Below, piece after piece: positions 1-64,000 of a stretch of 64,000 bases of DNA. Both the position numbers and the translations under genes were made by a program. This stretch comes from Coffea arabica (Eukaryota; Streptophyta; Magnoliopsida; Gentianales; Rubiaceae), in NCBI RefSeq assembly GCF_036785885.1, contig NC_092323.1, positions 1,466,501 to 1,530,500 on the forward strand, written 5' to 3'. Under the pieces are notes generated by a model. The model was given only the letters and a program-made list of their open reading frames with translations. It did no database searches and had not been told where the DNA came from. Within the stretch, counting starts at the first letter, position 1. Every line of letters starts with the position of its first letter.

Positions 1-359
1 ACAAATTCTAAAGTAGAAGTGAAAACGATGTGCACTGCACGTGAAGAATCTACATGTTTCAGTGCGCTATCGTTTTCTTCTTCTTTTATTTTAGTCCTTG
101 GATTTTTACTTTATTATGCTATTAGTCCTTAAATTTAATAGTTAGCATTAGAATAGCACTTGAAATTTTTTTGGGCATTGTTCATACAATTGTGGCCGGA
201 CACGTGGCTTTTTCTGGTAGCAATTTGGGAAAAAATCGTTCAGGGTATTTAATGTACTCAAAATTTAAAAATTTGGGTACCAAATTTGTTTTGGTCCAAA
301 ATTTGGGGACTAAAACTGCTCGTGCATCAAAGTTTAGGTACCAAAACTGCATTTTTCTC
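1..359 (+). mobile_element. Right terminal repeat of a Mutator-like element, cut by the window edge
   Basis: This stretch is nearly identical to the two terminal inverted repeats of the Pack-MULE at 7294-9193, and has the same orientation as its right end (8846-9193). It ends in CTGCATTTTTCTC at 359, as that element does. If it is the right end of a whole element, the target duplication would be TAATTTCAA at 360-368, with the partner and element body upstream of the window. Small open frames in it are repeat sequence, not genes. It could also be a solo terminal repeat. Confidence 0.75.
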
Positions 360-368
360 TAATTTCAA

Positions 369-1618
369 AGTATGTTAAGGTGACTTTTATCTTTTTTTTT
401 TAATTGTAAATGGTTATATTTATGTTAACATGACTATTATCTTTTTTAAATTGAAAATATTTATATTTATATTGCATAGTTTTTTGTTTCTTGGTACAAG
501 TGACATATTGGAGCATCTTTTTATAATATAAAACTTGGATGATTTGTGATATTATAAGATATTTAATCAAAGATTATTTCTTGTCTTAATTTTCGTTAAG
601 ACTATATTGTATATTTATCAAATAGATATACCTTTATAATTAAAATTAATATTTGATGTTTTTAAATGTCATATTTTTAAATAGATGAAAATTATTTTGA
701 ATATAACATATTAAGATAATTTTGCTTAGAAAAATGTTGGCTCTCCAAAAAAAAAGAAAAATTCCTGGCTCTGTCACTGGTCCTGCCCAAATATTCAAGT
801 CACCATTATAAATTATTATTGGGTCAGCCATGACATTTAAATTTCTTATTAAACGTTTTATTAATTTTTTAAAATTTCTTATTTATTCTTTTGTTTAGTT
901 GCTCTTATTTTCTTTCATATTGCAGAAATGAAGTCTCAACTTGCATGCTACTATTCGCATTTAAAGTGATGATTGCGATCTTTGATGTATTCAATTTTAA
1001 ATTATACCTTCTTTTCGCCTAAAAGCTTCTTCTATGTACTACAAGGTATTATGAATGTATAAGAAGTATGGAGTCAAGTACAAGGTATTATTTGTTAAAG
1101 ACAAGAATAAATATGTCACATCTTATATTTTTTTGTAACAAATTATTTGTTACAAAAAAAAAAAAAGAAGATTTAATATAAAATTTCTACTCTACTCAAT
1201 CGCTAAGATTTAATAATATAAAAAAGATGTAATGAGTGTGCGTCGATACGTACCGGAGCAATTTGATTCATCCATATATTTCTTTTTAGCTCAATCGCTT
1301 TCTACAAAACTTGAGTATATAATGGTATGGAGATATGCAATTCGAGTACAGATGTGAAAATAATAACGTGAAAGAAAGATGTATTCCAAAAATAATGATT
1401 TATTAAACCATATGAAAAAGACATATTTGACTTAAATCCCATCCTTCAAATTATGTTTTGAATTCTCGTCTTCCTGTGAGAGACCAATTTGTTATAACAT
1501 GAAAATTTTTTACGTAAATGAATTATGGTACCTGTGTTGATCTTAATCTTGATTTCTCAGTATGCATAAAATATGGAGGATTAGATTTAATGGAATGATG
1601 GGATGAAAAAAAATGCAC
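369..1618. other. Intergenic AT-rich DNA, no gene seen
   Basis: The sequence is strongly AT-rich, with short A and T runs. No open frame shows a recognisable protein. A poly-T/poly-A pair around 1130-1165 could form a hairpin. I see no RNA gene here. Confidence 0.6.
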
Positions 1619-1627
1619 GCAATAAAA

Positions 1628-2417
1628 GGGATAATTTCATAAACCTCCCTTGAGGTTTTTAACAATTTTATTTAGCTCCCTCAAGATTTTAAAAATTACA
1701 CATACCTTCTTTATCATTTAAATAATAATACTACCCTTAAATATTTTAATGAAATTCCCTTGTTTTGTATGCTTATACTTAGAATGAGTTTTAATGTTTT
1801 TCACTCTTTTTCCTTCTTATTCCTTTTTTTTTTGTTAATTTTTAGTCAATAAAATTGTAGAACTATTACTATCAACTCTAGTTTCTATTGTAATCAAATG
1901 TCGAACTAGTGATTTTTTTTATGAGTTAATTTTACATGCAATCCAATGTTTTTGCTAAATTTTGTTTTCTATTTTTTGGTATTACAATTAACAATAAATA
2001 AAAAAATAGCCCAAAATCACTACTAAATTATGATAATCCCACTGCATCGAAAAATTCATAAATTCTAAATGAATTATTTTAATATTTTTTTCCATCTTAT
2101 AAATCTAAACCTGTCATAATTGTAAAATTATTATTATTTTAATTATTTATCAAATAGTTAGTATAAACATAAAAAATTTGACACTTTTTCCTTAAAATTA
2201 TACTAGATACTCTTATAATTATATTGAGAAGTAAATTAAAACTCATTACACAAAAACATTTTTAGATATTCATTTAAAAATTTGACCAAGTCAATATTGT
2301 TTTAAGATTTTGTTACTAAAACTATCAAATCAACGGAGATAGGTATAATTTTTCAAATCTTAGGGGAATTCGGTGAAATTGTCAGAAACCTTAGGGGAGA
2401 TTTATGAAATTATCCCC
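1628..2417. mobile_element. Non-autonomous Mutator-like element with 9-bp target duplication
   Basis: The left end reads GGGATAATTTCATAAACCTC and the right end is its imperfect inverted copy, ending TTTATGAAATTATCCCC. The inverted similarity extends roughly 80 bases inward. The element is flanked by the direct repeat GCAATAAAA (1619-1627 and 2418-2426). A 9-bp duplication with long inverted ends is typical of Mutator-like transposons. The 790-bp interior is AT-rich and has no coding frame, so a transposase would have to be supplied from elsewhere. Confidence 0.85.
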
Positions 2418-2537
2418 GCAATAAAAACTAAGACAAAAATTCAGGACTTAAATAGATGTTCTATAAGAATCCATTATGAGCCATTAGTAAAATGCTGAAA
2501 TTCAATATAAGTACCAACACGAGAATGAACACAAAAT

Positions 2538-5338
2538 CTAGAATCCCCAAATTAAGGTTTTTGCCTTCTGAAATGCAGCTTTAGCAGCATGTTCTTCTGC
2601 TTCTCTTTGCTTGCGCATTTTCCTAGCATCCTCTAACTGCTTACATGTCATTTCAAAGGACCGTTCAATTATTTCCTTATCCTCTGATATCCCCAATATG
2701 CGAGCCTTCAAAGCTGTGCTCTCAGCCATGCAACAAGATAATCCAGCCTCAGTTTGGAACAGCTTATCCTTAAGATGAGAAATTTCTTTAGCAAAGTATT
2801 CAGCACGTTGCTCTGAGACAGATAAGGCAGCTACATCCCTTGCATAAGCATCATCGATTTCATCTAATTTCAACTTCTCATGACTATAACGATCAGCTAG
2901 CATCCTACAAGAATGGTCACTTATTACAGATTGGTTGATTTTGGCCAACAATGATGCACACCGGATGTATTCCTTGACTTGCTCACCATATTTCTTATGC
3001 TCAATTTGTAACTGGTCCAAAGCATCAAAAGTAGCGTCCGCCTCCCTGACCATGAATTCATGGTCTTGAATGTCCAATGACCTGAGAAGAGTAAGAAGAT
3101 CACTTTGGAGTTGCTCCGCAGCCTTAACAAATGCTTCTGATACCAACTTCCTCATGATACTGTTTTCTTCAGTGCCCAAGAGTTGAGCCCCTTCACTCAG
3201 ACTTAGCAATGATTGCCTGCTAGCACCCAAAGGACTTGCAACTGGGGCAACTGATACATCATCACTAAGTAAATTCACATTCGGTGGGACGAAAATCGGA
3301 TCAAAAGAAGGAAAAGCACCTGCAAGAAAGAAGGGACAAACAAAATGAATATCAACAAATTCTAATCACAAGAGGCTTATTCCTCAACTATAATAAGATG
3401 CCTAAGCAGAATGCTAGAACCGAACTCTAAGCAAGCTATAATCTTGGGAGATGCAGTGCGTTTTTCTAGTCCTACCCCAAAGATAAACCAAGCCTCACTA
3501 TAAAACAGCTCCTTATTTTTTATTTTTCCCTTTTGTTTGCTTGTCTCAGGAAATATGTGGTTTTTGGTGGACAAAAAAGCACCTGTGCATGTTTCATCAT
3601 TCCTCCACTGTTCAAATTGAGAAGGAAAAGAAACCACGTAAAAGCTTAAAAGATAAAGCTGAGAAACAACAGATAAACAGGAGAACTTTCTCAAACTTAC
3701 AGCAGAAGAATGGCTCAGCTGACTGTTCTTTCAAGCTTTTAGAAGGAGGAAAAGCAAGCCTGCCCCACCAGCCCTTGATTTCAAGACACAAGTTTTGACG
3801 GATTGCAGTTACTATCCAACTAGTTTCTTGCAATCCCTCCAAGTTAATTGGCAACACAGAAGATTGGTGGCGGGAAAATAGGAAGCTTTTAGAGGCTACA
3901 AGAACCAACAAAGAATGATCTGAGTAAAGGGACCAAATAGAAGTGAACTATATCGAAAAACGAAGCAAAAATAAACCTGTCAAAGTATTCTCAAAAAAAA
4001 TCGGCCTCCCAAAGTCTGTCTTTTTCTGATGTACTGCCATCTCAATTGTCGGAGATGAATCTTGGCCATCTTTTTCAGTCAAATAACTCCCTGAGCTAGC
4101 TAGTGGTGTTCTCTGGCATGTAGATGAAGAGCCAGAAGGGCAACCATTGCTTTTAGAGTCTCCATGTCTTAGCCTCTTGCAATGCTTCCTTAAAGGGTCA
4201 TCATCCGATCCCTTTGATTCCTCCAGTATTATTTTATCCCTCTTTAAGGGACTAGAGGTTGGTCGACGAGATCTAGAACACTGAGAAGTATGTACAAGTG
4301 ACTCAATTTCTTGCTCCAAGTTAGTTGGTTCATTTTCCTCAACCAGGTCATTCTTTGCTGAGATGACATCGCTGCAATTGGTCAAGGTTGATTGTGGTAA
4401 AATGGTACTTTTATTTACCTGGAAGCCAGTTGCAGCATTTGAATGAGCATCTAACCACATGAAAAAATTGCAAGCACCTTGTCCCTGCCAGGCAACCAAA
4501 TCGGAATTAATAGAACAGAAGCACTTCACATAGTTACTCCTCCTAAGTGTGGATCCAATCTAAACAAACTGCAGTTCAAGTTTAGCATAATAAAGCAGTT
4601 TCTACATGTTATTAGAATTTCATTTTGGCAGAAATTGTATAATTTTTATAATCTTGGATTTGAGCGAGATGAAAACACCAACAACAGAGTGTTTCTTGCT
4701 CACTATGCCAAATGCGCCTAAATTACAAAAGAAAATTGAATCTTTTCATTACCGTTTCAGGAAACTCATGCAAAGAAGTAAGCCAAAACCTAATAGCAGC
4801 TTTGAAACTGGGTACTCTAGCAGCATAGTTTAAGTTAATTAGTGACTAGAGGAAGAGCGTGGAGCGCTTTCTGCTTTCTGTGGTTATTCAAGAGGAAAAA
4901 GTTTTGGAATAAGAAGTTGGGAGAGGTACCTTCTTAATGGGACAGACGAAGCATTCGCGACCAGCGTTGGGTCCAGTAGTAGTCTTGATATCTAACCGAC
5001 AAATTCCAGCACCGCAACCACATTGAGGAATGTTGAAGATGAGCTGGTCAGGCCGCACTTGGTCAAGCCACCTGAAAAACCCACACCCCTGCGACCGCAT
5101 CCCGTCATGATAACATGAAAGTAGGAAGCCCAAAAAAGGGGGGAAAAAAATCAATAACCCAAAGGTGAAGTGAAATACTAACGCGGTTGGCGGCGGGGCA
5201 ACGATAATAGGAGCGACCGGGATTCGCCTGTGACTTAGAGGTAAGAAGGAGGCAGACACCGGCACCACACACACAGAGGACGGAACCTGACGACGACGTC
5301 ATCCTCCTCGATGTGGTAGGATGATCCTCATCTACCAT
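2538..5338 (-). CDS. Protein with two GRF-type zinc fingers and a C-terminal coiled coil
   Basis: Four exons (5338-5183, 5088-4930, 4484-3977, 3319-2538) join in frame to give about 534 residues. The first finger starts at C22-x-C24-G, and its CGFFRWLD end is completed across the first intron. The second runs from C75-x-C77-G through GPNAGR to ACNFFMW near residue 110. Both match the GRF zinc finger pattern (C-x-C-G, GR-x-F/Y, C-x-FF-x-W), which binds single-stranded nucleic acid in proteins such as APE2, TOP3A and NEIL3. The middle, residues 120-270, is polar and serine-rich with basic stretches. The last exon is charged and heptad-like, and probably forms a coiled coil. No nuclease or topoisomerase domain is present. 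A role in nucleic-acid binding is inferred from the fingers. The first ATG at 5338 places finger one intact. Confidence 0.85.
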
Positions 5339-5750
5339 AGCTTTTTCCAGAGTTGCTTAAGCTAGCTCAATTGGGAGGGGTGTGGGTAGCAGGATCTGTT
5401 ATTAATTATCACGCCAAAAAAAGGCACAATCAACACCTTCGTCCCTGCAATTCAACCCCAAACACTCACTTCGGCCGGCCACCCGACCTTTCTCTTATAC
5501 ACAAAACTCAGTAGTAGTAGCGCCACCTGCTACTCAGTAGAATAGAATAGCAGCCTATTGTACTAAAACTAGTACTACAACTACTAATCTAGTCGTATTC
5601 ACTATATCTGTACAGATATACGTACATGAATTACAAGGACATGTACAGGTGGTAGTCGTCGACACCGCTACCTGAGACTGAGAGAGACCATTTTCAAACT
5701 GTGGAAATCCCACAAACACCAGCTACTGTACAAATCCTACTTTCCTTTTC

Positions 5751-5785
<35 letters not shown>

Positions 5786-5800
5786 ATTAAGCCCAATTAT
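5339..5800 (-). promoter_or_regulatory. Probable promoter and leader region of the GRF zinc finger gene
   Basis: This lies directly upstream of the ATG at 5338. It contains a CT/GA microsatellite at about 5753-5782, a common feature of plant core promoters and leaders. No clear TATA box was fixed, so the transcription start is unknown. Confidence 0.4.
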
Positions 5801-7284
5801 TCGAACAGTGCGCAACCCCCGCGCAAATCACAGACCACCCACCACATAACACTCATCATTCAACCTTTACTGTTACCGTTGACCGTCAAACACAAAACTG
5901 AGGAACAAAAAAAAAAACAATTAATTGCAAAATGCCCCCGCAACTATAACTAACTTTTGCCTTGCTCACTGCACTATGAATTTTAGCAATTTTGCCACCT
6001 TAATCGATCAAATTTTTGGCACCTTACTCTGATTAATTTGAAAAAAAAAACAATGTAAGAAAAGCTGCAATGACATTTTTTTCCCCTTAATAGGAGCTTA
6101 TTTACGAAATTTAAGTGCAAAATCAATGTAAGAAAGTCAGGTTCGACCTGATGTTTGAATCGTTCGACCAGGTGAACTGGCCATGGGATGGGATTGGGTT
6201 GCTAATTAAACCCGTTAAACAACAAACCCATTAATCAATCAAGAACTCAACAGATCAATCGAAAAAAAAAATTTACCAATTGACCCGTTGATTTAACCAC
6301 CAAAATAAAAATCTTATTATTTTTATAATTTAAAATATATAATTATATTATATAACTATCGTGCAACCTACGGTTGAACTGCTCAACCCCTGCAATTGAA
6401 TTGGCAACCCAATGACTCTTTGGGTTGAGTTTTGGACCGGATTTAATAACTATGCTGTGGATACATGCATAAGATTCAAGTTCGAATTGTCACAAGATCT
6501 TAATAAAATTTGAACCACAAAACTGATTAGGTTTCCAGTTTAATTTGGTTGAACCGTCGGGTCATTAGTCAATTAACAAGTTTTGTGTTTAAATGATCCA
6601 GTTAGAGACCTAGTTCGATCTAATGACCAATTAGACCGTTGAATTGGGCAGGGTTTCATAATTATACCTCCATGGCACAATATATATACATATATATATA
6701 TAGTCGTGTAGATATAGGTATATCCGTTGCGTTGGACACTTTTAGAATTAAAATTTTGCCTTTTGTGTTAGTGCGAGTATAAATATTTCACACAAATTTC
6801 AATTGCATGCCTTTCATAATGGAGTGGGAGAAAAAGAAAGAAAAGGTACGATGCATCAATTTCTCGCAACCATCCTTCCCCTACAAAACAAAAAAGAAAA
6901 ATCTAAACATTTATTTGTTGATGTTGACTGCAAGTAGGTATTGTTTGAATTGCTAGTTTTTTATGAAAAGAATTCAAAATATTCTTTTAACACATTTCTC
7001 AATTTGTTTTAGTTCACATATATTACATTGGAATAGTATATTTGAAAAAAAAAAAGTACTTCCAAACATTGCAACCGAAGACTTTCAGCCCGCGAGATAA
7101 GGAAATGGGTATATTGGCAAACACATGGTATAGCCTACTACTGCATGAGTTTTCTCTCAATTTTCCCTAATTCTGGCTTTTATAGCTATATTTAAATAGG
7201 GACTGATAAAATTGGAGGAAGGATTGGTAGATGGCACGGTTTCAAGTGATTTCTTCATTGTTGTGCTTTATACAATTTAGTGTA
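5801..7284. other. Intergenic DNA, probably repeat-derived
   Basis: No coding frame is recognisable. Between about 6140 and 6660 the sequence alternates TTGAACCG/CCGGTT-like words and their complements, which suggests an old non-autonomous transposon, but I could not define its ends or a target duplication. A short TA run lies at about 6680-6705. Confidence 0.4.
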
Positions 7285-7293
7285 TATATTGAA

Positions 7294-9193
7294 GAGAAAA
7301 ATGCAGTTTTGGTACCCAAACTTTGACGCACGAGCAGTTTTAGTCCCCAAATTTTGGACCAAAACAAATTTGGTACCCAAATTTTTAAATTTTGAGCACA
7401 TTAAATACCCTGAACGATTTTTTCCCAAATTGCTACCAGAAAAAGCCACGTGTCCGGCCACAATTGTATGAACAATGCCCAAAAAAATTTCAAGTGCTAT
7501 TCTAATGCTAACTATTAAATTTAAGGACTAATAGCATAATAAAGTAAAAATCCAAGGACTAAAATAAAAGAAGAAGAAAAGGATAGCGCACTGAAACATG
7601 TAGATTCTTCACGTGCAGTGCACATCGTTTTCACTTCTACTTTAGAATTTGTTCCGTTTTGATTGTCAGAGGTGGTTCTACTGGAGTTGAACTTGCTGCA
7701 GAAATTGCTCCAAAATGGAACAGAAGTGAATTTGAACTTGGGCTAGGGAGATTTTCACTTGATCCGCTGTGGACAGGACTATACTTTTCCCCAGTGGACC
7801 TTCTTTGGGAGAAGAATTCATCATCCTCGTCGGAACCCATGTTGTTTGCAGCACCATTTCTGTAGTCTTGGTGGAAATGGTGGTGCTGCTGCTATTGACG
7901 TGGCAGCGGCGGCAACGGTTGGAGCTCCGGCGAGCCTAGCCGTTGATACTGAAGTGAAGCTAAAACTAAAGCTGAAGGGACAGTATTATGGTGATCTTCT
8001 GAGCTCTGAGGAACATTAGATGCCTCGTTTTTTTACATCTCTGGAGCTTACTAGAGCTCCCAGGTAGAGAAATTCCGAGCTGTTAGTGGAAGGAGTGTGG
8101 TGGGGCAGCTGTGGCGGCAGAGGTGTTCCCGGAAGTGGGTTTTTTGTGGTGGTGCTGTCGAAAGGAGTGGCGTTGGGTGAGAAAAGGTGAAGACTGTCTG
8201 TCTTGGAGAAAGCCCGTTGGTGTTGGTAGTAGTAGCGGAGGCGTCGGTGGTGGTGGAGAAGGATAAAGGCGGCAATGCTGGCGATGAAGACGGTGGAGAC
8301 AAGGGATACCGAGACAATGACAGCTATCAGTTTGTGAGAAATGGGCCTGTTATTAGAGGAAGAGGAAGAATGGGGAAGGATGAGAGATGAGATATTGGCA
8401 GGAAAAGTTGACAACGGAGGGAGGGCGGCGAAGAAGCTGGCGGAGGAGACCAAATAGAAGGGAAAAATGGGTTGTTTTCGGACTGAGAATTAGTGGGAGG
8501 TGAAAGTGAGGAGAAAGCGTACCTTGGTTGGAGCTGAGGTTGAGACTGTGGGGAGGGGAAAGGAGGTTGAGGTAGGGTGGTTGGTGGAGGAGCTGGTGGA
8601 AGAGAATGGCTAACAGGGAACAATGGCTGATGGAGGATACGGTGGCCATAGTGGTGGCTAGTGGTGGTGGTGGTGGTGGTGGAGAAGGAGGAGGAAGCTG
8701 TGGTGAAGAAAGAAGTAAAGAAACAGCAGTAAATGCAAAAGAAAATATTACTAATACTGGTAAAAGTCTTCATCTTTAGCTAGAGAAAGTCTTTAATGAA
8801 CGAGCTCTGCTTTCTCCTCTTCAGTATCTGTTCCATTAACAAAAAAGTAGTAGTGAAAACGATGTGCACTGCACGTGAAGAATCTACATGTTCTAGTGCA
8901 CCATCGTTTTCTTCTTCTTTTATTTTAGTCCTTGGATTTTTACTTTATTATGCTATTAGTCCTTAAATTTAATAGTTAGTATTAGAATGGCACTTGAAAT
9001 TTTTTTGGGCATTGTTCATACAATTGTGGCCAGACACGTGGCTTTTTCCGGTAGCAATTTGGGAAAAAATCGTTCAGGGTATTTAATGTGCTCAAAATTT
9101 AAAATTTTGGGTACCAAATTTGTTTTGGTCCAAAATTTGGGGACTAAAACTACTCGTGCGTCAAAGTTTGGGTACCAAAACTGCATTTTTCTC
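7294..9193. mobile_element. Pack-MULE carrying a formin gene fragment
   Basis: Terminal inverted repeats of about 350 bp (7294-7650 and 8846-9193) enclose about 1.2 kb of unrelated DNA. The ends read GAGAAAAATGCAGTTTTGG and its reverse complement. The element is flanked by an exact 9-bp target duplication, TATATTGAA (7285-7293 and 9194-9202). The interior holds an antisense formin N-terminal fragment (separate entry) and no transposase. This is the definition of a Pack-MULE: a non-autonomous Mutator-like element that has picked up host gene DNA. Close similarity between its two ends suggests fairly recent activity. The end at 1-359 belongs to the same family. Confidence 0.93.
7640..8773 (-). 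pseudogene. Captured N-terminal fragment of a class I formin (FH1/FH5-like)
   Basis: From an ATG at 8773 the minus strand encodes a hydrophobic leader, a proline-rich segment with RILHQPLFPV, the juxtamembrane motif TFPANISSLILP, a membrane helix (LIAVIVSVSLVSTVFIAS) and FLYLGALVSSR. These are followed by GSPELQPLPPLP and a DEDDEFF acidic motif. This order is the N-terminal half of plant class I formins, actin nucleators anchored in the plasma membrane. The actin-binding FH2 domain is absent, since the fragment stops at the transposon end. The frame shifts near 8440 and again near 8030 at an A run, and there is an in-frame stop near 7897, so no intact protein is made. It is probably a decayed gene copy carried by the Pack-MULE and could at most give antisense or small RNA against a parent formin. 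Confidence 0.9.
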
Positions 9194-9329
9194 TATATTG
9201 AATGACAGGTGAATCAAATCAATCCTGAATAAGTTTGAAGTAAGAGTCGTGCAATTGAGCATTTTAAACATAAATCGCGTCTTTTTTAGTGAAAATTGAA
9301 GAAGCTTTTTATATTATTGAAAAAATAAT

Positions 9330-9492
9330 TTGTTTGGATTGTAAGTTATTTGAGATATTTTTACTGTAGCACTTTTTGTGATGTGATGTATATGAGATAA
9401 AAAGGTAATTGGGAAGATAAAAAGGTGTATTGGAAATTGTAATGATCGTGTAAGCAAATATATTTGAGAAAATAATCAGCTGTCCAAACAAA
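9330..9492. repeat. MITE of the TTTGTTTGGA family, copy 1
   Basis: The ends TTTGTTTGGA and TCCAAACAAA are inverted copies. The interior contains the words ACTGTAGCACTTTTTGTGATG and GAGATAAAAAGGTAATTGG-like sequence that recur in the copies at 10796 and 54603. I did not find a clear target duplication, so the superfamily is open; hAT-like is one possibility. Confidence 0.65.
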
Positions 9493-10795
9493 CATCAAAA
9501 AGAGGAATTTGGTTCGCCCTATCAAAAATATATAGCACTCAAATATGTACTCTTCAAGTCTTCACCCTCTTCCCCTCACAAATTTAATTGAAAAAAAAAA
9601 AAAAGGAGAAAGAGAGCCATAGCACTCTTTTTGCCATAGGCCTCTGTCTTTTAAATGTTAATTTTCAAGAAAAATGTTGTGAATCGCACCCCTCGTAACT
9701 TTTTTTTTTCTAATGAAATTCCATCATATAAAAATATGATATTTTTGAAAGGAAAATTATTATCCATTCACAAGATTCAAAGAATTAAATGTAGTACCAC
9801 TAACAAATAATTTTTTTTTTTTAAAAAAACCATTTTTTGGCAATTGCTTCAATAATATTGTGCTACTGTCGGCTAGTTTAATCAACTTGTATTAAAGAGA
9901 ACGAAGAATACTTTGAATTAGAGAAATAAGTGATTGAATATTTTATTCTAGAGGCCAGGATGGGAAATTTTCTCATGAAGAAAATTAATCAGTTCGTCAT
10001 GAGTTTTTACATACGGGAAGGAGGAGGAAGAGAAAAAATAGCAAGGCGTACAGGCAACTGCCCTCGCGTCTGACCCACCCACACCACTTCCTTTATTTAA
10101 CTGATACCGCCACCCAATTCCACTCCCATCCATGCCGCCACTGTCGATGCCGTCTATCCCACTCAGGCACTCACCCATTTATGTGTATGTATACATATAC
10201 ATATATATATATATATATATATTTATTTATTTATTTTATATATTTATATATTTATATGTATGCATGTATATATATATATATATATATTTGTATGTATGTA
10301 TAATTACTGCAAACAGATATTAGGCGATCAATATTCATGGCACCGTCGGTAGAGGAAATTCGCCATGTCCAGCGGGCTCATGGTCCAGCAACCATGCATA
10401 TTGGCCACTGGCAGTTTGGCACCACCACTTTTTCTAACTGTATGTATCAGGCAGATTACCCTATTAGAATTTTGTACAGAATTCTAAGTGAAAATTTAAA
10501 CACTTGAGCTCCCGTGCTTTTCTACTAGAATAATGATACTCATTGAAACGTATTTTTTTAATCACCCACTTTCACACATGTACGCAATATATGCTCTCTC
10601 CCGGTATTCAAAACACTTTTTGCCGAGTTTGAAATTGGTTCTTTTGAAATAAATTTTGTGCTTCAAAAAATAAAGACAAAATTTTGTATAAAAAATTGTA
10701 AGTGAAATTTTTAAGCATTTAATTTGCAGCAAAAATGTAAGTGAAAGTTTTAAGCATTTAATTTACTGAACGTTTCTACTAAATTAATAATAAGT
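9493..10795. other. Intergenic DNA with TA-rich microsatellite
   Basis: No gene is recognised. A compound (TA)n/(TTTA)n/(TATG)n microsatellite spans about 10190-10300. The proline- and serine-poor open frames here are low-complexity shadows. Confidence 0.5.
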
Positions 10796-10954
10796 GTGTT
10801 TGAATAGGAGATTTTTTGAAATAATTACTGTAAAACTTTTTATGAAATAATGTATGTAAAATAAAAAAATGATTGAAAAGATAAAAGGTTAGATTGAAAA
10901 TTGTGTTTGTGTTGTAAGCAACGTAATAATTGATATTATTTTGCAATCCAAACA
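10796..10954. repeat. MITE of the TTTGTTTGGA family, copy 2
   Basis: The stretch starts GTGTTTGAATAGGAGATTTT and ends TTTTGCAATCCAAACAT, imperfect inverted ends. The interior words match the copy at 9330 (ACTGTAAAACTTTTTATG, ATAAAAAAATGATTG). It is more diverged than copy 1. Confidence 0.6.
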
Positions 10955-10986
10955 TATTCAGTACTAGTATCATTCACAATTATTTT

Positions 10987-10987
<1 letters not shown>

Positions 10988-11024
<37 letters not shown>

Positions 11025-11052
11025 CATGTAGTATTTCTCTCTCTCTCTCTTA
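10988..11052. repeat. (TA)n and (CT)n microsatellite
   Basis: About 16 TA units run from 10988 to 11020, followed by a short CT run at 11036-11051. It is length-variable DNA with no coding role. Confidence 0.9.
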
Positions 11053-13640
11053 AACACATATATTTTCACATGAATAGATATACTCTTACACATGCAAAGC
11101 ACATGTAACATTGGCAATACACACTATTGAACCATAATAACTTGTATATTACACATATCAAAACATACATCTTTCTTTCTCAAACACACCCATTTGCCTG
11201 CATACTTTCTCTCTCATATATACATAAAACACATGTTTCATATTAGGATTTAGTTTCTCAATATTGAAAATAAATATTTCAAAAATTAATTTAAGATGGA
11301 ACAAATGTCACTAAACTATGGTCTTGTATCACTTTAGGTCACTAAACTAATTTTGTAGCCGAAAATGTGACAGGACTAGCAAAAGTGTATGATTTGGATC
11401 ATTCTACCAAAATTTGACCGCGAAGAGAAACGGAATGGCCTCCATGTGACGAGCATGCGGCCTTTTTGAGAGGCGAAATCATCCAAACAGCTTTAAGCAC
11501 ATTAGTAGATGGAACAATTCAATTCATACCTCGAAATTCCTCCAAACTGCTTTGAATCTTGCGGGAAAGAGTTCGTCCATTCCAAAGTAGAAAAAGCGAA
11601 GATTCAAGTAAAAGATTGAAGATACATGTTCATCGATCAATAAAGTTGTTGGCCAATGAATTGCGATGATGAAGTGGGTAAAGCGGCGGAGGGGGATACA
11701 TACTTCGATTCGTACACAATAATAATGTATGGTAAGAAATCATTTAAACTCACTCCTTTAGATTTGGTTTTTGTTGCACGAATCATGGAAATTCAGGTGT
11801 AAAAGATGAAAAGAGGTTTTTTTTTTTTTGGGTCTAGGGTTTTCTGATTTACAATGATTGGATCGAAAGGGACGACACGAGAGCAATCTGGTTCTGTTTC
11901 AAATTTCAATATCCCAAAAGTCCGAAAAAACAACCAAATACTAGTGGTGTTCTTTTTGGTCGATGAATGTAGTACAGTATTTGATCATCAAGTAGCATGC
12001 ATCGAGTTTTACTTTACCCCGGAAAAAAGGATGATAATTACATAGGTATGTAACTACTACATGTATGGGGGGATGTACCATGCAAAGTCAAAAGTTTTGA
12101 CTTTGCATTTTTTATCCCTAATATTTGAAGTTTTGTCCGATATGATCCCTTATGCTGCAATTAGTTATATTTAAGGTTTTCAAATGAAATAAAACATGAA
12201 TTAATTTGAAAATGGTGTTCTTAAATCTAAGTAAAAATCTCTAAAGCATATTACATCAATACAACACTGTCTATTTTTCATCTTAAAGAGCGTATCTTTT
12301 TTAAATTAATTACTACAATTGAATAACCCAATTCACATAGAATTTCATCTTAAAACTATTTAAAACTCAAGGGATTATAATGATGATTTGAACTCCACAT
12401 CCACATGTATGTTAGGGACTAAAAGTGCAAATTTAAAATTGTTGAGTAACAAAAATTTAATTTTGACAGGTTCAATATAATGATTAGTATTAGTAGTGTT
12501 CAGATTGATGAGGTGGAGTGGACTGCGCAACAACTTCAAATATATTATTATTATTGTGTTATTAGAGCCGAGGGTGACAAGAATCCAAAGCCTTTTTGAT
12601 GAAGAATTACGAATAAAAAAGAAATTATGAGTAGTGAGTGGAAGAGTGTACTCAACAAGTGTAAAATATATATATATATATATATAGTAGAGGAAGATGA
12701 ATTGTTTCATTTTTTTTGTGTCTGGGGGTTTGGTAACTGGTGGTGAGAGGATGATGATGAAGAAGAAGAAGCTTTTATTAACGCTTAATTAATTATCAAG
12801 GATCAGGAATGAACACGAGAGAGAGAGAGAGAGATGAGTTGGCAGAAGGAATGTCAACTTAGCTGGCTGCTGGCCTTTCGTGGGGTGGGGTGGGGATGTC
12901 AATTCTCAATTCTCAATTTGCCATTATGCCAGCCATGAGCCAACCCACAGCCAAAAAAAGAAAATTCTTTTTCAATATACTAATCTATTATTAGTGGTAG
13001 TATATCTGTATTAGTAGTAGTACGTAATTAAACTCGATCTTCCGACACCCTGCCCTGACTGAGTACCACCACTACTACCGTCTCGCCGCCAGCAGCAGCA
13101 TTACTACCTTACAACTTCGGACGGAGTAAGTACTAAACCAATTCTCGTGCTCCTCCAATTAATTGATGAGGACATGCTATTTTCATGCGCCTAAATCTAT
13201 ACTTTAATACACGGATGAGTGACTTATATATATACCAATTTTTGCGCATTAATAATTTGTACTATTAAAATAATAAAAATTATACATACCAAGTGTGTGA
13301 GTGTGATCTTATCTATATATACACGTGGATTTAACTCCTTCTTTAATTGATTGATTGAAATAATAATAATATTATGCTCTCCACCCTTGACCCTCCCTCT
13401 ACTGCTGTTAAGGCTTCGTTTGGAGTTGTGGTGCGGTGGTGCTTTTTGATTAATAATAAAAAAGAATATACTTTTTTAGAGTTTTAAAAAAATATATATA
13501 CTTTTTGATGAACTTCCTCCGTCATTTCATGAAATTAAGACGGGAAAGCTCAAATTTAAGTACAGTAATACTACTACTATACTAAAATAATAAGTAAGAA
13601 AAGAATAATAATACCTTTCCGGCAGTCGGTCGTAATCCTA
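11053..13640. other. Intergenic DNA with one-sided Mutator-like end
   Basis: From about 11297 the sequence AAATGTCACTAAACTATGG, followed by GGTCACTAAACT, resembles the terminal repeat of the Pack-MULE at 58826, but I found no matching right end, so this is probably a broken relative. No coding frame is recognised. Short microsatellites occur at about 12667-12687 (TA) and 12818-12834 (GA). Confidence 0.45.
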
Positions 13641-13667
13641 CTAATTTGTCATGTTTTTGTGTTTTGC

Positions 13668-13761
13668 GCTGCTGCTGCTGCTGCTGCTGCTCCTCCTCCT
13701 CCTCCTCCTCCTCCTCCTCCTAATACACAAATTAATTGATTGATTGATTGATTGATTGATA
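13668..13761. repeat. (CTG)n, (TCC)n and (GATT)n microsatellites
   Basis: A run of about 7-8 CTG units passes directly into about 10 TCC units (to 13720). A (TTGA)n tract follows at about 13736-13760. All lie upstream of the receptor-like kinase gene. Confidence 0.9.
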
Positions 13762-15598
13762 ATGCTCTTGCAGCGGTGAGTCGGCAATCCTATTCCTCCT
13801 AGACTAGAGTAGTATTTTATTCCTTTTTTTTTTATTCTCTCTCTTTTCCTCAACGAACCCTCTCTCTCTCTGTGCGCTTATCTCTCCCACTCCGGAGAAG
13901 ACTCCCTCCCCGTTGAAAAGGAAAGGGAAGAGGGAGAGGGGGGAGGGGTTCCTGTACCGTACTGGGCTGGCCAGTTTTGCTTCTTTCTCACTACTATCCC
14001 CACTGCATAGTTCGGCCGTAACAAAAGCTGCTAATTACTACTCATCCAATCCTCTGAAAACTAGGAACTACAATCTCCCCGCCCTCAAACACACCCATCC
14101 ACTACAATTTGGTGAAGTGGCCAAATTTACGTGCAGTAACACATTTTCAACGCCCCCCCCCCCCAAAAAAAAATTTTCTTAACCAACAAATACTCAGTAG
14201 TATCAGATCAACCAGTCTTACTTGATTGCTATTTCAGCGTGTGTGTCGGTGGAGGGTGTCGGCATTGTCGTCGTCGTCGTCCGCAGCCTCCTGTCTTTCT
14301 CCTTCCTTCTAATGGGAATGGGTGAGCGATGCTACCACACCACCAATCTACTACTACCATTTCAATAGGTCTGCGGATGAAGATGAAACTTCAGAGGAGG
14401 AGGACCTCCCCCACCCTCACCCCCCCAATTGTAGTTGCTGTCCTGTTTTCCACTACACAAAACCATAACCGAAAAATCTAACATTCTAACAACACACCCG
14501 ACCAATCCCTCCTGCCGGAGGCGGTGCTAATTTTGATTCTGATTTTCCCAAGGGTATTAGAGTAGAGACTCTTTTTCCAATTTGTTTAATCATTCGATGA
14601 TTTATTACGCCTGCCGGTCAATTCCCACAACCAACTAACCCCACCACCGCCACCTGTTTCCGCAATCCGCTTCTGAATTCCCTTCAATCTGCTAGTTGTA
14701 ATAGTAGGAGGGACTACAGTTGAGTACCCGATTCAAATGTGGGAATGAGGCTGAATTCTGTTGATCCGGCTATTCTTGTTTCTCCTTTCCTGTTACTACA
14801 ACTAGCAGTGGCAATCATCACCGCCGCCGGCAAATGAAGCTGTCCATCATCGGGATCTCACTTCTGCCACTCTATTCTCTGGCCACCACCACCAACCAGG
14901 TTTCCCTCCCCCCATTTTTCCAGCAGCTCTCTCTCTCTCTCTCTCTCTTATTCCCTTACACCTTTTTACCTCTCAACTTCGGATCATAGACTATTTGTAT
15001 ACGGGTTGTGTGTGCGTGCTTATTACTACTATTTTGTGCATCCACCTCCAATGGAAGGCCAAGTCTGTGCAGGTTAAATTTACATGTTAAAACTAGGATA
15101 TCTAGATCACATCTCGGTTATCTAGGACTAATCTCTGTTTTAATGGCTGGGTTATTCCTGTCTGATTCCATTAAGACACTTCTCGTCTTCAAATTTCTCC
15201 CTCAGTTTTCAAGCTTTAATTTCCCGTTAACTCTGCAAATTCTTTCCCGTTATGATGCAATGCTGCATTATCTCAATAATTTTACTTCACTCGTGGACCT
15301 TTTAGCCTTGTGTTGGATGATAATCTATTTTATGCACCTCGCATTTCGAAGAGGTCTTGGAGAGTTGGGTCTTAGCAGCTGCTTCTGTCAAAGTTCATTC
15401 CGACTAATCTATTACCATCATGCTTACTAATGATAATCATCCTTTGTTGTCATCAGCCCCCCGCTCCCTTTATAAGATGCTTCATGCCCCTTTCTCTTAT
15501 GGCTTCTTTTTTCACCAATCCATGTCAGGTTCGATGTCTCATAATCTACACCACCACACATTTCCTCAGTTGTGTTGCTGAAGTAGCTGCCTGACCAA
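13762..15598 (+). promoter_or_regulatory. Probable promoter and intron-containing leader of the receptor-like kinase gene
   Basis: The DNA is rich in pyrimidine runs (CT tract at about 14929-14948). An ATG at 14834 opens a short hydrophobic frame (MKLSIIGISLLPLYSLATTT) that runs into a possible splice donor at AACCAG|GTTTCC near 14900. A possible acceptor, ATGTCAG, lies near 15530. I read this as a leader exon plus intron with an upstream open frame. An alternative N-terminal exon with a signal peptide cannot be excluded without transcripts. Confidence 0.4.
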
Positions 15599-18587
15599 AT
15601 GTCAAGGACTCTTGCAGCAATTCTAGGAGGTGCTGCAGGAGCCGTGGCATTGGTGGGGATTGTGATTGTCATAATACGGTTGTGCCTTTTTCACAGTAGG
15701 AGCATTTCAAGAACTTCTGAGAATGGGTCTTCTGATCCATCAGATCAAGGTTGACTCTTTTGACCTAATTCTGTATTCTATGACACCTATCAAGCGCAAT
15801 CCCCCTTCTACATTAGATGCGTACTGTTTCACTAACTGGTTCGATGGATGACCAGATGGAAGAACTGCTGGGATCGAATTGAGTCTGCGAGATGCGAGAC
15901 GATTTGAGATTGAGGAATTGTCTCTGGCGACGAAAAGCTTTAGTGATAAAAGCTTAATTGGGCAAGGGAAATTTGGAGAGGTGTTCAAGGGCTTACTTCA
16001 CGATGGGATGCTCGTGGCCATTAAAAAGCGACCTGGTGCTCCAAGTCAAGAATTTATTGAGGAGGTGAACTCATTCTGACCTTTGCGAATTCTAGAACTC
16101 CACACTTTCATTTGCTTCAAAACAATATCTAGTTTTCCTTGGAGGGCCTTTATTTGTTTCAATTTGTTTTGGTGGTGTTGTGCATGATGGCCAGTGGGAG
16201 AAGGACTTCTGCTTTGGGCAAGTGTGCAATGATGTAAGACTGAAACATGAGGAATTGGTTCTATGAATTTGGCATTTTGTGGGATCAGAACCATTTTTCT
16301 TTAGACGTATGACCTTGGCATCCTATGTCGCATTTCTGTCATGATCCGTTGGCATTGCATGGGATCGGGGTTCATTATCCTTAGACGTGCATAAATGTGC
16401 TGTCTTACATGCCACTTTTGTCATGGTCCATCCAAAAGAAAGTAGTGCAATTATTTGGCAACATATCACTTGTATTAATTACCATTTCTGATGATAAATT
16501 GTCAAAATATTTTCAGAACTAAATGTTAGTTGTTTATCAGGTGCTCTATGCTTTTTGCTGCATGTGAATTTTTTCCTTTTAGGATTGTGTATCCAAGCTG
16601 TATATGGAAAACAATTTGGGCATTGTTTGCATTGTTTGTATACTGTATCCGTCTTAATAATCTCCAACAATCATCAAATTCTTCTGGGTATTTTTTTCCA
16701 CGCTTTAATTTGCTGACTTTTCTATCAGGTTCGATATCTCTCATCTATTCAGCACCGCAATCTTGTCAGCCTTCTGGGTTACTGCCAGGATAATGGCCAA
16801 CAGATTCTTGTCTACGAATACATACCCAATGGAAGTGTATCTATTCATCTGTATGGTAATTATCTTTTAAGTCGACCTTCTTGCTTTTTCATTGTTCCTT
16901 CCCCTCATGCAAAGGCAGAAATGCTCATTAAGAGTTGGAAGCTGAAGCTTCCCTTGTTCTTCTACTAATGCCTTTCTATCAGGACTCTTTCTCTCTCTGT
17001 GTGCGTGCGCGTTAATATGTCACCTGACAATTTAATAGAAAGAGAAAGGAAAACATCATTACCCACTGCATATTAGTTTCATAAAAGAAATAGCACCTTA
17101 ATATTTGAAATTTCCTTCTCTTATTCCCCTCCCTTCAATCTTTGCTTCCAGTAAGATAGTCCAACATGAAGCTATTTTTGCATGTTATTGTATCTTTTTT
17201 GCTTCTAATCTCAATTAGAGTTTTTTTCATCTATCAGGAGTTTCTGCAGTTGGTTTTGGGTCTCGTTTCTTATCTTGGCAATTTATTGATCCAGAGTATT
17301 TAAATGCTGCAGGAGCTGGACATGTTGCACAAGAGAAGCTTGAATTCAAGCACAGGCTTTCAATAGCTCTAGGTGCAGCTAAAGGTGATCCTTTGCAAAA
17401 CCAGTGAGCGTATTTGGCTTTCCTGGTATTGGTTTATCTTTTCTTTGGAAATAGCTAATAGCAGTCATAGTCAGACAAAATCCTTCCCTGGACATTGTGG
17501 CACATATATTGGTCAAAACCTCTTCAAACATGAAGCATCTTGAGGTATATGCTTACACGTAAAACCTTACTTCTATACTAAAATATGCAGGTCTTGCTCA
17601 CATCCATGCCTTGAGTCCTCGTTTGATACACAAAGACTTCAAAACATCAAATGTTCTTGTAGATGAAAATTTCATAGCAAAGGTTGCTGATGCAGGATTA
17701 CGCAATTTTCTTGGAAGATTTGATATTGCTGGCCCGTCTTCTGAGATGGCAGCTGATGAGATGTTTCTTGCACCAGAGTATTACTCTTTCTATCTTTTGT
17801 TTCCTGAGATTGTTTGGTTAAAGATTTTTATTTTTATTTTTTAATTTTATTTTTTGGTGTAGGGTTAAAGAGTTTAGACGGTTTTCCGAGAAAAGTGATG
17901 TTTATAGTTTTGGTGTGTTTCTTCTGGAGTTGGTCAGTGGCCGAGAAGCATTGGATCTACTATCTTCTGACACCAATCAAAACCTGGTTGAATGGGTATT
18001 TTACAGTTCCGTGCAGTGCTTTATGTATTCGCGATCTAGAGTGCTTTTACCGTTGTCGTCCTCTAGGCATGATTTGGTCACCATAGGCCAGATGATACAG
18101 AAAGTGTCGCCATGACCTTAAAAATACATAATTCAGCTACTTTACAGTAGATCATCTGCTAATCGGATGTTTCATTGTTGCTTCATTTTGCTCCATTGAT
18201 GTTGATAATCTCGTGATATATATATATATATGCCTTGGATTTTGTTCTTGTACATGAGAAACCTTCAAGATACAAGAAGGATTATAGATACATCTGATAT
18301 GTCATGTTCTCCTTTTTCAGCTGCAAAACTATCAGGAATCTGGCGCAATAGCTGTCATCATTGACCAGAGATTGGGTAATAGCTTCACCAAGGAAGGCAT
18401 GGAAGAGTTCATACAGTTGATAGTCCGTTGTGTCGACCCCTCAAGCGAAAGGCGGCCAGCCATGAGTTATGTCGTTCTGGAGCTAGACCGCATACTTGAA
18501 AAAGAAATGAGTTTGACAACAATCATGGTGGGGGAAGGAACCCCAGTCGTGACACTCGGAAGCCAACTTTTCAGGTCTTCGAAATAA
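15599..18587 (+). CDS. Receptor-like protein kinase with a minimal ectodomain and a DAG motif
   Basis: Seven exons (15599-15749, 15856-16064, 16729-16855, 17313-17384, 17591-17777, 17863-17995, 18321-18587) join in frame to give 381 residues. A membrane helix lies at about residues 8-28, with almost no extracellular part, then a serine/threonine kinase domain. The glycine loop GQGKFGEVF is at 86-94, the ATP-anchoring lysine is K107 in VAIKK, and the catalytic loop HKDFKTSN has D202. The magnesium motif, normally DFG, is DAG (220-222). APE and the SDVYSFGV motif are present. D202 and D220 are kept, so catalysis is possible but may be weak. The ligand and pathway are unknown. An upstream in-frame acceptor near 17238 (TATCAG|GAG) would add about 25 residues after GSVSIHLYG. 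Confidence 0.9.
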
Positions 18588-19530
18588 AACAACTTAAAAT
18601 GGGAATTCAGTTTATTATTATTTTTATTTTTTTCTTTCCTTCTTGCAGAGATTTTGAGCGTGCTTTTTTTCTAATACTTTTCTGGGAAAATATCACAGTT
18701 AAATGAATTCAGCTGCTTGGTAATTGTATAAACGACAGCTGTTTATTTTATTTTTCCTATTTTTTGTATTCTTGTAATCAATCATTTTTTTTTTCTTTTA
18801 TTCGAAGAAACAATTATTTTTTGTTGTTGTTGTGAATATTATTACACTAAAGATTGAGTTGGAACTTCTTCTCAAGATCTTTTTTAGTTCTAGCCTAAAA
18901 TATGCCATATTAATTTAGAAGTTGTTAGTTGCAACTCTGGTTAATAGTTCGTCTCTCAGCTCCTCCACCTCGTACCTTGTACCGGAGGAGTAATTAGAAG
19001 CGTGGTGGGGGAAGAGATTTCGTCCCTTTTCTTCTCAATTCAACATTCATTCCATAACAACACTTGTACCTGATCTACTTTTACGTTTCGGGGATTCCTC
19101 TTGAAATCTTGCCGCCTCCTCTTCAACCACACCACTGTGAATGAAGGAAGATATCCAGAGAAGTGACGACATTTTCGCTAAAATGACGAGAAGAAGAGGC
19201 AGAGTTGGTTGCCACTCTTACAAGCAAAAAAAAAGGAATTTTATTAGCATACATCATCACACCATTTTACCCGAGGATTCCAGTCTAACGAGCCAACCGG
19301 TTCTCAACAAATATTTCTACCCTCGTGAGTTCATTCTCCAAATATTCAAGAAATATACTACTGTTTTCCAAAGCCAAAATCTAATGGGGAACAAAAATTA
19401 AAAAAAAAAAGAACAGAAATGAAAATTGCACCCTACTGCAGAGTAACTGTTCGTTCAGAATTTACAACTGTAGCTTGTGCAGCAAAGAAATTAGGCAAAA
19501 AATGGCAGAGCTTTCATTTCCCGAAAGAAC
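18588..19530. other. 3' flanks of two convergent genes
   Basis: This holds the 3' untranslated region of the kinase (AATAAA just after the stop at 18588) and that of the DUF3754 gene, which ends at 19531 on the other strand. The sequence between has T-rich and A-rich runs. The open frame at 19141-19401 is not recognisable as a protein. Confidence 0.5.
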
Positions 19531-22500
19531 TCAAGAAGCAGCACCACCTTGCCTAGCTTTAAGAACAAGCTCCTCTGTGGTGGTCCCAATTATCTCATTG
19601 GCACGCTTAAGACCTATACAGTAATATCTTCCGATGGTGTCCTAAATTGACAAATGGAACTAAAGTTAGATATTAAAGTTTTGCTTCAAAGGCAATCTAA
19701 ACCATGCAATGCTACCTCAAAATTAGATCAGAATTCACACATCACAACCATGTCGAAAACGATAACCAAAACAAGCAGAAGCAAACATTTGACATGATTA
19801 CCCCAACTACTCACATCCAGTTTGAACATAAGGAGAAAGAAACCACTCGAAGAGGATGAAATAGACCGTTCTATATAATGAGACCTGTCTATGTTCTCTA
19901 ACCGACACTATATGAGCACTAAGCCGGAAGAATAGGTCCTGATGTACCGTAATTTCTTGAACAAATAATTGTTAATAGATTTTTATGAACTCAACAGATT
20001 CTTCAGAAAGGCCTTACTATTATTATTATTATTATTACCCAAATCCCTCCCCCCAGTAAACAATCAGTAGTCTGACTCCAATTTGATGTACTATGGTGGA
20101 TATAAAAGTCAATCTGAAAATGAAATTTGTTTAAAATACAATTGGAAAGAAGAGAAACAAACTCACCCGAGCAACAATGCCCAACTTTTCTAATTTCAGT
20201 ACAGCATCATTAACATCAAAATTGCACGTTTCACCAAATTCGTCTTTTATTAGTTCCTCGCACCGCAGGTCAAGATCCTATAGCATAATCAAAACAAGTG
20301 TGATTTTAGGAGAAAAAGTACCTGATAAAAGAGAAAAGCAACTAGTGCAACCAACCTGCAATGTAGCTTTCCCCTGTTCCATCAATATGAAGAATGAAAT
20401 TATCACCTCCTTCACCTGCAAATGCAAGAATCCTGTAAGATGCTTCTACCACAAATCCTAAGCACCTGATTTGCAGTACTCAATTACTAAATTCCTAGAA
20501 CAGGTTAAACAAGTTGAGGCATGGGCTAGTTAACACAAGTAGCAGTAAATTCCAGATAGACCAACCAACATTCTACAAAAAGAAAAAGACAAATCGCACT
20601 ATCCCAAAATACTTCAAATCATTGCTTTGGTACACATCTCCATCTTTTGTCAGGAGCTGAAGTTGTAAGACTTCCATACAGAACTATCTAATGGTACTAC
20701 CAGAATAACCAACCCACTTCAGCAGCAGAAGCATGTTTGAGTTAATTATACTGAGAAACATAAGCTCACTAGCCAGTCTGCTTGTAATTTTAATTTTACT
20801 TAACTATTCAATTAGATTCAAACACATAGTAACTAATATATGGCTCGCAAAACTACTAAGTCGAAAGTGTAAAAGGAATATTGGCATGTAACTCACTTCC
20901 TGCTGAATGACATCATCACACAAGTGAAGAAGAGTTCCCTTTCCACTATCCAATTGCTTGTCATACATTGATTGAGTGATCAAGCTCTGATATGTAGCCA
21001 TGTTCTGTTGAAAGCTGAAGAGTTCCAAAAGCTTCTATAATACAAGCACAAATACTTCCAAGTAGATCAAAAACAACAGAGGAAAAGAACTGCCACCAAT
21101 TGAGATACAAGCCACAAAAGATATGCAATACTAAGCTAACAAATACACATACAGCACACAGGAAAACCCATTGTGAAACTACCGTCTCAGATTGAACAGA
21201 CTGCAATGACCAACACATGATGGCAGAAAGGAGATCTACTAAAGCATCAAGTGCAATGAAAAGTATTCAACAAGAGAAGTTAATATGCACTGTCAAGAAA
21301 GACACATTGCACCAAAGACGAGACATACGTGAAATATGTCTTGGCACAATAACCAAGCACTGTGGATACAATTGCAAAAATCACCCAGAGATCAGCTTTA
21401 GGTACTTCAAGGGAACCAACAACAGCAACCTGAGAAAAAGAGACAAACGTGCAACCAAAATAAACGGAAACTATCAAATGAATATTGTTTTAAATGTGTT
21501 TCAGAAAGGACAACTGACCAGCCCAACTACAGCAGAAATGAGGAACTTGACCCAATCCATGGGAGTTAAACTTGGATTTTTCTTCTCCGGCTATTAGAAA
21601 GCATGCAAGAATATGATTTAACATTCAGTGAGTAAAGGAAAGGGTTAATGGATCAGGAAAGTTCAAGAAAGTGAAAAGGGGGGAAAACTTTCAAACAGGC
21701 ACATGAGGAACATAAGTGGATCAAACACATGTAGAAACTCACTAGTACAATCTCCATATCAGCCATAGGAATATTTTTGAAATGTTTCACAAATATTCCT
21801 CGTTCTGGTTTTAGTTGAGTACCTGCTTGCCTGCATAGTCATCATTTGTTGCTTATTCATAAATGCAAGACAATTCAAACACCTAGTGTGAGATACTTGG
21901 CACTGGTACGGTTCCAAAGCAAGAAAAAAGGAGCTTTAGAAGGCACATAAATGACTGAAGCATTGGATACCTTCTACTAATGAAATTATGAGATTCCCCC
22001 GTATGTGTCATAATTCTATGGTTTGAGCAGTATTGTACATCTATGCAAAAATGGGAATGTATGCTTTTGGTGCTTCGTCATGCATCATGACCAAAGTTAG
22101 TTGTTTTTCTGTGAAGGGAAGGGACAAAGGGAGGAAGGAAAATGCAGCAATGAGAAGCTTACCCATTCTAATACAATGACTTAAGCCCTTTAACCAGTGT
22201 TATACTTCAATTTTCTAATGAAGTTAATTCACCAACACAAGAGGAGAAGAATTGAAGTGTTGCTGAGCTGACAACGTCCGGGAACAAGGAGATAAATGAT
22301 GCTGGCACTTTACTAAATCAAACTACCACAGATACTCAAAATTAATAATAATGGTGTATTTAAAGAAGAGCAAAATTTTGCTAATACTAACCAGAATGTA
22401 TACCTCAAGAGCCACCTATATAAGAAATTAAGATCCGTACCTGTAGATGACGATGATTCTATCAAATGTAGGTTCTTGTATTGTGATTTTGCTCAGCAGA

Positions 22501-25457
22501 CTACGAAAACTGGATGAAGTGAGAGAAGAAAAAATCAGAATATCATTAAATCATGCTCCAAGCAACTCTACTGTTGAGCCAAAGAGGTGCCCAGTTGCTG
22601 TTTGGCACTTAATGACACCATATATATATTGATCAGCCACACGTGAATGGGTCATTACATTCAACATAGAAACTCCAGAGAAATTTTTTACCACCAACAA
22701 AAACAGTAGTCATGCAGCAGATAATAACATTAAACGTCAAATAGGTCCCAAAGAAAACCAAGGTCCCATAGAGCTTTAAACAGCATTCAAGAGTATCTAA
22801 ACTCCACAGCGTTCAAAAATGAATGACATATCTTTTCTCGTTCCGGTTACACCAATGAATCAGATATCAGGAGTGCATTGCATATACAAGTTCCAGAGAC
22901 CATTTCAATAAATCCAAAAGACCAGAAAAAGGAAAGGTGACATTCTCAGTTTCAGGCATTCAAAATCTATATTGCTAACAGCAGTGAAAGATTATACTCT
23001 AGCAATCTTAAACTGCAAGTAGAAGACTATAGCTCAATGTGTAATGTCCAAAACCAGGAACATCATATAGTAAAAACCTGATCTCCATATTCTCAAGACG
23101 GATACGTTCAACAAATATGCAATCTTCTTCATTGTCAGCAGTTTTCTCGTCACTTTTCTTCTGGTCACTTTTTTGACGTGAAACTGATCTCCTGGAGAAT
23201 AACCTTTCTAACCTGCAAGCAACATAACGTAAACGAAGTTAAAGGGCAAAATTGCAGGGTTCTTGTCAAAGACAACTTTATCAGACCAACTAAAAGACAT
23301 CATCTGTTACAGAAACGAAGTAAAAAGATCAACTCAAAATTAGATGCATGAACTTTTAAGCAGCTCGAGTAAAAAGGGACAAATACTGCCTCAGGTTCCC
23401 ACCACTAAGAGCCCTAAGTACCTTGCATATGCAACCATACTTTGCATAGATGTTTTCTCAGGCTATTCATCTCATGACTTCAATTAAAGCTGCTCAATTA
23501 GCATATTACAAGAGCATGGATAGCATCTCACCTAGTCTTTCTTAAAAACCATGTCCAAAGGCGAGGAATGATCATGTCAACTTTCTCCAAGAAAAAGTAA
23601 TCAGTGGTCTGGTCAATCCCAATGCCACGTCTGAATATCACATACTAAGGAAAAAGAGGATGACATGAATCAGATGTTCAATCTATTATTCATTATAGTT
23701 TCCTGACTACAATCATCAAGTAAAGAAGAAAATTTTTGGTAGCAGCAGTAGACAAGATAAAAAATATGATGATGATAGCGAGAGCATAGACCAGATAGTC
23801 TGATATTTTTAATAAGAGATAAGATCATATCTGGAATGTCAAGCTACAGGTGAATCTGTACCTTGTCAGCAAAATCTGGAAGATTTTCACGGTGATGCTC
23901 TTCAAAATACCTCTTCAGGAGTTTCTTATCAAGCTGCATTTAACAGAGAGAAATTTTGTAACTAGCATAAATACTCTATTCATTGATAGAAGCACAATAT
24001 ACAGAGCATCTGCACCAAGACTCTTATCAGATACGCAGATGATTTTCAATAACTAGAAGGCTCAGTGCTCCCAACCTTTGACTCATCAACGGTGATTGGA
24101 AGATTCAGAAGGTATTGACCTGAATGCGCAATATCAATTTCATCATCAGTGGCTATTTTGAAGTTGCTCTTTTCCATCACCTGCATAAGGTAAAAATTGA
24201 AACACAGAGCAGTAAGTAAATAAAAACACCTGGAGTGATAGGGGATCACGGGGAGGAGGGCAAATGAAGTGATAGGGAAGACGGCTAGTTAGAAAACAGA
24301 GGAGATGGTGGTTTCCAATCCCCATCCCCGAGTAGGGGACTGCAGTCAGATGCCTGTAATTTCAAATGTAAAAAACTAAAAACGCCAAAGGCATGCACCT
24401 CCCCATTAAAGCCTCTGCCTGGACAGATAAATAGCAAAATAGAAGAGAACATGACAGTATAATAGATGGATGGAGCAAAATAAAATTTTTAAAAAAAAAT
24501 GCAAGAGCCAGATGAGGAATAAGATAAAGTGAAAGAACTGGATTTTGTAAAACAGGCAGCGTTCCTGCGTACACAAAAAGGATGTAAATAGCATTGTACC
24601 TGAAATAAGTATGTCAGGAAGTTCTGTTCAAGAATGTCAATTTCATCCAGGGATAAATTTTGCTGCTGCAACTTTTGAGCCCCGTGAACAGGATCAAAGA
24701 GAGAGTACAATTGCTGGAGAGAGAAAAGAAAACGGGAATTGAAGGAGAAGAACTACTAGTGCAGCTAGGTTAGTAGTGTTAAAAAGGGGGGAAAAGGGAA
24801 AAGACAGGCATTATTTTGAAATTGTAGAATACCATGAGGTCCTCGAACTGAAGAAGGTACCAAGCTCGAATAGTATACTCAACTCTCTTGCAGAGCTTCA
24901 AGAATTCAGAGCGGTCAGAAGAATGTTCTGGAGGCAGAAAGCAGGAAAAGCAAAATGAGAAGCAAGCAATAGGGCAATAGGGAACGGGCAGTGGCGGCGT
25001 TACAACAAACAAGTAGGTGGGTACCAGTTATTAGAGATTTCATTTTTCAACAAAATTAAAAGGGAAAGGATGATGATGAAATTTGTGGCTTGAGTATTAG
25101 TTATGCTAGGGTCAGGTTCAGATGTTCAAATGTCATCGTACTAACAAAAAAGCACAGGCACACTCACTGACACAGACTCTCTCTCAGATCAGATGGAAAC
25201 GAGAGGAGAAATGGGGGAAAAAAATGGAAAAAAGAACAAGCCGTCCACCTTGCATTAGTTGTACTCGTGAAATGGACGATAATGGAGACGAGATAACGAA
25301 AGGAGGACAGAAGGAAGCAAGCATATATTTTACCAATGAGGTTGGCCAGGGTCATGATAAGCTTGGGCTTGAGTACTGGGATCACCGACTCTGGCTCCAG
25401 TCGAATCACCTCTTTGTTTTTGGCCGCCTTCCGCCGCTGCTCCTCCTCATCCCCCAT
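19531..25457 (-). CDS. DUF3754 membrane protein (TMEM143-related)
   Basis: Fifteen exons join in frame to give 495 residues: 25457-25334, 24927-24833, 24713-24600, 24180-24076, 23933-23862, 23644-23532, 23212-23078, 22509-22441, 21830-21743, 21590-21519, 21429-21329, 21014-20897, 20415-20356, 20277-20167, 19641-19531. The N-terminal half is soluble, with [20 protein letters not shown] and [20 protein letters not shown]. Two membrane helices lie near residues 319-336 and 343-361. The C-terminal part carries [20 protein letters not shown] and ends in a small winged-helix-like segment. This order is that of the plant DUF3754 family, sometimes labelled aminopeptidase, although I see no peptidase motif. 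The function is unknown. All fifteen exons are intact and in phase. Confidence 0.93.
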
Positions 25458-25911
25458 CCTTTCCTAATTTTCTTCAAAAATCAGAATCAATTTAATCAGC
25501 CAGTCTCGCTCGCGGCTCCCTCTGATCTCTGTCTCTCTCAGATCTTCTTCAACAAAAGTCTCTCTCTTCTTAACAACACTAATAAACGACGATATATGAA
25601 AAGAAAAAAGTGGAGAATTAATTGGTATGGTTAACTGATTCTCAAGGAAAGCAGAAGCAGCAGCGACAATACTCCAGGCATCCCCCACCCTCCGGACTGA
25701 TTGGCGTTCCTTTTTTTTTTTTTTTTTTCTTTTTTGTAAGTTGTAACGCTAGTAGTAACTAACTAACTACTATATATGTTGTAACACCCCAAAAGTAATA
25801 AACGCTAATAGTAAACTAAGGGCGTAAGATCTTGAATTTACAATCTCTCCCTTACCTTTCCTGCCTCGCCTCGTAGCATCGTATCATTCCTTCCTTCTTC
25901 TCAAGTAAAAG
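25458..25911 (-). promoter_or_regulatory. Upstream region of the DUF3754 gene
   Basis: It lies directly upstream of the ATG at 25457. It contains a pyrimidine-rich leader on the coding strand and a T run at 25712-25728. No TATA element was fixed. Confidence 0.35.
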
Positions 25912-26333
25912 TGCATTTGACAAAACTAAAACATAAAATCTAAATTTGTTAAATTATTAAATACTCAATTTTTAACATATGAGAGTATTCTGCATTAACT
26001 GAGAGATTATCACTTATTATTTTAAATAAATTTAATTTATTAAATTACTTAATTGTTAAGTATTAAAATTTAACATTTGAAAATATTTTGTATTAATTGA
26101 TAAGTGAACAACTTATCACTTATTATTTTAAATAAATTTTGCCTAAGTAATTCAAAGACATATAATCAACTAAGACGTTCTAATTTTTGTTATCAAATAC
26201 ATCTGAATATATTAAGTTTAGGTGCTGAATTAATCATTTAAAATTTAATTCTATTAACTTGAAATGTTGAATTAGTCTTTCAAAACCAAAAAAAAAAAAG
26301 TGTTGAATAAAATTATCAAACAAGGCCTTAAAG
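25912..26333. repeat. AT-rich MITE of the TTTGATAAAATT family, copy 1
   Basis: The left end CATTTGACAAAACTAAAAC and right end AAAATTATCAAACAAGGCC are imperfect inverted copies. The interior words (AAATTATTAAAT, TTATCACTTATTATTTTAAA, TTTTTGTTATCAAATA) recur in the interrupted copy at 58634-60543. The target duplication is unclear, so the ends are approximate. Confidence 0.6.
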
Positions 26334-28004
26334 ACACTGATTATAATGGTATCTTGCTTCTCTCTTTGGGTTTTAATTAAATTCCAAACTTGGCATTGAA
26401 TCAAAGAGCATAGGGTAATCACATTAATGGAGCCGGGTTTTATCGCTTGAGTTGAGAGCCAAAAATGAATAAACAAAGCAAAGGACCCGACCAGAAAGCA
26501 GAGCGGCAGCCAGCGACCATCCATGGCCCATCCTCCTCCTCACCACCGCAGATGCTCCACCACCGCCCCCAACCCCACCTCCCCAGCCCTCCGCCCATTA
26601 ATAATAATAATAATAATTGGATAGGAAATTATTTACGTTAAATTATCTGAAATTAATATTTCAACACTTTCTGTAATATGAAAGTAATTTTAAACAATAT
26701 AAAAATTAGTTAAATAATGTATTTATGATATAAGTCAAATAATATTTTTTTCTTTAAAAAAAAAATCCATATCAACCCCAGTGCTACTGCTGCCCTCCAC
26801 CACCCGACAATTCCACAAAACAAAAACAAGCACATGGAGAAGCAGCTGTAGCACCAACAGCTACCTGTACTGCACTCCATTGATCCTCCTCAACTAACTC
26901 TTGCATTCATTTCAATTTTCATTTCCGCAGCAGACTCTCTACTACATATGCATCTGGATCTAGCACTACTGTCAATGTTACGGAATTACGCTTTTTCTTT
27001 ATTGCCATATTTGGCTTTCCTTCCATCCACCATTGATTCAACAGTCGACACAAAGTCAATACACAGTGCACCATCAATTACGCACCATCCTGTTCCTCCC
27101 GCTATTCTTGTACTCTGCTAGCATGCGATGCCAATGAAAATACGAGTCTCTGTTTTTTGGGTGCTGCTTCTTCCCTCTTGGTACACATTGGAGGGGGTTC
27201 CAGTCTTGGCGTTCAAGCACCAACTACATCACCATATCGACATACATGCCTCTGAAGGTGGGAACTCCCGGTGCCAAACTCAATTTCTTCCAAGGGCGGG
27301 TGGCTCCCAGGCGGATGGTGTTCTCAACCGGCTGAATCCCAGTGAACGAATCCGACTCTTCGACTCTAGGATGATCCTCCCCCCTCTTCTTTCCGCTCCC
27401 CCACTCCCTGGTTGGCCACCAGATGCACCATCCTGCTAACGTGCAGCCACTCAAATTAACAAAAAACTATTCCCAGCAGAAAAGAAACAACCATCCCCGG
27501 CAGCCCTTATTATGTCAAAGCATTGCCCATGTTTTACTCTCGGCCCCAAGAAGGCCCATCCATCATCCACCCTTCTTTTTTCCTCTAATCAGAAACAAAA
27601 TAAATAAATAAAACAGAAAGAAAAACCATAGAACTAATCAAATTTTGAGTCGCACCTATCAAATGAGAGATCCTTCTCTCTCCTCCACCAATTACCTATT
27701 CCTACTAAATCATATACACTGCACTGGCTTTTTTTCTACTCTATTTATGTACAAAGAGACACCTCTGATTGCCCATCTTCAACAAGAACAATGACCTGCT
27801 GAAGGGAGGGAGGGAAGTAAAAAAACAAAAAACAAAACCAATTCTTTTCTTTCCTGGATCTTTTTCCTCCTTTTTTAAAACAAAACGAAAGCAGAGATTA
27901 TTTGAGACTTAGCATTTGCTGCATAGGAAATTTTCATGGCCAGCATCAGCTCTAACCACCAACCCCGCTTAAGTTGCAACCACATCCTGCGCGAGATGGT
28001 CCAT
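26334..28004. other. Intergenic DNA and 3' flank of the NFRKB-like gene
   Basis: Short AT-rich and CCA-rich stretches alternate, with no protein recognised in any frame. The last few hundred bases are the likely 3' untranslated region of the gene at 28005. Confidence 0.5.
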
Positions 28005-31000
28005 TTATTGATTCCAAGACCTCACAAATGGTTTGCTCATCGAGTCCTGTAATCCTGGGTTCTGATGTGACACGCCTATCCATCCCAAGTTGTTAGCCTT
28101 ACGGCCAGCGCTGGCTTCATGTCCGCCAAAGTAGTTCAGTGGATCTGCCGTCTGCCCTAAAATGTTGCTTGTACTGGGGATCCCTCCACCCAACGCATTG
28201 TACGTCCCAGGCTGCATGAACCGGTCTGTGGTACCTACTGAATCATAAGGGGCAGAGGCGGGCCCACTAGCATGCAACTCATTACATTCTGATAAAACAC
28301 TGAACAAGCTTTGGTCCGAGTTACTTTGACTTCCAATGCTCCTGCTGGAAGCAACAGCACCTTCCAAACTCGACCACCCACCTCGGGCCCGATTTTCTCC
28401 AGGAAACCAATTCTGACTCACAAAACCCCCAGCACTACTTAAATGAGAGGGAGAAGGTGCTAGCATGCGAACTGTACTCACATTCCAATCCTGAACGTGG
28501 ACTGGCAAGTGCTTTTGAATGGAATATCTTCCTCCATCAGGGTATACACTGTCCTGCATATTGTGATCCACATAAAGATCATTCACTCTTTTCTGCCTCA
28601 TCTCCAGCGGGAGTGAAAGATTAACCTGATCCCTGAAATTGGCTGAAATTTGGCCATTCTCCATTGCTAGATTATCTGGTTGTTGAAAATCCAAGGCCAT
28701 CCTTTTCTGATCTGGATGGTAATTAGGTAGGCTACCATCATGGCCCCTGAAGAAAGACTCAAACAGCTCATTTCGGTTTTGAGTAGGATAAGCACCAAAG
28801 AAAGACACACCATGAGGCTGTCCATGCATCATCTGCTTCCCATCACTCTTTTCCTGCAGTAAAATCTGTTCTTGACTAGGGAAAGAACCATAGAATGACA
28901 GCTCGTCAGCTTCTCTGTGCAAAAGCTCCCTCTCAGAATCTTTTTCCTCAGCATCTGCTTCCAAATTAATTATATTAGTTGGTTGCTCCTCCATAATTTG
29001 GGGATGTGAAAGTGACAACTCACTTGAAGAGACATACTGATGACCAAAGGCAGCAGAATGATAGAAAGAACCAGGCTCACTAACTGCCGACCAAACATCA
29101 TCAGCAGAATCGCGAGGATCCCTGTGACTAACAGGTATATCGATGTGGTTCATATTTCCTGGGTATTCAGACACCATCAAAGGAAGATCATCCACTTTTG
29201 CAAGCATACTATTGTCATGAGAATCCACAGTCATGTCCTTGACCTGATGGGCACTGCTGATTGATGCAATGTTCTCTTCACGATCTTCTTCAGCAGAAAT
29301 TGAGACAGACTCGCCTTCTTCTTCCACGTTTTCTGTCACATCAAGTGTTTGCTGAGGTAGGTTATCAGTTTCCTTGTCCTCTTCATCCTGGCATAAAGTC
29401 ATAGCAGCAAAATGAGGCAATTCAACCATTTAGACATAGCACAAGACACTAGGGCTTGTTCCCGTTTGCTTTAGATTGTGCAAAAGCTGATTATGAAAAG
29501 TCATCATAGAGAATGATCAGAATCACTGAGAACTACTCTTTACTAGGTTTTGGATTTTGCCTTTTTTGGCTAATAAAAATCTACAATTAAAAGACAAAAG
29601 CAAATGAGAAATTTAGAAAAAAAAAACGCATCATCCATAACCAGCTAAAATAATCTAACAAGAACAAGCCCTTAAAAGCTCGAAAGGCAACAACCATAGT
29701 AACCATGAAGCAGGTGAAGCATTTCTTTAAAGTTCAAGTCCCTCAGCTGATATCACTACTTACAGCTGAAGCATTTCTTAAATGTTGGAAAACAAGAAGC
29801 AGCAGCACCATGGCAATAACAAGATCAGGACAAGTGATAGTGACTGATAGTGAAAGCCTACCTCTAATTGTATAGAACTTTCAGCTTTTATAACTTGATT
29901 AGCCTTTTGATCCTCCAGGAAGGACTGGGAAACCTCTCTTTTCTCATCCTCGCCATACAACAACTGGCACAAAAACAAAGCAGAGAATAAATATACGAGA
30001 AGCATTCTTCCAAAAGGATCCCATAAATGTTCAAACAGGCGTAACTTTGCGACAGCTTCTACAACCCAATTTCCATCTACAACAAAAGGAGGGAGGTAAC
30101 AAACCTCTTCTGCACTTGAATTGGGTGAAATTGTTGCTCCTATATCATCTATGAGCTCTAAATTATCATAATTATCTCTCTCGCCATCCTGCTCAGAAAA
30201 CGACATTAAGAAGTTAATGAGTGCAACTAAAAATTTGTCAAATTATTTTCAAGCCAGGCCCAGACAGAAAATATACAGTAACATTCATTTCACATAAAAA
30301 ACCTCAGTCAAAGAAGCCTCTGGGAGAAAAGCAAGTAAAACGACAAACCTTTTCTTGGAATTTCAGTTTTTCTTCCAACTCTTGACCCAAAGACTTTGCG
30401 ACTTGCTGTACTTTCAACTTATTTGTTATCCAGCTTCTGTAGCCAACTGGAATATCTTTATTCACCAATTGTAACCTGTCCAACAAATACTTGAATTGAA
30501 AACACCAAAAGAAAAAAAGTACATTTAACAGGATCTAAGAAAACAGAAAACTAACCAATAATCATGCAACTTCTGCCTCTCTTCTTCTTCAAATACTTCA
30601 AATGGCTGTACATGGAGGGTTTCAAGGTTACCCAGAACATTATTCAGAGATCTAGGTTGTATGCTATTACTGGTATGCTTCATAGTTCTCTTAACACGTT
30701 GATGCTGTTCTTTGCTGACCTGGAGAGAGAAGAGAAGGAGGAGGAGGAGGAGGAGGAGGAGGGGGGAACCAATGGAGGGCAATGAAAAATGGCTCTCATG
30801 TGTATACAAGTCAAGGAAAATGACAACAGCTCCAGCAGTAATAGACAAGCATACAAAATTCCGCAAACTCTATTTGCTATCAAGCAAGGAGATGTTCAAC
30901 GTAAGATTCCAAAGAACTCTATTGACATAAATTACCTTGATGTAAGACATATACTTTGCACCATCACCAAACTGGATATTGCGCTTCTGTAGCTTTTCCA

Positions 31001-34000
31001 CTTTTTTTGGTTTTGCAATACCCTTCAGCCCATCTGATGAGTTATTGAGATTGCTGTCTGAAAACCCTTTCCTGTAAAATTTAGCACCCAAGACAACCAA
31101 TATGCATTATGAAGATTAACACACTGCATGATTTTCCTTTTGCTCACCCAGCTGGAGTAAGAGAAAGGAAAATATGGAAATTCAGATTGATTACCTCCCC
31201 TGTGTATCCCAAGGCAAATCTTGGTTATTTTCATTACTGCATGCCTTCTCAGATGTAGCCCACGAACAAGATTCTGGTGTGGCAACATTGTTCTCTTCAG
31301 GATCATGAAACCTAGTCTCGGAGAACTGCATACTCTTTGCAGCCTGGCTTCCTGGCCTGCATTAATATTTCTTATTGATCGAAATCAGATATATACCATG
31401 CCCCATGCAACAAGAGGTCACAATGTAATTAGACAATATTCAGGACAATGCAGCAAAGCAAGCGAGCTAATATATTCTTTACACTGTAAAATAGGAAATT
31501 AAACATTTCAAGTGTTAAGGTAGAAAGTCAAAACATCAATGTTAGAAAAGATGTAATGCTCGTAAGATAACAGTTTAGTAATTGTTAGTTAACAATAATA
31601 TTAAACTTAAAAAAAACAATAATATTAAACTTAATATTATGCAGGACTTGTACAAGTTGGCCTCTTACTACAAATCCCTTAAGCCCTAAACTTTTCATTA
31701 TCCCTTTAGTTTCTACTCCAAGAAATTATAAATGGAACTTATTTATTTTCTTTGTGTTTTCTCCTTTATACACATGTTTTGTGCATGTTTGTATCTACAC
31801 CTCAGGTGAATTAAGACCATAGATTAATGCCAGTTAACCTTCTTTCTTTTGCTCACAAGTTCTTTTACAACTTTTCTTATTCTTATTCTTCACCCCCCCC
31901 CCCTTTTCACTCCTCCCTTTCATGAGAAGTTTTACCCTTCCCCCACCCCCAGCTCACTCTCCATTTTCAACCCAAAGGCTGTAATTAAAAGGTCCTTATT
32001 GCTAAAATTTATTGTTGGGAAGGTCTATTTTCCATCTCACATTGTCTCACGTGGATCTTTAATTTATTCTATGAAACAAATCAATTACTATTAAGAAATG
32101 TTAACTTAAAACTTATTTTGCCAATATATATATATATTACACGGACTCTCCATTTACCTCCGCCACACCGATGTCGACACAATATGACACGGACAAGGAT
32201 GTGGGATATGTGTCGGATATGGTCAAAAAATTTTGGGTGCATTGACTGTAGCAAACCTGGCTAAAAGATGGCGATGAAAAGAGGTAGATGAGATGGGATA
32301 CTGATAAATGAAGATGAAGATGACATGATATACTGATAAATGAAGATGAAGAGATTTTTTGGGAAAAGACAAGGACTTGAGTTTCGGTGTAATAGTTGGA
32401 CTCGAGATGTTGAGGGATAAAAATAAAAGCTGTTACTAATTAATTTATTAAATAAGATTTAGTATTTTATCATCTAAAAGAATTAAGTGCATGATGGACA
32501 TCACTATGATAAGCGTTTTGTAACTAAACCCCTGTATTTAACCTATATTTTTTTGTTTAGTACTGTGTTTAATCTCTTTACAATTTTGCCCTCTTGTAAT
32601 ATTAATTTAGCCCCCATACTTAAAGAATAACGATTTTAACCAAGTTTATGATTATCTTCAACCTAACTGCACATTAAACTGAACTTTTTATTAGCATATA
32701 TTTCAAACATGATTGTAGATAAATTTTAGAATGATTTGTTTTTAAATATCTTATGCACCTATGACTGTAAGAAATGAATCCCCACACCCATATCCAAATC
32801 TGGACAAATATCCCCGGATCCTATAAGAAATTCATTGTAACAATACCAACAATAGACATATTAACATAATTGAACCTAAATGATAAGCAGTCATACATTT
32901 AACTAAATTGGAATTCACAGATTGAAACGACGTCCTGTGCAATGCACCGGGAGAAACTAGTTTTCAACTACTTTTAAATCAAACAGAAGGGTTATATATC
33001 ATACGCCACCTTACATGCGAGAATGAATACAACAATATGGATGAAATATGTGTTCAAAAAATCAAGAGCAACTAGCAGAGTGATGCAAGAGGTATTTGCC
33101 AATAATACTTGCCCAAATCCATTCTGGCTTTACTCAGGCGTGTGCAAGTTAGTCAAAATGCATAATTACAACAACCAGAAACATTTTTGCAAAGTATTAT
33201 CATGTCTAACTTAAAAAGTAAGCAGATTTCAATAGTGTAATTTACTACTTCTACAGAAAGCCCGCCATGGATACAAATAGAAGGATGGGACATGCAACCT
33301 CCAATTTTTACAGTAAAATCTTAGGGAAACCTAAACAGAATGCATTGCCCATAGTTGTTAGGTTATCAAACCAATGTGTCTACCAAATATTTATGTAGTT
33401 AAGAAACATGTATGATCACAAACCTCCATATTTTCTGCAGAATTTCCTCTTCAGGATCCTTGCATCCATCCCATCTATCCTTCCACATTCGTAATTCCTC
33501 AATCATGCTGCCATAAACACCATATCCAAAATTTTGTTTCAAAAAAAATAATCAAGTTCACTTGAATCCTTGAAACAGAGCCAAATTTCTGTTAACCTTC
33601 AAAGCATCATTACTCACAGCTTCACAGTGTGAGAAAGGATTAGTGCTCTCATTATTGTGGTTCAGAAAAAGCTGTAATATGCAACTAAAGAAAATTAGGT
33701 CAATAGAACTACATACTCATTGTGATATTTTTGCAACTCAGAAAAGTATGCTTTCTTATTAGCCTTGATATGCTGCTCCAACTGAAGAAGATCGTCAGGA
33801 TGGAACTCACCAGCACACAATGCAGCACCCCTGCAAAGACACTAAACACTCTATGATCACTAACGAACTTTTAAAAATTTTGATAAAAATTTTTCAAATA
33901 CGATAAAAATTTTTAAAAAGTACTCTAAAAGGTAATCTAAAAATTAGTTTAAATTTTTTAAAAATTTTAAAAAATATCTCAAAATATATTCTAGAAACTC

Positions 34001-35090
34001 TTCTACTCTTAAATATCCCAAAATAATTTCTAAAAATATCCCAAAATATACTTTCAAAACTCTGCTACAGCAAAATTTTTCAAAAACACCCCCAAAATCA
34101 GCTAATTCAAACGGAGACTCTAAATTGGGATAGACAAAGCCCATATAGAACATTTACTCTAATTTAAAGCTTTCCCAGCTTGTACCAACAGTTAAACAAT
34201 AGATTGTGTAACCAAACAATTCTTCTTCTTCTCTTCCAGCAAATATTTTGAAATACAAAAAAGGCAGATTAAACTACAAAAGAAGATCTAGCTGAGACAT
34301 AGGAAATAACAATGACACTAACAGTAGGAACAACTACAGGAATATCAGAAGAAAGCAGGAGGGTAACTTTCAAGTCCTTCACCAAGTATACAAAAATAAT
34401 ATACCAATTTGAACATCTGTCCTTCAACCTGTTTGATACAAATTCAAAAACTGATTATGATATAAAATCAACCCTTGAGTCATTGCTAAACTAATTCAGG
34501 GGTTATCAAAAGCATTAATGCATGTTAAAACTTGCCATTTGAGAAAAGGATTTCCAAAGTGGAAGTTATCCCCCGAAAGCAGCTCCTGAACAGTTTTTTC
34601 AGGCTCAGCTCCTTTTGGCAGAAATTGGGTCAAAACCTTTCTCTCAGTTTCAGATATACGAGTCTGCCACACCTAAGACAAATGCCAGGCAATATATATA
34701 ATAATTAAGCCAGGAGTTGCTTGGGATCCAAGAAATAAAAACATACACCATCAGGATAGATACCTCATATGAAAGGACGTCTACTAAATTTTCTAATTCA
34801 AATATTTCCCGAGGAACGCTGAGAATGTCAGCCAAGCTGCTGTAGCTGTGAGGAACAGAATCAATGAAAGGGGCCAAGTCTCTCTGCAAAATGCCAATCT
34901 GTTCCCTCTTGGCAACAACACTCTTGTTCTTGTCATCCCACTCAAGAGATATATTAGACCTCCCATTTGTGTCATCCTGTGGAAATCCTAATTTCTTCTT
35001 TTTAGCTCTGTATTGTTCCCTATGCTCTCGAAAAGAGCAACCAACAATGGTGCTGGAATTGAGACGTCTCCTCCGCTGATCAGCTGCCAT
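28005..35090 (-). CDS. NFRKB-like protein, likely INO80 chromatin-remodelling subunit
   Basis: Eleven coding exons join in frame to give 939 residues: 35090-34764, 34672-34536, 33830-33717, 33507-33424, 31356-31195, 31071-30936, 30719-30556, 30475-30349, 30188-30105, 29963-29862, 29387-28005. After a basic N-terminus (MAADQRRRRLNSS), residues 60-200 hold the conserved block LADILSVPREIFELENLVDV ... PKGAEPEKTVQELLSGDNFHFGNPFLKWG, the DEUBAD-type domain of NFRKB proteins. A basic segment and the block YWLQLVNKDIPVGYRSWI follow. The last exon encodes an acidic, low-complexity C-terminus. In animals NFRKB binds INO80 and regulates the deubiquitinase UCH37; a nuclear chromatin role is inferred here. 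The second coding intron has a GC donor (AAATG|GCAAGT); only this splice keeps the frame into WGAALCAG. Confidence 0.9.
31400..33420. other. Repeat-expanded intron of the NFRKB-like gene
   Basis: This intron (33423-31357) is about 2 kb, far longer than most of its neighbours. It contains a homopyrimidine run at about 31893-31955, a TA run at 32126-32138, and two patches of GACACGG/CCGGATCC-like sequence (32160-32230 and 32770-32825) that look like the ends of an old DNA transposon. I could not define a target duplication. Confidence 0.4.
33842..34125. repeat. AT-rich MITE-like sequence in an NFRKB intron
   Basis: It consists of repeated AAAATTTTT and AATATCCCAAAATA words with CTACAGCA and CAAACGGAG near the right end. 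Its composition is like the block at 38166-38392. Ends and target duplication are not clear. Confidence 0.4.
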
Positions 35091-37850
35091 GTAGCAGACT
35101 ATCTCACAAGTCTCAGTATACCATACCGGCAAAAATGGAATCTCAATACTTATCAATAAATCTCCTTAATGCGTAGCCTGAAAATGCAAAGTGGAAAACT
35201 TTATTTACTGACTGTGTGTTTTGCAGCTTTATGGCAAGCCCAAGTGGACCATCTATATCCAATGATCAAGTATACTGTAAGATAGATAAATTAGGAAGCT
35301 GAGCTGCAAATATATACAAGTTGTAAAAGAATTAGAGGCATAACTAGGCCAATAAGTTCTAAAATACAAAGACAATATTCTCAAGAAGCCCTTGAAGTCT
35401 CAACAGTCAGCACATAGTCCAAATCACTGTACTCGCTGTTAAGCTTTAGCAAATAAGTCAATTAAGTTCGGGGAATACAGGATAAGTAAAAGTGTAATAC
35501 GGATGTAAACAAAATGCAACTCAAAAGAGGACAAACAAAATATACGAACTCGTTATATGAGCAATGACCAAACCTTTAACTCTCTTCTGCAAAGTAAAGT
35601 TACTTACATGTTAAAATCATTTGTTGAGTAAGCCACATGCACAAATCATGTTCTAACATTCTTGTACTGGAAGAGAAACTAACAAATTAACACCACATAA
35701 GATAGAATATGGCATAACAAATGAACTAAATCCATCTTGTAAACAACAAATAACAGAGTTTATTCCCACCATCTTTAGCTAGAAGGCAGAACCCAGTGGA
35801 TGAGGCACTTGTAGTTTTTCTTTTTCTTTTTTTTTTTCTTCCTTCCTCGTATCCTCTACTCATTCGATTCGTAACTATTGTAAAGCCTAACAAGAACAAC
35901 AACAGTCATGTTGAATTCAGGTGACATTCCTAAACTAAAGGTTCTCCACATCTCACAAATACTTTTCTTCTCTGCACCAATTGTGAGCATGGACTTTATT
36001 AACAAAAATTAGCCCAATGCAAGTTGAGCTTATTTTTAGGCAGGTTCAAAACAACAGAAATAATGGTAAAGAAATATTTTTGCATGTAGGTAAAATTGCA
36101 GTTATATCTGCACAAGAGGGAGCATATACATGCGCAGAACACAGTCATCTGAAAGGGCACGTGATCCCTCGGAACTCTCAACAAACAGAGAGAGTAATGA
36201 CAGATTAGGTGAAAACAATGGTGGCAGTTACAATGTAAAACTATGCCAACTGAATATTGTCAAGGAATGCAAGAAAACTAAACCCAAAGATTGATAGAGG
36301 GTAGAAGAATATAAGGTCCAATTTCCCTATAAACACATAAACATGAGGTGAACCAGAAATGCAAATGCCTTGAAAAATTCTTCATGACAACTGGTAGTAC
36401 GATAAGTACCATAGAAGCAGGAATATGCTGAAACGCTAGAAATAATTGGTCGGACAATCAGCTCAACTAAATGTGACTCTAAAAGGTGAAATTGTATCCC
36501 GATGCTTCCTTTTATGAAAGACAAACTGGAGTTCAGAGTAATTAGCAAATAGAGTAAAAGGATAAAAGGAGAGTCAGATGCATAGAAAGATACAATATTT
36601 GGTTTCAAATTCAACTACCTCATTGAAAAGCATATGTATGTAGTGTTAGCAGACAAAACTAGCAAGTAAAAGCACAAGCATTTAGCATTTGCTGACATGC
36701 ATGTACTTAAGTTCAGGAGTTACTGAGAAAACTGCAAAAGAGAAAAGGGGTAGGCCCATATAAGACCAAAGCGGGAGGAAAAATGGATGTTATCCTAAAA
36801 CGTTAGGACCATAATTTTCCTCTTGCAGAACTGCAATAAACAAACATAGCCAATTACAGTAATAGACACCACAATACATTAGTTCCAATAGGATGATAGA
36901 CGTGATTTTAAATTTGCGGACAAATAACTAATTCAGAAATATGAATTCCAATACTAGTTTTAAAAAACTATTAAATATTAGTACTACCATTTGCTACCAA
37001 AAGCCTAATGGATGTTATCCTAAAACGTTAGGACCATAATTTTCCTCTTGCAGAACTGCAATAAACAAACATAGCCAATTACAGTAATAGACACCACAAT
37101 ACATTAGTTCCAATAGGATGATAGACGTGATTTTAAATTTGCGGACAAATAACTAATTCAGAAATATGAATTCCAATACTAGTTTTAAAAAACTATTAAA
37201 TATTAGTACTACCATTTGCTACCAAAAGCCTAAACAAAATTTTTAACCAAGTACAGACAATTAAAAAAATGCGGAAGTTACAAAGTGATGAGCGGACGTA
37301 TAAGTTAAGCGGAAAAAGAAGAGGGAAGGCATTACAAAATACCCGCAATTTTAAAAAAAGAAAATGAAAAATAAAACAATTCATAAACTATCCAGCAAAA
37401 CATCAGCATCCCATACAAGATTATCAGAAAAAAAAAATCACATACAAAGAGGTGGGAGAGGGAAAAAGCCCTAGAAACCCAACACCGGAGGAGGAGAATC
37501 CAGAATACGATACCTGTAGAGCGGTCAAATAGTTGGGACGCAGACAAACACACAATTTAACGGCTGCACTTTAACCCTTGATTGGCGAACCGAAACGTCG
37601 TCATCATCGCGGAGGTAATTAAAAAAAATGGATTTAATGTCAAAGAGAAACAGATATTTGGGAGAAGGGGCGAAAAAACAAAGAAGCGAAGAGGAGACGG
37701 CGTAGGCGTTATCCGATTCGGTCGAGAGAGATTAGACAAAGCCCAAGGCCACGCACACAAGTAGAGGAGGCTGGGGAGAGAGTCGAGAGGACAGAGAGAG
37801 GAGGAGAGGAGAGAGCCACTTCTTGTCTTAATTTTTACACGCTAACCTCC
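35091..37850 (-). promoter_or_regulatory. Leader exons, leader intron and promoter of the NFRKB-like gene
   Basis: A splice donor CTACAG|GTATCG at 37514/37513 and an acceptor TTTTCAG at 35178 suggest a non-coding first exon (upstream of 37514) and a leader intron of about 2.3 kb. A stop codon lies in frame upstream of the ATG at 35090, so that ATG is the first usable one. Purine-rich GAGAGGA sequence at about 37770-37815 would be a CT-rich promoter on the coding strand. Long 5' introns often affect expression in plants; that is inference here. Confidence 0.6.
36782..37231. repeat. Perfect-looking 225-bp tandem duplication
   Basis: The unit at 36782-37006 repeats at 37007-37231 with no difference that I can see. 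It begins AATGGATGTTATCCTAAAAC. It lies inside the leader intron of the NFRKB-like gene. The lack of divergence means it is very recent or an assembly error. Confidence 0.93.
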
Positions 37851-38165
37851 CTGCTTTTTTATCGAATTACTATACGACCCCTCTGAGAGTTTTTTTTTTT
37901 TTTTTTTGAGTCTCGTGGAGGGCTGTAGGCCCATTACAATTTGCTACCAACTAGTCGGGCCGTAGGAGCGCCTCTAGATCATTCCCCCACCAGCCTCCTG
38001 AGTGCTTGCGGAGGACGCGAGGAAGTCTGCCCATTGGTCTGTTGTAGCTTGGATTGCCTTTGATGAGATTCCAGTGCGGGCTAGAATTAGGCGCCTTCTT
38101 TACGAGCTCGAGCCTGTTTGCGAGTCTGATTATAAACACATTTTCCTGCGTCCCAGTTCCCCGGC

Positions 38166-38392
38166 AACTTCCCCGTTTGTAACGTGAGTTTTTTGGATTT
38201 TATCTAAAATTTTACTGTAGTTTATTATAAAAAATTTTTAAAAAAATTTTGAAGTGTGTTTTTTTTTAAATATTTTGAAGTGTATAGTTTAAAATTTTTG
38301 AAAAATTTTTTGAGGTTACTGTAGTTAAAATTTTTTAAAAAACTTGTAGCAAACAAACTTTGCAAAACGCTTGACTTCCAAACAAGGCCTAA
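38166..38392. repeat. AT-rich MITE-like sequence
   Basis: The left side CCGTTTGTAACGTGAG and right side CTTGACTTCCAAACAAGG are roughly inverted at their CGTTTG/CAAACAAG ends. The interior is T-rich with ACTGTAG repeated. The target duplication is not clear. Confidence 0.45.
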
Positions 38393-38422
38393 TATTAGAG
38401 CTTGTATCGAGCCGATACTTAG

Positions 38423-39000
38423 GGTCTGTTTGATAACATAAAAAAGTGCTGATATTGAACTTTTTTAGATATTCAGATGTTTTGAGTGTTTGATAAATAA
38501 AAATCCATTTGCTGAATTTGTTAAGCAGTGCTAAACTTGTGTGTATTTGTTCAGTACAAGAATCCTAACTGAATGTTTAATTATGTTAATTATGTTCAAC
38601 ATTATTATCTAATTAAACAACCTGACATTCTTTATCTAATAGTTTTCTATATTTCTTTTCTCCTTTTTTAATGATTTTCATATTTTCTCCATACTCCTCG
38701 TATAATATATTTCATCTTTTATATTAATTTTAAAAATAAATATTGTCATTTTCATACCTAACAATTTTAAACTAATTAAATCATAGGTTCTATTTTCTTT
38801 TTTGGATGAAAAGATATAAGGGCAAAATTATCAATTTAGCTTATTAAGCATTCAGTTATAAATGTTTATCAAACAGTATAAATAGATTTAGCATTAAAAT
38901 TCAGACATTCATATATTTCTTTTCAGTGCTTAAAATTCAACAAATTAATCGTTTCAGTATTCAGATTTCAGAATTCAGATTCAATTTTATCAAACGGAAC
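38423..39000. mobile_element. Small DNA transposon (GTCTGTTTGATAA family), copy 1
   Basis: The left end GGTCTGTTTGATAACATAAA and the right end TTTTATCAAACGGAAC are inverted copies. The element is flanked by the direct repeat CTTAG (38418-38422 and 39001-39005). The interior has no coding frame. A second copy of the same family, also with a 5-bp flank repeat, lies at 62268-63226. The superfamily is not fixed: the sequence looks hAT-like, but hAT elements normally make 8-bp duplications. Confidence 0.75.
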
Positions 39001-39005
39001 CTTAG

Positions 39006-40630
39006 TGTTCACGGGGTTCAAATTCGATCGAATAATAAAAGAGTTATAAACATTGTTAAAATTCAATTTGTTAATTTGTATAAATATTTGAGTTTGAATT
39101 TGAGGTGGGATCCCAACGGGTATCATTCCCCCAAAACTACGTTCTTTTCAGACCCTTCAACCAATCGATACGCTTACGAAGAGCAGTTTTTTGCTAAAAC
39201 TCGAACAGTTTCTTGAAAACTCGCTTCAAATTCATTTCCATATATGGAGGAAGTCTTACCCAGCTTAGCAAACGTAAACCATTGAAATATAAACAGGCCG
39301 AATTCAAGCACAAACTCGAGTTTGAATTTGAGTTTAAAAATAATTTAATTATGTTTTAATACCATTGAGAATAAATTTTATTTTATTTCTTTGTTGAAAA
39401 ATAAATAATGCGTGATCACTTTTTGAGTAAAATATAATATATATTTCATAATATTAAATGTATTTATATTTATATTTATTTATATAATTATATATGTGTT
39501 CATGAATTATTTGAATAGTTCGCAAACGAGTTCATGTTTAGCTTGATTGTTAAACGAGTCTAATATTGTGTTCAAATATGATTCGTTTATTAAAACAATC
39601 ACTTTTTTTTCCTATTTTGGGAACTTGAACGAGGTAAACGCGAACATGTTTATTAAACGATCGAGTTATTTTTTTCGAACTCAAACGAGTCAAATATGAA
39701 TATATTCATGAGCAGTTCGATTCGTTAAAAGCTGTACCTGAGCCCTACTCAAATAATCATAATTATACTAATTCGTAATTAATATTTTAAGGTGAACAAT
39801 CTATTATGCCATCTCTATCCCCAATACAGGGCCTCTTTAATTAAATCGATTGATGTAATTATTACAATTTTTTATGTAAACTCGAATTTACTTAAATAAT
39901 TAATTGGTGTAAAATTCACTATTAGACTAAAAATGTACATGAATTACAGTAAAAAATATACGAATTGGTTTGAATTGGACATATACATCTCAACTTTTGA
40001 AGCCAAAATCCTTCTGTTCTTGTTGCTTATTTAGTTGAAGGACAAATTTCGTTGGAGGACCTTTTTTTTCCCCTTTTCTAAGCCTGCAGTGCATGCGAAG
40101 GACCTTCGAAATGCAATAATTTAGGTGTCCAGATTACTTTCTTTTTCTTTTTCTTTTTTCCAGAAACGATGGATAAAGGTGTATAGATTTCGCATATGTC
40201 ATATTTCCTCGAAGTTGATCTATCGAAAATTATCGTGGAAAAAAAATCATCTTTGGAGCAACATTTGATAATACGTGCATGAAAAAAACCCTTCTTTTAA
40301 AAACGAATAAAAATCAAAATTAATTAGCCATCATTTTACATATGAAAAGAAAAAAGTAGAGGGATTTTTTCTTTTATCGTGTCTAATTTAGGTTAAGTGA
40401 AAATATTTGCTATTGAGAAAAGGAATAAACTGGCAAGTGAGAACAGTGAAGGCACAAAAGTAGATAAATTGATGGACGGTTCCATGTTTGTTGCGTGAAA
40501 TGACGATAAGTTGAAGCGGGATTGGCGGTGACTCAAGTCGATAATAGAGGTTACCCAGACCTTTTCCTAAAACTTAAAAGGAATTTGTAAATTGCCATTT
40601 TTTAAACATATCCGTATATAGAGCTTGTTT
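39006..40630. other. Intergenic AT-rich, repeat-derived DNA
   Basis: No gene is recognised. Words such as AAACGAG, GAACTCAAACGAG and CTCGAGTTTGAATTTGAG recur between 39200 and 39730. They are typical of an old plant transposon whose ends may lie at about 38395 and 39745, with the small element at 38423 inserted in it. This was not confirmed by a target duplication. Confidence 0.4.
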
Positions 40631-40639
40631 TAAAAATTA

Positions 40640-42891
40640 GGGTTAATTACATCCACCTCCCTAGTGTTTCAGCCAGACTACTGCTGGCCCCCATTAAGTT
40701 TGAAATATTATAGTCAATACCCTTAAACTTGATAATCACAGCAAAAAGCCCCTTGACGTTACAAAACTAATGTCTGTTGCCATCATTAAGCTAGCAAATT
40801 GAGTGATAACCCAAAGTGTTGACCTTGGTTGATCAGTCCTTGGTTTTGATGATTAACAAACCAAAATGTAGATTTGGACTAATGTTTTTATGTGAGAAAT
40901 TTGTTAGAACAGGTCATTGATCTAAAAGAGAATCGAAAAAATTTGAATCAAAGAGAAGTTAAGAAATATGAAGGTTCGGACGTAGAGAATCGGACGCTCG
41001 ATAGAGGATCGGACGTCCGACAGACGACGATACTCTTCGGACGCTTGGATCGGACGCTCATTCATTGCTTCGGCCGTCCGACACAAAAAGAATGAAAGTT
41101 GAACATTCTGACTTCTATCGGACGCAGGGTTCGGACACAGTACAAATGGTTCGGACGTCCGACAGGCCAACGGCTAGTTTCGACAGCATTTAATATTTGA
41201 CCGTTGGAGAGCCTTTTGGAGTCATTTCTCACCTTCTATAAATACCCCAAAACACAAGAAGACACAGACTTTTGGCCAACACTAAATACAAACTTACAAG
41301 TGAGATCTTTGAGTAGAAATATTATTTGTTGGTTGTATAAGGGGTTGGGAAAGTTGGGTTGTGAGGTTGCTCAAGTGAAGGTTACTCTCTGGGAGGAGTA
41401 AAACCTTGGTGAAGGTGAACCTATCACTTGGAGTGATAAAACCTTGATAAAGGTTGCCTCACTTGTATAAAGTAATTCTTAATTGAGTGGGTAAGCTTTC
41501 AATTGTAGCTAGTTGAGGGTTTACTTGGAGAGTAGTAAAATTCCTTTGCTCAACCAAAGTATGTTTGGGGTGAGGAAGGAGTGAGCCTTCACTTGTACAA
41601 GTTGGTTAGCACTACCATCAATTGAAGAAGTTATTTGGTGGATTCAACTCCAAGTTTGGAAGAAGTTTGGGAGTTTGATTGGTTTGAATTTCTTTTACTT
41701 TATTGTTACTCTATTTTTGTGCTTTAAAATTGCTTATATTCTTTGTCATTGTATTTACTTGACTACTTGTCTGGTTGAGTATTTTGGTTGTATTTGGTTG
41801 CATCGGGGCTTACACAAAGTTACCCCAAGAAACTATTATATTTTAAGCTTTTAAAAATTATTAAGTAGAAAAAAATGTGATAAAAATTTAAGGGAAAAAT
41901 TTGAAAAACTAAAACATGCTCTTCATAACTTTTGGCCACCACCATCATTTTTTGAAACCCTAGATGCTCCGCCACCTCTACCAATAACACCATTCAAGTT
42001 CTAAACACCTCAAAGCCAATCTTCTCACAACCACACCATTCTTTATCCACACTGCCATTAATCACAACCATGCATCTAGATTTGATTTCACAATTTCCAT
42101 CCAAATAGGCCAAAACCATGTAGACTAATAGTTCAAATCCACTAATTCCATAACCAACTCATTCACTTTTTCTTCCCTTATTCTCTCAAAGTTTTCCTTA
42201 ATCACAATGGCACTTCTTGTTAAATCTTCATGAAAACATGTGACATGTAAGGCTCTTTCAATCAATATAAAAGCATAAGAAGCCCAACTTACTCAAATTT
42301 GCAAATACATAGAAATTAATAGTGCTATCAAATGCGGAGCCTAATCGCTAATGGGGTGTAAGGCAATTCATTTTCCATATTGGATAGTTCAGTATACAGT
42401 TAAATGCAGGTTTCTTAAGCAGGTAGATTAGTTTTTTTCCTTGTTATTGTTACTGTGGGAAGCAATTGGGGAGAGGCTTGGATGGTTGAAATGGTCAGCG
42501 AGCCAGTTTAGGAGATTCTGTAAAGTTAAGAGTCTCGCAAGTGCGCTTCCAATTCTTTGAAAAAATAATCATCAATTATTTTTTGTTCCTTTTCGTCTCT
42601 CCTAGCTCTAAGTAATTTTGCCAGCAACAAATATTTGCTGTTGGTTGCGGTAAAAGTAATAGTAGGTAGCCAGTATCACTCACACTCATTTGTTTCATTT
42701 CTATTTTTGACTACTCCTTTGTTTCATTTTCTACTTTAATCTAGATTGACACAGGGTACCCTAGTAATTACAGGTAAATATTTAACACCATTTGAAATTT
42801 GTTAGGTAAAAGGGCGGAATGTAATATTCTAAACCTCAGGGATCTAGCGATAACTTGGTTAAAACACTAGGGAGGTGGATGCAATTAACCC
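40640..42891. mobile_element. Non-autonomous Mutator-like element holding a solo LTR
   Basis: The ends GGGTTAATTACATCCACCTC and its inverted copy (GAGGTGGATGCAATTAACCC) share about 35 bases. They are flanked by an exact 9-bp duplication, TAAAAATTA (40631-40639 and 42892-42900). The interior is 2.25 kb, of which 998 bp is a later LTR insertion at 40817. No transposase frame and no recognised captured gene is visible in the remainder. The end sequence resembles in style, but does not match, that of the element at 1628. Confidence 0.88.
40817..41814 (+). mobile_element. Solo LTR of a retrotransposon (fossil)
   Basis: The sequence starts TGTTGACCTTGG and ends GGGGCTTACA, with a 5-bp target duplication CAAAG on both sides (40812-40816 and 41815-41819). 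A TATA-like word, CTATAAATA, lies at 41236. No internal region remains, so this is the product of LTR-LTR recombination. It sits inside the Mutator-like element at 40640-42891 and is therefore younger than that insertion. TCGGACG motifs are repeated between about 40976 and 41165. It is probably Copia-like, but the superfamily is not certain from the LTR alone. Confidence 0.85.
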
Positions 42892-42900
42892 TAAAAATTA

Positions 42901-43709
42901 AGTATTTTTGGTGATGAAAACACACTAATATATTAGTTTTTGGGGCATTAGAGGTCCCGTCACACTACCATTATTCAAAATTGATTAATAGCTTTGTTTG
43001 AAAATTTATTTAAAAATTTTATTTGAAATATTAAAATTAATTTTTTGATTTTTATGTTGTTCAAGTAATGTTTTCCTTAAATTAAAGAATTAGAAAATAG
43101 AAAGCATCGAATTGGATTTTGTATTGACCTTTATAGGTATTGGCGAGAGTTTAATTTACAAATACACAAAATAATTTAAATGAAAAATTATACACAAAAG
43201 AGGAATTAAGATTGGGAAGTGAAATTGGGAAAAAAAATTCAAAGTTCTATAAAAAAAAATTACATAATCGTGATCGGATATCAATCATACCTTAAATAAT
43301 TGCTTTTTCGATAATTAATCATCTCATCACGCAATTATGGTATAGAGATAGACCTCCCACCCTCGCCTCCCCCCCCAAAAAAAAAAAAAACCCGGAGGCA
43401 ATTGTATAAGCTTGTAAATCAATGGTGATCAATTAACAACCAAAGGGAAAAATGTCACGAGGCATGTTTAAAAAAATTAAAAAAAAGGAAGTTTGGTTTG
43501 GAGGCGCATGAAATGATGAAAGTACGTGGGTAGAAAACAGAGAATGGGATAAATTTTGGCGCCGCAGGTGGGAATAAAAGATGTGATCGGGCAAATTTGC
43601 CTAAATTAAGGTGAAAACTAGAGCACCAGCCAGGACTAGGAGAGTAGATGGATGGATGTGATGCGGTGTTGGGTGTCCTGGCGTCACCAGTCACCACAGA
43701 AGCCAAAAA
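42901..43709. other. Intergenic DNA and CCB1 promoter region
   Basis: The DNA is AT-rich, with C and A runs at about 43371-43390. The 200 bases before the ATG at 43710 are less AT-rich and are likely to hold the CCB1 promoter and leader. No separate gene is seen. Confidence 0.45.
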
Positions 43710-45545
43710 ATGGCAGCGAAGCTTCTGCTGCTCTCTCCTCCTTGTCTCTCTCGCCCTCGCAATACTAATAATAATCGGTTAATCAAAACCACCAGCGCAG
43801 CCGCAGACATAGTTGTTGCAGGCCGAAGATTACACTCATCAGCAGCAAGTGCCATACAAGAATATTACCGCCCCAATACCAGACGATTTTGTCGTCGTTC
43901 TCATGGGAGACGACGACTGTGGCTTCTTCACCCACATCCCCCTGCCTGCAGAGCTCTTCTTCCAGTACGGTCATCGCTTCACGAAACTCTATCGTCTTCA
44001 GTAGTACCTGTAGCTTTAGCAGCGTATCATCTTGGACTCCAGCATCCGAATTCTCCTCCCCTGATGACGATACACTTCTTCCTCGCCGACAGCTTCGTGG
44101 GCGGCGGCTATTCACAAGCCAGCTACTACACTTCCCTGGGACTGTTTGTCATCTCCGTTCCCGGCCTTTGGTCCCTTATCAAGCGCTCTGTCAAATCCAA
44201 GGTAAATAATGAATACTGCCTCTGTTTTTTAGACTGACCTTCTACCTAGTGTTCTCTTCTTCTAAGTTCTAATACATACACATACAGTATATACTACTGT
44301 GTACGTATTCTCCTCCCCTAATTGCAGCTGCAGCTGCACATGAACTAGCTAGCTAACTTTGAATACCGTAATTTCACAGTACTTAGATTGGTAGGAGCAA
44401 CTACTCCTCATTGACCCATCTTCATATAGCCTCACCTTCACCTATGTGTCTGAGTTGTTTACATATCGTATTAACTAATTGGTTAATGCTAAAGTTGTTA
44501 AAAACAGCAAAGTAACATACTACATACATGTATAATATATGGATTGGGAGGAGGAGAAAAGGGATACAGTCGACAGGGTTCACCTTTGGCTGAGCATGGA
44601 TACTTCCACCAGCACTGTTTGGTTTTGTTTCTCACCTTTCTCCCTGCTCCCTTCGTTGATTTTTAGTACTACTAGCATTTCGTGAATAAATGTTATAGGA
44701 GCCAGTTTCCTGGTAAGTGTTTGACTACAATTTGGTCGCAGTTAAGAGTGCGTAGCTAGCTAGCTGATGGCGTGATTGTTCTTTCTCTTTGGTCAATTTA
44801 GATCGTTCAGAAGACATTTACTGCAGTGTCAGATGGGGAGGGGAATCTGATGCCCAATCAGGTGGCTGGAGCAATTCTGTCCTTCTTTGCTCGCAACAAT
44901 TTCGTGGTGTTGGAGAGAGGAGAGACTATTACGTAAGTTAGCAAGCAAAAGCCAGTGACAATATCTTGGCTAGAAATCATCTTGGTTAATTGCTTCTTGT
45001 CCTTCCTGCTTTCAAGCTGTCTCAACTAGTTTCTACATGTGCATTTTTGAGGTTCCAACTCTTCTTCCTATCACTGGTGAAGGTTTGAAGGGATGATGGT
45101 TCCAAGTCGAAGCCAGGCAGCACTACTCACTTTCTGCACCTGCATAAGTCTGGCCAGTGTTGCCCTCGTTCTTACCATAACTGTTCCAGACGCAGGCAAT
45201 AACTGGTTCTGGCTGACCACATTAAGCCCCCTAGCGTAAGCATTCTATTGCAGCCTTCCTGCTATTTCACCACATCTTTCTTCCCCCAAAGTGTAATCTT
45301 TGCATTCTTAAACTCTGTATTCAAACTTTGAGCATCTAATAAACTCGTAATTAAACAGAGGCGCATACTACTGGACAAGGGCATCCAGGAAGGAACAGAT
45401 AAAAGTCAAAATGATAGTAGCAGAGAATGGAAGCCTTTCAGAGATCATTGTTCAAGGTGACGACCAACAAGTAGACCGAATGAGAAGGGAGCTTCAGCTG
45501 ACGGAGAAGGGAATGATTTATGTCAAAGGTATCTTTGAGAGATGA
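43710..45545 (+). CDS. CCB1: Cofactor assembly of complex C, subunit CCB1
   Basis: Four exons (43710-44201, 44802-44932, 45083-45235, 45359-45545) join in frame to give 320 residues. CCB1 is a plastid thylakoid membrane protein of the pathway that attaches the unusual c(i) heme to cytochrome b6 in the cytochrome b6f complex. The diagnostic sequences are ASYYTSLGLFVISVPGLWSL (about 137-156), the run SKIVQKTF across the first splice, FEGMMVPSRSQAALLTFCTC, the membrane helix LASVALVLTITVPDAGNNWF and the C-terminus KGMIYVKGIFER. The N-terminal 120 residues are rich in serine and arginine, consistent with a chloroplast transit peptide, and are longer than I expect for the family. It converges with the Rieske gene downstream. 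Confidence 0.93.
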
Positions 45546-46214
45546 GATTAGCTTGGTGAATAAAAATCTCCAAAACATGGTCTTCTTTTGTTCACAAACT
45601 GGTCAAGGCAATTTGAACAACATTCCTACTTCGATTTACTCCCCCATGAAAGCTCATTATACACCCACAAGTTTCAACATGTTCCCCATGAGAGCTTCAT
45701 TGTGTCACAAAAAAATGCCGTTGACACATAAGGCAAAGATGGGATCCCGATTTTCACATAAATATGACGTCCGCAAGCTCCATTCTGCAGAACTAAAAAA
45801 AAAACATTTTTCATACTGGAAAGAGACGCTTGTTCATGTGTTTGGACAGTTTAATAACAGACCAATTAGTCAAAATCTGTGCCGCAATTAAGAAATTGCA
45901 CGAATGCAACCGGATTAAACATCTTGTATAAGAAAAAACAGGAATGCGAACTTGACAGCAAACAGGAACAAACTCCGACTTTTCAATCATCTCACACTAA
46001 CTGGCGCGTTACATGACGCAGGAGTATTAGGAAACACGGCTTATTGAAGCTGAGCAGGTCCAACATAAAAAAGGATCAAAAATACCAAAAAAAAAATCCT
46101 AAACATGCCCAAGAGAAGAGGGTTGAAAACATAAACTATCAGCAACACCCATCACAGAAACTTGATGTGGATTTGTATCTTTGATACCTGAAATATCACT
46201 CTTTTTCCGAGTTC
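45546..46214. other. Convergent 3' region between CCB1 and the Rieske gene
   Basis: Both genes end toward this stretch. The open frame at 45520-45891 overlaps the CCB1 end and has no recognisable protein. It is probably the two 3' untranslated regions. Confidence 0.55.
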
Positions 46215-48266
46215 TCAACCAATCAATAAATTTTTCTCATCCAAAAAGGTATAAGTAGGTACTTCCAGGTTGTAGGGAGCTGGGCCTTTCCTAATCCTAC
46301 CAGAGATGTCATAGTGGGAACCATGACAAGGGCAAAACCAGCCACCGAAATCACCGGCATTTGGTAGAGGGATACAACCCAGATGAGTGCAGACGCCAAT
46401 GACAACAAGCCATTCTGGATCTTTAGTCCTCTCAGAGTCTTCCTGCGGGTCACGAAGGGATTGCACGTCAACACTATTAGCCAGTTTGATATCCTCCTCA
46501 GTTCTGCGCCTGATAAATACTGGTTTTCCACGCCACTTCACAGTAACAGTGGTGCCAGGCTCAATGCTAGAGAGATCAACCTCAAGGGAAGCCAGTGCAA
46601 GAACATCCTTAGTGGCTGACATGCTGAGGACAAACTTGAGAATAAGGAGGCGGATGAGGGAGGCATATACAAATCTACCACCAGTTAAGACAAAATAGGC
46701 AAAGGCCCGTTTGCTGGGGTCACCTGGGGTGTAGCGCTCATGATTGTACTCATCATAAACTATCTTTGGTGATGGATTCTTGATAGCAGCCACTGTTGCT
46801 GGAACTTCAGGCATCAGGTTTTTTTCACTCTTAGGGGTGAGGGACTCGGAAGCGAAGCCTACAACGGTCACCATTTGCCAATTAGATACACAACATATCA
46901 TAATGGACAATTAGAAATCACTTTGATGATCCATTCCTGGAGTTACAATAAAGCAGATTGACTGTAAATGATAAGTCCGCTTAATAAACTTGCAAAAAGT
47001 TGCTTCCAGACCAAAACTAAGACCAAGAACACCATCTAATTCTAATCAGACTACGAAAAGTGAAAACTTGCTGCTCTGAAACACCTACTCGAAAATTTGA
47101 AGATATCAAAATTCCTGGTCACGGTGCAAATAAACCTGGGCATGAACCTCCTCCGGACTTTTATTCAGTAATCACTTGTATTTCGATTGAAAACAAGAAG
47201 AAGAAGAAGAAACAAAGTCTCAAGCTCTAGAAGGGAGAAGCATGCAAATTAAGAATGGATGTTGGCACCTCCACTGTGCTTAAGTGCATAGAAGTGTTGT
47301 GACAAGAGTATGTTTCTAGCTTATGATGATTACGTTGCCAAGATCATCCTTTAACAAGGAGATAAATGTGTCCCCATGAAGTGGGAGACAGTGAATAGTA
47401 CAAGAACCTCGGAGATATTTCAGCTGATGTTTTGTAGCAAATCAAATGTAAACATCACCTTCCTCGTTTTGTGTTTGGTTAGTGGACTAAATTTTGAACC
47501 ACTTGGAGCAAATTGTATGTATTTTCATTCATGTCATCTCAAATCATTTCCCTTTTGGCAAACTCATTTTAAGTTTCACTCAAAAGGTAGTGACGACAAC
47601 AGAAACACGGAAGGGGAGAAGAAAATAAGCAAGAAGGCATCAAACCTGAGGAGGAATCAGACGAAAATGCACCAGCAAAGACACCAAAGAAAAAGTAGAA
47701 GAAGAATAAAAGCAGGATTAAGGATTTCCTACTACAGCAGCCACTTGCTACTTACAGCAGCCAGAAGTAGAGAAAATAAATAAATGAACACATGTTTAAA
47801 AGAACAAGAAGAAGAAGGAATTCTTGCAATCAAAGATGAGGAAGTGAAAGAACAATAAAGATGCAGATAATTAAATTAAAGCTAGGAAGGGAGGCATTGA
47901 GCATAGGAGGAAAAGAAAAAAAAAATGAATCGGATGGACAAATCCAAAATTGCACAAGAAATAGAAGTGAACAAAAAACAGCCCCCCCGGGAGCGGGGGG
48001 GGCGAAGGGGAGGGCGAGGTAAAAGAGAGAAAGGTACCTCTTGCTGGTGGTGGAAGGTGAAAACGGGGATGAAGAGTGAAAGTAGGAGCAGAGAAAAAGG
48101 GATTGGACTTGGAGGTAAAGTGGTCTGGAAGGGGGACTGCTGGGCGGTTGTTGTCCTTGGTGGAGGAAGGTAGGGGATGGGCGGCCGCTTGGGTTGGCCT
48201 CCATAACCAGGAGGAGGAGGAGGAGGACGACGACGACGACAACCTCCGACTCCCAATTCGCAGCAT
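46215..48266 (-). CDS. Mitochondrial Rieske iron-sulfur protein of complex III
   Basis: Two exons (48266-48038 and 46858-46215) join in frame to give 290 residues. This is the ubiquinol-cytochrome c reductase subunit that passes electrons from ubiquinol to cytochrome c1 through a 2Fe-2S cluster. The cluster motifs are intact: CTHLGC at 233-238 and CPCHGSHYD at 252-260, with C233, H235, C252 and H255 as ligands and C238/C254 as the disulfide pair. The N-terminus ([13 protein letters not shown]...) is a serine- and arginine-rich mitochondrial presequence with a long serine run, in the first exon. A membrane segment ([19 protein letters not shown]) comes before the soluble head. It is slightly longer than the usual 270 or so residues because of the presequence. 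Confidence 0.95.
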
Positions 48267-48680
48267 GTCGACTCGTGGGTTGTTAATAATCGTTATTGGT
48301 TGTTGTTTGATGCAGCAGAGTACCTTTCTGTGGCAGTAATCAGCACCGACAATTATATTGTGAATTTAAAAAAAAAATAAATAGTGACCCTTTCTTCTTA
48401 CTACTACTAATATAATAATAGTACTACTACCGGCTGGGCTAGTCTTCCGCTCACCGCTGCCAAATAAATTGGAACATTCTTCATAATTCACAAACGCAAC
48501 GCTGGCCTGGCCTACACCATCTTTCTGCTTCTGCCTACACCTCATAAATTTACGGACGACTACTCGACCTTTATTCAGTGGAATAGTAGATGATTTTTTT
48601 TTGTCATTTGTTTTTAAAATAGTATATTAATTTTACATTTCTTATAAATTTAAATTAATAAAATTTAGTCTCAATTCTAA
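48267..48680 (-). promoter_or_regulatory. Promoter region of the Rieske gene
   Basis: It lies directly upstream of the ATG at 48266, with TAA/TAC trinucleotide runs around 48405-48430. No core element was fixed. Confidence 0.35.
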
Positions 48681-49022
48681 TTGTTTGAATTGCTATTTTT
48701 AGAAATTTTTGTAGAAAAATATATTTGATGTATGTAAGGTAAAAAATTGATTAGAAAATGTGCCCACGAAAAATATAAAATTTTTTTTGGGAAAAATCAT
48801 TATCCGAACAAGGTTACTCGACCATTTTTCAGTCCAAAATCACCATGTAACTTTGTTTGAATTGCTATTTTTAGAAATTTTTGTAGTAAAATATATTTGA
48901 TGTATGTGAGGTAAAAATTTGATTAGAAAATGTGCCAACGAAAAATATAAATTTTTTTTTTGGGAAAATCATTATCCGAACAATCCTACTTGTCCATTTT
49001 TTAGTCCAAAATCACCACGTGA
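48681..49022. repeat. Tandemly duplicated MITE-like unit (period about 172 bp)
   Basis: Units at 48681-48852 and 48853-49022 are similar but diverged. Each begins TTGTTTGAATTGCTATTTTT, contains AAATATATTTGATGTATGT and CATTATCCGAACAA, and ends with AGTCCAAAATCACC. Inside each unit, TTGTTTGAAT and ATCCGAACAA are inverted ends, as in the MITE family at 9330 and 10796. Confidence 0.75.
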
Positions 49023-49666
49023 CTCTCGTACTTACAATTGTTTCATAATGTATAAAAAGGTCAGACAACACTTTTCCCACTGGCAAATGAATGTGGATTG
49101 GGTCATATCTCATATTTTTTGGGGGAAAATGAATATAATTCATATTAGATCCTATATTTTTAAGGATAAAAATGAAGGTATAGCGCATCATCTGTTTAAT
49201 TGTACGTGGGATCTAACTTGTTTACTTCTATAAAAATGATTATGTACGGATCATATAATAGATTTAAGGAAAAATGGTGGAAAACTTGGATTGGAATTAA
49301 GTTTTACTGACTTGATTTTGTTAGGAATGTAATGTTATTATTTTAAAAATGAAGGACAAAAAATTTATTTGATGAACATTTTGAACGATTTTTTCTTATA
49401 ATATTCGACAAAAAAATTTTTACGTGAGTATATTTCTCAATTAATTTTTTACTTTATATATATCAAATCGCTAAAGTATATTTTTTTAATAAAAATTTGA
49501 GAAAGTAGCAATTCAATGGGACATATATACAAAATATTTTTTTTCCAACAACCTTTCTCACAATTTCACACCTTTTCCAGTTTTCCATGGTAGGAGATTA
49601 TAATTTCATCATACCCCTTATACGTAGATTTACTACTTTTTCCTCCTCTTTCTTTTTGGTAGGAGT
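49023..49666. other. Intergenic AT-rich DNA, no gene seen
   Basis: Long A and T runs occur, with no recognisable protein or RNA. Confidence 0.5.
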
Positions 49667-49683
49667 AACCAGTGGGTGGTCCA

Positions 49684-49936
49684 TTTGATCTAGTGGTCAT
49701 CACCCTCTTTGGTGGTGCTGGAGATCAGGGGTTCAAACCCTGCCTCCCTCAAATTTGTTATAATATGTGGCTGGTCTTAGTTGACCATCTCCCGGGGTTC
49801 AAACCCTGTCTTCCTCAAATTTGTCACAATATGTGGCTGGTTTTAGTTGACCATCTCCCTTGCCCCTTTCCCCTAGAGTAGGCTAGTTTAGGTTATAGTG
49901 CATCTATTGTTGCAGACAAAAAAAAAAAAAAAAAAA
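49684..49936 (+). mobile_element. tRNA-derived SINE with internal duplication and poly(A) tail
   Basis: The left part has an A-box-like GATCTAGTGGTCATCA and a B-box-like GGGGTTCAAACCC, followed by TGTTGCAGAC and an A tail. It is flanked by the direct repeat ACCAGTGGGTGGTCCA (left copy ends 49683, right copy starts about 49936), the mark of target-primed insertion. The segment from GGGGTTCAAACCC to GACCATCTCCC occurs twice in tandem, so a B-box copy has been gained. Confidence 0.82.
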
Positions 49937-50137
49937 CCAGTGGGTGGTCCAGCCAAACCTTTTTTGCGACCCTACCTTCCTCAAATTTGTCACAATATGT
50001 GGCTGGTCTTAGTTGATCATCTCCCTTGCCCCTTTCCCCTAGAGTAGGCTAGTTTAGGTTACAGTGCATCTACTGTTGCAGACAAAAAAAAAAAAAAAAA
50101 AAACCAGTGGGTGGTCCAGCCAAACCTTTTTTGCGAC
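49937..50137. repeat. Tandem duplication of SINE tail plus flank (period about 166 bp)
   Basis: The SINE tail (CTCAAATTTGTCACAATATG to the A run) together with the flank CCAGTGGGTGGTCCAGCC...TTTTTTGCGAC is repeated a second time, ending in GCGAC at 50137. Each copy keeps the A run. The only visible differences are a few bases and tail length, so the event followed the SINE insertion. Confidence 0.82.
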
Positions 50138-50572
50138 GTGTTCAATTTTGTGTTTACTGGGCAGTAATAAATCGTCTTTCAATTTTTTTTTTAATACACA
50201 AATCCCTGTGGTCCCTTACCAATCCCGGTTTCTCCTCTCAATTCCTAGGAATCCCCCCACAACCCTAAACCCTCTTGTGCTTGGGAAGAAGAAGAAGTGG
50301 TGACTGGAGTGAAGTGGAGTGGAATAGGAGAATTTGATCTTCAAAAATAAAAGAGGGATCGGCAACTGCAGCTCAGTTCTCCTTTCCCACCACAGCCACA
50401 GGTTCAAGAATCAAAGCACCTTCTTGAATCCTTTCATTGCCTGTTTTCTTGGAATCATATCCTACTTGTGCTAGTTTTGTTTTATGATTAGGTCCTTCAT
50501 TTGGGTGTATATTTGCATCTGTGTTGTTATTCCTTTGTCCTGAGCTGTTGTATTCGGACACCCGGTCATTGA
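50138..50572 (+). promoter_or_regulatory. Promoter and leader region of NAA30
   Basis: It lies between the SINE block and the ATG at 50573. It contains T-rich and GAAGAAG sequence. No core element was fixed. Confidence 0.35.
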
Positions 50573-52664
50573 ATGGAGTCCAACAAGAAAAATACAAATC
50601 AAGAAGACAAAAAAGAAGAGGCGGAGGGGCTGCAGGAGGGTTCGGAAATAGAATATGTGAGCTACGGCGGAGAACATCACCTGCCGCTTATCATGAATCT
50701 TGTTGACCAAGAACTCAGTGAACCCTACTCCATCTTCACTTATCGCTACTTCGTCTATCTCTGGCCCCAACTCTCCTTTCTAGTTCGTATCGTTCTCTCT
50801 CTCCCTTTTATTTATTTTTCTCTGAAATATATAATGTTTTCCCTTCATCTCTCTACCGTTTCCTTATGTTAATCAATATGGATATTGTTACCCGTAATTA
50901 TCAAAGAGCCGGCAGCACAAACCTGGTAATTGGGTGCTTATAATTGGTTAGTAGGCCTTCCATGATGGTAAATGTGTGGGGACTGTGGTGTGCAAAATGG
51001 GAGAGCACCGGAATACTTTGAGAGGCTACATTGCTATGCTTGTTGTACTTAAGCCTTACAGGGGCAGAGGCATCGGTAAGCGCCCCCCCCCCTTTTTCTT
51101 TTTCTTTACTTCATCTTCTCTGCTCACCACCTGCAATTCTATGTTTCCCTCTCTTGCTGGAAACGCATTATTTGGCATGATCTAGAGTCTTTGGTTGATT
51201 CTCTTAACCGTTTGCATCTCTTACTTTGTTAAGTTGCTTGTCAGCAGTTTGGCCGTTCGTCTAATAAATGACTAAAGCACTTAAGAGTTCAGAGCTGCTA
51301 ATCATGAACACGTACAACTTCATGAACCCCAACTTTTCCAGCCTTCAGTTTTACTTACTCTCCTTACCATTCCCTTCCCGCCAAACCCCCTTTGCAGGTC
51401 CCTAAATCTGGGATGAACTGAACTTGATTTAGTTGCACCTTACATTTCATTGAGCTGTCACAAGCATATCTCAACTCCCTACTCCTGACCATTTTTAGTC
51501 AACGATAGAAATAGTATGGCACATCACTATTATCTGCTTAAAAGTTGCTTAGTGATGTGATTGGTTGCACATGTGAATCAGTGTTTTTATTCTGCTACTT
51601 CAATATCACTTGGAACAGCACCTTTTACTTGCCTGCAAAACTAAAGATACTTTCATATTGCAGCTACAGAGCTTGTTACTCGATCCATTAGAGTAATGAT
51701 GGATTCAGGGTGCGAAGAGGTATGTCACTGGTCCTGCTGCATTTGGAATTTGCTTTTTTTTTCTTTTTCTTTTTTTGCCTTCGCTAATGCATTATGGCTT
51801 TCTACTCTTCTTTGCAGCGCAAAGGAAATTGTATTGTTGGAAAATAAAAACAAAAGGGAACTGTAGGGAATATAACTGGGAGATCACTTTAGTAGTGGAA
51901 AACTTTCAGCTTCAGTCTGGGGATTCTCAGTAAATTCTCCCCAGCAAGTACAAAGCTTATGGTACCAGGAATGTATTAATCTAGCGATCCACCTTTTGGC
52001 GTCTTGGGAGGGAAAGGGGGTGATTTTTAGCTGCATGGTGCTTGTTAATCATGCCACTTATCAAACCTCTAGTATTTGACTGAGGCTAGATTAGTTGGGG
52101 CTCATGGTAACCTTTTATACTGCAATTAAAGAATCATAACCATACTCGACTCTGTCTTTGATTAATATACCCTTCTTTCGTTACTGCATGCTTTCCCTCA
52201 CGTACGCACATATATATACACACACACATTACACCAGTAGTTCTGATAGCTTTTGGCAACTACTAGCTTTGGATGGCACGAGGAAGTTGTCTTATTTATT
52301 CAATTGTTGAGCTTATCCCAAATAGAGAGAGAGAGAGAGAGAGAGGGAGAACTGTCATTGGTTTCCTGATATAATTTTCCTTTTTCTGTTTTTAAACGGA
52401 CTAATTGGTCATCTAGACATGGTTGTCAACACTATTGGATATGCAAAGCATCTTTGACAGGTTCCTTTTCTTTGTTGACTAGGAGGTTTCTTTGCTTTGT
52501 TGACTTGGTTTAGGACAAGTCAAGCATTGGATATATCTTGAACAGATGTCATGCACCCGTTTAGATTAGCAGCTGATCTGATATCAATGAAATATCTGTT
52601 TGCATTTTGGTTGTTGATTTTGGCAGAAAATGACCATTAGCATTTTGGGTGAAAAGTGGAAGAG

Positions 52665-52695
<31 letters not shown>

Positions 52696-53323
52696 GTGGC
52701 TAGAAATTTTTTAGAGTACTGGACAGAGTGATTCTAGTGTTCCTTTATGTCTGTTTTTCTTTTGGCTGGGCTAGGGTAAGGGGTGAAGAACTTCCATTTC
52801 ACAGGAAGTATTTAGTTTTAGAGGAAACTCCTAATGGCTTAATCATTGTTGTATGTTTCTAATTAGAGCCTAGGGCTTTTACATCTTTTGTAAATTTTTT
52901 CTTCCCCACCCCCCCCCCCCCCTCCTCTTCCTAAAAACCTAAAAAAAAAATTTTTTGGGCGTAGTGGTTGATTTATTTTGATGATTCCCAGAAACACATT
53001 TTTTTCCCCTGATTGATAACCTAGTATTTTTTACATGAATGGATGTGGCATTGCATTTGTGGCTCATACTTGCTCGCAATCTTTTGAAGGTGACCTTGGA
53101 AGCAGAAGTTACAAATAAAGGAGCACTGGCTCTATATGGCCGTCTTGGTTTCATCAGGGCAAAGAGGCTTTTCCGGTATTATTTGAACGGAGTTGATGCT
53201 TTCCGGCTCAAGCTGTTGTTTCCCCGGCCAGAGGCACACCAGCATCAGTCAATTATGAAACTGGGATTTGGGACCTACGAACTGGGTAGCGATCAACAAA
53301 ACGAGGAAACCTCTGCTGAATGA
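50573..53323 (+). CDS. NAA30: N-alpha-acetyltransferase 30, NatC catalytic subunit
   Basis: Four exons (50573-50782, 50955-51075, 51664-51719, 53090-53323) join in frame to give 206 residues. NAA30 (MAK3) acetylates the N-terminal Met of proteins starting Met-Leu, Met-Ile, Met-Phe and similar, in the NatC complex at the ribosome. The family signature starts at about residue 24 ([20 protein letters not shown]) and continues [20 protein letters not shown]. The acetyl-CoA loop RGRGIA is at 106-111, with [10 protein letters not shown] before it. The C-terminal half of the GNAT fold has [22 protein letters not shown]-type sequence, split by the last intron. The final exon ends with a polar tail. 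The third intron is 1.37 kb and contains a CA/TA run, a GA run and long homopolymers. Confidence 0.94.
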
Positions 53324-54602
53324 TAACTAGTGAACCTTTTTCAGTTTCTTTGTCTTTATGACCTTCCACTATTTTTATACTGCAAGCAAGTCAATTGATA
53401 GATCTCTGGAATATATAATTATAGGATTGTATTTGGCTGTTTTTGTCTTTGCGTACTGTAATCAAATGACCAGATTCATGGTTGTAAATGGTCCCTTATT
53501 ACGCTGTAAAGTGTCCAGAGTATCATACAATTCGGACTATGTCCCCTCATCTAAACTTAGATTGAATGAACTTCCTTGACAAGCAATCACCTATTCGATC
53601 ATTGGTGTGATGTGTGGACGGATGGTCTAGAAACGCTCGACCAAATGGTACAAGGCTCTTTTAGCTTCTTCTTCTTCTTCATTTTTTTTTAAAGTAAAAG
53701 CTTTTAGCTTCTTTATATGCTGCAAAGACTTGTATATATGGCTGTTTTGGGTTCAAAGGAGATTGTGCAGCAAAAGGGAAAAAGGAGAGGCCTCGCAAGT
53801 CAGAAACCAGCAAAGATCCATGATTGCTTTAGTTAAGATATTAGAGATGTTTTATATGACTATTTAAAAAATAGTACTATGCCACAAAAACCCATCTTCC
53901 TTTTAGTGCTCTTCATCTTGAACCAAAATTTGAAATTTTTCCCATGTTCATTCACAACCATATTCCATTGAGACCCTTTTTTCAAGTAACTGGATATTCC
54001 ATTGAGTATGTTGATTTTTCCCTAATGACTAAAAACTTTTATCTGTAAATACTACATACTCAATTACTGTTATTATGCTTGATCCCAATCAGTTTATCCT
54101 ACTACAAAATCCATCTTAAGCAATGACGAATTAAGTTGTCCGGTCAACAAGAGAGTCAAGACAACATACTCAATGGAGACATTAATCAGGTGATTACATG
54201 CTCAATGACATCTCTAGCGATTCCAAAGCTCTCACTTTTCTCTTTTGCCATAATAAGATTTGGGATCTTCCCTGAACTACAAAATAAGGTAAAAAAACTC
54301 TCATAATGGTTAAATAATATCCTGTCCTACGAATCAAGCACATTCTTCCATCGCGATTTCCTGGTTAAACTGAAAGAGGTCCCCGACTTCGTTATGCTCC
54401 GCTTAATTCTGTCGGGCCACTTAAATTCTTCTCTGCTCCAGAGTCATCATTTTCACCTAATGCACAATTTAAACTCACGCTCTTCATCTGTAAGGTCTTG
54501 CCCCAAGCCATTGGCGGGAGTGCCAAAAATCTACCAAAATAGTGCCAAGGCTTAAAAGCCAACAAGAAAAGAAACAAAGAAAGATGCACTATATAAAAAA
54601 CA
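53324..54602. other. NAA30 3' flank and intergenic DNA
   Basis: No further gene is recognised. The open frame at 54392-54589 on the minus strand is short and matches no family I know. Confidence 0.45.
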
Positions 54603-54700
54603 GTTTGGATAGGGGATTATTTGGAATAACACTGTAGCACTTTATGTGATGGATATAAGTGAAATAAAAAGATAGTTAAAAATATGTACATGATTCAAGC

Positions 54701-54771
<71 letters not shown>

Positions 54772-54795
54772 CAAATTATGGTAACCAAATGGCCC
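54603..54795. repeat. MITE of the TTTGTTTGGA family with a (TA)n expansion
   Basis: The stretch starts GTTTGGATAGGGGATTATTT, contains CACTGTAGCACTTTATGTGATG as in the copy at 9330, and ends with GTAACCAAATGG. A run of about 35 TA units (54703-54770) has grown in the middle. The target duplication was not identified. Confidence 0.65.
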
Positions 54796-55188
54796 CACTA
54801 GTGTAAACAGATTCAATCACTTGTGTTTCTATGTAGCTCAAACTTGAATCTTTAAAGTATTGGGCAGGCACATACGACTTGCAACACCTATAGACTGTAA
54901 ATTCTGCTCCAGTTCACCTACTTGGCCTGTAGTGAGTGCTTGCACGGCATTAAAAACAACACCAAAAGCATGTATATAATTGCTCAACTACACAACATGT
55001 AAGAAGAATAAGCAAGGACTTAATTTAGTTTGTTAGGTGCTGCTGTAGTTGCCATCCAAGAAGCTAAGGTTTCATTTGAAGTAGGACGATATACTGCCTC
55101 GTACAGTGATGCTGGTACCTGGTAAGACACTTGACCATAGGCTTTTAACATTTCTTTAGTGACAGAAGCAGCTTGACAAGCATATCCA
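54796..55188 (-). other. 3' end region of the DCD gene, with an open frame past its stop
   Basis: On the minus strand, just past the stop at 55189, another frame stays open from about 55200 to 55032. It reads [18 protein letters not shown], continues with SYQVPASLYEAVYRP and ends TTAAPNKLN. It looks like true protein sequence, so the DCD protein may continue here through an unseen splice or may have suffered a frameshift. Confidence 0.5.
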
Positions 55189-56629
55189 CTACCACATCTG
55201 ATTAGCAGCTGAATTTACCTGATAAAGGCTTTGAGAAGCCTCAGTTGTCCAGTAAGCAGCAGCTCCTGATGATGATGATGCATAAGCATTTCCATATGAA
55301 GGTCCAGAAACATGTGACGGAACTTGAGCATATGCTGGTACTGAAGCGTCAGTAGCTGAAATAGCATCAAACGGGAAAGCATATGTATCGTTCGCAATCA
55401 CAGAAATGTCATTTTCGCTACATGGGTGGTGAGCAGGCTGACTACAATGATAATTGCTTGGCTGTCCTGAACGATTAAGTATCCGTTTTACTACATATCG
55501 ATCATATGAAGCAGAAACTTCAGCTTCAGGCAATATATTTGAAAATGGTACTGGAATTGTCAGTATTGGACGAAACAATGACATCAGATTAGTCACCTGC
55601 AAAGCATTAATTGATAAGCGAGCAGTGGAAACAAATGCCCTAAAAAATAAAGGAAATAAACAATGTAAATACAACACCACCTGTTCATTACTCAGCTCTT
55701 GTTTGAATTTGGAACCTGCATTGTAGTTATCTTTAATAACATGCTTAAAGGCACTCTCAGGCAAAGGCAAGCAATCCTTGAATATCTCAAACCTTACCTA
55801 TTGAAAAACAAAACAAGTAGATAAGTCCATGGATTAAGAGGCCTACACAAACTTGATTAGAAATGAAAGCATAAACCAAACAAAACTGCCTTGAAAGGCG
55901 GCTAGATTTTAGATGAACTAATCCTGAAAAGGTTCAACTTGAAACGTTCAACACCTGGTTAATACAATAAATAAAGATCATGGGAAAGAGAACAACTAGT
56001 AGGTGCTTCCATTGAACCACAGGCGTTGGTCCAGTGACCAGGGGAGGGCTCTTAGAGTTCTACCCACTGTTAGGTTCAGGGTTTGAATCCTGGGCCTAGC
56101 AATTGGGGGGTGCAAAGGGTGTGGGGAGGGGTGGGAGATTACCAAAAAAAAATGTAGGTGCTCCCATTGAAGTCCTTGTTAAAAAATATCAGCAGACTAA
56201 GACGACAGGTAAAAGCTGCAGTCTTAGGACAAGTAGTTCTACAATCTCTTAAGTTTCAACATTTGAATGGATCTAGCCTGTGAAGCAAAAGGAATAGAAA
56301 GAAAGAAAACGATAAATTTGTACCTGTGCTAAAAATTTCCCTTGGAAAGCAGTTGGCTCAATTCCAAGTCCTCCATTAGAAGTTGCACAGTAAACACCAT
56401 AAAGAAGTTTCAACTCAAAGTCAAACAAGAACAACGTCATGCAGGGTCTGATTTTCTTAACAACATTCAATCTAGCTGCAGGAAGCCCGAAAACTCTATA
56501 CCTGTAGCAATCAGCTTTTGTTTTTCCATTGCACATGAATATATAGCCTGAAAGTTTATCCTTGCAAGCAAAATTTTCTACTCCATCAGAAGATGGAGCA
56601 AAAGCAACATTTGTAAAGGGGGAGGCCAT
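55189..56629 (-). CDS. DCD-domain protein (Development and Cell Death domain), 5' end uncertain
   Basis: Three exons (56629-56324, 55797-55681, 55596-55189) join in frame to give 276 residues from the first in-frame ATG. The DCD domain starts at [20 protein letters not shown] (about residue 28) and continues [20 protein letters not shown] and [17 protein letters not shown]. In plants, DCD proteins such as NRP1/B2 act in stress-linked programmed cell death; the role of this member is unknown. The C-terminus is rich in Ala, Ser, Tyr and Pro. The frame is open upstream of the ATG to about 56723, after a possible acceptor CTTCCCAG, so more N-terminal exons may exist; a candidate reading KESWKLVIYCSSGLENVDKL lies at about 57125-57008. 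The 84-bp second intron is itself open in frame. Confidence 0.75.
56017..56153 (+). mobile_element. tRNA-derived SINE in a DCD-gene intron
   Basis: The element has an A-box-like GGTCCAGTGACCAGGGG, a B-box-like GGTTTGAATCC and an A tail. It is flanked by an 18-bp direct repeat with one mismatch (GTAGGTGCTTCCATTGAA at 55999-56016; GTAGGTGCTCCCATTGAA at 56154-56171). It lies in the intron between 56323 and 55798, antisense to the host gene. Confidence 0.85.
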
Positions 56630-56725
56630 GGCACCACAAGCAGATGAGCATAAGCAGAAGTTTGACCAGCGCTGAGAAATATGTGTCGTTTTGGAAATAT
56701 CCAATGCAATATACTTCCTGGGAAG

Positions 56726-57865
56726 CCAGAGCTTCTAGTTAGTAACTAGATTAGTTGACTGAACCTCTTTTGCTTCAATCATTTGCCATTTCATGTACTG
56801 TTGTGAAATGAATAAGAAATTAGCTCTCAACGATTATGAAAAACAATATAACAGAGAAGCAGATCTAGAAGCAGCAAAGTTCCTGGAAGAGCTCATTGCA
56901 AGTACAAGACTCATAAAGCAATTAAAATGGGCCTGAAAGGAAGAAGACTATACACTTTAAATCAGAAACCAAGAGTTTAGACAAGAACTAAACCATAAAA
57001 GGCTAACCTTCTTCCCATCCCAACTTGTCATGCAGTGTATGTAGCTTATCAACATTTTCTAGCCCACTGGAACAGTAGATGACAAGCTTCCAGGATTCTT
57101 TTATACCATAAGTTCCAACATTGGGTAAAACCTTTGCGGACAACACGTATTTGCACAACAGTAGCTGTGGGAGCATGCAGACGTAGAAGTAATGATTGGG
57201 AAACTAGTATCAGAATTCAAAAGGAGTTAACAACCAAGGTTTCGGCCTTGGAGGAAACAAGCATCCTTAGTAAATGGAACTTCACATGCTTTCTGAACCA
57301 TCATTTGCCAACAGAGTAGAAGAAAGGTTTAAAGGCTAGGAGGGCTATTGAAGCTACCCCTGCTGGCTTACTCCCTCGTATAAAAGAGTATCAGATCAAA
57401 CCCCCAGATATAGTTCCTCCATTTCTGTGAGAGTTAAACGCAAAATCTAAAGTGGGAGAATTCAGAAGAGAGGGGCAAAATTGTTTATTGGACAAAAACT
57501 GCAAAGCATTGCCAGGATAAAGGCATATATTTTAAGCATTAGTCCATCAATGCTGAGAGAAACAAGAAAGATGAGGCGACATATTTTGCCTGCATGCAGA
57601 AGCTGAAAATTTTTTACACCGTGACTTCGAATTGAAAGGATCCACTGACTAGCAAATTTTTGGTACAGACAACAATTAGCATCCTGAGCTAATAGAACGA
57701 GATCTGAATGGGAAAGTAAGATGTGGTCACAGCATCTGTCTTGGAACGGAAGCACATACAAAGCTCATAAATCACACGCAGGCATTAACAGCATGCAGGA
57801 AGAAAGTTGCAGCAAAGCCAGTTGTATGCTGAGATTCATTAAAATGGAAAGACGAACAAATAAAT

Positions 57866-57898
<33 letters not shown>

Positions 57899-58633
57899 AA
57901 CACAAACTGCACAATAAGTTTAACTAGCTATTTGACTCCGGTGGTTACAAGTCTCGTGTTTCCTTTCTTTTATTTTATTGTAACTTCTCTACCACACCAC
58001 CACAGGAGCACTATTCTGATCTGCTTGTAATGGATGGAGTGAGGCCTATGGCTCATAAATTAACTCAACCCTAACCCGATAATTAACTTGAATGTAATAA
58101 GAAAAATGATCGATGTCTTCCAAGTCTTTCCAGATAAACGTGAATTTCACAATATCATACTTATATAATGCTGAGTTCGAAGACTGATGACTGTAGCTAT
58201 TGCTGCTATTCTTGTAGCAGTGAACTTAAATGATGATGCAGAAACTTGCTAATACTATTCTACTACTACACTAATTGGTACTCCTCAACTAATAATGGGA
58301 AAAACATGCTTCACTTTTGCAGTCTCGTGAAAGAAGGGAAAAAGTACAAAATAAAAAATAAAGATGGTGGGCAGCAGGGGTGGCTTTTGAAATGGAATTC
58401 TCACCTCACCAACTCGGTAATCAGCAGGCAGTTGTCCACCTCCGCCATCCGCCGCCGTCGGCCATTACCGCCACTCCTAGATGGAATTTTTCTTTTGATA
58501 CGCCAAAGAGGGAAAAAATAAATAAATAAATAAAAGGAGTGGGGTCGTCCGTGTCTCAGCAGCACGGCTCGTCTGGTGTGGTCCCGTAATTACCATTTCA
58601 TCCTTTCAATTTGTTCGGACATTTTGGCTTAGG
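56726..58633. other. Upstream region of the DCD gene, no certain gene
   Basis: Apart from the possible exon near 57008-57125, no protein is recognised. A (CA)n(TA)n microsatellite lies at 57866-57898. On the minus strand a GC-rich stretch at about 58395-58470 holds ATG-led frames (MAEVDNCLLITEL) ending at a donor-like GTGAGG, and may be a first exon and promoter. Confidence 0.4.
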
Positions 58634-59199
58634 GCGTGTTTGATAAAATTGAAACCTAAAAATTAAAATACAAAATTCGAAATTTAAATTCATTAAATTA
58701 TTGAATTATTAATTATAAAATTTAATATATTTGGATGCATATCATATTCAGTGATAAGTGAATAGTTTATTACTTAATTTTAGGAGCAAGTTTTATCTAG
58801 AAAATATAGTGCCACTTAATTAATTGAGCGAATTGCGCAAAATGTCACTAAACTATTTCAAAGTGCCGGTTCTGGTCACTAAACTTTTTTATTAGCGCGA
58901 AATGTCACTGAACTAGTAAATCTGTACCGTTTTGGTCACTCCGTGTATTTGTGCCGTCAGGAGAGACGGAAATCAACTTTTTGAGGGGCAAATTCGTCTG
59001 CACAGTCAAAAACCATTGTTGTCACGAGCATTTTTCCATGCTTCAACTGCCACCTTTACATCACGCATAATATTAAATAAAAACCAAAGTTCAATCAGTG
59101 TAATATTTCTTTAATTGACGCTGCCAAGTAGCGCTCATAATATTTCTTACTTTCGTAAGAAAATTTGGGAAACAGATAGGTGAGTGCTTGAACCCGGCA

Positions 59200-59590
59200 G
59201 GATCCTATTGCATCCGCCATCGACCCATTCTTCCACGTCCTCAAAATCCTTCCCTACTTCTTCCTCCGCCCTCCTCGTCTACGTCTAAAGCTCCCATCCT
59301 TCACTCTTCCATCCGCCATGACCATCTACGCCTTGATCCTCCTCACCTACTTCCTCGTCGTGTCAGGGCTCGTCTACGATGTCATCGTTGAACCTCCGGG
59401 CATCGGATCTACTCAGGATCCTCGTACCGGATCAGTTAGACCTGTTGTTTTCCTCCCGGGTCGGGTCAATGGGCAGTATATTATCGAAGGGCTCTCCTCT
59501 GGGTTCATGTTTGTTCTTGGCGGAACTGGGATTGTGCTTTTGGACTTGGCTTTGGACAAAAATCGGGCTAAAAGCGTCAAGGTTTCGTTT
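59200..59590 (+). pseudogene. Captured OSTC (oligosaccharyltransferase complex subunit) fragment
   Basis: The frame reads ASAIDPFFHVLKILPYFFLR, then MTIYALILLTYFLVVSGLVY, VEPPGIGSTQDP, VRPVVFLPGRVNGQYIIEGL and SGFMFVLGGTGIVLLDLALD, ending KSVKVSF. This is the plant OSTC/DC2 family, a small ER membrane subunit of the N-glycosylation oligosaccharyltransferase. The normal start codon position reads ATT, but an internal ATG at 59318 is available. The last helix and C-terminus are missing: at 59590 the sequence switches to the SPL fragment. The coding part is otherwise open, so the fused frame 59318-59710 could encode 130 residues if expressed. Confidence 0.93.
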
Positions 59591-59600
59591 GACTCAGGAT

Positions 59601-60145
59601 CCTGCTGGACCCACTGCATCAGGTCTAAACAACGGGCTTCCTTCACTACCAACCAGAGAAGCGTATTCCAAACTCAGTTCATTTGCTATTCTCTCTGGGA
59701 CATATCTTGATAGTAGCTCCACCAAAGGCCTGGAATTTCTTCTCACTGTTCTGTGAAGGAGACCCATCTCAAACATTGCAGACCTTAACAAATGCTGCTC
59801 TCTTGCACCTATATTACCATCAAGAAGAAGATCTAGGAGTTTCTTCACGACAGCACACCAACCATGGTCTGCTGAGAACTGTATAATCCACTTGAATCGT
59901 GTGAAAGCAAATGGATGAGAATTTTGATCTCAGTGCCCTAGTTTAGACTTCAACTGACTTCTATGGAGAAGCCAACCAAATTCATGTATAAAATCCATGG
60001 CCAATTTTCTACTTTCGGTTTTCACACCAAGACAATCTGTCTCAGGTAATTCCATTTCACTTTCAAGCATACGGATCTCAGAGCAAACATCCTTTTCAGC
60101 AACTATAAAAGGAAAAAAGCTGCTACTAAGGCCAAGATCTTCAAG
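59601..60145 (-). pseudogene. Captured fragment of a large SPL transcription factor (SPL1/SPL12-like)
   Basis: On the minus strand the sequence reads [79 protein letters not shown] and LFRPDAVGPAG. This is the conserved C-terminal region of long SBP-box (SPL1/SPL12/SPL14 type) proteins, upstream of the ankyrin repeats. The DNA-binding SBP domain is absent. There is a stop and frame change near 59925. An intron-like acceptor (CATCCAG) precedes the exon at 60145, with AT-rich DNA beyond, so the capture was from genomic DNA rather than from mRNA. Confidence 0.9.
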
Positions 60146-60543
60146 CTGGATGGTTAAAATATATCAAGAGTAAGGAAAACAAAGAGAATTGCACCCAAAT
60201 CATAAATTGGGAAAAAAGAATTTAAATTTTCTCACTATATTAAATAACCAACAGAAGAGACTGTGCAGACGAATTTGCCCCTCAAAAAGTTGATTTCCGT
60301 CTCTCCTGACAGCACAAATACACGGAGTGACCAAAACGGTACAGATTTACTAGTTCAGTGACATTTCGCGCTAATAAAAAAGTTTAGTGACCAGAACCGG
60401 CACTTTGAAATAGTTTAGTGACATTTCGCGCAATTCGCTCTAATTAATTTAGATATTCAATTTTTTGTTATCAAATAGTCTAAATATGTTAAAATTTGAA
60501 TCCATTAAATTTAAGTGTTGAATTGAATTATTAAACAAGGTTT

Positions 60544-61230
60544 TACTTTGGAAGCTTAGATAGAAAATAAAAAAAAATAAGGGAAACTTAAATTATGAGA
60601 GAATAGAAGAAAAGATAAGCGATTATTTATATTATTTGGCAGTTTTGAGAATTAGTGAAATGATTTTAGATATGAAAATCATTAAATATTTATTCAAAAC
60701 ATTTTTAAGAAAAAATAGGCATTTTAAAAAAATTTGACAAGCTTCCTCAAAATTTCTCTCCATTTTGGTCCAATTTAGGAGAAAAAGTTTTACCTACTAT
60801 TCATCATTTTGAATCTTCCCATTTCCTTTCTTTTCTTTCTTACTAAAAACTAAAAAACAAAGAAAAACTAAACATTCTCTCCTTTTTCTTTCTTTTCTAT
60901 CCAAATCCTCAACTCCCAAACAAAACCTTCTATTTTCCACTTTCTTCTGCTTAAGTTGAAGTTCCTTTAGTCCATCTCCGTCTTGACTATTGCAGTAATT
61001 TCATATGATAGTTGTACTACCTTTTTACCTCATTAGGGACTATTCATGGTTCTAGTTACCTCTAGTTGTGTTGTGGCCCATTTTCTTTCTTGCATAGGTT
61101 TTAAGTTCTTGTGTGACCCATTTCGATTGTTTTTCTCTACTTTTTAATTATCCTTTTCTAAAATTAAAATTGCTTTGTGTTTATTTATTTCCCATGTATG
61201 ACTGCCTATTAAATAGTAGTAAATACAAAT
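60544..61230. other. Intergenic DNA, no gene seen
   Basis: AT-rich, with pyrimidine-rich sequence at 60820-60960. No open frame is recognisable. Confidence 0.45.
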
Positions 61231-64000
61231 AATATGCTACTCATGGACATCTCGTCCTGCCCAGACTTGTCAATCCTGTTCATTCATTTTTTACAGGAGA
61301 CATCTCGTCTTGGGCATATTTGACGAGATGATTATCGAAATCACCCTGAAAAGTCGCTTCACATCGCGTACTCCTTTACCCAAGACAACCGATATTTTGG
61401 TTATTTGGATGATTTGTAACTGATGGAGTGATGTAACCGCACAACCACCTTACTGTTCAGACCTACACCTGACACTGTCACTCTAAACTATCTCATGATG
61501 GCTGATAATGGGTAGATCTCATCATTTTATCTACAAACTCATCTACTATAAATACTTATCTAACACTTCCACGCAAGGTATGCAATCTAACCCATACATT
61601 CAACTTTCAAACTATTTATGACTTTAGCATCAGAATGAGATTGGGGGCAAAGCCACAACCATTTGAAATTTTACAGGCGAGCTGGTCTTTGGTGACATCG
61701 CATTATTCATCAAGAATTCATTTATTCAATTGATGTCATCTGTGGGAACGATAGTTCGTTTACCATAATATCTACACAATCAAAATGTCGAAAAACTTCT
61801 CGGGCTAAACTCGAGACTGATGCTGATAACAAACACGAGACCACTTTGGATGCAGAGGAATCTAGACAAAATTCTCAACCCACGAACGAAAAGATCCTTA
61901 CTAAGATGGCCAAATTCGTGATCGAAAACTCTGATATATTTGAAGAGTTAGGGAGATTTTTTAAGAGGAAGAGGAAGAGGAAGAAAAAACCCGAGTCATC
62001 AAAGCGACGCCCGCCACTTCTCCAGATATTCTCTCTGAGGAGGAATCGGATGATTGTCATTCGAGGCGGAGTTATTTCAGGCGAACCTCCACAAAGTCTA
62101 CTTCTAAACTAGCCTCTATCTCCAAATCTCCTCTCATGGTCTACTTGAAAGGCGAATGAATGACGGACCTAAGTGCCTTACCGGATTTGCTACAAACTAC
62201 ATGAAAACCCCACATTTTACTAATGAAACAAATGACGATTTGGTTCCTTTGAATTTTAAACACCCAGTGTCTGTTTGATAACATAAAAAAGTGCTGAAAC
62301 TGAATTCATTCAGACATTCAGATGTTTTTGGTGTTTGATAAATAAAAATTTTTCTGCTGAACTTATTAAGTGGTGCTGAATTTGTATGTATTTTTTTCAG
62401 CACAAGAATCGTAACTGAATGCTTAATTTGATAAGAATCAAGAGATTTATTTCAACTGCTTTATCTTATCTACCAAATATATTCTTGTTTGTTAATTACA
62501 TTCAAAATCCTTATCTAATTAAACAACTTAATATTCTCTGTCCAAAATCCTTATCTAATTAAACAACTTGGCATTCTCTGTCTAATGGCTTTCTACTTCT
62601 ATTTTCTCCCTATTTAATGATTTTTTTACAATTTCTCCATACTACTCACATCTGTCTACTCCTTGTCTTTTTCCATCTTTTTATTCTTTCATAATTTTGT
62701 CATTTCTTTCCTCCCAATTTTTTTTATTGCTACCGTACTCACCGATCTCAAATTCACTATTTCCAAGGTAGCGTCAACATTTTTCCATTGAAGTAATTAA
62801 ATTTTTATATAATTTGGTGTGAATTTAAAACTTGTTTATTGCAACTTCCTTTTGCTTATATTTGGACTTTTCTTATCAAACTCTGATTTTAAAATATATT
62901 TGCACCGATATTTGGATTTTTCCATAATATATTTCTTCTTTTATATTATTTTGATTTAAAAATAAATATTGTCATTTTCATACCTAACAATTTTAAGCTA
63001 ATTAAATCATATGTTCTATTTCCTTTTTGGATTAAAAGATAGAAGGGCAAAATTGTACAATTTAGCTTATTAAGTATTAAGTTATAAATGTTTATCAAAC
63101 AGTATAAATATGCTCAGTATTAAGATTCAGATATTCATATATTTCTTTTCAGTGCTTAATATTGAGCAAATTAATTGTTTCAATATTCAAAATTCAGAAT
63201 TCATATTCAGTTTTATCAAACGGAACCCCAGTCTTACAATCTTATGATGGACAAGATGACCATGAAGATCATATTCAGGCTTTTATCTCGATCGTCCGTT
63301 TATACTCTGCACCTGATTCAATTATATGTCGAGTTTTTTTTTTCTTCAGGGGATTGTCTGAAAATTGTACTGAAATTTGAAACCCAGGACCATATATCTT
63401 TAAAATAATTGGTGGATAAATTCATGTATAGATTCGTCTCATCTCATTCAATGACAAAGACGTTAGCGTACCGAATGAATATACACCAGACACTTGCTGA
63501 ATCTTTATGCTCATATCTCCAAAGGTTCAATGAGAAAAACATGCAAATTGCAATCCCAGATAAGTGAGTAACCATTGTGACTTTCATCAATGGGTCGAAA
63601 GTTGGTACTTTCAACACCGAGGTACACCAAGATTATCATCGAACATTACGTGAATTCTGACAAAAGATTGATCGAGACATCCAAGAATAAGATGTTAATC
63701 GTATGAAGAGAGAACCCCAAGAATCCCGGACAACCCCTAACCGAAGAAGAAAAAATCAGGGAAGAGCCGAACTCGGTACATCAGGAACTCCCTTGCAAGA
63801 CTCTTTTCGAGATCGACGGAATGTATTCGATAGAATAGCTAATGGTAAGTCTCCAATTGCTAACACTAAACTAACACCCCTCACTACAATTCGATCATAT
63901 ATCTTTACTATCATGGAACGACATAATTTACGTAGGACACCGCTTAAGATGACTGGGAAGAAAGGAAAGAGAAATACAAATATCTTTTGTTCCTATCATA
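61231..64000 (+). mobile_element. Decayed Ty3/Gypsy-like LTR element (fossil), cut by the window edge
   Basis: An LTR-like stretch with a TATA-like word (CTATAAATAC at 61546) is followed by a leader with CATCTGTGGGAACGATAG at about 61736, resembling the conserved region after the 5' LTR in plant Gypsy elements. Gag-like sequence follows from about 61784 and again after 63226 (YDGQDDHEDHIQAFI). It is broken in several places and looks old. A small DNA transposon (62268-63226) has inserted into the gag region. The left boundary is approximate and the 3' part lies outside the window. Confidence 0.7.
62268..63226. mobile_element. Small DNA transposon (GTCTGTTTGATAA family), copy 2
   Basis: The left end TGTCTGTTTGATAACATAAA and the right end TTTTATCAAACGGAAC are inverted copies, flanked by CCCAG (62263-62267 and 63227-63231). 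The interior is longer than in copy 1 (38423-39000). It includes a tandem repeat of AAAATCCTTATCTAATTAAA with CTCTGTC (about 62503-62582) and extra sequence around 62690-62930. It has no coding frame. Confidence 0.75.

Follow-up and report, generated by a model that had tools for sequence, protein, structure and literature searches.

A Coffea arabica Pack-MULE joining OSTC and SPL gene fragments in opposite orientation, with the OSTC fragment inside the SPL capture

Pack-MULEs with more than one parent gene are already described in plants. Table 2 of PMC4858842 counts, for japonica rice, 264 putative genes of MULE origin with two or more parents, and across species such genes account for 5-10% according to the same source. 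The Coffea arabica element reported here resembles the rice Pack-MULEs in its long TIRs, 9-bp target-site duplication (TSD), gene fragments and chimeric interior, and differs from them by enclosing its second fragment within the first and by having copied filler at the joins; we found no discussion of a nested fragment with filler joins in the available portion of PMC4858842. The tomato PM-ZIBP (PMC3310237) is similar in that a captured fragment has spread as one unit to numerous sites flanked by TSDs of 9-10 bp, but it has one parent and tandem TIRs, whereas the Coffea element has two parents and single TIRs. Animal Pack-TIRs, which are attributed to gap filling or to template switching after fork stalling (PMC8277862), share with the present case the microhomology at breakpoints and, as it seems, repair synthesis off an ectopic template. 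They are, however, TIR elements of animals, and the Coffea element, a plant MULE, involves two templates as well as copied filler. For MULEs the mechanism of gene uptake "is yet to be understood", in the words of PMC3310237, and a recent review (PMC13317346) was included in the comparison literature. No report of a Pack-MULE with OSTC and SPL as its parents was found in the literature searched, where this parent pair is probably unreported.

The window analysed is the whole stretch of 64,000 nucleotides of C. arabica DNA (contig NC_092323.1, positions 1,466,501 to 1,530,500), in which the element occupies 58826-60440. The features of the element are, in window positions:

58817-58825, unstranded: left copy of the TSD, TAATTAATT, with uninterrupted sites in related repeats
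58826-59007, plus strand: left TIR, 182 nt, common to other MULEs in the genome
59010-59138, minus strand: SPL capture to the left of OSTC, downstream part (exon start and intron)
59139-59173, unstranded: 35-bp insertion that is in neither SPL locus; its first 10 bases with the preceding base (59138-59148) repeat 59101-59111
59174-59211, minus strand: SPL capture continued, intron
59212-59216, unstranded: filler of the left OSTC junction; the 10-mer 59211-59220 repeats OSTC 59310-59319
59217-59591, plus strand: OSTC patch of 375 bp, residues 22-145 of 173, in place of 267 bp of SPL
59318-59710, plus strand: fused frame of 130 codons, OSTC residues 55-145 followed by filler and antisense SPL for another 39 residues
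59592-59600, unstranded: filler of the right OSTC junction; the 12-mer 59592-59603 repeats OSTC 59411-59422
59601-60258, minus strand: SPL capture resumed, made up of an exon (about 60148-59601) and the last part of the intron before it
59930-59932, minus strand: TGA in frame with SPL, carried by all five copies and by neither SPL locus, one of the two shared exon changes
60259-60440, minus strand: right TIR, 182 nt, with 2 mismatches against the left TIR
60441-60449, unstranded: right copy of the TSD, TAATTAATT

The whole interior is thereby assigned to SPL, OSTC, the 35-bp insertion and filler. The element has long TIRs, a TSD within the 9-11 bp range, host-gene fragments and ends shared with a transposase-coding MULE; no transposase family is detected in the three reading frames scanned with Pfam, and an Rfam scan of the window gives no match. 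Its identity as a Pack-MULE with OSTC and SPL fragments, which the original prediction had proposed from its ends, its exact 9-bp TSD and its contents, is therefore upheld. The host site is an older MITE-like repeat, which covers the window from 58628 to 58825 and continues from 60450 to about 60545. When the upstream flank was used to look for an allele without the insertion, this repeat filled the best 40 of 2980 candidates: the part at 58628-58825 recurs in at least 39 other genomic places with 81-90% identity, and these repeat copies serve as a stand-in for the empty insertion site. All six copies fetched have the target site unbroken, with TAATTAATT once in each (exact in four and with one change in two), which shows that the insertion and its 9-bp duplication are real.

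The parents were sought in the host genome (1.198 Gb in 131 contigs), and two loci were found for each of the genes named at the outset. The two OSTC genes are intronless, one on C10 and one on C9, with 97.9% and 97.7% identity to the patch, respectively, and their protein has 173 residues. In addition, the solved human OSTC matches the element frame with an E value of 4.5e-32, and Pfam PF04756 scores 26.7, just below its cut-off of 27. The two SPL loci, L010 and L011, have 98.8% and 98.0% identity over 662 and 658 bp; both lie on C2, separated by about 257 kb and oppositely oriented. The SPL gene thus stands twice, inverted and 98% alike, at C2:55489370-55490671 and 55746299-55747599, as an inverted duplication or an assembly effect. 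In L010, the one of the two loci scanned with Pfam, an SBP-domain exon (65.6 bits) is found some 4 kb further upstream with the same strand, and order and strand argue that this exon and the captured fragment belong to one SPL gene, which we take to resemble the large SPL1/SPL12 type. The SPL fragment of the element itself matches no Pfam family; Mo-co_dimer (E 0.024) and zf-HC2 (E 0.02) give matches below cut-off, which are regarded as due to chance. None of the four parent matches is adjoined by the element TIRs. The genome-wide SPL search, with all 13 candidates scored, returns five copies of the element, the two parent loci and distant paralogues, and the search with the OSTC body returns the two genes and the five element copies among the best 40 of 300 candidates.

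The order of the captured pieces is nested. SPL genomic DNA flanks OSTC on both sides, in the order and on the strand of the parent loci, and what is missing between the two SPL parts is the 267 bp, an exon end and an intron start, where the patch now stands. Since introns are included in the captured SPL DNA, the template was genomic DNA and not mRNA. The OSTC and SPL fragments are indeed joined in opposite orientation, as was proposed, and the right join, placed at 59590-59601, is found there, with OSTC ending at 59591 and SPL resuming at 59601; the two fragments do not however lie side by side. The left SPL pieces, the filler at the joins, the further copies of the element and the internal position of the start codon of the fused frame had not been noticed before. 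The nested order might also have arisen if OSTC had first inserted into the SPL gene and the element had then captured a ready-made chimera, for which one SPL capture only would be needed. But both SPL loci are without OSTC and retain the 267 bp, and we reject this origin, which has next to no probability left.

The five full-length copies of the chimera, on C14 (the window), C4, C7, C16 and C11, each have an exact 9-bp duplication, different at each site. Because the same chimera is found in all five, each with a duplication of its own, it was formed once and before amplification. The TIR mismatches across the copies are 2, 3, 5, 7 and 13 of 182, and the copies differ pairwise at 12-44 of about 1,600 sites. 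No SPL-only, OSTC-free or partial element was found, with all 13 candidates of the SPL search and the best 40 of 300 of the OSTC search covered, so that formation in one step and in two steps are indistinguishable. Changes present in all copies and in neither parent number two for the 369 bp of OSTC and another two for the 548-bp SPL exon. In the 167 bp of the left SPL segment, a count by eye on the alignment gives four such changes, more than in the rest (Fisher p 0.023). This excess may come from error-prone synthesis or from a different donor allele.

The joins themselves are informative about how the pieces came together. Three of the five interior direct repeats of at least 10 nt fall on internal breakpoints. 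Repeats of this length, those at the joins counted in, touch about 10% of all positions in the interior. By base composition, the left 10-mer would be expected 0.0014 times and the right 12-mer 0.00005 times in the OSTC patch, in a test devised after the repeats had been noticed. Each junction repeat is also partly accounted for by the parents, the bases belonging to neither parent being only five on the left and nine on the right, and a 9-mer of the SPL flank (59198-59206) is an equally possible template for part of the right filler. The left filler is identical in all five copies, and the right one in three, with one substitution in each of the C7 and C11 copies. The 35-bp insertion is likewise present in all five; no repeat is found at its right end, and neither the loci fetched nor the remainder of the window offers more than 12-13-nt matches as its source (E of at least 0.09). 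Short copied filler of this kind fits what is expected of repair synthesis that switches among nearby templates. It can be asked whether serial template switching, rather than end-joining, builds multi-gene Pack-MULEs in general, the polymerase passing from SPL to OSTC and back to SPL and copying again 10-12 nt of nearby element sequence at three breakpoints; we put the chances of this at about even.

For the transposase, a family of MULEs of 5.68-5.75 kb comes into view, five of which were fetched (L014-L018) with both ends 98-99% like those of the Pack-MULE. Two more sequences, L022 and L023, have one such end each and the same long reading frames. Across these seven, some of the transposase-like frames look long and little broken. 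In the two elements scanned for domains, L014 and L018, the MuDR-type DNA-binding domain DBD_Tnp_Mut is above its cut-off and the MULE domain just under its cut-off of 27.6 (24.5 and 27.1, respectively), and SWIM is above cut-off in the scanned L014 reading frame. These 5.7-kb MULEs with pieces of a MuDR-type transposase are the likely movers of the Pack-MULE.

The same ends are seen elsewhere. Three short elements, L019 557-2061, L020 550-1953 and L021 3582-4986, have them too, as well as duplications of 9 bp and different open frames, 165 and 203 codons long, with one and the same frame in L020 and L021; they are probably further Pack-MULEs. In the window, 11303-11389 matches the Pack-MULE ends at 71%, with no partner end in 8000-16000 at the threshold used. 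A gene encoding a Development and Cell Death domain occupies 55189-56734 on the minus strand, and the Pack-MULE is apparently located on the upstream side of the 5' end of this gene.

We favour an account of formation which, taken as a whole, we hold with good confidence. A non-autonomous MULE would have enclosed between its ends a genomic SPL segment of about 1.1 kb. In the same or a later repair event, synthesis would have jumped to an OSTC gene for 375 bp before returning to SPL, and the joins would have been left with short copied filler after the template switching. The finished chimera would then have been mobilised as one unit to at least four more sites by transposase from the full-length MULEs that share its ends; the resulting copies, apparently without function, would now be decaying neutrally.

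A function had been suggested in two forms, the first of which concerns the fused frame. It was said to be open for 130 codons with an OSTC part followed by antisense SPL, which is confirmed, and to be possibly a new gene in the making, which is not borne out. In favour of the element carrying a young gene for a membrane protein, it may be said that the frame is intact in three of the five copies (C14, C7 and C11) and includes two hydrophobic OSTC segments. However, it starts at an internal OSTC methionine, residue 55 of 173, without the native start codon, and the C-terminal residues 146-173 are absent too; it is broken by a 1-bp deletion in the C4 copy and a 13-bp deletion in the C16 copy, and three short upstream ATGs precede it in the left part of the element. 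The OSTC part has 11 nonsynonymous and 7 synonymous substitutions, in agreement with a neutral expectation of 65% nonsynonymous (p 0.81, on 18 changes only), and the SPL frame has 14 nonsynonymous and one stop against 3 synonymous (p 0.59 against neutrality, again 18 changes). With so few substitutions in either part, weak selection may have acted. The open frame itself says little for coding, since 18 changes would still leave it free of stops with a computed probability of 0.80, and openness is thus expected by chance at the observed divergence. A gene carried by the element is accordingly very improbable.

The second form is an action on the parents, by which the element would yield antisense transcripts or siRNAs reducing the expression of SPL, and of OSTC, in trans. 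Regulation of parents by Pack-MULEs is named as a possibility in PMC3310237. In the present case the identity to the parents reaches 98.0-98.8% for SPL and 97.7-97.9% for OSTC, the longest exact runs are 141 nt and 100 nt, and of the distinct 21-mers of the window copy 586 are present in the SPL loci and 271 in the OSTC loci (either strand, introns included), with five copies of the element as possible sources. On the other side, 54 of the 71 changes are C to T or G to A, with a mild C-to-T excess at CG and CHG against CHH (odds ratio 1.96 with p 0.025; p 0.056 for CG alone), and this bias suggests copies that are methylated and silent. Silencing and siRNA production can nevertheless go together, and we regard an effect in trans as unlikely, though clearly less so than a new gene.

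The element is not evidence for a new gene. Two-parent and multicopy Pack-MULEs were already known, as was template switching for TIR elements, and what this locus offers is an unusually clear record of acquisition. As a young element whose parents, joins and five copies are all readable in one genome, it makes a clean case for the repair-synthesis model.
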